NCBI GenBank assembly: GCA_026075535.2
Contig: AP026543.1
Coordinates: forward strand, 1,178,001 to 1,242,000
Direction: 5' to 3'
DNA length: 64,000 nucleotides
Source of the DNA: Tricholoma matsutake
Lineage: Eukaryota; Basidiomycota; Agaricomycetes; Agaricales; Tricholomataceae
The notes under the pieces were generated by a model. The model was not told the origin of the DNA, did not search any database, and worked only from the letters and a program-made list of their open reading frames with translations. The position numbers and the translations under genes are program-made. Below are positions 1-64,000 of the stretch, one piece after another. Every line of letters starts with the position of its first letter. The first letter of the stretch is position 1.

Positions 1-13
1 GGCAATACTTCCA

Positions 14-210
14 ATGTCAGATCAGAACACATCAGATTGGCATCCCATTCAGTGTCAGGTCAGAACAAATGTCAGATTGGCATCACCTTGCATGTCAGGT
101 CAGAATAAATGTCAGATCAGAACACTTCACTCATTGTGTTGGAACACATGTCTACTTGGCAACACTTTCCATGTCACATCAGAACACATGTCTGGGAGCT
201 CTTTACTCTC
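14..210. repeat. Degenerate short tandem repeats (TGTCAGRTCAGAACA type)
   Basis: A motif close to TGTCAGATCAGAACACAT recurs with irregular spacing near 15, 53, 92, 110 and 171, interleaved with a second motif close to TGTCAGATTGGCATC. The copies are diverged and no coding potential is seen. This looks like the decayed end of a mobile element or a minisatellite; the family is not recognised. Confidence 0.5.
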
Positions 211-220
211 CTCCACCTAT

Positions 221-470
221 TCTGATCAGAGTCCAATTGGAATGCTAGGAATCCAATATTTACTATGAATTTTTTTGGCAGGAGTTTCTGCCAAAAATTG
301 CATTCCTAGTCTGAACTTTGTCTGATCAGAGTCCAAGTGAAGTCCAAGTGGAGTCCTAACAAGGTGCTCGGACTCAGAATTTCTTGTTAGGAGTCCATTC
401 AGACTCCAAACAGCAATTGCTAGGAGTGCTAGGAATATTCTGGGCTTGTCCAAGTCCTAGTTAGGTCATG
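221..470. repeat. Repeat remnant with direct and inverted short repeats
   Basis: The 16-mer TCTGATCAGAGTCCAA occurs at 221-236 and again at 321-336. Around it are inverted pieces such as GCTAGGAAT and ATTCCTAG. The density of short direct and inverted repeats without an ORF suggests a non-autonomous DNA-transposon remnant, but no clean terminal inverted repeats or target duplication could be fixed. Confidence 0.35.
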
Positions 471-1279
471 TTGTCCTTATAGGTAGAAAAATTATGTTTT
501 GGCTGAGAGTTGAATGCTTGACCATTACATAATCAATGACATGATTAACAATTACATCATAAGGGCATAAATAGTGATGTAATTCAATACCCTACATAGG
601 GTTCCAGGTGGCTGTGTATTACAAATCACACAGCTGCATCATCATGCCAGCTCATTGTCAACCACCACCATGATACCACCTCCCTCCCTCCCTCTTCCCT
701 CTATCACCACTACTTCCTCAAACACAACACAGCCACAGGTCCCACAGCAGCCCCCATGGTGGTGCATGACAAACAGGAGCTGCAATGTGCACAAAATGGG
801 CCCAAACAACTGTTTGCCCTAGGCAAGTTTTTTATTTTTGTTTCTCATTTTTTTTTGTTTGAGGTGGTGAGACAGCTGTTAGCACCTGTTCCACCCTGCA
901 TTCAAGGATCACAGTGGTTAGGGATGGGTGCTGGGGCACCATCTCATTTCCTTCCTCCCTGATGCTGTCTCCTCCCCCTCCTCCCCTGCACTGGTGCCAT
1001 AGACATCCACAATCTGGGTACCCATTGGTGGCACTGTCTCCTCCACCCCTCCATCTGCACCCCATATCCACCCTGCAAGCAGTTGCTCACAGCAGTGGTG
1101 GGGGGTGCTGGTTTGGGGTTTAGCATCTGTGTGTCATCCCCCCCTCCTTGCCTCATCTCTCTCCCCTCCCCTGTCCCTCCCATCATCATTGTACAAGAAA
1201 GGAGTTGGCCATTAGTGCCAAAGGATGAAGGACCAGGACCCCAAACAATGGTTGGCCTCCTGAGGACTGTTTAAAGACT
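471..1279. other. Non-coding, partly low-complexity (C/T-rich) stretch
   Basis: This stretch contains CT-rich and CCACC-rich low-complexity segments (about 660-730 and 950-1180). Short open frames on both strands are proline- or glycine-rich products of that composition. No gene, RNA or structured repeat is supported. Confidence 0.5.
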
Positions 1280-2260
1280 CTTGTCCGTCTCACAAGCACA
1301 TTGTTCATCTATGCTGTGACTGCATGTAAATATGTCAGTGGTGGAGGAAGCATTGTGTATTACCTTGCAGATGTGATTGACATTTTGCCAAATTTGCCCA
1401 ATGGTGAAACATCAGCATTAGACAATTTATATGGCCATATCTTGTCTGCTGTGTTTGAAAGGGCCAATGCAAGGGAAAAAGAAGAAATTTAGAAGGTGCT
1501 TTGAGCTGTCATCACTGTTAGTAGTCCTCTTTCAATCAATGGTCTCAGAAATTTGCTGAAGATCAAGGCTGGAAATGTTAGTGAAGCATTGTCATGCCTT
1601 CATTCAGTCATATATATTCCTGAGGATACAAGTCTTCCCTCTTGACATTCCATGGCTCCCTCACTGATTTCATCACAACAAAGAACCACTCCAAAGAACA
1701 TTGCCTTGAACCCTCTAACTCACATCACATGTTGGGTCTTCATTACCTTGGGCTAGTGCAATCTTCTCTTGTGGAGAATATATGCCAGTTGGAAGGAATC
1801 TCTGCATTGAACATGGATGTCTCTCCTTCATCAATTAAGGACCAAATTCCAGAAGAGCTTGTGTATACTTGCCTTAACTAGGCTTCTCATGTGGCAAACA
1901 TAAAATCTGGAGGGGAAGTGGCAAGAGAAGTCTCAAATGAGTGTATGAATTGCTGTCTTCTCTCCTGATGGCAGCCATGTTGTGTCTGGATCATTGGATA
2001 ACACTGTGCATATCTGGAATGCAGCAATGGGTGAGTCTGAGGCAGAGCTGAAGGGACATTCAGGCCCAGTGAATTCTGTCATCTTCTCTCCCAATGGCAG
2101 CCATGTTGTGTCTGGATCACAGGACACCACCATGCGTATCTGGAATGTGGTGACAGGTGAGTCTGAGGCAGAGCTGAAGGGACATTCAGGTTGGGTGCAG
2201 TCTGTTGTCTTCTCTCCTGATGGCAGCCATGTTGTGTCTAGGACCACATTGTTCATGTTT
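1280..2260 (+). pseudogene. NLR-type (NACHT-WD40) protein, decayed 3' part
   Basis: The reading can be followed through three broken pieces on the plus strand. At 1301-1492 is a segment of the kind that follows the NACHT ATPase in agaricomycete STAND proteins (FIYAVTACKYVSGGGS, later LPNLPNGETSALDNLYGHIL). At 1510-1880 is the winged-helix/linker region (SPLSINGLRNLLKIKAG, then ENICQLEGISALNMDVSP). From about 1950 WD40 repeats follow. Such proteins are intracellular sensors linked to non-self recognition and programmed death in fungi; that role is family knowledge, not visible here. The reading is broken by a stop at 1490, by frameshifts near 1640 and 1900-1960, and by loss of the NACHT P-loop part upstream and of most of the propeller downstream. 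No intact start exists. It is a dead fragment lying next to the Copia-1 insertion. Confidence 0.75.
1952..2248 (+). repeat. WD40 repeats, 126-bp period
   Basis: The string GGCAGCCATGTTGTGTCT starts at 1970, 2096 and 2222, an exact 126-bp (42-codon) period. Each unit reads as a WD40 blade with the core FSPDGSHVVSGS, D-T, IWN and then LKGHSG. Neighbouring copies differ at only a few bases, and the third copy is cut off after VVS. Confidence 0.8.
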
Positions 2261-2523
2261 CAAATGTTCATCACTGACTCACCAGATGCTTAGGCTCAAT
2301 GATTGACATCTAGCATCATCCAATTGTCATTCTCCTCAGCATCCTGTAGGCATGCCAACACCTCCTTCTCTTCTGGACATAATGGTTCTGAACACCAACC
2401 TCAAGGAATACAATCTTCTATGTCATGTGTCATGTCATGTTGATGATGCATTGTGGTTGATGACTCTGAGCCACCCACATTGAATGATGTTAATCATCAT
2501 CCACCACTAGTAAGTACTCCTCT

Positions 2524-2865
2524 TAATGGAATCAAAGTACTCAGTCAGCATAGAATGGACTTTATTGATACATTGTAAGTACCTAATGGAATCAAAGTAC
2601 TATGAGAAGTTAGTAAGATAAATGTAGTCAGTAAGTAAGTTGCTCACCTCAGTCAGCATAGAACAGACTGAGGTGCTACTACAAAGTAGGTAGCTTTTAT
2701 GTACGGTAAGTAACTATGGCAATAGCCATCTATACTAAGGTAGGTACAATCTTTGAAATAGAAAATTGTATATCAGACAAATACCAAATGTCATGCAAGA
2801 CTTTTCTGCAGCCACATCATGCGTTGTTGCATGGCAACTCTGTGTACCCAGTTTGTATTCCAACA
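2524..2865 (-). repeat. Copia-1 3' LTR
   Basis: It matches 12,880-13,222 over its whole length with scattered substitutions. The inner edge ends in CCAACA and is followed at once by a pyrimidine run (CTCCCCCTC), which is the polypurine tract on the coding strand. Confidence 0.9.
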
Positions 2866-2880
2866 CTCCCCCTCAAACCA
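2866..2880 (-). other. Copia-1 polypurine tract
   Basis: On the coding strand this reads TGGTTTGAGGGGGAG directly before the TGTTGG of the 3' LTR. This is the expected place and composition for the plus-strand primer of an LTR retrotransposon. Confidence 0.75.
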
Positions 2881-5249
2881 TTGCAAGTCCAAGGGCAGTC
2901 ACAAAATGTTTCACCTTTGCACTAGGAAGAGCCTTTGTGAGAACATCTGCTGTCATCTCATGGGTAGGACAGTAGATGAGTTTGATGTGGCCAGCCTCGA
3001 TGATGTACCAAATGAAGTGGTACTGAATGTCAATATGTTTTGTTCGGGCATGGCAGTAGCCATCTTTTGTGAGTGCAATAGCAGATTGGCTGTCGCTGAA
3101 TAGTGTTGTAGGCTCTTCGAGAGGTCCAAAAACTTTTGGAAATAAGGCAGTGCAGCCACATCGCTTCTTTTGCAGCATGAGTTGTTGCAACATATTTGGC
3201 CTCCATTGTGGACAGCATGACGAGCTCCTGTTTCTTTGAAGACCAAGACATGGCTCCTCCATCAATCATGAAGACATACCCTGAAATCACCCGCCTGTGC
3301 TCCTGCGAAGCCCCATCTGCATCCGCATATCCAACCAATCCCCACTTATCACCTCCATACACCAACTCCAACCTCTTTGTCCCCTGCAGGTAACAAAAAA
3401 TCCACTTCACGGCTTCCCAGTGCACCCATCCTGGATTCTGCAAGAATTGAGATACAGTTGACACAGCAAATGTGATGTCAGGTCGAGTTCCCATAGTGGC
3501 ATACATGAGGGATCCAACGGCTTCATGGTATGGGATGTTCTGCATCTGCATGATGTCATCAAGCTTTGTCAGGCTCTGTGATATGGTGAGTTGTGTGTTT
3601 GAGTCCATGGGGGTCAATGAGGGTTTCAGATCATTGAAATTGTATCGTGTCAGGATCAATTCAATGTAGGCATGTTGGGAGAGAGTGACTGTGTGTTCCG
3701 CAAGGTTGTGATTGATCTTGATCCTGAGGAGCTAGTTCGCAGGTCTGAGATCAGTAAGTCTGTACTTCTCATTGATCTTGACTTTAACCCTTGCATTCAG
3801 CTTCACAGAACCACCTGTCATCAAGCAATCGTCAACATGAATTGCCAGGATCACCAACTTGCCATTCTCCTCTTTGTAAAACAACCCATGATCTGCCTCT
3901 GCCTGCCAAAATCCCAATTTGGTCAGCACTTTATACAGTGTATCATACCAATTCTTCGCACCCTGCCATAAACTGTAAATGGTCTTGATCAACCTGCAGA
4001 CCCACGTTGCTCATGGCTTCTTGGGGTCATCATGATTGGGCAGTTGCTCGAGAAAGATCACTTCATCTCTGAGCAAGGAATTCAAGTATGCACTGTCAAA
4101 GTCGAATGAATCCAGTGGCCACCCATTGCGGGCTGCAATTGCAGTGATGAGACGGAAGGTTGCTAGCTTTGCCACAGGTGCATAAGTCTCGTAAAAATCC
4201 ACACCATAGATCTGAGTGAATCCCCTTGCGACTAGACATGCCTTGTACTTCTCAATCTCTCCTGCCCCATTCTTCTTGATTTGAAGAACCCACTTGCTGT
4301 CAACCACATCTGCCCCACTCAGCCTTTCAATCAGCTCCCAGGTACCATTTGCCTCAAGGTTTGCAAGTTCCGCTTTGATGGCTTCTTGCCATTTTGGCCA
4401 ATTGGGATGGTTCTTTGCTTCCTTGAATGATGGCATGATCCCCTCAGATGCCTCTGTCATGCTCGCCATCGCAAACTCTTCAACGCTCACCATCTCCCAC
4501 TTGTCCACCACATCTGTGGTCTCCTGCACCCCCTTGGGTAACAAGGAGTCACTCGGTCTCACACTCACCACCCCTTTGCCCCCTTGGAGCCCTCATATGT
4601 AACTTGAAGGTTTTCATACATGCTTCTCTCGGGCATTGGGCTCAGCTATGATTTCTAGAGTGTCTGCGTTGTCACCAGGGTGATTATGTGGCATGTTCAG
4701 TGCTTCTGCATCAGTAATTTCTTCAACAGTAGCTTTGGGGTACAAACATGGAGAGGACTGCTCGTTGTCCTCCAGGATATCCCACTCCCCCTCGAGCGGT
4801 GCTCCTTCCATGAGTTCTTCCTCCTCAAAATTGAACTTCACACTTCTCTCAACTGTTATAGATCACTTCCCCTCCCAGTATACCCAATGCACATTACTTT
4901 CCTCATCAAATCCCATCCACCACCCTATCTTCAATCTCCCATCAAGTTTGGATCTGCTGGTGTCATGTACACGGATACAGCATCCCCATGGGTGTAAATT
5001 TGACAGATCAGGCTTCCTGCCTGTCATGATCTTGTAAGGGGTAGTGTTGTCAAGCACTCAAGTCCACATTTGGTTCTTTAAGTAGACCACATGGTGGGCA
5101 GCTTCTCCCCACAGAAATTTTGGGAGCCCACTGTTGTGGAGCATCGCTCACATTTTGACAAGTAGGGTGCGATTGAGTCATTCGGAGATGCCATTGTACT
5201 CAGGGGTGTCATGCACGGTGAGTTGACAAATAGTTCCTGCCTTTGTGAG
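2873..5249 (-). pseudogene. Copia-1 integrase C-part, reverse transcriptase and RNase H (broken)
   Basis: Reading leftwards, 4,863-5,249 holds the end of the integrase core (motif EYNGISE, then LPKFLWGEAAHHVVYL). RT follows at 3,732-4,571, with KWVLQIKKNGAGEIEKYKA, RGFTQIYGVDFYETYAPVA and the catalytic box HVDDCLMTG. RNase H is at 2,873-3,659 (SLMYATMGTRPDITFAV, YADADGASQEHRR, then TKHIDIQYHF). All parts from 5,249 to about 3,150 share one frame. That frame is interrupted by TGA at 5,178, 5,148, 5,058 and 4,011, each where arginine CGA fits the family, and by a TAG near 3,735. A frameshift near 3,150 separates the last RNase H part. The enzyme would have copied and integrated element cDNA; this copy cannot. 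Confidence 0.88.
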
Positions 5250-5675
5250 TGTTAGGGCGACACCCACTGTCTGCTAGCTACGACCATGCGGGTTCTCTCT
5301 ACAAGAAGGGGGTGGGATCTGTGCATGTGATGGGGGAACTGATGGTTTTGATGCAAGGGGTTATTTATAGATGAGTTTGTTGAGGTAGGCCATTCACACC
5401 ACAAGTGTAGGTGGAATACCTAAGAGAACACAACTGGGGTCCCCTAGGTGTATACATATTTAGGGTTCATATACTATGTTACATATATTGTACATTGTTG
5501 TTACCGATGCACGTGTACAGGCGCATACATAGTGATGCATGCAAAATAAAATTCTCATGCTATCAAAGTGTAGCATCATTTGGCATCATTTGGTGTCATT
5601 TGGTGTCATGTAGCGTAATTTGACATAATAAAATGAAAATAAAATTTTATTAGGTAATGGGGCTGTTTCCTAACA
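5250..5675 (-). repeat. Gypsy-1 3' LTR
   Basis: A 426-bp repeat matching 10,202-10,623 with few differences (for example GGCGACACCCACTGT against GGTGACACCCACTAT). It is followed by TTACCCCCCTTTTATGCC, the polypurine tract on the coding strand. It contains a run of GGTGTCATTTGGTGTCAT sub-repeats. Confidence 0.92.
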
Positions 5676-5686
5676 TTACCCCCCTT

Positions 5687-5914
5687 TTATGCCTTGACTT
5701 CCAGGCGAGAAAATATTGTATCTGTCCACTCCGTGAAATTTTGGTAAGGCTGGAATTTCATCCCCTCATACACCATTCTCGCAATGTGATGCGGAGCATT
5801 TGGATTATGTTTGAAGAATTGGGTGATCATGTTATGTGCTCGCTTACAATTCTCTTCAGGTTTCCACAAATTATTTTTGTCGGTATAATTTTTCCACTTT
5901 ATTAAGAATTCCAA
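5687..5914 (-). pseudogene. Gypsy-1 chromodomain
   Basis: The segment reads EFLIKWKNYTDKNNLWKPEE, a chromodomain core with the aromatic and W/E positions in place, followed by a helix and a short tail ending at a stop near 5,687. Chromodomains at the integrase C-terminus of chromoviruses guide integration to heterochromatin (family knowledge). The joining segment from the integrase is degraded, so this is a domain remnant rather than a working protein. Confidence 0.8.
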
Positions 5915-7059
5915 TTTGTTTCATTGAAGACATGAGTCTAGAATTTCTTCAACTATGTATTCTGGAGCACCTTCTACTATTATTGGAGGTTGTGGGGTGG
6001 TTTGTTGGCCAGGAACAGTGGGCAGGTGGTAAGGGCATAGGCGGGATACATTAATCTCAGGATCAATCTTGAATGATCAGGGTAATTTTTAGCACTACTG
6101 CATTAGGTGAGATCACTTTAGATCATGTATGGGCCAACTTGTTTCTCTGTAAGTTTCCTCAAAGGTTGTGGAATATTCAGGTCCTTGGTACTTAGCCATA
6201 CCAAGTCACCAACTTTGTACTCTGGAGCATGTGCTTGAGTACAATCCACATGTCACATCATGTCATCACATGCTTTCTTCAATGCTGCCTCCACTTCCTC
6301 TTGTACCTTTTGCATCTTGGATACAAAATCTTCTACCGACTGTACTTTGACTTCCCTTCTGGGTTCGACTCCCATGCAAGGATGATACCCATAATTTGCG
6401 AAAAAGGGGGACATACGTGTAGCCGAATGGAATTTGTTATTGTGGGAAAATTTGGCAATTGCCAGCCATTCGGGCCAGTCGGTCTGTCAGTAGTTGACAA
6501 ACATATGTAGGTACTGCTCCAACTCCTGATTCATTCTCTCTGTCTGTCCATCAGTCTGCGGGTGATATGCTGTAGATAATTTGGTTTGAATTCCCAATAT
6601 GTTATTCAGTTCTCGCATAAATGCAGAAGCGAACTGTGGTCCACGATCGGAGATAACGGTATCGGGTAATCCATGTAATCACCATACCTGATTTAGATAG
6701 AGGCGCGCCAAGCCTAATGATGAGGTTTCTGTAGTAGTAGGAATAATATGGACCTCCTTTGTGAAGCAGTCGCATACTACAAATATTGTGTCATACCCAT
6801 GAGCTTCAGGTAATCCAGTGATAAAATCCACAGATATATCTCGCCATGGTGCTTTAGATATTGGGTTCAGCATTAATTTTCCTGCAGGTTTCTCTGGAAA
6901 TTTCTTCCCCCTCATGCATGTATCACATCCATCCACATTCCCCAACACATATTTAGAAATTCTGGGCCACCAATAATTTCTCATCACCAACTCCAATGTC
7001 TTCCATCTTCCCAGGTGTCCAGCTGTCAGTGTATTATGATGTAACCAGACAATCTCCCT
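5915..7059 (-). pseudogene. Gypsy-1 integrase (degraded)
   Basis: The best-preserved part (6,679-6,996) carries the end of the zinc-binding region (YWWPRISKYVLGNVDGCDTC) and the first part of the catalytic core with DFITGLPEAHGYDTIFVVCD. Further left, fragments such as FFANYGYHPCMGVEP (about 6,380-6,420) and KVGDLVWLSTKDLN (about 6,170-6,210) continue the core and C-terminal region through many stops. A degenerate product of a Ty3/gypsy pol gene. Confidence 0.75.
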
Positions 7060-8634
7060 TCACAAATCCTGATCCTTTGGCACATACACCTTTCCTTGGA
7101 ATAACACCAACCCTTGTTCCTCAACCCATTCATCTCCTCTAGTATTACCCTTCTTCTTTTCCTTCATAGCTTTCACAGCTTCCACTACCTCATCATCCAT
7201 ATCTGAACATTGTCTAATTTTAGACAACATTTCCGCTTTGGAACCATCTATTGATAGATGCCCTTGATGCATAGCACAAATGCAAAAGTATTTGAGTTTG
7301 AGTAAGATAACATTTTTATTGTCCTCCTCCACCCCCCTTTTATGATCAATATGTCTGGATAATGCATCTGCCTTCCTCATTAAGCTTCCCGCTTTGTGGA
7401 CCAAGTGAAAATTGAAATGCAATAGGAATAGCGCCCAATGCACTTGCCTGCAGTTAAGCTTTTTAGCTGACATGAAGTATTGCAGATTTTGATGATCTGT
7501 CCAGATCTCAATCTGATGTGTGCATCCTTCCAAATAATGTCTCCATGCCTCCAATGCTTGTATTATCCCCAACATCTCTTTGTCATGCACATCATAGTTT
7601 CTCTCCACATCATTCAACCCTCAGGACAAATATGCACAGGGATGCCATTTGTCATCTTCACACAACATTGATAATACCGCTCCAGTAGCAAAGTCGGATG
7701 CATCTGATCCCATAAGGGACATGTGAAATCTACTGGGGCTAATATTGGTCCCTCCACAAACTTTCTCTTCAACTCCTCAAACACTGTCTGCTGCTGTTCT
7801 CCCCACCTCCACACTACTCCCTTTTGTGTAAGGTTATGTAAGGGTGCGGCAATTTTGGAAAAATTATGCACAAAGTGACGATAATAATTTGCAAGTCCCA
7901 AGAAAGCTTGCACCTCCTTGATGTGGGTAGGCACAGGCCAATCCATGATCACCTGTACCTTGATCAGATCCATTTTGATCCTGTCAGGGCTGATCAATAA
8001 TCCTAGGAACTCAATCTCGCTTGCCCCAAACACACACTTCTCTGGTTTCAAAAATAGATTGTTCTCTGCCAACCTCCACAACACCTCCTGCACTATCGCC
8101 TCATGATTTTCTTCATCCTCCCTGAATATCAGAATGTCATCAATAAATATTATTACCATGCCCTTGTCAATTACATCCTTGAAAATGTCGTTCATCATAT
8201 TTTGGAAAGTCAGGGGACTATTAGTCATTCCAAAAAACATGACAAGTGGCTCGAATGATCCTCGACGTGTGGCAAATGCAGCCTTCCACTCATCTCCTTT
8301 CTTCATTCATACATTGTTGTATCCCCATCGTAAATCCAATTTTGTAAAGACTTTGGCTTTTCCCACCTTGTCAATTATTTCTGAAATTAATGGCAAGGGG
8401 TACACGTTCTTCACTGTCCACTGTCTTCAATCCCATAGTCAAGGTGATTTCGGGTTCTATCTGTGCAGAGCGAATAAAGAATTTTGGGGTTTTCAGAAAT
8501 GGCACATGGGAATTTTCTTTGTCACATGATTCGCAACAGTTGTACTCATCAATTTCCTTTTTGGGTTTGCTCTGGGTTTCCTCGGATACTAATACATTGT
8601 AATGATTCTGGGTCACCAATGGGGAAACCTTCAC
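7060..8634 (-). pseudogene. Gypsy-1 reverse transcriptase and RNase H
   Basis: RT retains [13 protein letters not shown], then a TGA at 8,307-8,309 in place of CGA, then FATRRGSFEPLVMFFGMTNS, the catalytic box FIDDILIF and the connection region GLANYYRHFVHNFSKIAAPL. A shift near 7,615 leads into RNase H (NYDVHDKEMLGIIQALEAWR, IEIWTDHQNLQYF, RKADALSRH). Between gag and this point there is no protease and no RT N-terminal half, only unmatched coding-like sequence (8,371-8,634). This indicates a deletion. Confidence 0.85.
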
Positions 8635-9727
8635 TAGGACTCTTCCACAAAATTCTCCTGCTTGCCTTCCTCCTGCTTCACTTCCTTGAATATAGCTCCC
8701 CTGATCTTTCTCTTCTGCTTACAATTTTTAGAGATGTGTCCTAACTGCCCACAGTTAAAACATCTAAGTGGGGGTCGTCTCCCCACTTGATCGATCTCCA
8801 TTCCATCTGCTGGTGCTGCTGACTCTGCAACTATAGGTGTCACTGCCATGGCTGGTGGCTGTGCCCTCGGAGTCTGCGCCTGAGGCGCTTTTCCTTTCTC
8901 AGACTTTCCTCCTGATGGCTTTCCAAATTTGCTACTTCCATACATCAACTTCAACTCTGCCTGTTCCTGCGATATTGCCAGTCAAGGTGCATTGCCCAAT
9001 TGTACCACTCGTCCAACCTCTCTGGCATGGAAGGTAGTCGGTAGATAGATTTGAATAAAGAGGGATTTAATCCTGCTTTCAAAAACTCTACCAACATGGC
9101 TTCTCCCATATCCATTTGTGAAGCTTCTGCTTTGGACTGCAAAATAAATTCATCCGCCATTAGGGAACCTTGGCACATGGTTTTTAATCTGGCATTGGCT
9201 GTCACCTTTGGATTAGGGTCCCCAAACTGTGCCTCCAATCTCTCCAAAAATTCCTTGAAGGTTGCAAATGGTTTATTTCCCATGGCAATTTGATTGATAG
9301 CCTCATTTCTCCAGAACTGTGCTTTCCCCCCTTGGATGTACGAGAGAGCAAACATAATCCTAGACTCAGCTGTACAAAACTCTGGCTTCCTCCCATGGAT
9401 GTACAATACTATAGAGCTGATGAAAGATTTTGTATTCTCCATGGTACCATCAAAGATTTGTGGTGGCGCGTACTTAGGTAAGTGCACTTTTCTATTTCCA
9501 GATTTCTCCCCCATCTCATCCTCCTGCGACATCCACTCCATCATCTCCTCAATCTCATCATCTCTATCTCCTGTCATCTCTGGCTGTACTTCTGCTTGTC
9601 TGGGCTGTGATGTGGTCAACACTGACACTACTTGTGACATTTGCACTGTAAGCGCATCGATTTTCGCCTCTAGCGCTGGTGTGGGAACAGGATTAGGACC
9701 GGGATTAGAAGTTGAGGGTTCAGACAT
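8634..9727 (-). pseudogene. Gypsy-1 gag with CCHC zinc knuckle
   Basis: The start at 9,727 gives MSEPSTSNPGPNPVP followed by an acidic linker and a capsid-like region (FDGTMENTKSFISSIVLYI, WRNEAINQIAMG, FKEFLERLEAQFGDPNP). A single-base deletion near 8,960 moves the frame; the second frame then carries CFNCGQLGHISKNC, a CX2CX4HX4C knuckle. The capsid would package element RNA. Confidence 0.85.
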
Positions 9728-10201
9728 AATTGTAAAATCTGTGATGAATCACATCTTCGACAATTCAAGACTTGTTCTTCAAGACCTCTCCAAATGTTTA
9801 CAGGTCACATGATGGTTCGTCGATCGTTTGTCATTTGTCAGGCGCCTATTTTGGCACTTCGGATCAATATCCCTTCCAACAGTGCCTGATCTTGGAGATA
9901 TCACTGAATTCAGCTTGTAACTAAAATAGTCGTCTGAATAGAGTAATGTAAATCATAACTAAACCAGATCCAATCAGTTGTCTGGTTGCAGCTGTCCTAA
10001 TGATGAGCACTGCCTCTCGATCACTAGTGGTCGCAATGTAAGGCGAGGCCTGGCATCGGCTTACAAAAGAAAAGGTAGATTATGTATGTACAAATACTTC
10101 TGGCTCATGCCAAAAGGGTGAGTAATCAGATGTGGTGCAGTGAAACAATGACATATGCGCAAGTAAGAGAAGGCGCACTGATATGGGGAGTTGTGTTCTT
10201 C

Positions 10202-10623
10202 TGTTAGGGTGACACCCACTATCTGCTAGCTACGACCGTGCAGGTTCTCTCTACAAGAAGGGGGCAGGATCTGCGTGTGTGATGGGGGAATTGATGGTTT
10301 TGATGCGAGGGGTTATTTATAGATGAGTTTGTTGAGGTAGGCCATTCACACCACAAGTGTAGATGGAATACCTAAGAGAACACAACTGGGGTCCCCTAGG
10401 TGTATATTTAGGGTTTATATACTATGTTACATATATTGTACATTGTTGTTACTGATGCACATGTACAGGCGCATACATAGTGATGTGTGCGAAATAAAAT
10501 TCTCATGCTATCAAAGTGTAGCATCATTTGGCATCATTTGGTGTCATTTGGTGTCATGTAGCGTAATTTGACATAGTAAAATGAAAATGAAAATTTATTT
10601 GGTAATGGGGCTGTTTCCTAACA
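10202..10623 (-). repeat. Gypsy-1 5' LTR
   Basis: A 422-bp partner of 5,250-5,675. Its outer end CTAACA abuts the target duplication GTGAG at 10,624-10,628. Confidence 0.92.
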
Positions 10624-11229
10624 GTGAGGTGGTCTGAGAATTCATTGCTGAGATATTCTCCCCCTCAATCAGTATGGAGTTTCTTGACTTGGACATTGTT
10701 CTGAGTCTTCAGCAAGGCTTCATAGGTGATGTAAACATCAAAGGCTGCAAAGAAGGAATAGGTGAGTGAAATGGCTGTGGTCATCAGTAAAACTGATGTA
10801 ATATTCCTTTCGATTGATAGTCTCGACTGGAGCTGGCCCCCACAAGTCTGAATGCACCTCATCCCCAACTGCTGTGGCATGATCCCCATCACGGGCTCTC
10901 TGGAACTCTTTCCACACACCTTTCACCCACTCGCAAGACTCACAAACCAATGGCTTGCTCAACTCATCAAGTTCAATACCCAACACGAGTTTCTTCCGCA
11001 TTAGTGCTCTCGCAGCACTGTGGGATACATGACCCATGTGGCGGTGAAGCTCATCTATGGTCACAACTTCATTTGCCTTCCCAGCAAACTCCTTGGAGTC
11101 TGGGTGGCATTCCTGATAGACACAGTAAAGTCCCCCATCCATCATGATCTCCCCAATAATTTTACAACCTTTATCAAAGATCCTGCAGGTGTCCCCCTTA
11201 AAGATGATGGTAGATCTTGTGGCCATAAT
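10624..11229 (-). pseudogene. Copia-1 integrase N-terminal part, split by Gypsy-1
   Basis: This holds the GAG-pre-integrase zinc region (HRHMGHVSHSAARALMRK, then CESCEWVKG) and the first catalytic part (HSDLWGPAPVETINRKEYY, FTDDHSHFTHLFLL). It ends where Gypsy-1 is inserted and resumes at 5,249. It is in frame with gag but separated from it by a TGA at 11,230 where CGA fits. Confidence 0.87.
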
Positions 11230-12660
11230 TCAGCTGATTGACACGAGTGTCACACCCATTGTTGGTGCATACAACACATCCTGCAGCAATACTCGAGAAG
11301 TCATGGCACCATTGGGAACATTGATGTACATGTCCCCCTTCCCAATTGCATCGAACGAACACTTGTCAGCAGCAGTTATTGACTTTGGTGGGATCACTTG
11401 GAAATTGATGAATCTGTCACGATACCCTGACATGTGGCATGAAGCACCAGAGTTGTAAAGTTTGACATCGATGAGTTGCTTCTCTCCGCTGCTGATGAGC
11501 ATTGCATAGTCAAAGGTTCTTGTATAGGCATCGTTATCAACTGGATTGGGAGTAGGGGTAGGAGTGTCAATGAACTCAAAATCATTGTCCTCATCACCCT
11601 CATCACTCTCATCATCTGAAGAATCAGAAACCTCCTGAAGACCTGGCATATTGTCACTGCCATCCTCCTCCTCCTCTGAAGAGTCAGAGACTTCTTGTAG
11701 AGCTGGAAGGTCATTGTAGAAGATGTCTGACAGACTATCTGAGTCTTCGAACAGGCTGTCAACATCGTCGGAGTGATCTGAGGGAGGTTCCTCCACTGAG
11801 CTTGTGCAGTCCAACTCGCCATCTGGCAGTCCTGCAAATACATCCAGACCTTCACTTATGAAGTCGGTAACGTTAGCCTCAGCATTTGTAAACCACGCCT
11901 CCTCCTTCTCATCCTCTTTTGGCTTCTCTTTGGCAGCACCCACAGTTGCCTTCCCCTTTCCTTTGCCCTTTGAGCTAGGACCTTGGTTTTCCTTGCCGCC
12001 CCCAGGTGCCCAGCAATCCACTTTGTAGTGACCCTTCTTATGACAGTTGAAGCACTCAACACTCTTCTTCGAGCATACCTTGGAGTCACTGGCAGAGAAG
12101 GCAACATTTTCCTCCTTCCGCCCAGGCCTCAACTTCATCAGTCGACGCTTGTACTCTTCGGTAACCATGAGGATCAAATCGTCAGATGAGAGGATCATTC
12201 TGAGAATGCTTGATGTGGTGTTGACAGCAGAGATATAAGGGTCATATGAGGGTGGAAGGGATGCAAGAATGATCACATAGAAGTCTGCATTGGCAGGTGG
12301 CTTTCCCATCACCGAGAGATCCTTGTGCATGGTTCTAAGCTTTAAGAAATGTGCTCTAACATCTCCCTTCTCAATGCACTTCTCTTCCTGAAGTCTGCAG
12401 CACAGGTCAACTGATACCATCAGAGATTCATTCTGGAAGTCTTTTGACAGAGCATCCCAGATCCCCTTGGCAGTCCCTTGCCCATGGACCTTCATAAACA
12501 GTGAGTCTGGAATCATTCCTGCAATCTGTTGCTTGACAATGGCCTTGCCTTGTTTCCAAGCTTTCAACAACTTCTTCCACTCTGCTTCCATGGCTAGTTC
12601 ATCTGCACTAAGCACTGCACCTTCAGAATGTGTGATCAGATCGACTGGTTCGCTCTCCAA
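11230..12660 (-). CDS. Copia-1 gag-protease polyprotein N-terminal part
   Basis: A 476-codon open frame. Residues about 20-170 are a UBN2/copia-type gag (WKKLLKAWKQGKAIVKQQI, KGIWDALSKDFQNES). A knuckle, CFNCHKKGHYKVDC, follows near residue 210, then an acidic low-complexity stretch and the protease. The protease active-site box reads NSGASCHM; the family has aspartate in the first position, so the catalytic residue is lost through a GAC to AAC change at a former CpG. The frame closes at a TGA that probably replaced CGA, upstream of integrase. Although open, it belongs to a dead element. Confidence 0.85.
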   Translation of the reverse strand: MESEPVDLITHSEGAVLSADELAMEAEWKKLLKAWKQGKAIVKQQIAGMIPDSLFMKVHGQGTAKGIWDALSKDFQNESLMVSVDLCCRLQEEKCIEKGDVRAHFLKLRTMHKDLSVMGKPPANADFYVIILASLPPSYDPYISAVNTTSSILRMILSSDDLILMVTEEYKRRLMKLRPGRKEENVAFSASDSKVCSKKSVECFNCHKKGHYKVDCWAPGGGKENQGPSSKGKGKGKATVGAAKEKPKEDEKEEAWFTNAEANVTDFISEGLDVFAGLPDGELDCTSSVEEPPSDHSDDVDSLFEDSDSLSDIFYNDLPALQEVSDSSEEEEDGSDNMPGLQEVSDSSDDESDEGDEDNDFEFIDTPTPTPNPVDNDAYTRTFDYAMLISSGEKQLIDVKLYNSGASCHMSGYRDRFINFQVIPPKSITAADKCSFDAIGKGDMYINVPNGAMTSRVLLQDVLYAPTMGVTLVSIS

Positions 12661-12867
12661 GCCATCAATATGCTCGAGGAGTCCATGTGCATCAATTGAC
12701 TAAATGATGTGGTCTTTGTAGATAACCCAATTTGTACTGGTGACATCGAGTTTAGGAATGCATAGGAAATCATCTCCAATTTTTGTAGTTGTAGACATGG
12801 TGTGTAGAGTCGAATGAAAAATTTTAAAGCAGAGGGTAATCCATAGTTTCTTTAAACGCTAAGTTCA

Positions 12868-12879
12868 GGGCCCATAACC
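12868..12879 (-). other. Copia-1 primer binding site, half-tRNA(iMet) type
   Basis: The plus strand reads GGGCCCATAACC directly beside the 5' LTR. It equals the anticodon-stem/loop segment of eukaryotic initiator tRNA-Met rather than a tRNA 3' end, as in the Drosophila copia priming mode. The same string occurs at the same place in Copia-A and, shortened, in Copia-B. Confidence 0.7.
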
Positions 12880-13222
12880 TAATGGAATCAAAGTTCTCAG
12901 TCAGTGTAGAACAGACTTTATTGATATGTTGTAAGTAACCTAATGGAATCAAAGTACTACGAGAAGTTAGTAAGATAAATGTAGTCAGTAAGTAAGTTGC
13001 TCACCTCAGTAAGCATAGAACAGACTGAGGTGCTACTACAAAGTAGGTAGCTTTTAAGTACAGTAAGTAACTATGACAATAGCCATCTATACTAAGGTAG
13101 GTACGATCTTTGAAATAGAAAATCGTATATCAGACAAATACCAAATGTCATGCGAGACTTTTCTGCAGCCATGTCATGCGTCATTGCACAGCAACTCCAC
13201 ATACCCAGTTTGTATTCCAACA
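12880..13222 (-). repeat. Copia-1 5' LTR
   Basis: A 343-bp partner of 2,524-2,865. The outer end TATTCCAACA abuts the target duplication CCTCT (13,223-13,227). Confidence 0.9.
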
Positions 13223-13227
13223 CCTCT

Positions 13228-14840
13228 CACTAAATACCATCAAGGCAACATTTCAAGCCCTCAAGCCCATTTTTGCTCCTTCCATCGTTGGAAGTCAGAG
13301 ATAACAATAGTGCCAACTTCTGGGGTCTGTGAGTAGGCTTTCTACACATCATTGGGCTCATCTGGTGTGTGGAAATGGGTATGTAACACATTTTTTGTTT
13401 TTTTTTTTAAATCTCTGTTCACCAGTTCAAACTGAGAACTGGACTGAGCAGAACCATTGAGAACCAGTGCTTTTCTGTTCTGTTCAGTTCTCAGTTTGGT
13501 TCTGGAAAATCAGTGAAAGTTCAGTTCATGGTTTGGCAAAAAGTGCCAAGAACTGGACTGAACTGAACTTTGGCAACCCTACACCTGCTGTCCCATCCAA
13601 ATACTATCACTCCCCTTTAATAGTCATTCATTACATTGTTTTTCATTCCATACATGATGTCAAGAACATCATTTCTATATGGTTTTACACTTACTCAACC
13701 AAGCAGAATCTGTTGCGAGCTGCAAAATCATGGCAGAGATGATCCTGCCCACCCAATGGCTCATCCTGCTCCATGTCTGAACTGAGCTAACACTCAGTTT
13801 CCCACCCAACCTCTTACAGCTTGTCACCAGATTATCCTAGCCCAGTGAAGTTGTGGCTGGATAGTGTTCAGTGGCATTGGTACTGCACTAATCATGTGGG
13901 GCTGACCAAACAAACCATCCCCAATGGCCAAATGCAAACTATTCATTCACCCATGACCTGTGATCACTGTAGATAATGGAACTGCAGTCAAATGACATTC
14001 TGTTGTAGAAAGGAGAATTGACAGTGATCTCAGTCAGACTGTTGGAGCAAGAGCATGACAGGCCAGCTGGAGGAGTGACTCTCTTCAGGGTATGTCATAT
14101 GGGCTCAAGGGATGGGTGTGCAGTTAGCATGACTGGGGAAGGGAGGTGTAACAGAAAAGACATCCTTGTCCGCAAGGCCACCACTTTCAAATGGATTGAT
14201 TGTTTCGGATACCTTCAAGTTCTTTGAATTCAGCTTGAGATCCTTCCATAGACCAGTGTTTTGATATTTCTTGGGTGCTGAGTCAAAAGGAGTAAATCTG
14301 CAGGATCAGGTCAGTGGAATCAGGATAAGATAAGCACATGATCAGCATACCCTGGTTGATTGTTTCATTTCCCCTACCACCATCATCTGTACCATGTTGT
14401 ATTGTCTCCTTCTCCTGTATGTCTTTGGCGCAGTGAACCTTAGACTGCCTTCTTTGATTTCTTGGCCATAAAATGATGAGGTTAGTCAGTTTTCCTATCT
14501 GGCTCAGTAGGATTGTTGGGGGGTAAGCTGATGTCCTCATTTTCTGGTCGAGTCTCCTTCTGACTGTGTCCCTCTTTAGGAGAAGCTTGGATGATGGAAT
14601 CATAATGAGAGTTCATCAAAGTCATGTTGAAACAGGTGGCAGGCATGAGAATGGAAAGAGTAGATATGCTGGTGAGCAAGTGATGAGCTGGCATGGTGTG
14701 GCATGTCCCAGGAGTTAGGTGGCACCTTGAAATATTATTTCAGCTTCACATGCCATTCAATTGAGTCCTAGAAATTCCTCAAAATTCTGAAGTTCAATTT
14801 GTTGCCAATCACCAACCACTGAATTCTTAGTCTGTGCAAG
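13228..14840. other. Repeat-like non-coding stretch with inverted GAACTG motifs
   Basis: Between 13,425 and 13,590 the motif GAACTGGACTGA is repeated directly (about 13,436 and 13,551). AAACTGAGAACTG is mirrored by CAGTTCTCAGTTT about 50 bp on, which is hairpin-forming and MITE-like. The rest of the interval shows only short open frames without recognisable motifs. Confidence 0.4.
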
Positions 14841-15251
14841 ATGCCTCTGCCTCAAATTCCCAGAATTATTTCCTTTTGCTGCCCAACCTGTGGGCAAGAA
14901 TGCTCTTCAAATGGTGGTCTCACTCATCATCAAAAATCCATGCATCCCAAGCTCTCAGCACCCAAAGAGGCCTCCCAATACAAGCAGATTCATCACCCAT
15001 ATCTTACAGGTATACCTGTCATGCATTTCTCAAGGAGCCTATATCTGAACCTGAACCTGTTCAACCACTCGATGCAACTCCTGAGAATATGTGGGCTCCC
15101 TATCCAGATAGGCTTGCATGTGACTGGGCTCAGTATCATTATGTGCACCTCCAGTCATCTGCAGATGAAATTCATGAAGGTCTCAACCTCTGGTGTGCTA
15201 CTGTTATTAAACATGAATTGTGCCTTGGACGAATGCCCAGGATCTTTATGA
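14841..15251 (+). pseudogene. Plavaka-like transposase, N-terminal fragment
   Basis: The plus strand opens with a C2H2-like finger (CCPTCGQECSSNGGLTHHQK) followed, after a one-base frameshift near 15,010, by FLKEPISEPEPVQPL and then PDRLACDWAQYHYVHLQSSA and DEIHEGLNLWCA. This order (finger, Pro-rich linker, F/L-A-x-DWA-x-YHY) is that of Plavaka transposase-like proteins, which are abundant in Agaricomycetes. The catalytic region is absent. The frameshift and truncation make it inactive. Confidence 0.6.
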
Positions 15252-15650
15252 CACACTCGACTCCATAAAGGCTGGGGCCGTTGGGTGGAAACCTACAAGC
15301 TCTGCTACACAGGATCAAAACAACAGACACTGCCTCAAGAGGTGGAGGTGTAAGGGGACAACCCTCAGGTATATATAGTTCCCTACCTATTGTTTATACT
15401 TCCCTTTCATTCCTTTCTATCCTACCATATTCCCCTTATTTGGCATTGTTTACCTACAGCCCTATACCTGACAGCTGGTTGTAGTTAGATACCTTTAATC
15501 CAACATCTTTGAATCTCTCCAGTATAACTGCTTATATAGCCTTGACTTCTGTCATTACATAGTCTTATAGACTCTCTGTGCCCCTCTGTGGCCCCTGGTG
15601 CCTTTGTGCCCCCCTAGTTTCCTCATCTTCTGGGTCTTGCCCCTACAGGA
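15252..15650. other. Nothing recognisable
   Basis: AT-rich sequence between the Plavaka-like fragment and the Copia-B gag remnant. No gene or repeat was recognised. Confidence 0.4.
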
Positions 15651-16337
15651 GGAGACATATAAACTCAATGTCTAAAAGGGCAATGCAACAAAGGAGGTCA
15701 GGTTTGATGTCCCCCATAGTGAATGCACGCTCAATGAGGGCACAGATTTTGTCGGCCATCTCAGGAAGGGGAGTGTCAGTGCTGCATTGGGTGGTGAGGG
15801 CTTGTTGTAATAACTGGACCTGTTAAACAGGACCCTCATTCTGGTGTTGTTTACGAAGCACCTCCCAGTTTACAGTTGTAGCCTTTTCTATGTCAATGAA
15901 AGGGCACTCAGATGGGACAATGCTGGATGCAATGAATGAATATGGAAGATGGGAATTGGCTTTCCAGTTAATCAGTGCTTGAGGTTCAGAGGCAGTAGGT
16001 GCGGGGATTGCACCAGTAACATATTCGTAGAGACCATTCAGTGAAAGAGTGATAGTAATTTCCTTGCACCATTCTTTGTAGTTCAACTTGAGTTTGTCGA
16101 GTTTCTCACCAGAATATTGTACAGAGAGCTTGATCAAAGTAACTGAGGGGGGGTAGTGTCTAGCATGCTCATAACAGACAAAAAATAATAGATTTTGTGG
16201 GAAGGTGAGGTCGTCGAGAGGACTGATTGCACAAAGGATGGTCTGTGATCCAAAATGGGAAAGTGATCAGATTGTCGATCAAAGGAAAAAATGACGTATG
16301 GATAACGTTGAGTGGCTAGGAGATTCTCTACCATCAC
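15651..16337 (-). pseudogene. Copia-B gag, truncated
   Basis: The minus strand reads KLDKLKLNYKEWCKEITITL, GLYEYVTGAIPAPTASEPQA, then PFIDIEKATTVNWEVLRKQH. This is a UBN2-type copia gag, with stops breaking the frame near 15,823 and 16,137. It begins just past the primer site and LTR, in the right polarity to belong to them, and is lost to the left of about 15,650. Confidence 0.7.
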
Positions 16338-16354
16338 TTAGAAGTGATGGCAGT

Positions 16355-16365
16355 GGCCCATAACC
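16355..16365 (-). other. Copia-B primer binding site (half-tRNA(iMet) type)
   Basis: The plus strand reads GGCCCATAACC immediately before the TGTAG of the LTR, the same site as in the other two copia families here. Confidence 0.65.
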
Positions 16366-16785
16366 TGTAGAAAATCAATCCTAGAATATACAAGGATAAA
16401 CTCAGTCCTTGTATAAGTGACTGTGAATACATGAGACTGTACCTAGAATATATGAGGATAAACTAATGTACAGTAAGTATCATTCTACAAATAGCATGTA
16501 GGCAATGCTCACCTCAGTCCTTGTATAAGTGACTGAGGTGATCATGTATCTATCTACCTGTATATATATATGTTCAGTCTAATAAAGGGGGAGACAAGAG
16601 GAAAGGTATCTTTGATGTGTTTGTGTGAATGCATCAAAGAGAAGTGCTAATAATAGCACACGCATCATGGAAGCTGATCTCAGCCAATCACATACCATGT
16701 TTGTCTTGCACATCAAAGGGATATGCCAAGAATAGAACACACATCAAATGCATCAGTTTGTATGATCACAGTGTGAATCTCAACA
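16366..16785 (-). repeat. Copia-B LTR, shared by two element halves
   Basis: A 420-bp sequence bounded by TGTAGAAAATC and CTCAACA (sense TGTTGAG to CTACA). The primer site and gag lie on its left and a polypurine tract and RNase H on its right. It therefore serves as 5' LTR for the left piece and 3' LTR for the right piece. Internal features include ATATATATATGTTCAG, and AATAAAG at 16,581. No second copy exists in the window. Confidence 0.75.
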
Positions 16786-16826
16786 CTCCTCCTCACCATG
16801 ATCACTCCTCCTCGCATGGAATTGCA

Positions 16827-18031
16827 CTAGCATAGGCCTAAGAATGAGTGCAAATGCATGAATTGTTTTATGTCTAGCGCTTTGGTGAATAAATCCGCAA
16901 TGTTATCCTTGGTATTGATATATTTGAGCTGTAAAGTGCTGGATTGGACTTGTTCACGAAGGAAATGATACTTGATATCGATGTGTTTAACCCTTGAGTG
17001 GAGCAAAGGATCTTCAGATAGGGTTTTGGTAGCTGTATTATCACAAAGAATCGTTGTTGGGGAGGATTGTGGGTAACCTATGGCACTGAGCAACATGCAT
17101 ATCCAGATACATTCCTTTGTGGCCTCAAATGCGGCTATGTACTCCACTTCACAGGAGGATGTTGCAATGACTTTCTGTTTCCTGGCAGTCCAAGAGAGAG
17201 CTCCAGAACCAAGGTTACAAAGATACCCTCCAATGCTTTGATGTGTATCAAGGCAATTGGCCCAATCAGAGTCACTGAACACATGGAGGGAAATAGGTTT
17301 TTCCCTGCCTAGGCATAGTCTGAGATCCCGAGTCCCCTTCAAGTATCAAATCAACCGTATCACCGCACTCCAGTGTTCGAAGGAATAACTATTGAGGTAT
17401 TGAGATAGTTGTTGTACAACATATGCAATATCAGGGCATGTGGAAATGGCCAGGTAAAGAAGACAGCCGACAAGGGAGCAATAAGGTAGTCTCTTGAGGT
17501 GTGATAAGCTATCTGCAGACATGTCATGTCGATTTGCCCAATGTAATTTAAGACCAGGTTCAAGTGGGGCAGATACTGGGGTAGTGTCCCATTGGCCAAA
17601 CTGGTCGACAATTTTATCAATAAGGGCAGTTTGTGAAAGTGCAACTGTGTGTAGATGTTGATCCCAGATAACTGCAATACCAACAATAAAGTGGGCTGTG
17701 CCCAGCTCTGAGATTGTCCACACTTTGCACATTTGGTTCTTGAAACACTCATTTTCATCCTTGGTGTCAGCAATAGATAGGTAGTCATCAACATACTGCG
17801 GCAATAACAATGCCTGTGGCTGACTTCCTGTAATAAATACAGGACTCACAGGTGAGGCACGTAAAACCCCAGGTGATCATTTGGGCATTGAGGGTTTGAT
17901 TCCATATCTGGCCACTCTGCTTCATGCCATATAATCCTTGCTGAAGCTGCCATACCCAGTCTTCATGACCTGGTTCCTCAAACCCTTTAGGCTGTTGCAT
18001 GTATTGGACTTCATCATCAGGGAGGACCCCA
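16827..18031 (-). pseudogene. Copia-B reverse transcriptase C-part and RNase H
   Basis: Right to left, the segment reads QPKGFEEPGHEDWVWQLQQG and LYGMKQSGQIWNQTLN, then the catalytic box YVDDYLSIAD. RT connection follows (LVGCLLYLAISTCPDIAYVV) and then RNase H (VFSDSDWANCLDTHQSIGGY, SSCEVEYIAAFEATKE, RVKHIDIKYHFLREQ). Frames change near 17,345 and 17,800. The RT is cut at 18,031 where an unrelated sequence starting TGTTAAGAC begins, so gag, integrase and the RT start of this copy are missing on this side. Confidence 0.85.
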
Positions 18032-18431
18032 TGTTAAGACTATAGGTCTTAACTCGACTTGTTCTTCATTCCGTTCTACTAGGAGGCTTTCCTAGTGTTT
18101 TGGGCTCTTAGCCTTCACTTGGGTGCTTCCTCAAGCTATCACGGTTGTCCATACTCAGAGGCTTTCTGAGTAAACCGTCTGTTTGTGTATCACAGTAGGA
18201 GGCTTTCCTACTGTCAAGTTCGAGGTTATCACAGCTAAGGATCTCTTAGACTGTCGAGTTTGAGTGAGTTTAAGACTGTAGGTTGAATTAGGTCAAGCTG
18301 AGCTATACAGGCTGTAATACTCTAGCTTATATATGGTTCTATGATATCTATCGTCCAATCGGAATATGAGATCCTTGTCAAGTAATAATAGAAAGAACAA
18401 TAAGAAGGTAAGCCTCATAGTCTTGATGACA
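18032..18431. repeat. LTR-like sequence interrupting Copia-B
   Basis: It starts TGTTAAGAC and ends GTCTTGATGACA, imperfect inverted ends typical of LTRs. It opens with the hairpin GTTAAGAC-TATAG-GTCTTAAC and contains repeated AGGAGGCTTTCCTA motifs. No matching copy or target duplication was found, so the right edge is a guess. Confidence 0.35.
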
Positions 18432-18457
18432 ACTCAGCTAGCATTCAGGGTGCCCAA

Positions 18458-19197
18458 ATGAAAGTGTGCAAGCTCCTTAACTCTATTTCAGACTCAGTTG
18501 GGATTATCACCAACAATATCAAGCACATTCTGGAATCCCATCTGTTGCTCATGTTCAGGTCAGTGGCATGCCTTGGGCTCCAATGGTGGGCACCTGATGT
18601 CTTTGGTAATGATTCGGAGTCTATGTATAATCTCCTTCATGAGCACATTACCCTCAAAACATTTGAGCAGGTCTCAGGTGCATTTGGATACTCTCATATA
18701 AGAATGAACCTGTCATGTATCAACAATTTTGTGCTTATGCATAAACTTTATTGAAGCTTCATTTTCTTGTATATGCATGGTATTGTGAAGTTTGAGGCAA
18801 AGAACCCAGGAAGTGTTGCAAAAGCAAAGCAGATGACTGGAGTGTGGAAATGACATAGTGTGGTATGTAATTCCTGGAATTCTGTATCTGCCATTTGCAG
18901 ATTGTATCTACTAATAAACCTTGATAGCTTGCTGATGGAAGGATGGACATGTTCAGGGCTCATGGTTTCAATAAACTCGTTGTGGCCTTGGCTAAAGAGA
19001 ATAAGGCCCATTCAGATGATGAGCTGGCTGAAGAGAATGCTGAGTCAGTTGATGCAGTGTACCCCATCAAGGAGAAGGAGGGATGTTCAACAAAAGCTAC
19101 TGCATTCTTTAGAATGGCTGATAAAGAGCACAAGCAGATGAGTAGAAGCAAAAGAAGACACCTTAAGTTGGCCGATCTTTGTTTTTCTTTTTACATT
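18458..19197 (+). pseudogene. Decayed ORF of an agaricomycete repeat family, function unknown
   Basis: A first open stretch (18,458-18,754) reads DSVGIITNNIKHILESHLLL and TLKTFEQVSGAFGYSHIRMN, then continues past a stop with FLYMHGIVKFEAKNPGSVAK. After a frameshift near 18,940 a hydrophilic tail follows (HSDDELAEENAESVDAVYPI, FFRMADKEHKQMSRSKRRH). The pieces resemble one continuous protein of a type repeated in agaricomycete genomes, recalled only by resemblance. No domain or function can be named. Confidence 0.4.
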
Positions 19198-19356
19198 TGA
19201 CTAATCCTATTTATCTGTAGACTAGAGTGATGCTGTGAATACCCCCCCCCCCCTCCCCATGCCAAAATTATCAGAGAGACAACATTAGATATTGCCACCA
19301 CTACCACAGGAGACCACTTTCAACCATGAAGTAAGGCCTGGGAAGGAGGCTGCTGG

Positions 19357-20363
19357 TGATAGGTCCACTATGGCAGCAGAGCTCTGAAATCAAGATATCA
19401 CACTTGGACACCTCCTTCCCAAAGTTCTACAATTTTGTGAATGCTTACGAACACCTACAAATGCACAAAACAACAAAATGACACTTCAAAACATTTCGAA
19501 AGACTTCAAACCATTTTGAACAACTTTGGCCACCATATTCCTATTGTACCGAACCTTGAACACATGCTCCCACCATTACACACACTAACACATTGCGTTC
19601 CCACCACCACAAACACGAAGAAACACAATGGCTAGCAACTTAGCACACATTGAGGCGCTATTTGACATATTCATGATTTATTGGAACCACAAGACAAGGA
19701 GATTTGATATATCATGTATATGGCATGTTTCTTTCTTATCATTTTCTCATTTACTTCGTGATTTCGACACCTTGTTCACTGCCTCATGTTTACCACATGT
19801 TTTGCCTCATGGCCTTTTACCTTATTAGTACTATATCTCTAAAACATATATAGTTTGGTGTATTTACTGTCAATAAGGCCAGAAAATCATCTTCTCACAT
19901 CACCTATCATCTGACTTAAGGGTAAAACTCTTGAGTTTTAGCTCAGTCTTTGCCCGAACTCACTTAAAGTATTCTGCAAACTACATCATTTTGCCACATC
20001 GACTCTCAAAACTCTCGTCACATCACCTATCTGTCGTGTCATCGTCTCTTACCTCACTTTCAACTATTGTCACCATCTCCTGAATTTGTGAAACCATTTT
20101 GGAGATTCTCAAACTTCTCCACATTGCTGTTAAACTCTCTCATATCATTTCAGAATGCTTCATAGTGTTTCGCATTACTTTGGACAGCTTCACAGAACTT
20201 CGCGCAGTCTAATATGGCTTTGCAACATTGTACAGTACATTTACCGCCCTTTGGATAACACAGTGATATTTAGTACCACCTCACAACCTTTCTCTGACTT
20301 GTGTTATATCTCCCAAGACCTGTTTAGTTGGTTTTGGTTGAGTTTCTGGGTTGAGCATCATCA
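19357..20363 (+). repeat. Gypsy-2 5' LTR
   Basis: A 1,007-bp LTR starting TGATAGGTCC and ending CATCATCA. Its partner at 25,054-26,060 is inverted relative to it, which is abnormal for LTRs and is explained by the inversion described in the findings. The sequence before it is CTGG (19,353-19,356); the partner LTR is followed, in sense, by the same four bases. It contains a TATA-like run near 19,845. Confidence 0.88.
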
Positions 20364-20366
20364 TTC

Positions 20367-20385
20367 TGGAGCCCACTGTGAGGGG
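20367..20385 (+). other. Gypsy-2 primer binding site
   Basis: TGGAGCCCACTGTGAGGGG begins three bases after the LTR. Its complement ends in CCA, as a tRNA 3' end should. The tRNA identity was not determined. Confidence 0.6.
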
Positions 20386-20494
20386 TTTCTGAATCATTTC
20401 ATCACCTAATCCATCTCAAATCTCCTGGCTTAGGCCAACCCAAGCCAGAAACCTCTGAATCGACACTTGCCACACCTTTGAATCTCTCGAACAA

Positions 20495-20702
20495 TTGGGA
20501 GATATCCTAATTCCAGTATCCAAAGCAGAATTGACACATCGTCAACTATTTCCCTCACCCATTCCATCGTCTTCATCTTCATCTTCTACTTCTTCATCCT
20601 CAGCTTCTAGCGCTTCATTCATCTTTCCAAATACATCGACACCACTACCATCTATCACCCAAGTCCTAACCCCTACCCCAAGAGCTATCGCACTCATGAC
20701 TG
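20495..20702 (+). pseudogene. Gypsy-2 gag, N-terminal piece (left of inversion breakpoint)
   Basis: The open frame starts at 20,495 with MGDILIPVSKAELTHRQLF, then a serine-rich stretch, and ends ...PRAIALMTD at the breakpoint. Beyond this the plus strand runs into antisense Copia-A sequence. The rest of gag starts at 38,639 on the minus strand with LDPQISFNID. Across the shared five bases ATCTT the two pieces join in frame. Confidence 0.8.
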
Positions 20703-21809
20703 ATCTTCACGTCTTGGACAAAAGTCCTCAGTGGTTACTGGAGGCGGCGGAGGAGGAGTGTCAGTTGCATCATCATGTGCCTTTTGCTCACTTGGTACAT
20801 CATCATCATCATCTTCTGATAATGGAGGAAGGGGCGGATTTTGTGGTGGTATAGAATCATCGCCATCCATTCCAGATGAGTGGTTGTCATCTTCTGGTTC
20901 TGGATGTGGAAAATCACCAAGGTCTGTCTTGGCAGGAGTTTTAGCTCTGGGACAGCATGGGAACAATGTTTCATCAAATAGTGCTGTAGCACCAATGAAT
21001 ATTGTGCCATTAAGTCGCATGAAATGGTATGCTTTAATGCCATCTTCTAATCCAAGGTATGTCATTAACTCCGATCGAGGAGATAATGTGGTTGGACATT
21101 TTTCCTTGGGTAGATAGACGTAAGCACCGCAACTGAAGACCTTCAGATTGTTTAGATCTGGGCAGACCTTTGTCAGGTCCTCAAGAGGTGTCAGCCATTT
21201 CAGGTGCCTTATCGGGGTTCGATTGTATAGGTGTGTTGCATGTTCAATGCAAAATTCCCACCATGATTGTGGTAGACAAGCAGTAAATCGCAGGGTTTGC
21301 AACTTTTCCATTATTGTCCTTATGGTGTGCTCTGCGTGCCCATTCTGTTGGTGAATGTGGGGTGCAGACATCTCTATTTTGATGCCAAAATCCTTGAGCG
21401 TATTTTGTAGCTCACAATCTTTGAACTCCCCCCCTGGATCAACATGCCAGCGCTTGATTGTAGCGCCATACTGGGTCAAAGCCATTGCCTGAAATTGTCT
21501 AATCGCTGCAGCAGCGTCAGACTTCTTTCTAAGGCACTGGACCCAGATATGTGATGTTTTGTCATCCAGAAATACAATAAAGTATTTATGTTTGTGGTAC
21601 GATAGTACTGGGAGTTCCTTTAGATCGGAATGTATTAATTCAAAGGGTTTTGCTGCACATGAATTTGATTCTGGAAAAGACTTTGAGGTCATTTTCCCTT
21701 CAGCGCACCCTGGACATATAATTTTGTCTTTAGGAATAATTAAATTCCTTGGGAATTTGATGGTGCTATTAGGCATTTTCCCTAGCGCCTCTATGGATGG
21801 GTGTCCAAG
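20703..21809 (-). pseudogene. Copia-A integrase
   Basis: The zinc region begins WHR-stop-LGHPSIEALGKM, with TGA at 21,810-21,812 where arginine CGA belongs, and continues to CPGCAEGKM. The core has LIHSDLKELPV, VDPGGEF and NGHAEHTIRTIMEKLQ, giving the D, D and E positions. It then runs through NRTPIRHLKWLTPLEDL into an acidic, proline-rich linker ending SEQKAHDDATDTPPPPPPVT. The frame closes at the inversion breakpoint. Between 20,703 and 21,809 it is open, 360 codons from 21,776. Confidence 0.87.
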
Positions 21810-22703
21810 TCACCTATGCCAAGTCAAGTAGTCAGCGACGTAAATGGTCATGACATTGACCTTTTTGGTGCTCATTATATGAGTCCGAGCCCAATAAATT
21901 GTGTCACTTCTCCTAAGAGGGACACAATGCATAATTGGGTTTCCTTTCTCGATAAATGAAATGTGTGTGGAGGAACCATGCACATCACTTCCGTCTTGTA
22001 AGAAGACGCCCATTGACATTAATTGAGTATTAATGTCAGGTATGTAGTAGATGGGGTATAATCATGTTTCACATGTCTCTGACTTCCCATGACATACTAC
22101 CTGATGTCTAATGAAGACTGCTCCTTTTCCTACTATATGAGTAGTACCCGTGGCTGTTTGGACCAAGGTAGAGTCCTTTCTCAGTAAAGGCTCATAGGAA
22201 GCGAAATCTTTCATTTCACCAGTGAAGTGTTTTGATGCGCCTGAATCCATGATCCAGTCTGCACCTTTCTTACAATTTCCATTTGCACACATAACACATA
22301 TATTAAGATCTAAATAATTCCATGATACATTTAATAGCGGTAAAATTTCACATGAAAAGTTTGCTGTATTTGTAGGAATATTAATCTTTGTGCTTGTGGC
22401 AGGGAAAAGGACTGACCTGTCATCATATGCTCCCGTTTCAAGGGGTTCATTGATGAGCATCTCGTCGATGGCTTTCCATACTTCCTCATCAGACACCAGA
22501 GGTTCAGATCTGAGGGAGATGATGTCATCTTCTACCTCCTCGATTCTTGGTTCTGGTTCAATCCTCCTCCTCTTACCTTCTCGCACCATTAGGTGCTCTT
22601 CCAGCAGTCGCAGATTTTTTGCGGTGCATGGAAGATGCATTTGCTCGAGGGTGTCTCGAGCTTGCTGATATTCGGCGTAAACTGAATGAGAGGTAGAGGC
22701 CAC
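21810..22703 (-). pseudogene. Copia-A protease region
   Basis: The frame from 22,703 carries WIMDSGASKHFTGEMKDFAS, an aspartic protease box with its catalytic aspartate kept, then VQTATGTTHIVGKGAVFI. It is stopped by TGA at 22,062, again fitting a lost CGA. A second open piece (21,810-22,019) continues with MSMGVFLQDGSDVHGSS towards integrase. Confidence 0.82.
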
Positions 22704-22775
22704 ACCCGTATATGCCTGTGGAGGCAGTCGGCAGCGAGGATCCCTTGTGGGAGTGTGGTCATGTTTTTCAATGCG

Positions 22776-23672
22776 CTAAATGAGCGGCATCAGCGGTATG
22801 ATGATGCCATTACCATTTATGGTGGTAAAGGCACTGGAGGCGAGGTGGGTATGTTTCTCTTTAGGCTTTTCCTCCTTAGTCTTTTTGTCCCCGCGTCGTC
22901 CACATTTTTGGGATGAATCTCCATTGTTGTTTTGCCCTTCTTTGGGCTGCCATTTGGGGTTTCCCCCTTTGCATTTGACAGTGGAAAGTTTGTTGGCCTG
23001 AGGCTGGCCAGCGGGCTTTCCTACTGCCATGCACCTTGAGGCTTCAGTGACAATGGAGTCCTTGACATGTTTAAATGTCAAGGCACTAGTAGCGGTCGTG
23101 TTAAGGACCATGGTGGACAAAGAATCGTACTCGCGTGGCATTGCAGCAAGTAGGATCATCGCCTGAACTAGTTTGGGGATGGCAACATTGGCAGCCATGA
23201 GGTGCTCAAACTTGTCAGCCATCTTAGCAATCTCTGGTGCAGGATTTGCAGCCAGAATTTTGATTGCTATTGCAGACCTAAAGTCTGCAAAGACTTGGGA
23301 GGGGCCATCGACACCATAATTGGTGCGAATGAGGTCCCACACCTCCTCAGCAGTGTCCTTGGTGTTGGCATGCTGCTGAATGGAGGGGGCCAGGCGGAGC
23401 ACTAGGCTACTAATAGCCTGGTCATTTTTGTTGCTCCAGGTCTGGAGCTTGGCAGTAGCATCCGCTACAAGAGTAGCATTCATCACCGTCAAAGGAGGCG
23501 CCAGAGGCAGTTTGACTTCTGCCCCGCTAGTTATTTGCCAGAGGCCCTGAGACCTGAGCCACGCCTTCATAGAGTCGGCCCATTGAATGTAATTTGAGCC
23601 ATCAAAAGTTTGTATGAGTTTTCCAAGGGTTGAAGACATGATTATGTGGTGGCAGCTGTTAAAAGTGCTCAA
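22776..23672 (-). CDS. Copia-A gag
   Basis: A 298-codon open frame. It opens LGKLIQTFDGSNYIQWADSM and KAWLRSQGLWQITSGAEVKL, a UBN2-type copia gag, continues DTAEEVWDLIRTNYGVDGPS, and ends in a basic tail where the zinc knuckle has decayed to KCGRRGD. A TAG at 22,776 separates it from the protease part. Capsid role by family. Confidence 0.82.
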   Translation of the reverse strand: MSTFNSCHHIIMSSTLGKLIQTFDGSNYIQWADSMKAWLRSQGLWQITSGAEVKLPLAPPLTVMNATLVADATAKLQTWSNKNDQAISSLVLRLAPSIQQHANTKDTAEEVWDLIRTNYGVDGPSQVFADFRSAIAIKILAANPAPEIAKMADKFEHLMAANVAIPKLVQAMILLAAMPREYDSLSTMVLNTTATSALTFKHVKDSIVTEASRCMAVGKPAGQPQANKLSTVKCKGGNPKWQPKEGQNNNGDSSQKCGRRGDKKTKEEKPKEKHTHLASSAFTTINGNGIIIPLMPLI

Positions 23673-23875
23673 TCAGTCTTTTATCCAAGAAAACATGTTT
23701 CACAATCTCAGGAAAAAACACTCCTTCAGAGTGGTTAACCCTAGTCAACCTAGGTTTTAAGTGCAGCTCGCAGGGAGCGTGATGCAGCTCACAAAGAGCG
23801 CAAGGTTATAATTTGGAGACGATGAAGTCAACGTCGTTCGCAGCCAATTAAGGCACGTTCACAACATGCCCAGCA

Positions 23876-23887
23876 GGGCCCATAACC
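23876..23887 (-). other. Copia-A primer binding site (half-tRNA(iMet) type)
   Basis: GGGCCCATAACC abuts the TGTTGG end of the LTR, identical to the Copia-1 site. Confidence 0.72.
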
Positions 23888-24152
23888 TGTTGGAGCAGAC
23901 TATATATGCTGCACAGGAGAAGAGACAACACATTCCTTACAACCTACCTGGGGTTTAGTTAGACTTACAGCTAGGGTTAGCAGAGGTAAGAACTCTGTAT
24001 TCCTACTACGGTACAGGTTCTCCTTATATACATAATAATAAGGATGTCACATGACTCGGGAATGTGTTTACCACATGTATGCACAGTAACATGTGTATGC
24101 TGCATGTATTGCCTCATGTATGCAGCATGTATCTCAGGGTTTAATTTCAACA
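23888..24152 (-). repeat. Copia-A 5' LTR
   Basis: A 265-bp LTR (sense TGTTGAAATTAAACCC to CTCCAACA). It differs from the 3' LTR at 40,445-40,718 mainly by absence of a 9-bp GCTTACTGC copy and a few substitutions. It is also the source family of the solo LTRs at 33,618-33,922 and 35,451-35,755. Confidence 0.9.
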
Positions 24153-25053
24153 GGAGCTGTACATCCATGATCAGTGGATCTGTGACCTCTTGGTGCAGCC
24201 TCCTCCCCATGCCCTACGGGAGAGGGAAAAATCCATGATCATTGATGGCTAGTTTTAATGTCCGAAATCTTAAGTCTTTTTACTGTGTTCTATGGTTGGC
24301 GTAAACATGGGTTCCAAGGGTAAGGAGAGTTTTTGAAGGCCTCTGAGCTTTCTCGAGAGGCACACCACACCCACACCCCGAGCTCCGCTCTCTCTGTCTC
24401 ACTCTGATCATTGTGCTGTTTGTGGCTTGGTGCTAGAGTTCTAGCCGAGGCCTTGCCGTAGACAGTTTGGCATGATAGGAGATTTCTCCTGTACTGCTTC
24501 ACTCTTGACTTTCATGTCCCTCTGCAGTACAGGTGAGCACTCCATGCATCTTTTCAGTTCTCTTCTTACTTCTCCGGATAGTTGCTATTATTGACTTCAA
24601 GAGCTTCACTCTGTCATTAATCTACAGCAACTATTTTGTCGCAAGATCTTTTCTGATCTCATTCCTATCTTGGCAATCTCATCACTGTCCTCACTTTCTA
24701 GGATTCAACTGTGATCTTCTAGCCTCACTATCATTTGCAGTTGAATCTTTATAGTGAGCTTCTCCTTCTATTGTTGCCTTTGCTACGTTTACCATGAGAA
24801 CTTTCTGTAGAGTTCTTTGCATGGCTCAGCTTCTCTTGTTTTTTAGTCACCCTCCCTCCTCTCCCTTTGTTCTGTTTAGTTATCTACTCTCTCTCTTTTG
24901 TAGTGTCTCTTTATCTACTCTCTCTCTTTCATACTATTTCTGGTGTATGCCTCTCCATTCCTTCACTTATCCAATGTCTTTTTGGGGTCCTGGTTGGACC
25001 TCCATTTGTGCTATTTCTGGTCTACCTTGAGCCACACAGCAGAGGTGTACCAG
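24153..25053. other. Spacer between Copia-A and Gypsy-2, no gene seen
   Basis: About 900 bp with CT-rich segments (24,830-24,960) and no convincing coding sequence. It carries the 20-mer at 24,174-24,193 that is repeated at 41,599-41,618. In the restored order this is the DNA between the two retroelements. Confidence 0.45.
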
Positions 25054-26060
25054 TGATGATGCTCAACCCGGAAACTCAACCAAAACCAACTAAACAGGTC
25101 TTAGGAGATATAACATGAGTCAGAGAAAGGTTGCGAGGTGGTACTGAATATCACCATGTTATCCAAAGGCCAGTAAATGTACTGTACGACATTGCGAAGC
25201 TGTATTAGACTGTGCGAAGTTCTGCAAAGCCATCCAAAGTAACACAAAACACTATGAAGCATTCTGAAACAATACAAGAGAGTTTAACAGTGATGTGGAG
25301 AAGTTCAAGAATCTCCGAAATGATTTCATGAATTTGGGAGATGGTGACAATAGTTGAAAGCAAGGTAAGAGACAATGACATGACAGATAGGCGATGTGAC
25401 AAGAGTTTCGAGAGTCGATGTGGCAAAACGATGTAGTTTGCAGAATACTTTAAGTGAGTTCAGGCAAAGACTGAGCTAAAACTCAAGAGTTTTACCCTTA
25501 AGTCAGATGATAGGTGATGTGAGAAGATGATTTTCTGGCCTTATTGACAGTAAATACACCAAACTATATATGTTTTAGAGATATAGTACTAATAAGGTAA
25601 AAGGCCATGAGGCAAAACATGTGGTAAACATGAGGCAGTGAACAAGGTGTCGAAATCACGAAGTAAATGAGAAAATGATAAGAAAGAAACATGCCATATA
25701 CATGATATATCAAATCTCCTTGTCTTGTGGTTCCAATAAATCATGAATATGTCAAATAGCGCCTCAATGTGTGCTAAGTTGCTAGCCGTTGTGTTTCTTC
25801 GTGTTTGTGGTGGTGGGAACGCAATGTGTTAGTGTGTGTAATGGTGGGAGCATGTGTTCAAGGTTCGGTACAATAGGAATATGGTGGCCAAAGTTGTTCA
25901 AAATGGTTTGAAGTCTTTCGAAATGTTTTGAAGTGTTGTTTCATTGTTTCGTGCATTTGTAGGCATTTGTAAGCATTCATGAAATCATAGAACTTTGGGA
26001 AGGAGGTGTCTGAGTGTGATATCTTAATTTCAGAGCTCTGCTGCCATAGTGGACCTATCA
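25054..26060 (-). repeat. Gypsy-2 3' LTR (inverted relative to its partner)
   Basis: A 1,007-bp reverse complement of 19,357-20,363, the same length with scattered substitutions. The right edge GGACCTATCA is followed by TCCTCCCCCTTAC, the polypurine tract of a minus-strand element. Outside the left edge the sense strand reads CTGGT, matching the CTGG before the 5' LTR. Confidence 0.88.
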
Positions 26061-26075
26061 TCCTCCCCCTTACTG
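26061..26075 (-). other. Gypsy-2 polypurine tract
   Basis: The coding strand reads GTAAGGGGGAGGA directly before TGATAGG of the LTR. The same block (TCCTCCCCCTTACTGA) recurs at 29,325-29,340 inside pol. Confidence 0.7.
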
Positions 26076-26215
26076 AAATCCTGACTGTCCCAGTCAGCTG
26101 ATCAGAGTCACATGCCAAATCTGTGATCGTGTTGAAAAACCTATAAAGGTAACTGAAAAACCTCGCTCTTTTTCTTCCATCTTCGAGTTGAACTCATCTC
26201 TTACATCCTCTGATC

Positions 26216-27563
26216 ATGTTGCTTCTCCTCAAATTCGAACATGAGATCCTCAAACACACAAAGTCCATGCCCAAAGTTGGTAAGGCAGAAGATATTGATT
26301 TCGAAGTTTGGGGGCGCAATTTTTGTGAGAAAATGGTGAGTGTCGACACATTTTCTGATATGGTTTTAGATGCTAATGATGTTTTGCAGTACGAATATGA
26401 CAATCTCACGGATGATGTCGAGGAATCCCATTTGCAGGCCATTCAAAAGGTCATGGACAAGGTATTTGATTTGTACACTCCTCTGGCATGTCAGGAGTGG
26501 CTTTCTTGGGGTGCCGAGGTCCTATTCCAGGACCTAGCAGACAAAGTCGAATGAGAGGAGCAAGAGGCCAGGGCTGCTCAGGTGAAGTCTGAAGCAGAAG
26601 CAGCAGAGGCGAAGGCACTGGAAGAAGCTGCAGAGGTGGAGGCAAGGCTTTGGGAGGAGGCAGAAGCATTTTGGCATGAGGCAGCAGCAGCAAAAGCTGC
26701 CAAGCTCGACAAATGACGGAAAGCTCTCGAGTCTACTCAAGCTATTCTCCTCGCCAAGGTTCGGGTGAAGACAATTTCGAAGGACCATCTGAAGAGGCAG
26801 AATTCAGCTTTGCAGGCAGAAAGTGAGGCGATTCGGGTAGTGGAAGTTGGAGAGGAAGTTCAGGAGGTGGACAAAGACCCAGTCATTATCCTGGGCAACC
26901 AAAAGCAGCAGGTGATGGAGGAGGACCTTGACAAAGATGACGACAATGGCAAACAAGGAATCACCACTAGATGGGCGAGATTCGAGCAGGGAGGGCTTCT
27001 TGAGTTTGAAGGACCAGTAAGTTGTATGAACTGTTTCGTGAAGATTTCAAAACCAATGAAATGGCCGTAGTGTGATTGATGCTCTGGCTTCAAGAGCCAG
27101 CCCATGTGTGTCATAGATGAAGGAGTGGCAAAGTGTCACAAATGCATGCAAGAGGCACAAGGGTGCTATTGGGAGGGTGTTTCAAGGCAGGGGGTTCGTA
27201 AGGTGAAGGGAAAGAAGGCTGTAGGGAGTCATGGGGGAAAGGTTTCAGAGCATCTGAAACCAGGTAAGCCACCGATCCATGTTTTTTGAAGCCTTCGCTA
27301 ATATTTCATAATGTATAGTACCTCAAATTTGAGTTGTTGGGCCTTCATTAGCACCAGAGGCAGGGCCTTCAAGGTCGCAGGGTCAAACAAAGTCAGACAG
27401 GAAAGGGAAGGGGCAGGAAATCCAGGATGGTGACAAGGGTGTTTTGGGCATGGAGCAGTACCAACAAATAATTTCGGAGGAGATGGCAAAGAAGAAGATG
27501 CAGTGTCATATGCTGGATCAGGAGATAGCGGCACTGGGTAAAATGTTGGATGAAGAAGAGTGA
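26216..27563 (+). pseudogene. Antisense once-spliced ORF inside Gypsy-2 (CxxC zinc-type protein), function unknown
   Basis: It lies between the integrase end and the 3' LTR and runs opposite to Gypsy-2. From ATG 26,216 one frame can be followed to 27,263, then across a GT-AG intron (27,264-27,351) in phase into a 70-codon end with stop at 27,561. N-terminal part: FEVWGRNFCEKMVSVDTFSD; middle: Ala/Glu-rich coiled-coil-like stretch; C-terminal part: CMNCFVK, then CVIDEGVAKCHKCMQEAQGC followed by YW, a cysteine cluster of putative metal-binding type; tail: EMAKKKMQCHMLDQEIAALG. TGA stops at 26,552, 26,714 and about 27,077 and a TAG at 27,068 disable it. Resemblance to small cysteine-rich ORFs near agaricomycete gypsy elements is an impression. 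Confidence 0.6.
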
Positions 27564-27910
27564 AATTTTGTTATTTTAGTTTTTGCTATTTTTGTATAAT
27601 AAATTTGTGCTTTGTCAAACTGGAAACAGAAGATATAAGAAATAAGTAGAGTAAAAGAAATATCCAAACATTTTTCGAGATGAACTTCATTGCTGAAACT
27701 TGTCATTGTAGGTGTTCTGAGTGCATTTGTAAGAGGAAATGAAAGGAAACGACATTACAAAGTAAGGGAAAGGCTCAGTAAATCATCATGGCTGAAAAAC
27801 CCTTTTGGAGCTTGCGCAACCATGCTATAATGCGATATCGTGACTTGTATGATACACTAAGAGAAATCAAAATCATAGGTAAGTAATTGCGAAACATAGA
27901 AAGAGAATAG
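27564..27910. other. Gap between antisense ORF and Gypsy-2 pol end
   Basis: AT-rich. It would hold both 3' ends of the converging Gypsy-2 pol and antisense ORF. No motif is seen apart from AATAAA-like runs near 27,598. Confidence 0.4.
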
Positions 27911-29143
27911 TTAATCATCTTCAAGGTATGGAATGTCATCAGGAATATCTTTGTCGACATTCAAAGTTTGTCAAAGTGCTTCAAGACGTGCTGAGTTGAT
28001 GTCAAGGAAGTTCGGAGGGAGTGGAATGGATTTTTGTGCTAAGTAGGGGAGTAGACAAAAGGCAGCAACTGGGTGATGTAGTACTGAACCGTTGAGTTTG
28101 CAAAGGATGTAGGCTCCTCCATAGTTTCAATCAATGACAATGAGGGGACCTATGTATCGAGGTCACATTTTGCAGTTGAGTGACTTTTTTATCTGTGTAT
28201 TGCAAAGTAGGACTAAATAACCTGTTGCAAAGTTGTAGTCTTTGACAGTCCTCTGGTGGACTTGTTTGAATCATTTCATGGCTTCAAGATGGGCTGACAA
28301 AACCTTCGAATAAAGGTTTTTGAGGTCAATCAATCATTTTTGTAAGGCAATAGCTCTTTGTGCCATAAGGTCGGTTGTTGAAAGTATTGAATTTGGAGGG
28401 GGCTGCAAATATGTAGCTTCAGAGATGTCGAGTGGAATGAGGGGATGGGATCCTGTTACTGTGAAGTAGGGCAAACAACCCATGCGTTTGCAAACTGTTA
28501 CGCGCTCTGCCCAAAAGACAGAGTGTGCTCCATCTGACCACTTGCTCTGGTCTCTGACTGCTTTAAATAACGATTGTTGAACATTGAAGTGTGCTCTTTC
28601 TACAATCCCATTTGCTCGAGAATTGTAACCACTGATTCGAATGTGATTGATATGGTATCATTTTGCAAGATACTCCATCGCTGCAATAAATACTGATCCA
28701 TTATCACTCACAATTTCATAAAGAGACCCCCATCGACAAATGATGTCTTCGAAGATCCAATCTCCTAATGTCCTGGCATTTTCATGTTGAAGCTTTCACC
28801 ATTCTGGATAGGCTGTTAGTGAACATCACCCTTGAATGATGTATTTGAATCCGTTCAATGGGGGCATTTGCATCGTGTTAATGTAGACTTTGCCAAAAAG
28901 TGGTGCTGGTGTTGCCACTGTGGGCGGAATAAGCAGATTTTGGGTTTGTCAAAGTTGGCATAGGTGGCAAGAACGAATGTACCATGCGACATTGGCTTTC
29001 ATATTGGGCCACCAAAATCGGAGTGTGACGAGGGTTTTTGTAGTGAATACCATCTTGTGACCAATGTCATCATGAGTGGCTCAAACAATGTTGAGGCGGC
29101 ATTCAGGGATAGCGACAATCTTGTGGGCTCCTTGTGAATCTTT
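27911..29143 (-). pseudogene. Gypsy-2 integrase
   Basis: Ends at TAA 27,911-27,913 after DIPDDIPYLEDD. Upstream, a single frame with many stops carries LSTTDLMAQRAIALQK (about 28,350-28,390), ATGYLVLLCNTQIKKSLNCK (about 28,190-28,250) and core fragments around 28,600-28,800. No chromodomain follows, unlike Gypsy-1. Confidence 0.72.
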
Positions 29144-31491
29144 TCACCAAAGTTTTCCAGAATCTATGAAGAACTCAGTACAATATCGCACAAAGGTGCT
29201 GTAGTCTGCTTCGGAGAGGTCTGGTGGCCATTGTAAATCTTCGAGCCATTTTTGAATGTGAAGAAGTCGTTCGTCATCTCTTTTGGCATTTTCGGAATGA
29301 GGGACATCTTTGTAAGTGATGTCCTCCCCCTTACTGATATGTGAAGGTAGGGTGAATGTTGATTGGAGTGAATGTGATGAGAATGGGCAAGTCGTGAGTG
29401 GGTTGATTTGATGAATAAAACCATGCAGTTGGTTGATCCAATCTTCAAAGGATCCATCATCTGGTTGTGCATCATCTCCATTCTGTAGAGGACGTCGCAA
29501 AAGTCCATCTGGGCCATGATGTGTTCCGGCGACATGTACAAGCATAAAATGGAAGGTAAGGATGGATACAATCCATCGATTAATGCTTGCACTTGGTGCG
29601 ATGTCAGGATTTGCAGCATACCTTTAATGTATCTGGCATTGACTTTGACAATGAGATTGCATATGCCAATAACGTACAATCGAAGTGCACCAAGGGCGCA
29701 ATAGAGTCCGTAGAGCTCTAGTTTGGGTTGCGAAAAGCAAGATTCATGGGCATTGAGCGTGATAGATCCAAAACGACTGTAATAGTGTTTACAAAGATTT
29801 TTGGGGTCGCACTGAGCCAAGAAAAATCCAACTGCGATGTGCGAAGTGTCGACTGAGAGGATGACGGGTGTGTTCGAGGTGTAGTTGATCACATGAATTG
29901 TGGGAGAAGTGATGAGAGCGAGTTTAAGATCTTCTTGTGCTGCTATTTGTGTTGTACCAAATTCAAATGGAACATCCTTATGTGCGAGGTTGATAAGAGC
30001 CACTGCTCATTTAGCGAAATTCTGTATGAAAATACGACAAACCCCTATGGTTCCTAAGAAGGCTTTTACTTCAGTGAGACTTTGACAAGGTCCCCATTTG
30101 CTGATTGCATTGATTCAAGTTGGATTGGCCATATGACCTTCGATTTTGCAATAATGTCCTAAGACAGTAATTTCGGGGATGCAAAGAAATAGCTTGGGTC
30201 CTGAAAAAGTCCCTCCACAATATTTCATATGTTGGACTACTCAGTTGAGATTTTTGAAGTGTTCCCAAATGAAACGATGAATTCCTGAGTTCTGCAAAAT
30301 AGTTTCGTAACCTCCTCCCGGGAGTGAGTAGCATGATTTTGGACCTTTAATAGGTGCATCATCAATGTAGGGTATCGTGACATGGGGAATCTTGGGTTGT
30401 AGGATAAATGAAACATCATCATGCATGATGGGCATGGAGTTGGTCCAACCCATGGGTAAAGTGATGATGCGAAGTGCTCCAAAAGGCGTTTGAAATGTAG
30501 TCAGGTCTCAAGATGATTCAGCTACTTTTTGTTTGTCGAAGGCAACATAGAGGTCTAGCATTCCTCCACAAGCGCATCCTCCGAACTGTTCAGCCAGATG
30601 TTCAGAGATCAGAATGATGCCTGAGTGCTGTATAGTGACTTTGTTGAGTTGTTTGAGACTGTGGACTGAGCAAAGTGCTTTGCCATCTTTCTTTGTGACA
30701 CAAAACCAATGCGACCTATAAGATGAGTTCGATGGCTCATAAACGCCTGCTTCTATTTTCTTCTTGAGCATGGTGCAAACCTCTTTGTAAATCCCTGGCA
30801 GGATAGGAATGTTTCATTCGATCCATGGGGTGTGTGGAATAACTGGAAATTCAATTGGAGGGAAGAAGTTGGGGCAAAAACTTCCTCATTCTTGTTCAGT
30901 CCACACGAAATGGGTTTCGTGATTTCGAATAAAATTGTGCATGAGTTTTCTCTCCTCTGGCCAAAGGAAATCGCCAGGATGATTATTATTGATAATCATT
31001 TTTCGTTCAAGGTTGTATTGGGAAGATGGTGAAAATGTTGGAGGTTTAGGGTTAAGTTTCAGCATTTCTTTGAGTAGATTCCCTGTGATCGTGCAAGTAA
31101 TGTGAAATTGATCAGGCAGGTTGGTGATGACTGGTCGTACTTTCAATGCAACAGGCTTGTACTTCTTTTTAGTGGCTACAAAGGCAGGATATAGAGAGTT
31201 GGAGGATAGATAGGATGTGGAATATCTGGATGAATCTGGCATAGAGGGGGCCATCGAGGCCATTAAAAATGTAACATACTGTTCACTAGCTGTCAAATAG
31301 AGATGGGCGATAATATCCAAAGTAGTAGTGGCATTTGAAGAAGGCAAGGATTCAAAGTCAGGAATGTTTGCAGTGCATTTGATAAATATAGAAGAGTTTA
31401 AATGGTCAAAAGAAATGATTAATGCGCACTGTTTAGTCTCTGAAATATTATCCTCTAGTAACAAAAATCCTTGTGAACTACTTTTTGGCAT
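29144..31491 (-). pseudogene. Gypsy-2 reverse transcriptase and RNase H
   Basis: RT starts around 30,771 with IEAGVYEPSNSSYRSHWFCV, then KALCSVHSLKQLNKVTIQHS and DLYVAFDKQ. The catalytic box is PYIDDAPIKGPKS near 30,360. RNase H follows at 29,164-30,003 (ILSVDTSHIAVGFFLAQC, PKLELYGLYCALGALRLYVI). The region 30,886-31,491 is the protease-RT linker. Several stops and frame changes (near 30,005, 30,240, 30,507) inactivate it. Confidence 0.82.
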
Positions 31492-32285
31492 TTCATGGCT
31501 CTAGGAAAGGTTGGGATAGTAGATGATCTTGTCGAGTTGGGATCATAGATAGTAATTGTCTGAGATTCGTCGCTCCAGTTTTTGATGGTGCTTTTGGTGA
31601 CTATGTTGAAGGGTCGACCAAGCAGGATGTCATAGGCAGGGTTTCAGATTATATGAATCTGCATATAGATGGTGATTGTGCCAACTTTGCAAGGAACATT
31701 TCATGCTAGTCCTAGACTTTCGTCAATGCCACTGTTAGCCAATTGAAGTGGAATGTGGATGGAAGGATCATATGCAAGACCTAGTTCATGGCAGACTTCT
31801 TTGGACATAGCGATAATCAAAGAACCTGGGTCAACTACACCTTTGACAGGATTTTTACCATTGACATTCATCATAACTGATCTGATCGAGTGAGATTCCT
31901 TCGCAGCGACAAAGGGTTTTGGAATGTCGCCAATTCAAAGAGAGCTGATATAAGTTTCGCATGGGTTGTTGATCATAAGTACCTCTTCATTGACTAGGTG
32001 CCCCGCATTGTTTCCATCCTGGTTCAGAATACAACATGGTGTTAGCTGTTCCTTCCATTTCATATGAACTTCGGGTGATAACAAAAGAAGTTCTTCCATA
32101 GTAAGAGTGATGATCGGTATTTTCATCGAATGCGAAAATATGTCCTGAGCGATGGTGTCATTCTGAATGGGGGCTACAGTGTGGTACGAAGGACCATCTC
32201 ATTCTTTACCTTTACTAGTAGAGGCAAAGTTTTGTTCATGAGGGGGTAAGTAAGTGTTCTCCGAAGCTGCGGCATAAGGATGAAT
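31492..32285 (-). pseudogene. Gypsy-2 protease region
   Basis: The minus strand holds VKGVVDPGSLIIAMSKEVCH, a retropepsin-like active-site segment (D-P-G in place of the usual D-T/S-G), about 31,790-31,850, and NPAYDILLGRPFNIV around 31,600-31,640. Upstream is ITLTMEELLLLSPEVHMKWK. The frame runs straight into gag once the 4.8-kb palindrome is removed. Confidence 0.72.
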
Positions 32286-33617
32286 CACCTAACCTTCCCA
32301 CAGTATGTCACATATTAGTTGACATGATCCTATCACATCACGGCTACTGATCTGTAGTAAATCTGCTTATCTCCCTCACCCATCAATAATATTGTTGACT
32401 TCAACCTTGTAAGGTACCCCACCTAGCCCACCCAATGTAGGCCGCCCTTTGATATCATGTAAGCAATAGATAACCATGACAGACTGATAACAGACCAAAT
32501 CATAGATCAAACTCGGCATAACGAGATCAATGTGATGGGCAACTCGGCTACTTCTGATGTTGCCGTGCCACGTCGTGCTCATCATCCCCCATGATGAGCT
32601 CACTATTCCACTCATTCTGCACCCTTTCCCTTCGCTTTTTTTGGTAGATAATACTTATATATGTGCATAGAGTGTTATTAAACAATCAATTTCACTTTTA
32701 CACCCATTTTGGGTCTATAACAAACATCTTCTCTTGATAAAGAGAGGAGTAGGGGTCTCTTTTTCCATTGAGGGGCTCTACTACATGTGCATGGGTATAT
32801 AATTATATTTAGAGCTATGTACACAAGTGTGAATTGTGCTGTATGAGGTAGGAAGGGAGGGAAGGGGGAGAAGTGAGAGAGTGACCAGAGAGTGTAACCT
32901 GTACTGAGCATGTACATGCTCCACAGTCACCAGGGTGTATGTAGATGAATGGAGGAATGTACATAGAAGTTGGGAATGAAGTTGGGAGAGCTGGGAGTGA
33001 GGAGTTGTGTGTCAATGCAGCTGTATGGGGAGGGGGAGAGGTTATCACTTACCTACACTCCTGGGCCTTCCACTTCTAATATTGGCATTGAAAAAGAATA
33101 GGATAATCATAGTGAATGATGTGATATGCCCCCTAAAGACTCTAGAGTGGTCAGTATAGACAGAAAAGACAATGAGGACTGAGGAGGAGGAATGCTTACT
33201 CTGAGAGATCTGTGGAGCGAAAATGTTCGCTTTCTTCGATTCCTAGGTCTGATATAGAAGTATAATTAAGGTTAGTAGAGGTTATGGCAGGGGGATAAGG
33301 TTCTGGCTCACTAGGGCATGGGTTCCCCATCAACATAAGTGAACTTCACTCACCATGGAGAACACACCTTACCTGGCATCTGGATATCCTTCCAACCATT
33401 TAGTATAGTCCATTCCCTGATAAAAATAGCCTAGATACAATCCTGAAAGTCAAAATGTCATCCTCCAATGTAGGGTTTTCACCTACTCACATATTCTCCT
33501 TGTCACTCTATGCCAGCTCATATAGCCCATTAGTGAGAGTGTAGACAGGTATACCAAGGCATTATAAGCAGTATTAACACCTCAGGACAGTCCATGAGTC
33601 TGTAAAGGAGAGGTGAA

Positions 33618-33922
33618 TGTTGAAATTAATCCCTGATGCATGCTGTATACATGAGGCAATACATGCAGCATACACATGTATACATGAGGCAATACATGCA
33701 GCATACACATGTTACTGCGCTTACTGCGCATACATGCGGTAAACACATTCCCGAGTCATGTGACATCCTTAATATTATGTATATAAGGAGAACCTGTACC
33801 GTAGTAAAAATACAGTGTTCTTACCTCTGCTAACCCTAGCTGTAAGTCTAACTAAACCCCAGGTAGGTTGTAAGGAACGTGTTGTCTCTTCCCCTGTGCA
33901 GCGTATATAGTCTGCTCCAACA
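33618..33922 (+). repeat. Solo LTR of the Copia-A family, left palindrome arm
   Basis: TGTTGAAATTAATCCC to CTCCAACA, 305 bp, flanked by the perfect 5-bp duplication GTGAA (33,613-33,617 and 33,923-33,927). Compared with the Copia-A LTRs it has an extra tandem copy of about 35 bp beginning TACATGAGGCAATACATGCA. Confidence 0.9.
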
Positions 33923-34671
33923 GTGAAGAGTCAATGTAAGGAGGTAGGTTATAGTCACTCACCCAAGGTCCATAATACTGCAATTGCTTGGTGTAGTTGC
34001 ATATATTAGGATGTAATATCACAGTAAATGAGGTTCCCTCATGTTAGAGAGCATCCAGATAGTAGTTGAGGATGTAGAACATACAGAGAGAGGTTGAACC
34101 AGGAGTTCCCAAAAAGGCAATAATTCGAGGCTCACGAGCATAGCTCAAGAATGACACGGCGCGCTTATAATCAGAGAGCAGGAGTGGACAGAGACAAGTT
34201 GATTCTATGGGATGCAAAACTCTGGAAGGAATCTGTGGAGGAACAAGTAAGATACAAGCAAGGCAATAGTTTCAGAGCTGGTTGATCGAGACACATCCGA
34301 TCATGGACCTTGCCTGATCACTCCATCGGACCATTCATCAGTACTCTTTCAAGCACCCTGCCTCAATTTCTCCACAGATTCCTTTCAATCCTTTTGCATT
34401 CATTGGAATCAACCTGCCTCTATCTACTTCTGCTATTTGATTATGAGCACACCGTGTTGTTCTTGAGCTATTCCTGAATTATTACCTTTTTTGGGACACT
34501 TGGTTCAACATGCTCTCTGGTACATGCTACTGCCTCTGTTGCCATCTGGACTATCTCCAGCTCAAAAGAACTTCACTTTCCATTATATTATGCACTAATC
34601 TCTATAGGACAACAAGCAAATACAGTATTATGGACCTTGGGTGAGTGACTGTAACCTACCTCCTTACATTG

Positions 34672-34701
34672 CCATGAGTCTGTAAAGGAGAGGTGAAGAG
34701 T
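34672..34701. other. Palindrome loop carrying the empty LTR insertion site
   Basis: The 30-nt loop includes AGGAGAGGTGAAGAGT with a single GTGAA. The same sequence in each arm (around 33,590 and 35,760) is split at GTGAA by the solo LTR. The loop therefore preserves the pre-insertion state. Confidence 0.85.
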
Positions 34702-35450
34702 CAATGTAAGGAGGTAGGTTACAGTCACTCACCCAAGGTCCATAATACTGTATTTGCTTGTTGTCCTATAGAGATTAGTGCATAATATAATGGAAAGTGA
34801 AGTTCTTTTGAGCTGGAGATAGTCCAGATGGCAACAGAGGCAGTAGCATGTACCAGAGAGCATGTTGAACCAAGTGTCCCAAAAAAGGTAATAATTCAGG
34901 AATAGCTCAAGAACAACACGGTGTGCTCATAATCAAATAGCAGAAGTAGATAGAGGCAGGTTGATTCCAATGAATGCAAAAGGATTGAAAGGAATCTGTG
35001 GAGAAATTGAGGCAGGGTGCTTGAAAGAGTACTGATGAATGGTCCGATGGAGTGATCAGGCAAGGTCCATGATCGGATGTGTCTCGATCAACCAGCTCTG
35101 AAACTATTGCCTTGCTTGTATCTTACTTGTTCCTCCACAGATTCCTTCCAGAGTTTTGCATCCCATAGAATCAACTTGTCTCTGTCCACTCCTGCTCTCT
35201 GATTATAAGCGCGCCGTGTCATTCTTGAGCTATGCTCGTGAGCCTCGAATTATTGCCTTTTTGGGAACTCCTGGTTCAACCTCTCTCTGTATGTTCTACA
35301 TCCTCAACTACTATCTGGATGCTCTCTAACATGAGGGAACCTCATTTACTGTGATATTACATCCTAATATATGCAACTACACCAAGCAATTGCAGTATTA
35401 TGGACCTTGGGTGAGTGACTATAACCTACCTCCTTACATTGACTCTTCAC

Positions 35451-35755
35451 TGTTGGAGCAGACTATATACGCTGCACAGGGGAAGAGACAACACGTTCCT
35501 TACAACCTACCTGGGGTTTAGTTAGACTTACAGCTAGGGTTAGCAGAGGTAAGAACACTGTATTCCTACTACGGTACAGGTTCTCCTTATATACATAATA
35601 TTAAGGATGTCACATGACTCGGGAATGTGTTTACCGCATGTATGCGCAGTAAGCGCAGTAACATGCGTATGCTGCATGTATTGCCTCATGTATACATGTG
35701 TATGCTGCATGTATTGCCTCATGTATACAGCATGCATCAGGGATTAATTTCAACA
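35451..35755 (-). repeat. Solo LTR of the Copia-A family, right palindrome arm
   Basis: Exact mirror position of 33,618-33,922, flanked by TTCAC on both sides (the complement of GTGAA). It differs visibly at two adjacent transitions (GTAGTAAAAATAC against GTAGTAGGAATAC). Confidence 0.9.
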
Positions 35756-37094
35756 TTCACCTCTCCTTTACAGACTCATGGACTGTCCTGAGGTGTTAAT
35801 ACTGCTTATAATGCCTTGGTATACCTGTCTACACTCTCACTAATGGGCTATATGAGCTGGCATAGAGTGACAAGGAGAATATGTGAGTAGGTGAAAACCC
35901 TACATTGGAGGATGACATTTTGACTTTCAGGATTGTATCTAGGCTATTTTTATCAGGGAATGGACTATACTAAATGGTTGGAAGGATATCCAGATGCCAG
36001 GTAAGGTGTGTTCTCCATGGTGAGTGAAGTTCACTTATGTTGATGGGGAACCCATGCCCTAGTGAGCCAGAACCTTATCCCCCTGCCATAACCTCTACTA
36101 ACCTTAATTATACTTCTATATCAGACCTAGGAATCGAAGAAAGCGAACATTTTCGCTCCACAGATCTCTCAGAGTAAGCATTCCTCCTCCTCAGTCCTCA
36201 TTGTCTTTTCTGTCTATACTGACCACTCTAGAGTCTTTAGGGGGCATATCACATCATTCACTATGATTATCCTATTCTTTTTCAATGCCAATATTAGAAG
36301 TGGAAGGCCCAGGAGTGTAGGTAAGTGATAACCTCTCCCCCTCCCCATACAGCTGCATTGACACACAACTCCTCACTCCCAGCTCTCCCAACTTCATTCC
36401 CAACTTCTATGTACATTCCTCCATTCATCTACATACACCCTGGTGACTGTGGAGCATGTACATGCTCAGTACAGGTTACACTCTCTGGTCACTCTCTCAC
36501 TTCTCCCCCTTCCCTCCCTTCCTACCTCATACAGCACAATTCACACTTGTGTACATAGCTCTAAATATAATTATATACCCATGCACATGTAGTAGAGCCC
36601 CTCAATGGAAAAAGAGACCCCTACTCCTCTCTTTATCAAGAGAAGATGTTTGTTATAGACCCAAAATGGGTGTAAAAGTGAAATTGATTGTTTAATAACA
36701 CTCTATGCACATATATAAGTATTATCTACCAAAAAAAGCGAAGGGAAAGGGTGCAGAATGAGTGGAATAGTGAGCTCATCATGGGGGATGATGAGCACGA
36801 CGTGGCACGGCAACATCAGAAGTAGCCGAGTTGCCCATCACATTGATCTCGTTATGCCGAGTTTGATCTATGATTTGGTCTGTTATCAGTCTGTCATGGT
36901 TATCTATTGCTTACATGATATCAAAGGGCGGCCTACATTGGGTGGGCTAAGTGGGATACCTTACAAGGTTGAAGTCAACGATATTATTGACGGGTGAGGG
37001 AGATAAGCAGATTTACTACAGATCAGTAGCCATGATGTGATAGGATCGTGTCAACTAATATGTGACATACTGTGGGAAGGTTAGGTGGATGAAT

Positions 37095-38634
37095 TGGGAG
37101 TTGCGAACTCACGAAACTCACAAGTGGTTGCAAATTCAAAGTCATCTGTGAAGTCATTGATGGTGCTATATTGGATGAAGCTGGATTGGTCATGGTAGAG
37201 GATATAGATGGTGGTGCGGTGGTTGGAGTGGGAAGGGCTACTGGTTCTGCTGATGGATCCATGGACAAAATCGATGGCTGAACCACAGGAGCTGCGATTG
37301 GACTGTGTTCATGTTGAGTAAAATTTTGGCCACTTCGTAATGCATATAATTCTTGTTCTAAGCGAGTGATATGAATATCAGCTGCAGTATTCATGTCCAT
37401 GATCTGGTAGATTCCCCTAGGAGCGGGAGCTGGAGTGGGGGAAGGGGCAATACCATACATGAGGGCAGGGACGATATTTATGTCTGGGTTTTGACAAATC
37501 CATTTGTCGATGCGATCTTTGATGCAACATCCAGGGATGTTTTGTGGTGTGAACTGTCCATTCAGAAGCACAACTTTCCCTTTGGCATTCTTCTTACACT
37601 TTCCATTGTTAATATACATTTGGCAGACCAAACAATCACTAATGAAGTGTCCCGAAAGACCACAGAAAATACAAACTAAATTTTCGAGTTGGTCCTGGTG
37701 AAACCCTTGATTAACACAGGGGGAATTGTTGTTGTTATTGTTGAGTTGAGCTCCTGTTAAGGCCGTGATGAGAGTGGTCGCAAATTTCTTGAGAATCATT
37801 GATAAATCCTCTGTTTTGATTTGTGGCAATGATGTAGAGGTAGTAGGGATAGAGGTTGAAGCCGAGGATGAGGATGGGACTTGTGAAGTTGAGGCCGAGG
37901 GAGTTTGTGATGATGTAGTACCTGCTAAAACAAATTTTGCAGCAGCATGAATGTCATCGAGAGGATAGGGGTTGTCTGGGTAGTGGTCAGGGAATTTGAG
38001 TTCTAGACAGCACAATTTGCATCCATAATCCTGGTTGAAAGCCACAAACGAAGGCTCTGCTTTGTTTGGCTGCCGAAAGTCAATTTTTCATGGTGAGGAA
38101 CTTAGTGATATTGTAGAAGGACCTGTAATATGATCCTAATTCATTCGCATCGTACATACCAATGCAAAGTTGTTTGCCAATCAGTTTATTCATATCGGCA
38201 ATCGACCACTTGCAGTTGTCTTCAGATCCAGGGTACAACTTGTGGATAGCTGTATGAAATTCATTGAACAAAACCCCTGCGTCATATTCTGGGATTGACT
38301 CCCAAAGTTCGGAGGTATCAATGTCGATGTATTGACAGGCATGCTTCTTCATATCTTTGGAATCGATAATTCCACATGTTGGAAACAGCATTTCGAGTTC
38401 ATTAAAGTATCTCCAAAGTTCTCGAGGCTGGGTAGGATCAAACTTCAGAGCTGTGGAGTGACCACAAGCTGGCATAGTAGCTTGTGTAACAGGAATGGCA
38501 GCAATTGCCCCATCAATCAGGCAGGCAGAGGAACATCCCAAACCGTCCTGGCAATACCTATGGAGAGAAGCGACTCCCCTCTGACATAGAAAGAGACATT
38601 GCACATGATCGATATTGAAAGAGATCTGTGGGTC
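37095..38634 (-). pseudogene. Gypsy-2 gag, main part
   Basis: From the inversion breakpoint it reads LDPQISFNID, then ALKFDPTQPRELWRYFNELE, SKDMKKHACQYIDIDTSELW and ELGSYYRSFYNITKFLTMKN. A TGA replaces CGA near 38,083, followed by a frameshift near 38,030. The second frame has FPDHYPDNPYPLDDIH and a knuckle, CIFCGLSGHFISDC, near 37,670. It is a typical agaricomycete gypsy gag. Its first codons lie at 20,495-20,702 on the other side of the inversion. Confidence 0.85.
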
Positions 38635-40412
38635 AAGATTCAGATCATAACCGAACACGACCACAATCTCAACAACAAGAACCGGTTGCTGGACTGAGTT
38701 CGGCACCCCACGAGAGTGTGCCCAATTCCAATAATCAAGAACATGATCACCCAATGGGGGAACTGGACAAAGCAGGTTATATTAAAAAGATAACCAAGGA
38801 AGGTGGAGATAAGCTTATTCGCTGGCTGTTGTCAAAAGCAGTCAATCCATCAAGCAAAATAAGCCAAGTTCCAAACCAATTTCGTGATATTGCGCACCTA
38901 CCACAGCAGCAGCAACTTGAGTGGAAACAGGCTTGTCGTGAAGAATTAGAGGCTCTTTGCAAGCGACAAGTCTATGACATCATCGATCTTCCACATGATC
39001 AAAAAACGATCAAAAACAGATGGGTTTTCTCCATGAAATCGGATGGAAGAAAACGAGCCAGACTTGTGGCCAAAGGCTTTTCACAAGTTGAAGGTGTTGA
39101 CTTTGATGAGATTTTCTCACCAGTAGTCCGCTACGAGACCATACACCTCATGTTTGCACTTGCATCTCTAGAAGGCATGTATATGACCGGTCTAGATGTA
39201 AAAACTGCATTTTTATATGGCAAACTAGAAGAGGAGATCTATATGGATCAACCCGAGGGTTTCAGACTCGAGGGAAAAGAGTGCAAAGTAATGCGCTTAC
39301 GCTGAGCATTGTATGGCCCTAAACAGGCCTCACTAGCATGGTGGAAAGAGCTGGAGGCATTTATGTGCACCATTGGGTTTGTGCGCACCAGCTCTGATGC
39401 CGGCATTTTCATACACAAGGATCCCAAGACAGGCAGCATTGTTATTGCGCTGGTCTATGTTGATGATGGCTTGTTCATGGGGAAAAACAAGAAACTTGTG
39501 GATGAAAAGAAGAATGCTTGTCTGAAGCATTGAGAGTGCCATAGTACTGAAAAAGTCATGGAATTCTTAGGCATGCGCATCACCCAGACTGCAAGCAAAG
39601 TCAAACTCGATCAAACTGAATATCTCGCCAAAGTGCTTGAGAGGTTCGGGATGACAAATGCCAAAGCTGCCCCCACTCCGCTCGCGACTGGTTACAAACT
39701 GTCAGAAAACACAGTGATGCCAAATGCGGTGCTTAGATCAAAATATCAGTCTGTGATTGGATCTTTATTGTATCTGATGCTCGGAATGCGACCTGATATC
39801 ACTTATGCGGTAATCAGGATGTCGCAATTCTTGGCTAATCCTAGCCAAGAACATCTAGACGAAGTGATGTACATCATGCGCTATCTGGTGGGAACCCAGA
39901 AATATAATATTGTCTACAATGGAGAGAAATCCAAAGGGCTACAGGCCTTCACAGATTCTGATTGGGTGGCTGACACTGTCAAATGCTGATCTACAATGGG
40001 TTACTTTGCTACTCTAGTGAGTGGCATTGTGTGCTGGCAGTCCCATTTACAAAAAACTGTAGCACTGTCATCTACAGAAGCCGAATATATGGCTCTCTCC
40101 GACACTTGTCGACAGATAGTGTGGATAGAGTCCTTATTCCAGGAACTTGGATATATACTGAAGCACATACCAATCTGCGCTGATAATCAGGGATCCATCT
40201 TTATTGGATCAAATCCAGTTCAGGAAAGAAGGACCAAACATATAGACATTCGCTACCACTATACCCATGAATACATAGAAAATGACAAAGTCACAGTCGT
40301 TTTCATTCCTGGAAGTGATAATCTGGCTGACATGTTCACAAAGAACCTTGGCGCTGTCCTATTCAGGAAATTTAGAGGCTCTCTCAGAATTACTTTCGAG
40401 ATTCAAACTTAG
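38635..40412 (+). pseudogene. Copia-A reverse transcriptase and RNase H
   Basis: RT: RQVYDIIDLPHDQKTIKNRW, KGFSQVEGVDFDEIFSPVVR, MTGLDVKTAFLYGKLEEEIY, then TGA at 39,303 before ALYGPKQASLAWWKE, and the catalytic box LVYVDDGLFMG. TGA at 39,531, then MEFLGMRITQTASKVKLDQT and GSLLYLMLGMRPDITYAV. TGA at 39,987, then RNase H with LSSTEAEYMALSDTCRQIVW and RRTKHIDIRYHYTHEY. The three stops sit where CGA fits. Confidence 0.88.
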
Positions 40413-40431
40413 CTGCTTAGAGCGCTGTACA

Positions 40432-40444
40432 GTTTGAGGGGGGG
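40432..40444 (+). other. Copia-A polypurine tract
   Basis: GTTTGAGGGGGGG immediately precedes the TGTTGAAATT of the 3' LTR. Confidence 0.75.
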
Positions 40445-40718
40445 TGTTGAAATTAAACCCTGAGATACATGCTGCATACATGAGGCAATACATGCAGCAT
40501 ACACATGTTACTGTGCTTACTGCGCATACATGTGGTAAACACATTCCCGAGTCATGTGACATCCCTATTATTATGTATATAAGGAGAACCTGTACCATAG
40601 TAGAAATACAGAGTTCTTACCTCTGCTAACCCTAGCTGTAAGTCTAACTAAACCCCAGGTAGGTTGTAAGGAATGTGTTGTCTCTTCCCCTGTGCAGTGT
40701 ATATAGTCTGCTCCAACA
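40445..40718 (+). repeat. Copia-A 3' LTR
   Basis: A 274-bp LTR with inner TGTTGAAATTAAACCC and outer CTCCAACA, then the duplication GCTCC. TATATA-like ATGTATATAAGGAG at about 40,574 could be a promoter TATA box. Confidence 0.9.
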
Positions 40719-40723
40719 GCTCC

Positions 40724-40939
40724 CATGGGTGGGGGGGGGGTTACCACCACACAGCTCTGATGGCACATGAGTCGGAGAGCAATTCGCCATCAGTTAGGCA
40801 TCAGAACGTCCTACAGTTGCCAGAGTGGATAAGTAATGCTTCTTGCTGAGGCGACGCGATGCGTTCAATTGAAGAGACCGCCATAACTTCAACATGTTCA
40901 TCAACTAACACTGTAAATAGTGTTTACTCAAAGCATGAC
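40724..40939. other. Flank with poly-G run, nothing coding
   Basis: Begins with CATGGGT and a run of about ten G. It marks the transition from the retroelement block to CpG-richer host DNA. Confidence 0.4.
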
Positions 40940-41400
40940 TTCAGATTTCCTCCGAGTATCCCTGGACCCTGCGGTTTTTGTGGCTAATCGATATGAGCAT
41001 GAGCGGCAAATGCCATGTCTCAATACAAAGCGGAAAAGCATGCTCAACATGCCCAAAGGCTTACAATTTCATGATTCATGCTGCTGCAAAGATGTCCACT
41101 AGGAAATCCTGTACTAATGTTCCTATAAAGTGCGAGTTCTGCTCAGACATACACTGGAAGTACAACATTCATCGGCATCTTCAAGAATGACATGGTTCAT
41201 GGGAGCAGCGAAGTGACCACACGAAGTTTCGTGAGAAGATTACCATCTCGCCAGCAGAGGAGGAAAGGTTGGGGATACCCGATGACCTCATCGGTCGCTG
41301 TGTAATGAGGCACCTTATGGCGAGTCTCCTCAACGAGCTTGTCATACACAACCAATTTACAATGTGGCACCTGTGCCATTTGCATTGCCGACTTATCTTC
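40940..41400 (+). pseudogene. Decayed zinc-finger ORF (CGFCG ... CTNVPI..C..C..WKYN..H)
   Basis: Across two frames the plus strand shows PCGFCG at about 40,968, then SCTNVPIKCEFCSDIHWKYN and IHRHLQE followed by a stop, then KITISPAEEERLGIPDD. The paired CxxC and H positions suggest a zinc-binding region of a protein type common in agaricomycete genomes. The gene has stops and frameshifts and no start. Function unknown. Confidence 0.45.
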
Positions 41401-43621
41401 CTTATAATTCTAACTTCCAGCCACAAAGTGATGTTTTTCATTGAATATGAACGTTGCTTAATAGATACTTAGTAAGCTCCTGTGCCGTCGCCAGCCGAAT
41501 TGATCAAGAATTGATTTCATTCTTTCTGCCGAGCTGTGCCGACCATGGGAAAGTGATGTGTTGGCCAGGCATACATATGGATCTGACGTCCGCCATCGGT
41601 GGATCTGTGACCTCTTGGGCTGCACGACCCATATGAAATGTTTTCAACTAGCGACCTCCGGCAAGCTGCGGTCCGGTCACGAGACAAACCTTTTTTTTTT
41701 CTTAATAATAATAATAAAATGATAAATCCAGTGTCCAGGCTTTGCACACAGAACTATGTCGACTGCTCTTTTTCGAATTTTGCTTACCTTTCCTTGGAAT
41801 GGAATCGATGTCCTGCCAAATTCACTGTAGTCTTTCGAAAACATATTGTGTGTTTCCGGATCTTTGATCTACATAGTATCTACTAAATGTTTTGAATATT
41901 TGGCTATGGAACTACAATCCTGAGCGCAATCCATTGGTTCTTTCTCGCGAAGTAGCTCGTTAACGAGCTGGAATACCTGCACTGTGACAACCCGGCTGTC
42001 CGATCCGTTAACAGACTTCGCCACTTTCTAGCTCATAGCAACTTGCGAGGCGGCCATCATTCTCGAATTTCCCCTCTCTCTTATTAGGGCCACACACACA
42101 CCTGATTCAGGATCAGGACATGGAGCCCCAGCCCCACCTCATAACCCGCTACTCGCTTTCCATGACATGGGAATCTACCAGAAGAACCACCTAAAATGAC
42201 AGCGGCGTCAGCATCGATTTATGGCCTTGGCCCTTTATGAAAATCCCCGAGTGGCGAAGTACGATCTTGCAAGCCTTTGCGTCATGTGTTCCTCCAGATC
42301 TCGTTCGATGATCACCATGAACTCGGTAACCCAAAAAATATTGGAGCCTATACGACAACTGCGCCATCCGTCGAACGATATACTCGATCTGCTCAATCTA
42401 TAATCAGAAAGCACATAGACTCGACCTCTGTTTGGTTCTAATATCTAATGTCAATCTGACACGATGACGCCACCGACGGGACGCAACTCATAGAGGTAAT
42501 CTTCCTTGCCATGTCTTGTCTTGTCAAGCATACTCAACCTCGCAAGGTTGGCAGGCAGCCTGAGATTGCAAGATCAGCGGCGTACCCACAGATCTGAGCG
42601 GCGTCGAGAGTTAACCTTTGACCCTTCGTTAAAGAAGAATTGAAGATGCTAGTAGATGAAGGGGGAAGCGCATCTAATCAGGGACCCTTTTTCGAATTCG
42701 GCAGTACGCGTCGAGTCGGATCGTCGCGACGCTCACTATTCTTTCGGAGGTAAGTTCAGTGTTATGAATTTCGTCTTTTTTCTGTGTTTATGGGTGGGAT
42801 TGTTGGGTGCGGCGTCGAACGCTATCCGACATGCTTACGCCTCTCCGAGTCTATCAAGCACATCTGCCTCCTTACTCCGCCTTTGCCTATTCGTTATTCC
42901 CGACTATCTCGCATACACCTGCCAACCAGTAGTACTTATTACTTGCCACGGGAGGGAGGCAGTGCGCACTGTCAGATAGTTCTACATGCTCACGAACAGA
43001 TACGATCTCGCGGTCCGCCACACTCTCAACATCCCGCCTCGTTAAGTAGCGGCGTGGTGATGTCAATCACAATTTACGTCCAAGCCTTCCCCGGTGCTCC
43101 AAATCCCGGATTTGTGTTTTTAAGTGTTGGCATGCGTCAATCGCGGCGACGTCGTTGTTGCATGTCGTGGCTCCTGAATCGATCAAATACAGAAATGAGA
43201 GCCATTATTATTATTTTTGTTTCGAGACATACTCTAAACAATACAAGGTGTTGGCTCCGAAGGACCAGCTCCGCAAATATTACGGCCATTACCCATGGAG
43301 GAAGGTAATGGCGAAATGTAAGGTCGACAAACGGAAAGGGGAAGTGAGAAGATCAGAAGAAGGAAGACAAGGAGCATGGAAGGGCTGCTACAGCCCATAT
43401 GTTACGTGTGGGGGTGATCGGGCCGTGGAGATAAAGGAGTGTGGGACCTAATAGTGAGAGAAAACGAGGATAGCACAGCGAATAATGGAAACAAGAAAGC
43501 ATGTATATCGAATATGGGCACGGGGGAATCGAAAGCAAATGATAACGAAACAAACCGTGATTGATAGGAGAAAACATAGAAGGCGTAGATAGCACATCGT
43601 CGCGATGGATAGGTAGCGCTG
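41401..43621. other. Gene-poor stretch
   Basis: Only short open frames without motifs. It contains a T10 run at about 41,690-41,700 followed by a TAA repeat. One frame (43,155-43,451) is open for 98 codons but resembles no family I recognise and has low-complexity Lys/Arg content at its end. Confidence 0.4.
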
Positions 43622-45635
43622 TTATTTTTGACGAGGAATGAAGCGGAGTTTGCACTCCATCGCAGCAGGGAAGACGACCTGAGAAATTCCCGTTAGCAGA
43701 TGATACTTGGAGGTCAAAATGTTCGCACAAAGCTATCCTTCATCTCCATGCTCCTTTCATTTGTCTCTGGTGGCGCGACCACATCCAAATTCCTCACAAC
43801 AGCAGCGATCACGATCCGCATCATCGCAAGCGCGAAATTCTGGCCACCACATATCCTCGTCCCAGTCCCAAACGGCATCATATGCTGGGCCATGTTGAAA
43901 AGCTCAGCCGCGTTCGTCGACGTCTTCAGCCATCGTTCTGGAAGGAACGTGTCTGGCGAAGGGAAGACAGTTGCATCCCGATGCATCGACCAAGCTTGCG
44001 TCGAGACAATCGTGCCTGGTGGTACAGCATACCCCATCAGGTCGAAAACCTCGTCCGAAAGCCCTTTCTTCGAGGTTGACGCAGGCACCACGCGTTCAAG
44101 AAGGCTAGGAACTGACGAGTACAGACGAAGCCCTGGGATAAAGGATGAGCAAGAAGGAAGACCAAATATAAGAAGCGCTTACCTTCGTTAATAAACGCAT
44201 TCAGGTATGGCAATTCCTGCAGGACGGAGAGGGAGGGGATAGTGCCTATATCGGTCATTGCTTCGTCAAGCTCGGCTTGCAGCTTCTTCATAATATCCGC
44301 ACGACGACTGAGTTCCCAGAAGAAGTACGACAGCGACGTGGATGTAGTATCGGAACCGGCGATCCTGAAGTAGTAAAGGCAACGATGAATTAGAAGCACG
44401 GAGCCGAGAAGACAGAAGAACGTACAGATGGCCCATGCATTCAGAAATGATGTCACGTTCAGGCATGAGTCCGTCAGTGGAGGAATAGCGATACTGAAGG
44501 AGCCTCTGAAGCATAGGTGTTTTTTCAGATTCGCCCACCTTGCCGGCGTTCATCTGAGCACGGAGCTCATAAACGCGAGCACTAACGAACTAACAAACAA
44601 CATGGCAGATGAGTGCCATAATCGCATGGTACGCAACCACTCACCTCAGCCATGATCTTATCGGAATCACACATCTGCCTCCATCGATTGTTGGGAATCC
44701 GGCTAACAAGGTTCCAGGCCCATCCGGGGATAGTACATCGCTACACGAGTCAATGTAGATCACTTGAAGGTGAGTATAAATTTGCTCACCAAAATTCCAC
44801 GCTTAGGGAAATCGTTTATCGCCGTGGAAAGAGGGTCTTCGACATCCATGGCAAATTTGCTCACCGCGCCGAGGCGATAACCGTAGGAGAAGTGAACAAC
44901 CGCATCGACCATCGTGTGACGAAAAATAGCCAAGCAATCCAAAGGACCCTTGCCGGCAGAGTTCCCGAGAGTCTAAATGCGCATAATCACAATATAGGCG
45001 TCAGACACTGACGCGTGAACTAGAGTTAAGTTGAAGTGTACGTTGACAAGCTCAAGGATAACCTCATGCATTTCGGGCTCAAAATGAGAAATATTGGTTG
45101 GGGTGTAATGCGGTGCGTAGCCTTTTCGGCGCATAGAATGAGTAGCATGATCGAGAGATGTCATTCTACCAAAAATGAGGATAAAAGCTGGATATATGCG
45201 CATTAATACGTACGCGTGATCGTTGTCGTTGCTGTCAGTAGTCAAGTTTGAGTTTTGACGCATCAAAGCAAAACAAAATGACACAAACGTGTGGAGGCCC
45301 TTGTAATACGAACTTTTGTCGAACTTGTGCACGGTGTAGACGCTGCGCATGGTGGACAGGTCGCGAAAGACTACCTTGTTTGGGGCGATTCGCACTACCG
45401 GGCCGTAGGCGTCGAGAAGCTCTTGGACGACCTTGCATTGGCGGAGGCGTAGAACGTGTGTTGTGATCCAGAAATCGGAGACGGCCGCATACCAGGGGCC
45501 AGGGATCGCGCTAAGAGGAGACAAGAAGAGGTTGTAGATGGCCCGAAAGAGGATGTAGGTGAAGGCGACAGAAGCTGCTACGAAGATGACGTTGTGAGAA
45601 AACCAAGAGACGGATAAGGAGATTGTAGAAGCCAT
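43622..45635 (-). CDS. Cytochrome P450 monooxygenase (nine exons)
   Basis: Exons on the minus strand: 45,289-45,635; 45,214-45,231; 45,042-45,165; 44,790-44,972; 44,645-44,740; 44,426-44,589; 44,183-44,364; 43,729-44,132; 43,622-43,678. All introns are GT-AG, 48-69 nt, and the phases add up to 524 residues. The N-terminus has a membrane anchor (VIFVAASVAFTYILF) and the proline hinge PLSAIPGPWYA. The I-helix has AGSDTT, the K-helix EGLR (ExxR), then PERW, and the heme loop FGTGTRICGG with the cysteine ligand. All hallmark residues are present, so it should be a haem-thiolate oxygenase at the ER that takes electrons from P450 reductase; substrate unknown. The 18-nt second exon is unusual. It stands alone, without cluster partners. 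Confidence 0.92.
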
Positions 45636-45768
45636 TGTGTAATGAGAAACCAGGATTTAGTGAGTTGGCGAGAACCGGGGTCGCTGCGAGGTCGCTCGGA
45701 GAAGGAGAACCGGGGGATAGTGGGGGAAGGAAAGAAGGAGGATTGGAGAAGATTTGGAGAATGTCTTG

Positions 45769-45780
45769 TATATATATCAT
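45769..45780 (-). promoter_or_regulatory. Possible TATA box of the P450 gene
   Basis: A TATATATATCAT run about 135 bp upstream of the start codon. The position suits a core promoter element; no other evidence. Confidence 0.3.
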
Positions 45781-48700
45781 TCTGCAAAAGTGCTGACAAA
45801 GAGTAGCTTTGACAAGGTGGACTGAAAGTGACGAAACGGTGAATCCTGAAAAGCCCTCGAATGATTGGCCAATTTGTCGCGTTTTCATACTCCGACATGT
45901 TACATCACTTCCGCATTCGAATCTCGTACTTCCCGCCCCACTCACGTGTTTCCAGAAATGGTAGTTCGTTATCTCGCAGCTTTTGACTTCCCGCCTCACA
46001 CAGCTCTCCTCACACATCGGGACGAACAGGTTTTTGGGGCAACTGAAATTTGTGTTGTATCTATGATTTCAAGGTATTTTTGGGCGGACCGAAGCGGGGT
46101 TTAGGGCCACCCAAAATTTCAGTCACATCAGAAACTATTGGATAGGATAGGATAGGTTCACCATCGCAGCCCGGCAAAGTTTCGGTTCATCCGGAAACCT
46201 GTTGCTCTCGATGTGTCAGTACCGTCATCATATATTATGCCATTCCGTCAAGGCGTCCGAAGTCAACTGCTGGAAGATACGCGACCTCGACAAGTTGCTG
46301 TCGCACGCGCGCGTGAGTGTCGCATGCATTGGTGGCACGCATCGATGTTTTTGTGGCACGTATGGTAGTATATGTTTAACTTTCAATATGCGCCTTAAAA
46401 TCTCTAACTATCAATGAATTTACGAGTGCAAGTGGACTTGCTCTCAAGTTCTCTGTTCTGCAAACGCATTTTCCTTTTTGGGAAATGCGGCGGAAACTGG
46501 ATCTCGCGCTTCCTTTTTCGAATGTCACGTGAGCGCGTGTTCTTGACGCGTCGCTCGGCAACTAATTCCACGCGTCTATCACTATATTGTCATTGCGCCA
46601 CAAATCCATTCAGTATCTAGATCTCTCATAATTTGGGCACACTATATGCTGTCGCGCTCTAGGACTTAATTCGGCCCGCCGGCACCTGTGTACTGTGTAA
46701 CTAATATTCTCCTATCCATCTTCTCTTCTTCGCATAATGCCGAACCTCCCGTCGTCTGGGTTCTGCTGTAGGCTCTCGACAAAATTCCAAAAGGCAAACA
46801 CAGCATTTTCCGTTCGGTGCGCCACCGTGGTCACTAGATCTCGCTGTAGTAAGTCAGAATTCATGTCCCACGCGACCGACCTTCCCTGTCGCGTGAAAAG
46901 CAACGGACCATCTTCTTTAACACGTCTTAGATGAACAAATTATGAAGGTCAGTCTCCCTCGTTACCGTCGTCTTCGTGATGCACTCTTCTGATAAATATG
47001 TAGAGAAAGACATGCAATGCAGAAGAAATATTATGAAACACACCGTCATTTAAGCGCCTGGCTGACAATCGATCTTCTGTCCCGTGAGGGCATGCAGATC
47101 TGGGATCTAAGGGCGGCGAAAGCCTAGTGCTTACACCGTGCCACAAACTCTAAAGTTTAAACAAAAAAACAGGCTGTTCTTCCATAAACTTTCCAGCGCC
47201 AGAATGCTCAAGGATCAGCAAGTCGATTAACAGTCCTGTGCTACAGTCCGATTATGGCATCTTCAATGGTATATGTTGGTACGACCCTTGATGCCAGGGA
47301 TAAAATCAATCGCCACATTTTAAACACCTAGAGGAATCGTTATGCTCAGGATCCATTTTTAACCTAACTTCAGGCTCAGGAAGAGTGTTACAAGAGAAGA
47401 AGATCTCATTTATATCAAAATGAACACACAAGTAGTACCATGTATTCCAAAAATGTATGTTCAGGGAAGAAACATACGTGAGATTGTGATAGCTGAGGCC
47501 TGAGGCCCAAACCCATTCGTGAGCAAGGATAAGGCCCAAACCCATGTGGAAGAACATGACAGATAATAAGCGGATCCGGAGTATTGAAACCTTACAGACT
47601 ACTAAATTTATTGGATACCCATAAGATAAAAGGAGTCTCGGATTGGTGTCGGTGTTACCCTAATCAAAGAATCATGATTATACTCTTTTGAGTCCATAAC
47701 ATTTAAAGCTGGTTCATTTAATTCCAAGTCAATGCTCGACAAATTTTATCTTGACAAATGGAGCAATCATAACATTCAATGTATAACTAACGGCGACTCG
47801 GCTTCACTGTGATGTGATATCCGCCCAATGCACATGACTTGACTAGAGGGTGCGGCGCTAGATCGTAGTACGCGATTTTCTCTCATGATCAAATCTACTT
47901 TCATCAATAGTCATGTCCACTCCCCAAAGGCCTCCCCCACGAGCTTCTCACTCTCCCTTTCTTCGTCCTGCAACCCCACTCCCGTTAATCCCTAGCAACC
48001 CTCACCACAGTGACCCCATAGAGGTTAAGCCCACCGTCACTCCATTTCCGTGACGTTCGACGAGACAAGATCGACCCTCTCTACCTGCTCCGACGCAGTC
48101 GCAAATTGTTCATTAACGTTGAGTGAGAATAACCTACACCCCTACAGGACGAGCGGAAGTCACAACTCGTCCATATCGAGATGGAACTCCTTGGGAGGAT
48201 CGTTCCTAGGTCTACAGCTGCTCAGCGTCCAGGAAGCAAATTTCTAACCCCAAAGGGGACTTGAAGAATTTCCACTTGGTCTACCTGAATTTCGCCCAGT
48301 GGTATGCTCTCTAGTACGAGCACTGTTACAAAAATCGGTGACCACAGATGTTCTTGAGAGTCACGGGTCTCCATCCCAGGATATACGGGTAGTAGTATTG
48401 GCTTCGGATTCGAAATGACTCTGGCAAAGGAGGTACGTCTTCGTCCGACCTATGAACATGACCAGGCTGAAAATGGGCAGTGCCTTATCGCAGTTCGGAC
48501 AGCGGTCCCACTCTGCGACGTGCAGGTGGCAGCTAACACCTACATCTAGAACGGCAACGTGCATCGAAAGGTACTAAGCGAACCCCACAGCAAGATGGAG
48601 AAATGGCGGAAGAGAACCATCCCCTCAGTTGTGCTAACCGTTCTATAGTCCGTGACGCAAACGCCTTTTACCAACCTTGTGATCAGGCCCATGATTCTAG

Positions 48701-49633
48701 CGCCAATGGTACTCGGCCTAGGATGGTTAGGCTAATTCAATCGAAGAAACATCTCGGATAGATACGCACTGAGGAACAGGAGACACTTAGGGTGCCTCAG
48801 GTACTCCGGCGTAAAACCAAGGACTCAAACCTCGGGGTGCAAATATTCATTTGGCGAGCATCACTAATCAAATCAGCCAGCTGGACACATGTCCGCGATA
48901 GATGTCAGTGGAGCGAGGAAGCGAAGTCACCGCAAGTCACGTCAGATAATTTATGTCGTCCGGATCGCTGGGAGAGTGTGAATCCGACCTTTATTCACGC
49001 TATCAGTGCATACACCCTTGAATCAGGAGCCGACAAGGCTAAGCTAGAAGAGGAATGCTGATCCTCCACGTGGGCGAGAACGTGGTCCAAGCACCGGTAA
49101 GTTCTTTACGCAGACGTGTCCTGGTTACTCTCCCAGATGGGAAACCCCGAGACTTATGGAATTCGCTCGTACGTCCTGGTTCGATATGCGTGGAGCAGAA
49201 GCTGGACGGTTTAAGGCACCATGTATTATTGGCTAAAATGATCATCGGATGGATTAGGGTGTGCAGTGCAGGCGAGCTATACGTCAGTTTGTCAACCTGT
49301 CGAGGATCGGATTCGTCGTCCACAGGTCCAGGTCCTCGAGGATGCCAACTTGTATTCTTATAGGAGTATTTATACGCCATCGACGTCTTTGTGCGATCCA
49401 CACAACCCGAGACGATCCGTAAAGCCAGCCTCGGAGCATGTTACCGAGCCGAGAAGTAGATGCTGCGTTACGACCGCGGTGGTGATCTAAATGCGATGTC
49501 AACAAAGAGGGCTCCTGCTACTCATTTCGTTGTCTCAGTCTCCTATTCAGCCTGCTCAAGGGAATGATAGGCCAAATGAGAAGGAAATGTTTTCATTGAA
49601 TACCAGATGTAGGCGTTCATCCGCATACATCTT
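45781..49633. other. Long intergenic stretch without a supported gene
   Basis: Nearly 4 kb of mixed composition. Open frames are short, do not join across plausible introns and show no motif. A tandem GATAG block (GGATAGGATAGGATAGG) lies near 46,142. The presence of an RNA gene cannot be excluded. Confidence 0.4.
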
Positions 49634-52097
49634 TCATCTCCTTAACCTCGGCCTCCAATAGCAACCCTTTTTGTCTGTCAATGTCACATTTTGCTTCGCG
49701 AGTATTTCTGCGCATTGCGGCCAGCAGCTCTTCGAGATCTCGTGTCTTGAATTCGTTTTTGTTAGCGGCACGGAAATAGGGCGAAGGTGACTCACTCCGT
49801 CCTGGGCCAAGATAACGAGTGAATCTGAATATCTCTCAAGTTCGGAAAACGGGATAAATCCAGCGAAGAGAAAAATGATGCGTCGGCGTTGGACTGTTGG
49901 TCATTAGAGACGCTTTAGAAAAATACTGTTAGCGTATGCCGTTAAAGATCCGTAGATGTATATACCCTCGACCATAACCCAGAGATTCAATGATTAACTT
50001 TGAGATATTGGTATGTGGTGTCTCACAACGAAACTCATCGCGACTTAGGATCTTGTATGGTTTGCAATCAGCTGCGGCACAAGGACACACAAATGGGAAA
50101 GACCTCACTCCAGGTTTATACATTCTCAAGGTTATCATATTTGGACACAAATCGAAGACGAAAAAATCGGCAAAACCAATTCGAAGGGTCCTAATTTTCG
50201 GACCATGGACCTTGAAGAATGTTATTAAAGTCAATTCAGAGATCATGTTGGTTTCAAGGATCTGAAAATTATGTAAAGCGTCCAAGCTGGAATGTAGAAG
50301 TCAGCCAAGTCGACAACAGATCAAACGGTTTGGAGAACACACTCTAGGCACGATAGAAACTGCAGGAACGATGAATGACAAGACCCTAATTGGAGATACT
50401 GCACAGTGGACAGGTGGTGGGACGATATTCTATCTTGTACGACGTTGAAACGTGTAGAAATACAACAAGCAAAGGAACGGAGAACAGAGAAACGACCAAA
50501 AATAGAGGGGCATAGAGGCCCCTCGGTACCCGCCGCTTTAATGAAAACATTATCAAGGAATTTTAAGACTGGCCCTACGGTATTTGCGAGTGCTTCGAAA
50601 CTATCCCAAGGGATGACAAGGGAGCGCTGCGAAACCAATGTGAATCCGGTGTCTTCATCTGTAGTCTTGAGAGCACATATTCGAGTAAGCTGAGCTGATT
50701 GCGAGAAGATGCCATAAACATGCTTGAGCGTAAGCGTGACACGGGTCCTGCCCCAGCGTTTGAATGCTGAAAGCGTATCCACGGCAGGATCACGAAATTG
50801 GAAAGAACGGAGATTGCCTCGAAGATCAGGGCTCTCAGCGACAGCATTCGCGTATGCTCCAATTTCTTCAGAACTCCGAAAGATAGGATAACCATAGACG
50901 TACGGATCTGAGAGCCTCTGGTGTAGCAAATTGGATCAGAGTAAACACGGACCAGATGCCGATTGAAATCACTTTGAAAGCTCTCGAGACTTGCGGTACG
51001 GATGCGCGAGTACGGAACAACTGTTCAAGGGCCTGTTTGACAAATCGCTCATCGATGTATCCGTCCCTGTATATGTCCACCTCCAGCGCAAAACGCAGAA
51101 CATGTCCCCAGACCGCATCATGCACCTCGTTGGAAACATGAGCCAGAGGAACAAACACCTCATTGGAGGGTAATGCAACGTCGATAACCGGCAAACTGTT
51201 CGATCCAATGAGACGATAGAGTTTACAAACAAGTGTGAGAATCACTGACACAGGCGTAACATCAAACACAATAAGTTCGTTGACCTTGGCGCTTAAAGAT
51301 TCAATGAAATTTGCCCTCCTCTTGTCAGTAACAGCATGCGAAGTTACGAGGCGTATTGCGTTCAAGGATGGGCTCTCCACAAGTTTCAAAAATGCCCGGC
51401 GATGAAAGAAAAAAGGAGACGTGATGGTGCGAAGATTTGGGATTTTGATCAAATCACTTATAAGTTGATTACCGGCAGATGATTGAACCATGTATAATAG
51501 CGAGAAGTAGACCTCGACCTAGGTGAACATTAATCGTCAAGTTTTAACAACACTTGGAAGACGATGAGGCTGCCTCACGAGATTGGTCCATTTTACAAAG
51601 CAAACACTCAAATTTTTGACAAGCTCCTTCAAAGGCATATTTGACCGTTCCTCACGGAGAGCAAGGACGACCAAGCAATACGGATTTGTGAAGGACAGGG
51701 AACTACATAAGCCTTTGACGCTATCAGAAGACCGTATGTCCAGGGAAAGGCAGAGGTGAGTAATGTTAGGGGCCGAGATGATAATTGTGCGCATCGGAGC
51801 ACCATACCCACCCTCCACTCGAAGCTTCCTGATATGAGCACCAAGTTCTTTGTATTTTCGCAGAGTGCGTTCTAAAGAGCACGCTTGGGCCTTTGACCGC
51901 AAGATAACAACATGGTAGAGAAGCGGAATTGCAATAACCATCCATCTTTTGCACACAACAAGAACAGATGCACTTGAGAGGTGGGAAGGTCGGCAAAAAG
52001 GCGAAATCAGGGATGTCTCTCGAAACATTTTGTCGGGAACATGGAGAACGGGGGATAGAATCTCGCGAATAAGCTCATTTGGCAGATTGTTCGCCAT
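49634..52097 (-). CDS. F-box protein with LRR-like body (six exons)
   Basis: Exons: 51,579-52,097; 50,973-51,518; 50,343-50,917; 49,966-50,286; 49,796-49,912; 49,634-49,745. Introns are 50-60 nt GT-AG, giving 729 residues. The F-box is N-terminal (LPNELIREILSPVLHV, then VLVVCKRWMVIAIPLLYHVV). Next come a LRR-like segment (IISAPNITHLCLSLDI) and a second cysteine/aromatic-rich half (VSRAFKRLSDPYVYGYP). The C-terminus SKSCWPQCAEILAKQNV ... HWRP-like end (CYWRPRLRR) resembles other agaricomycete F-box proteins. F-boxes bind Skp1 in SCF ubiquitin ligases (family knowledge); the target is unknown. An apparent frame break at 50,918-50,972 is resolved by an intron of 55 nt. Confidence 0.82.
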
Positions 52098-52432
52098 TCA
52101 CCGACTAGCAGGAGTTGGAGGAGTTGGAGGAGTTGAGCATTCGGCGAATGTCGTGCAAAATCGTTGTACGCGTTGTTTGTTCAAGTTGGTCCATCAAAAA
52201 GGTGCGACCAATTATCAGAACCCAAACTGCGTTCAGAATATGTTTATTAATAAGGATTTTTTATATATTCGGCTTTCAGCCTACCATTACGCATGTCAGT
52301 CCCTATGTCCATCTCGGAAATGCCAGTAATCTATAGTACATACATCAATGCTCAAGTGAATGCCTTACCGACATGAACTTGAACAAAGCCAGTGTGGTAA
52401 GATAGTGTATTCATCGGCGTCAAACCTTTTTG
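52098..52432. other. Intergenic, no gene seen
   Basis: Contains a short GGAGTTGGA triplicate near 52,110-52,135 just upstream of the F-box start codon, which could be part of its leader. Confidence 0.4.
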
Positions 52433-53693
52433 TCATCGCAATGGTGAAAACGAAAGTGAACTATACCCGGGTGGTAGCTCTGCCGAGGCATCTGGTATCC
52501 GATTCAGCGTGGCACTGATGACTTCTTCCCTTCGCTGAGGATCATCGCTTCGCTGCAGCAAAGGTTGAGGGGTGTTTGCATTTTGTGCCTGACGGTCAAC
52601 TCCTGGGTCTTCGTTTCCTGGAGTATGCTTTCCAGGAATCGTTGTCGTCGTTGGTAATGTTGCACGAGTGTGGGGGTAACCCCTTCCTTTTAGGTCGGGA
52701 GCCGTATGTTCTCGAGACACCATCATGGTGGGTACAACCTTCGAAGACGAAGCATTTTCGGATATCTCCCTGTTGCCGAGTAGATATGGTTGGATAGATG
52801 TGTTCTTGGTGCCGAAGTCACCGGGTGGCAACGCTGGAGGTTTCCCAGGGTCAACTTCCCTGAGATGATTTCAAAATCATGATTTGACTGACTATTGTAT
52901 ATCTTCTTGGGGGACAATTTTGTATGACCTCTCCGGTAAAGTACCAAGAGGAAAATGGCAACAAGCAGCAGCGACAAGCCCCCAAGAGCACCGCCAACTA
53001 TCGACCCAATTGGTGTGCTTTGGCGGGAATTGGAAATGGGCGATGTTGTAGGTGTCAAAGGTGCCGAGGACGTGGTGGGATATGTCACGACGGTAGGATC
53101 TCTCACGAGGAAGTAATCAAACCAAATGGTTCCTTCCCCACTCTGGGTGACATTGTTAACTTTCACCATTGTTACACGCAGCCGACTAGCAAGGAGGTGA
53201 ACGTGATTGTCTATTAAAACTTGTTGAACTCACTGTACAGCTACAGGAAATTGTTCAGAACTCCAGAATTGTTGATGATATGTGTCACCAAGCCCTGCTT
53301 GTGTAGTCACATTAGAGGACGATGCACCATCGATCGAGTACGATGTTATGACCCCTCCTGAGGTTGCATCCATGGTGCCATAAACCGCGATAGAAGCACC
53401 TGGAGAATATGGACAGAGATGAGACTTCGTTTTCAAAAAAAAACGTGCATAATACCTTGGAAAGTTACGGTAAAAGAATCTCCCACATTCGTTGAACTAG
53501 AGACCGTATTATTGTATTCATGCGGGGTACCGCCTTCTACCCAGGTTCCATTATAGACCACCTTGGACAAATCCTGGTCATCTATGTACGTGGTGGACAT
53601 GACCGCCGGGCAGCTTGTGTTGAGTCGGTAGGGAACTCCTTCGTAGACAACCTGGATAAATATCGCCTTGATTGAGGTCCCGATCCCGGCCAC
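52433..53693 (-). CDS. Single-pass membrane protein with galactose-binding-like ectodomain
   Basis: Exons about 53,456-53,693; 53,234-53,399; 53,185 to about 52,915; and about 52,854-52,433. The first two introns (53,400-53,455 and 53,186-53,233) keep frame; the third is placed less surely because its 5' site is weak. The ectodomain reads TYIDDQDLSKVVYNGTWVEG, AVYGTMDATSGGVITSYSID and IWFDYFLV, a beta-sandwich pattern common in agaricomycete surface proteins. A Thr/Ser/Pro stretch leads to one membrane helix (IGSIVGGALGGLSLLLVAIF), then RR and a long polar tail. The start is uncertain: no clean signal peptide precedes it, so a 5' exon may be missing. Ligand unknown. Confidence 0.72.
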
Positions 53694-54734
53694 CCTGCGA
53701 CGGCATGTTGGATCTGAGAGTGCTCAGACATTTATTAACGGCACAACTTGACAGAATCGCGTGGACCTCGTAGCGCTTAGTTGTAGACCGTTCCTACCGC
53801 AGCTTTCTTAGATCGGAGTTTGAACGTAAGTTGAACAAGAACGCGTTCAAGCTTCAAGTCGAAGCGTGCTCAGAGTTGGCAGTGATTGGTGGAATGGCGA
53901 CACATGGAAAATTTAATATGTTTCTATGTTGTTTAGATTTTTTTTTGTTTGCAAAGCAGCTTCTGGGAACACAGATTTTGAGTACAAGGGTTGTACAAAG
54001 GATACTTATTAGTTATAAGTGCTCAGCGCTCAGGCTTTCGCAGCGAAAACAGATACTAGTCACCACCTCAAGCTATTAGTATCAGGATTTCAGCACCACT
54101 AGGGCATATAATAATTTTCCTTAACTAACGAGAGGTAGCGAATTGTCACGCACCATGGGCAACGCATTTCTCCCCAACGAAATCCTCACCATCATGTATC
54201 AGCCCCGCGGACTTTGAGAAGTTGCTTAATAATAAGGGCGCCCTAGGTAAAAAATTACCAAAATGGGTGTTCTTAAGTGTCGGACACTTTGCTGCTCCGA
54301 CTAAGCACTGCGAGGTCCCCGCGATTTTAGTCAATCTGGGCCGTTTGTGATATATATCCCATGCCAAGTACCCTGGTTGTTCTGTCACATCGTCAATGAC
54401 TCGGACTGACAGATTCCTGAAGAAGAACCTTTAGCCCATCTTTGGTCTCCATTGACTTAATGGAACCTGGCGATAACTTTGACTTCAACTGGAATATAAA
54501 ATCAAATTCACATCCTTGAAAGTCTTTCGTACTGTGATAAGCTCAACCAAAACGTTCATATTGAGATAGTCCTATCGGGATCACAGAAAGCATTGATCCT
54601 CACCTCTTAAACCGATGAAGGGTTAGGTAGCATTGGAAAGCCTCGGCACCTGAGGTAATCTATCCCCGCCTACGCAACGTAAACGGCACCGCAACTGTTG
54701 AACCTGCATGTCAGAGCATCTTGGTGACGTGTAT
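53694..54734. other. No supported gene
   Basis: Short open frames only. The frame at 54,146-54,388 (minus) is open for 80 codons without any motif. Confidence 0.35.
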
Positions 54735-55615
54735 CTAACTAATAAATAACAATACCGTCTTCATCGCCAGAAAGACACTTCGAGAAAGATCTAGTAGCCT
54801 TAAGGCGTTTGCGAGCATTGGCTGAATGCTCCTAGCTGGTTCCATTGCGAGGGAGGTCAGTAATTGGAGCTGTCGAAGAAGAGAAGACTTGTTACAGCTA
54901 CGATATACAACGAATGGGTTTTCGGAGTCTTCTGGTGATACTGCTATTATCTGAGCAACATTCGCATGCCTGAGCATGCGTTCAGGCATGAAGTTAGTAA
55001 GAAATGGAGACCTGTGAAAATTACACACAAGATGACGTTTGGAGGCTGCGACAATTGCTATGAAGCGGTGGAACAGATGGGAGGTTCGTCGCGACAAATA
55101 TATTGCCAAACTCACTTTGCTGACCGCATGCCTTCAAAAACTTTTGATAATGATTGCCTTTCCCCCTTGACGGCCTGAATGTAGGCGATAACTTGATCCA
55201 CGAACGAGTTCAGTATGTAGTTCGAGGTATCTTCGCTTCACATGCTGATGTGATAGCCAGAGTGTGATATTTACATAAAACATCGCTGTAAAATGAATGC
55301 AATATGCTACCCGAAGTTCATCGCAATGATCATCTTTAGTTCGCTTCCTCTTAGTATTACTGCCTGAGATAGAAATTCAGATATGACAAATGAGATACGC
55401 GCCCATAAGAGCCTACCTGACCCCTTCTGTACTTCAGCAAGTACGTGAATATCCCCTGCTACGTGCGTGAATGAGCCACCGTGGATCATAACGCCAGAAG
55501 GCATGAAAGCAGCGACATCTAGCTTGAGATAAAAAATGGATAGGCCACAAGTAGAAGAATCGGCCAGGCGAAAAAGTGAGGGTGTTTCCAGATGGGGTGC
55601 GAGGACGGACCGCAA
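54735..55615 (-). pseudogene. Weakly supported locus with an IHGGSFTHVAGD motif
   Basis: An exon around 55,430-55,510 reads MPSGVMIHGGSFTHVAGDIH. Motifs of the form GGxFxxVxGD occur near the N-terminus of many agaricomycete proteins, including NLR-like ones. It can be joined by a short GT-AG intron to NTKRKRTKDDHCDELR (55,310-55,365). Further left an open stretch (54,735-55,115) cannot be joined with confidence. A gene, a gene fragment or a short relic are all possible. Function unknown. Confidence 0.3.
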
Positions 55616-56507
55616 GTCTTCACAGTAACGAAAGGGTGTGGTTCGTCAGGTGACTTGGCACACTGACATCACGTAAATGCTGTCAACGAAAGTTTCTTTC
55701 CAGACGACGTTCGGTTTAGTGTAATGTCATGTTGTAGTCAAACTGATCACATCGCTCGATCGATATGTAAGAGGTCATTTCCAGGGGGAAGACGAGGGTG
55801 CACGCAAGCTACTTTCAGATTATTCAGGTTAACAACCAGCAGCGGATTCGCTTCTCAGCTTGAGTTCATAGCGTTATCTCCACGCTCAATAATGGGCGGG
55901 GACACTTTCCTAGACCTGCCGGAATTTCGGTTAGTTACTCCAGCCAGTGTGCACGAGTTCGGTTAACATCCTCAAGAGACTGACACCATTTCGCAAATTT
56001 GACTCCCTGCATAAGTTACAAACCAAGGCATGTACACATCGGGTTGCTTCGGGTTCACCGAGAAAAGGCGATGTATTCTGAACCCAGCTCAACATAGGCG
56101 CCCTCCAATCAGTATTGCTATGTACATATTGTTTCTGGTGCCGAGTTCGTAGCATGTGGTCCTGAGATATTTTACAGATAAGCTAAGGCAAGTTGTTAGT
56201 CCATGTGGGGGTTGACGTTGACCATCATGGTGCGTCCGGAGTCAAGCATGATATTCATTTGGGCACTTGAAAGATACCTTGCACCAGCCTGCCAGTGGAG
56301 CAACCATAGCCGAAGTCGTGACAGGAATGGCTATACTAAAGCTGGCTATCGCAGAACACGGCGCGGCTGCCCCGTGTTCCGGTTAGCGCTTGTAACCGCC
56401 ATATTATGTAACATTAGCAGCCGCTAACGGGTAATGTCGAAGACCAGATCATCCTTTCGACCTTTACCACTGTGACGCCCCTTTAGATTCTCCATCTCTA
56501 TCATAGA
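55616..56507. other. No supported gene
   Basis: Short open frames on both strands, none with a motif. The last 100 bases are the likely promoter and leader of the gene starting at 56,508. Confidence 0.35.
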
Positions 56508-57632
56508 ATGCCGGCGCCAGCGGTTTACATTCTTGCCATCGTCGGAACCATCGCAGCAGGTATTGCATTCAAGGAGGTAAGAACACATCCACCCACCATC
56601 ATCTTCCTGATCTTACCCTGCGTTCAGTTTGTGTACGAACCCCATATCGCTCCGAAGATCGAGCAATGGGCAGAGGAGTTCGTGGCAAAGCGCCAAGCTC
56701 GTCGAAGGCACAGAGCTGGTGCTATACCTGTTGCTGTTTCAGGGTATGACCTCACAGATGAGAATGTATCTCGAAGGAGGAGTAAGCGCTCTGATTCTGG
56801 AGATGAAGAGAACGAGGAGAGTCAGTCCATTGAACTTGAGCACCTCATTGCAAAGGAGGTTCGAGAATGGCGATCAGAGGTGGACCGTAGTCAGGTTCAC
56901 AAGCTTAGACACAGGAATAACGCCGTCTCCTCCAGCTCTCGACACGTTTTAGATCAGGTAAGTCTTTTAAAGATACCACCTTTAAGTAGAAATCTCACTG
57001 GTATTCTTTAGTCCACCCATGAGATCCCCTTCATCCCCATGAGCCCGATGCACATCATTTACGATCCAACCGAACCATCTACACCCACCTCCACCCTTCC
57101 CAGCAGAGGATCATCTATATCGGCTCGGGTTTCTTCCCTCCGCGAAGCGCCCTCTGAATTAACCCTCCGTTCTCCCCTCCCCGTCCATCCCGAGCTGCAA
57201 GCCCCGGCACTACATTCTTCCATCAGTATCGCGTCTACCAATTCCACACCCCCTAGTCCTACACCCGTAATACACTCCCCACGATCCGTTCCTAGTCTTT
57301 CTCAGTCTTATCCACAGGAGCTAGACTACGAACATGGTCTAGAGCTGTTATCTGCACCCTCGTCTCGTCCCGACACGCCCTTCTCGTCCTTCTCCCAGGC
57401 TTTTTCGTCCAATGGGACACCCCAACTCAACTCTTTATACTATTCCCTCTCTCCCCCGCTTGCACCATCTCGTTCACTTTCGGATTTAGATTACTTGTCA
57501 GATCTGGAAGAGCCCCAGCAGCATGATGGGATGTCGCCTCGCACTTCTGTCTTTTCCATTGACGATGGAGTACGAAGCGAGCTGTCCGACTCGAGCTGGG
57601 CTGGCGCGAGCGATCATCGTAGCCAGCACTAA
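56508..57632 (+). CDS. Membrane-anchored Ser/Pro-rich protein of unknown function (three exons)
   Basis: Exons 56,508-56,576; 56,628-56,957; 57,012-57,632. Introns of 51 and 54 nt are GT-AG and both in phase 0, giving 339 residues. Residues 4-20 form a hydrophobic helix (VYILAIVGTIAAGIAF), followed by FVYEPHIAPKIEQWAEEFVA and a basic patch (KRQARRRHR). Then an acidic segment and a long Ser/Pro/Thr-rich region follow, with many SP sites, such as IPFIPMSPMHIIYDPTEPST. The end is acidic and serine-rich (LSDSSWAGASDH). This suggests a tail exposed to the cytosol and multiply phosphorylated. No catalytic domain and no family is recognised. Confidence 0.8.
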
Positions 57633-58516
57633 CTTAAACCCCATGCCACACAATTACTCGGAATCTTTAATATCTAGGATACATTTCTAAACGGGCGCAC
57701 AAGTCTCGATCCTGTCATCTCACTATCGCAATCTGTGTATTCCAAATCTCCGCAGTTTCCATAACACACACACACAACGCATATTGCTAGCGCTAACTTG
57801 CATTTTGTCTTTGAACTACTTGTGTTTTTTTTTTATATAAGTCTATGTATAACTGGTCCTTCTGTTCTATCCTTGTTTCCATCTCGTCGTCTCTCATCTT
57901 TCGGTATCTTCTTTGGGGTCATTTACCCTCAGTTGAGAAATACAGGTGTCTGTAATCTCACCGCATCAGGCTGTCTACAAGCTTTCTACCTTCAAGCGAA
58001 GTGTTGGAGAATAGGAGGTCTTATAAGAATTTGCAACTGCTTCCGTTTCTCAAGGTCAGTCAGATTTTCTTACAGTCATTTTACATATCTCTACATTCAC
58101 TTACACCACTGTTGCTGCAAGAGAAAATGGAAAAATAGAAAAAGCCATTGGTGAAAAGCAGAGTAACAAAAAGGTATTATTTTCCGTAATTAGATCTGGT
58201 GAATCCTGCAAGAAAACATGTTTTCTTTGGTATTTTTTCTTGGTAACACAATTATTTATTTTGCAACAGAGAGAATAAATAATACCTTTTTGTTGCTTTC
58301 TACTGATGGTCCCTTTGATTTTTCCCCAGGAAAGAAGGGTCCATTTCTCTACAGATTCTCTAGGGGTGATACATCACTCTGCGTCTTGTGTGAAGTTGGG
58401 TACACCAATCTGCACCATGGGAGTGTGGTATGTTGATGTCGAAGAAATCTCATTAAGAACAGATAGACCCCATATATATAAATATAAATCCAGCAACCCA
58501 AACTTCCAACTCCAAA
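57633..58516. other. Intergenic, including an inverted repeat
   Basis: The 3' flank of the preceding gene carries a CACACACACAC run at 57,765. At 58,165-58,180 ACAAAAAGGTATTATT is mirrored by AATAATACCTTTTTGT at 58,281-58,296, a stem with a loop of about 100 bp. It could be a MITE-like relic. No gene seen. Confidence 0.45.
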
Positions 58517-59749
58517 TCAAAGTTTACTCCAAACACTCCTACGCCACCGCCTCCCCTTACCCTTCCGCAAACTCCCATCATCACTCCCCCCATCACCTTC
58601 AACACCCGCAATCCTCCTCAAAAGCGCCCAATCAACTCTCACACCCTCCTTCTCACACGACTCCCTAAACGCAAGCTTACTGAGCATCGTCCACGCCAGC
58701 CTTTGTTCAGGCGTAGGAGCGCCTGGACGGTTTAGTTCAAATTCAGGTTCGCGGCCGTATCCCAATATCGCGACACGTATGAGTATCGAGCTATCAGAAA
58801 CAGAGGTAAGGTAAGGTGAAACGGAAAGTAGGGTTGGCGACGTACGCTGTGAGCCCGAACACGGGTTTGATTCCGCCTGTTTCTCTACCTGTCAGGAAAC
58901 GATGAGCGCGTCCTGGCCATTTTTGGCCGTTGGGCCCTGTGGAGTCCCAGTCGCTGTAGGAGTAGTAAGGGACTTCTTCGTGTTCGGGTTCGGAAGAAAA
59001 TGGAGAGGTGGTCTTGAGGAAGGAGGCGAGGGGGTGTGAGAATAGACTGGCTACTTCTGCTGTATTGAGCATGGGCTAGGGGGGAGAAAGGTAAGGTATA
59101 TTATGGACTTGGAAAAAGCTGTTGATAGGGTTGGGAAACGTACGGTCATGGTATGGTCGAGGATTAGGACGACTACACTGAGGTTTGATTCGGTGTTAAT
59201 AGGGGATTATTATTTTTTTTTGTTCTGAGGTTCGTATGGGGGTGGGGCTTACGGAATAACGGCGATGTTGTTGCTTGCTACGAACGGTTCGAGGACACAT
59301 AGAAGTGGAACTTTTTCCGTATCCGCTGGGAGTCCAATCTACTGGAATGCGATCAGAGCTGGACTGAGGACCAGAAAGGGGTGGAATACCTCTTCGCATG
59401 CTTCTCGACGCTACACGAATGATATTAAGTGGTGTACACATTCAATGGGCAGCTTGTAAAGGGAGACTCACAGCAGTATCCTCGAATGTTTTATCTTGCG
59501 GTTCTACCTTCCCACCAGGCAATGCTGTATCTCCCGCATATGTTCTTAACGTCGCAGAACGCCTGTTGGAGACATATCTTAGTTTCTTCTTCTTGTCGAT
59601 CCCACTCACACGACTCGGACGACCCCCAGTGAGTGAGAACACACCTACCGGCTGAGCAAGACATACAAGTCCCCTTTACGACCAACGAACAATGCCACAA
59701 GCACCGCAGCACATGTAGACCTTGGTAAGGGTATACGAGCTTTCGGACC
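58517..59749 (-). CDS. Nudix hydrolase, probable coenzyme-A-type diphosphatase (5' end unresolved)
   Basis: Exons on the minus strand: 59,649-59,749; 59,472-59,562; 59,390-59,410; 59,253-59,338; 59,144-59,177; 58,846-59,075; 58,517-58,790. Introns are 51-86 nt. The first exon given reads RIPLPRSTCAAVLVALFVGR. The Nudix box is spread over three exons: LPGGKVEPQDKTFEDTA, RREACEE, then IGLPADTEKVPLL. It matches GX5EX7REUXEEXGU except for Asp at the first Glu. The part after the box (VLEPFVASNNIAVIP, VVVLILDH, EVASLFSHPLASFL) is that of the CoA-pyrophosphatase branch, peroxisomal in fungi by family. Substrate assignment is inference. The start codon and first exon, upstream of 59,749, could not be identified. 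Confidence 0.8.
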
Positions 59750-60785
59750 CTGGTAAGAAGCTAAATTCCATATGCATCTATAAAATAAAAAAAGGCAAGG
59801 TTAAGAGTTCGTAAGCTTTTGGACCTTGGTCACGGTTGGGATTGTGAAGAAAGTACGAACTGCTTTGATTCCTGAGTTAAAGGAGGTATTGGAGCGTCTT
59901 GGAGATGAAGTTCAGGACGGTGATATTGGAGAAAATTGACAGGTTTTGGCATTTTGTAGTGTAGCTCTGGCCAACCGGAGCACCGGCCCCGGGTATGCTT
60001 ACAGCCTAATAGTAACAGGTAACACCAAGCTTGTACTTAGGCTTTCGTCAGACAGATGTAAAGGTAGTAGAAAGTTGTGGCAGAGCTTTCAGGGCGTCTA
60101 TTATCAAACATCCATCGATTTCAGCAGATCATAGCTCTGTGTAGCCTGCATCTCAACCAATCCCTCACATTGCGTACAGGCTGTTTGTTTCTGTTTATTC
60201 ATAAAACGTACCAACCAAGGTTTGCAACGAGGCGTCTAGCCGTCTGTTAGATTTACACGAAGATGCCTGGAATCAAATGACTCAAAAGTACAGCCTTCTT
60301 GACTTCGATCAGGGCAGATTATCGAGAAGTTGAACGTGCCGACGCGGCGTTCAAGTGCAGAATCAATCTTGCACCTGCCAACGCCTCGTGGATCGATCAC
60401 TTGTCTGGCTAAATCCAAGGCTTGGGGGAATGAATATGTAGCAACTTGGCTTGGGGCTATACAAAAATCTTGAACGACAGCAGGCCTTGTTTCAGCTTAG
60501 GACGACCTGGAAGAGGGCAACTACCACACGCGTTATCTGAGTGGTAAGCTGCACCTGCCGGCAACGTGTTATCCTTGTGAAATGCCTTGTTAGAGTGATA
60601 ATCACCACACGCCATCATATTAAGACTAACAACCACCCTGCCTCGACGTAACCTCCTGGCAGCACCTAGATAATGGGAACGAAACCGCAGCGTCCTTCCC
60701 ATCCTACACCACCAATCGTCTCTCCTCCTTTATCCATCCCACCACTCTGCGTACCTTACCTACTCCTCGTCCTCCTTAGTCAATC
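59750..60785. other. Intergenic / divergent promoter region
   Basis: Lies between the divergently placed Nudix and WW-domain genes and may hold the missing Nudix first exon. The phrase GGTCC-AAAAGCTT at about 59,810-59,825 echoes GGTCCGAAAGCTC at about 59,735-59,748. No other gene is supported. Confidence 0.35.
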
Positions 60786-63700
60786 ATGAGCTCTCCTGCC
60801 AAGTCCAGATGGTCCCGTGTGGGCACCGCGGTCCGACGAGCGTCCACTCTCGTTGCTCCCAGGTCTTCATCCTCAGACCTTGACGACGCCGCCTCCATCA
60901 AGGGTTCCACCAAGGGTTCCATCAAGGGTATAAACACAACACCAGCCCCAGCCCCAGCCTCTCCTCCCGTCCCCGAACCAAAAGCAACCATACCCAGTCC
61001 CATCGCCGAGTCCCCCGCACGCGAGGCCGCATCATCTGAAGGAGACCCTCTTCCTGCTCCTGCCTCGTCTTCTGCTTCTGGTCCTTCGCCCCTTGCTCAA
61101 GCTCCACTCATTACATCCACCGTCGAAGCCCCTGTTCCAGAAACAGAACTTACACCGACCTCCCCACAGGGATATGTCCCTCCGCCGTTGCTGGACTCTT
61201 CCGCTGTGGGGCCCGGCGCCTTCACAGATGATCCTGATGAGCTGCCACAGCCGCAGGTTATACAGGATCCGTCCTTGGTCCAACCAGAGCCGACCAAAGA
61301 GCCTCCACAGGTTTTAGTTGTTGATCCACCGGTCGAGGACTCGGAAGCCTTGGTTGAAAGTCCAGTCGAGGAATCTTTCCCTGAACTGGCGGTTGAGGCT
61401 GCCCACCCTCCTGAAACTGTCGTTCCTGAGTCAGAGGTCGAGCCCGTTGTTGTTGAGCCGCAGGTCGAAGCTGTTGTTGCTGAGCCGCAGGTTCCTGTTG
61501 AGGTCGCCGTTATTGAGCGTGCAGTTGAAGTACCAGTCACACAAGAAGTTGCGCCTGCACAGCCAGCCACGCCTGCGGAGCCTGTCGGAGAAGCTGCTTC
61601 CTACTTCAACCTCCCAGTACAGGAGGAGGTCATCAGAGTTCCACCACAGCCCGAGGAATCCAAGATTGCCGTCGAGGAGAAAACCTTAGGAGGCGGTGTG
61701 GGATTCCCCATTCCTCATGAACAAAGTCGGGCTCTCGATCAGACGGAGGTTTTCACTCCATCTCCTCGTAGTATGTCGACCCCTCTGCCTGAACAGCTGG
61801 CCTCTGTCCCTGTTTATCCTGTGCCGGTGTACGACGTGCATGAGGTGTGGGGAGGTGCTGCACATAAGCACGGTGAGGAGCCTAGGTCCACGATGACGAC
61901 TATGAACGGATATGGAAGTCCAAGAACAATAGATTCAAGCATTCGGTTAGTATTTTGATCTTGGGTCTATTATCAATCCGCGACTGAATGATCTTTGGTG
62001 GTGGATCAGGATGTCAGAAGACCCATTTGCAGATCCTGTTGTGCCTAGGATTGCCGTGTCTCACCAACCGGAAATGCCAAGGTATCGTTCTGGTTGGCAT
62101 TGTTGTAAAGCTTGCTGATAGATCACTCTTGGTAGACCGTACGACATTGACCAACAACCGCAAGGCAGGTCGCGTGAACACACCCCTGGCGGAGTCGTCA
62201 TGCCCCTACCTGTCTTCAACGAGGTCATTCCATCGAGGTGAGTATCTAAACCTCAGGTGAAGTACTCTAGTTAATCGAACGTAAACCTGCTTAGATCCCT
62301 ACACGAATTCCCTTCAACAGACAGCGTCAATGCCAGCAGGCCCAACTTGGACACCGAGTAACCATCTATCTTCCCAATAGCATCTTGAATCAAGCCTGAT
62401 AAAATCACTCTTTTCTAGTGAAACTCGTCCCCTCCTTTCGGGAGCCGAGTCCTTCAAAAACAACTATCTCCAGCCTAGTGCAGCTGCCGGAAGTGCCGTC
62501 AACGTCAACGTCTCCCCCCAACTAGGGATGCCCTCATCCTCCGTCTGGCCCGCCCAAGCATCCGGAAGTGGTCCGCGTCTGCACGACCTCGGGTGGATCG
62601 AGTACCATCTCCCCGACGGGACGGCGTACTACGTGCACCCCACGCGACGCGTCACGACCGATGTGGATATGCGCGTGGACAGTGTTCTCGATATCGTAAC
62701 TGCATTTCTTGAACGGCAGAAAAATGTAAGTGTGTTGCAGGGGATGGAAATGTGGATCCAGGGGAGTTTAGCACAGAAGTCAAAGTCCAAGTCGAGGCAG
62801 AGTGTTTTGGTGCCGGTGAGGTGCTGGGTAGACCATAAGAAGCGGGTGGTGCAGTTTGATCGTGCGAATGAGGCGAATGGAAGTGCGAAGGGGAAGAATG
62901 TGGAGGCTGATGATCGTGAGTGATGTAAGAAAATTATTGGTTCGGCTGTTTCTGATGTGTGGATTGTGATAGATTTGGACATGGAGTATAGGTACTGGTC
63001 GTTCATGGAAGCTCACCCGGCACATACCTCCCTTCCTGTTAATGCCAAGATCGAGGCTATGGACGTGCTCACGTGGGCGTGGACTGGTGAGTCGCTCGCT
63101 GCGATTGTGAGGACGATGATGTTGATCCATATTCAGATCGTCTGCTGCCCTCACACCGCACAGTTCCTGCGCCGTTTACCCAAGATGAATGCCAGGAGCT
63201 TATGACTCTGCTCCGTTCCAATGGTAGGATTATTCGTTCGTCTGATTCTTTTAGTGCCTCACTCTCTTTTCAGAGCAAAATGATACGGCACTACAAACCG
63301 TCGTCCAGACACGCATCGTCTCCAGGATCCTCTTGAGAGTTGGTAAGGGAAATGTCTGTCATCTCCCCCACACAAACGAGTACTCATACCGATCTGGATA
63401 GCACACTGGCGACAACAACACTTCCGCCCGAACAAGCCTCTTCCCAAGGATGTCGTCAACAACCCCAATCTTCACTTCCCCAAGCACCGCAAGACTGTGA
63501 CACGTGCCCTGTTCGACCTCGTCCTCTCCTGCGTGTGCCTCGGAATTCCGTACATCTTCTTCGAACGCAACCAGCAACATCGACTGGATGAAGAAAGTGG
63601 CCTGCGCAGTTCGGCCCCCATGTTCGTGATCGGCGCCTGCACCTGCCTTATCGTGAGTATATTTCTTCATATGGGAACACTATTCCTCAGTTCGTCTTCG

Positions 63701-64000
63701 TTATGGAAGGCTGCGATTCTCTTGAGTGCATCTGTAACCTTCCTTTCTTTGCCAGGCCTGGACAGTATCGCGCGGCTTGCGGGATTTGTTGCGATCCTCT
63801 TCTCCTCGTTTTCCATGGCGTCGACCCTTGTTGCAATATTCAAATATAAGGCCGACTTGGAGAGGCCAGCTGCGCACTTAGGAGGCGAGGGGCTCATAAT
63901 GCTCTCGGTAAGTTCATCGTACAATCGACGTAACGATAAGATGTCTGATCTATATGTAAATGCAGCGCCGAAATATCGTCATGTCGCTCCCTCTCGTCTT
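60786..64000 (+). CDS. WW-domain multi-pass membrane protein (runs off the window)
   Basis: Exons: 60,786-61,945; 62,010-62,081; 62,136-62,237; 62,295-62,357; 62,419-62,915; 62,973-63,086; 63,137-63,223; 63,274-63,342; 63,402-63,652; 63,710-63,907; 63,966 onward. All introns are GT-AG, 50-65 nt, and every phase fits. The first 390 residues are Pro/Ala/Val/Glu-rich and look disordered. A WW domain is near residues 521-550 (LGWIEYHLPDGTAYYVHPTR), with the DG-x-x-YYxH core and the first Trp, though the second Trp/Pro is not evident. Then comes a conserved-looking region (MEYRYWSFMEAHPAHTSLPV) and three membrane helices near residues 757-775, 794-818 and 827-849. WW domains bind proline-rich ligands; the role of the protein is unknown. 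The 3' end lies outside the window. Confidence 0.85.

Follow-up and report, generated by a model that had tools for sequence, protein, structure and literature searches.

A 4.8-kb palindromic foldback unit in Tricholoma matsutake with apparent ties to KDZ-type transposons

The described systems closest to the locus studied here are the fungal KDZ (Kyakuja-Dileera-Zisupton) transposons and the foldback transposons of other hosts. In the accessible part of a report on Cryptococcus neoformans, KDZ1 is about 11 kb long with 241-bp terminal inverted repeats (TIRs) and 8-bp target site duplications (TSDs), while KDZ2 and KDZ3, of about 9.2 and 10 kb, have TIRs of 139 and 169 bp and TSDs of 4-8 bp (PMC12810828). 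Excerpts from a second report describe two Kyakuja families with 7-bp TSDs and CA..TG ends that are devoid of TIRs, and one Dileera family with 8-bp TSDs (PMC12730594). Galileo, a Drosophila element of the P superfamily, has foldback arms of variable length and 7- or 8-bp duplications; as far as the available text of that study goes, transposable elements that had inserted in one arm were later present in both, and internal sequence was recruited into the arms (PMC4168063). Tetris and the Mutator/Foldback element Tm1 are likewise named foldback transposons in the portions of their reports that are accessible, but they live in other hosts and Tm1 is named as Mutator-type, not KDZ (PMC4079207, PMC3169594).

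We analyzed a 64,000-bp stretch of the T. matsutake genome (hereafter the window) that contains a palindromic unit at positions 32286-37087. Its family resembles fungal KDZ elements in the KDZ domain of its putative autonomous members, in the 7-8 bp duplications, the terminal inverted repeats and the CA..TG ends, and its sizes, TIRs and duplications are compatible with those published; the window unit itself differs in lacking a transposase and in having kilobase-long arms. Like Galileo, it is a foldback DNA transposon with 7-8 bp duplications and a foreign insertion common to both arms, whereas Galileo has a P transposase instead of the KDZ domain found in the matsutake relatives and a Drosophila instead of a fungal host; this likeness concerns features other than the end sequences. 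The unit seems to work like Galileo, but its ends place it with the KDZ-bearing elements. The literature searched, the scope of which excluded most subscription papers and which was in part available as excerpts, yielded no foldback or palindromic KDZ derivative.

Structure and insertion site of the palindrome

The original prediction of a 4.8-kb near-perfect, foldback-like palindrome was borne out, as were the recent likeness of its arms, which it had described as differing by few transitions and no indels, and the flanking duplication. Compared with its own reverse complement, the unit is identical at 4,758 of 4,802 positions, a degree of palindromy that we judge to be far beyond chance at this length. 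Its arms (32286-34671 and 34702-37087, 2,386 bp each) align ungapped with 2,377 of 2,386 positions identical (99.6%), and all nine mismatches are transitions, five of them lying in a CpG context in one arm. The arms make up 4,772 of the 4,802 bp, so that long inverted arms constitute nearly the whole element as is characteristic of foldback transposons, and the 30 bp left in the center are asymmetric. The 5' end of the unit is CACCTAACC and the 3' end is GGTTAGGTG. From the outside inwards each arm consists of a segment A, which terminates in a short segment S, a 305-bp LTR-like insert (TGTTG...CAACA) bordered by GTGAA on either side, and a segment I; a third copy of S forms the center (Table 1). 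The insert is similar to the window sequences 40445-40719 and 23887-24152. In other copies S continues directly into CAATGT..., which identifies the 305-bp insert as an addition. No open reading frame (ORF) of at least 100 amino acids lies fully inside the unit, the ORF at 37023-38045 overlapping it but running past its end, and Rfam analysis of 32200-37200 returned no family at gathering score. The 50-base center junction occurs once in the genome, in the unit, and nowhere else at up to three mismatches.

Table 1 Features of the palindromic unit in the window and the other inward-facing pairs of its ends in the genome.
Feature	Position	Strand	Remarks
Left target site duplication	32279..32285	.	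GATGAAT
Segment A, left arm	32286..33617	+	1,332 bp; begins CACCTAACCTTCCCACAG, terminates in S
Segment S, left arm	33592..33617	+	recurs insert-free at the center
Solo-LTR-like insert, left arm	33618..33922	+	305 bp, TGTTG...CAACA; absent here in other copies
GTGAA flanking the left-arm insert	33613-33617 and 33923-33927
Segment I	33932..34671	+	740 bp; imperfect inverted repeat in itself (~75%)
Center	34672..34701	.	30 bp, asymmetric; S without insert
Segment I, mirror copy	34702..35441	-
LTR-like insert, mirror copy	35451..35755	-
Segment A, mirror copy, right arm	35756..37087	-	end GGTTAGGTG
Right target site duplication	37088..37094	.	GATGAAT
C3 pair	C3:4040059-4054916		14.9 kb; exact 8-bp duplication; KDZ match inside
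C10 pair	C10:8874496-8885118		10.6 kb; exact 7-bp duplication; KDZ match inside
C1 pair	C1:6006977-6015786		8.8 kb; no duplication; KDZ match inside
C9:9293221 pair	C9:9293221		8-15 kb; exact 8-bp duplication; no KDZ among the matches listed
C6 pair			exact 7-bp duplication; no KDZ among the matches listed
C4 pair			exact 7-bp duplication; no KDZ among the matches listed
C9:6983610 pair	C9:6983610		exact 7-bp duplication; no KDZ among the matches listed
C5 pair			duplication with one mismatch; KDZ match inside
C7 pair			duplication with one mismatch; no KDZ among the matches listed
C2:6657352 pair	C2:6657352		mirrored flanks, no duplication; no KDZ among the matches listed

The unit is bordered on both sides by GATGAAT, a direct 7-bp repeat. 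Using the joined flanks as a genome-wide search pattern (up to three mismatches), we found 15 other places where the sequence is uninterrupted; 14 read GGATGAATTGGG and have exactly one GATGAAT, and the remaining one differs inside the 7 bp. The repeat on both sides together with these uninterrupted counterparts indicates that the unit inserted with a 7-bp duplication. Past the right duplication runs the same Gypsy sequence that is unbroken at the 15 other places. The further claim that excision restores the Gypsy reading frame survived in part: the unit plus one duplication amounts to 4,809 bp, a multiple of 3, but translation of the left flank in the same frame as the ORF at 37023-38045 runs into a stop after 28 codons, so restoration of the frame is at best weakly indicated.

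Relatives sharing the ends and their KDZ domains

A search of the genome (161,040,721 bases in 13 contigs) with the outer 1.3 kb of one arm gave at least 51 matches, with the best 40 of 560 candidates scored and two of the matches being the unit itself. The arms, which had been described as matching none of the element types elsewhere in the window apart from the LTR inside, thus lack such counterparts within the window but not genome-wide. The 18-base end CACCTAACCTTCCCACAG occurs with at most one mismatch at 107 places, compared with 0 for the reversed control. Among the 100 listed places used for pairing, 11 inward-facing pairs lie no more than 45 kb apart, one of which is the window unit. 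Six of the ten others have exact duplications of 7-8 bp and two have a duplication with a single mismatch; the exact duplications abut the ends, showing that CACCTAACC and GGTTAGGTG are genuine element termini. The window unit and the C1, C3 and C10 pairs have their first 17-18 bases in common, arranged as inverted repeats. Over longer stretches, the end of the copy L042 is 88-89% identical to the window ends (103 bp) and 80-81% identical to the C1 and C3 ends (108 bp), and segment A of the window is 97.3% identical to that of L009 and about 82% to those of L045 and L062 (gaps excluded).

Many copies have a different repeat ('T'), of which about 690 bp are present, directly outside CACCTAACC. 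We rejected the reading of CACCTAACC as a mere internal site, as the outside sequence is not T in eight of ten end stretches and exact duplications abut in six of ten pairs. Giant Polinton-like elements were considered because some inverted ends sit 37-43 kb apart, and this was likewise discarded for a C9 copy, in which 20 of the 39 kb were read and consisted of family arms and nested insertions; an LTR element nested in this copy is bounded by repeats at L039:2487-2888 and 8024-8425. Pfam analysis of 20 end-adjacent pieces from four copies (L042, L043, L044 and L046) returned one PIF1-like helicase and one integrase zinc-finger piece, as well as a weak gag and a weak chromo-like piece, both under the cut-off.

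A KDZ family profile search of the genome, in which the best 150 of 831 candidates were scored, gave at least 165 matches. Among the matches listed, KDZ domains fall within three of the four 8-15 kb pairs, at a distance of 2.3 kb (C1), 2.3 kb (C3) and 2.7 kb (C10) from one end, and hmmscan returned KDZ for six of six stop-free pieces from these pairs. Stop codons interrupt the KDZ pieces that were read, owing perhaps to decay or introns. Used as a query, the C3 piece found 50 matches. For five of the best eight an inward-facing end lies within 15 kb, whereas 3,000 random draws of eight places gave 0.07 on average and 2 at most; the query is one of the five, hence four of seven are independent, and the cut at eight was chosen after inspection of the list. 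Across all 50 matches five lie near a listed end, compared with a random mean of 0.46 and a maximum of 4 (1,500 draws), and most of these relatives have no listed end nearby. The KDZ match in the C5 pair is absent from this list and may be nested.

As had been predicted, the unit encodes no recognized transposase, but some of its longer same-end relatives hold a KDZ domain. This makes the unit at most a passenger and not an autonomous KDZ element; the KDZ transposase of the longer relatives would move it in trans. With many same-end relatives, some of the longer ones carrying a recognized transposase domain, it is probably not the undescribed kind of mobile element that it had been taken for.

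Origin of the two arms

Other members of the family have inverted arms that are far less alike. The L045 copy (C5) has the order A-S-I-S'-A' with a single I and arms 76.0% alike over 562 positions, and the mirrored arms of L040 (C9), which enclose a larger center, are 74.4% alike over 939 positions. Mirrored A pieces are also found at C2:6552345 and 6555193, equidistant from an I at 6553393-6554145 (search-match positions). Given that segment A of the window is 97.3% or about 82% identical to those of other copies, the two arms of L045 and of L040 have diverged more than one arm has between copies. Because of these diverged arms (74-76%), the symmetry of the window unit looks secondary on sequence comparison. 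The A-S-I-S'-A' form is not general, since the right end of L062 comprises only 147 bp and L013 alone, among 20 loci compared, has A pieces of at least 400 bp in both orientations.

In the window unit the central S is flanked by two complete I segments (I-S-I'), compared with one I in L045, and both arms carry the insert while the central S is free of it. It appears that the original right arm was lost and that a mirror image of the left took its place. We consider the unit likely to be a non-autonomous foldback member of a KDZ family whose palindrome arose by repair copying of its left half. The ancestor would have been a non-coding A-S-I-S'-A' form with old, diverged arms, as in L045 or, with a larger center, L040, and on the line leading to the window copy the LTR-like insert would have come to lie in the left S. 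The right half would then have broken immediately beyond S', and repair would have used the left half (A, S, insert and I) as template, adding an inverted copy of it. The free end on the right may have invaded the left arm and subsequently been joined nonhomologously, or the broken ends of two sister copies may have fused; the data fit both routes, and the copying may have taken place in situ, on a sister copy or on a molecule that had been excised. The product would have two left ends, near-identical arms and an insert-free remnant of S' as its 30-bp center, and KDZ transposase from the longer relatives would recognize the CACCTAACC... ends and insert it with a 7-8 bp duplication. This repair model accounts for the presence of two I copies, for the occurrence of the insert on both sides and for its absence from the center. 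One base is common to all three S copies in the unit yet missing from 19 of 19 other listed S copies, so that the model needs, in addition, a further exchange or a central S of different origin. A comparable break-repair route, foldback priming at double-strand breaks, has been proposed for inverted duplications in yeast, according to the accessible part of that work (PMC10622511). The yeast case concerns chromosome rearrangement, whereas the matsutake case lies within a transposon, and inspection by eye of the center junction against L020 revealed no microhomology that could have primed it.

Repair copying has to be weighed against gene conversion between the arms of an ordinary foldback copy, by which two old arms were homogenized in place. 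Long inverted repeats are generally prone to conversion, and local homogenization seems to occur in this family, as the ends of L062 are 98.0% alike over their 147 bp compared with about 75% for its inner inverted repeat. Conversion of an A-S-I-S'-A' copy would, however, have kept the center in I, and the window unit has I-S-I' with an insert-free S, making conversion alone an unlikely account; conversion from one side only, completed by end-joining, would be compatible and forms part of the repair copying proposed above. We also regard it as rather unlikely that the mover is another transposase (P, hAT or an undescribed superfamily) and that KDZ domains lie near the ends by coincidence or through capture. 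This view can draw on the 7-8 bp duplications and long foldback arms that Galileo, of the P superfamily, likewise has in the available text (PMC4168063), on hAT elements with 7-bp duplications in rust fungi, described in excerpts of PMC12730594, and on the presence of a KDZ match of this subgroup in only three of ten pairs among the matches listed, but it leaves KDZ domains at similar end distances in four places, above chance, and the ten pairs contain no hAT-dimer match among those listed (best 150 of 449 candidates).

Two further readings concern the locus itself. That the palindrome was built in place around a CACCTAACC site, with no transposition involved, is very improbable: the flanks in the window are direct 7-bp repeats, not mirrored, with 15 uninterrupted counterparts, although symmetry can extend past an element, as illustrated by C2:6657352-6658456, whose flanks mirror each other (GTGTGACCACTT/AAGTGGTCACAC) and show no duplication. 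The direct duplication points to insertion; the palindrome may have entered the Gypsy element ready-made or have been converted there later. An assembly or read artefact, in which a foldback chimera duplicated one arm, is hardly credible. Such artefacts occur in long reads, as the accessible part of PMC12870357 reports, and the reads here were about 10 kb according to the available text of PMC10211490, but this is long enough for 4.8 kb, the arms differ at nine sites, and the right end is followed by the target duplication and then by Gypsy sequence that is intact at 15 other places.

Repair copying of the kind favored here may not have been confined to the window unit. The member at C2:6657352-6658456 measures 1,105 bp, and its 450-bp arms are 96.4% identical and enclose a loop of about 205 bp; the best other full-length match of its arm reaches 76% and partial matches of about 160-190 bp reach 86% (best 40 of 375 candidates scored). 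At C4:12824269 (L041), where no right end was found, the arms are 92.2% alike over 296 bp and about 82-84% identical to the window arm. The centers of both differ from that of the window copy, which suggests, as far as sequences can tell, that palindromes formed more than once in the family. A broader reading, in which KDZ transposition in matsutake recurrently converts family members into almost perfect palindromes, through copying of one arm or fusion of sister ends, and these stay mobile with their two left ends, would make the family a source of new large palindromes with varied centers; we put this forward tentatively, as a possibility that is open to doubt.

Implications for foldback elements

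Overall, the unit looks like a real, unusual but understandable element with ties to KDZ-type relatives, and its foldback form has no KDZ counterpart in the literature searched. Large palindromes are a known source of rearrangement, and the gain and renewal of the long arms of foldback elements is an old question, for which Galileo of Drosophila is one of the systems studied. The elements described here are linked to another superfamily, the fungal KDZ, and seem to behave like Galileo. Here the LTR-like insert, present in both arms but not in the center, serves as an internal marker that records the direction of copying, and a comparison of isolates and of related copies that have other centers would make the mechanism testable.

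Inverted symmetry and widely spaced ends

A family member on contig C2, one of the elements that share the palindrome's 18-base end, has mirrored arms, and the flanks outside it are mirror images too; therefore, the symmetry reaches beyond the element ends. At locus L044, repeats several hundred bases long are densely packed near a CACCTAACC end and inverted relative to one another, and the window holds a 1-kb inverted repeat with copies 93.7% alike. On contig C9, family ends 39 kb apart still carry a matching 7-bp duplication, and nested insertions were found in the 20 kb read of this interval.

The outer arm segment A and repeat T

At five loci (L016, L017, L018, L020 and L021) A is split at one common site, between its positions 70 and 75, by a stretch of about 1.6–2 kb, which in L020 holds a 1-kb inverted repeat, 88% alike.

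Many copies of A have a second repeat, T, on their outer side. T terminates in CACTTCAGGCAACC and has at least 44 matches genome-wide (best 40 of 92 candidates scored); in L014, L015 and L018 it is present at both ends. Since a short T derivative on contig C10 is flanked by the 8-bp duplication CAAGAATA, composites ending in T also seem to be mobile.

Coordinates of the repeats and elements described
Feature	Locus	Position
Mirrored family member	L047	C2:6657340-6658470
Dense inverted repeats (reverse orientation)	L044	L044:1123-4500
1-kb inverted repeat	window	19357-20363, 25054-26060
Widely spaced ends		C9:6983610-7022646
T (example)	L016	L016:508-1194
Short T derivative	L028	C10:824979-826643
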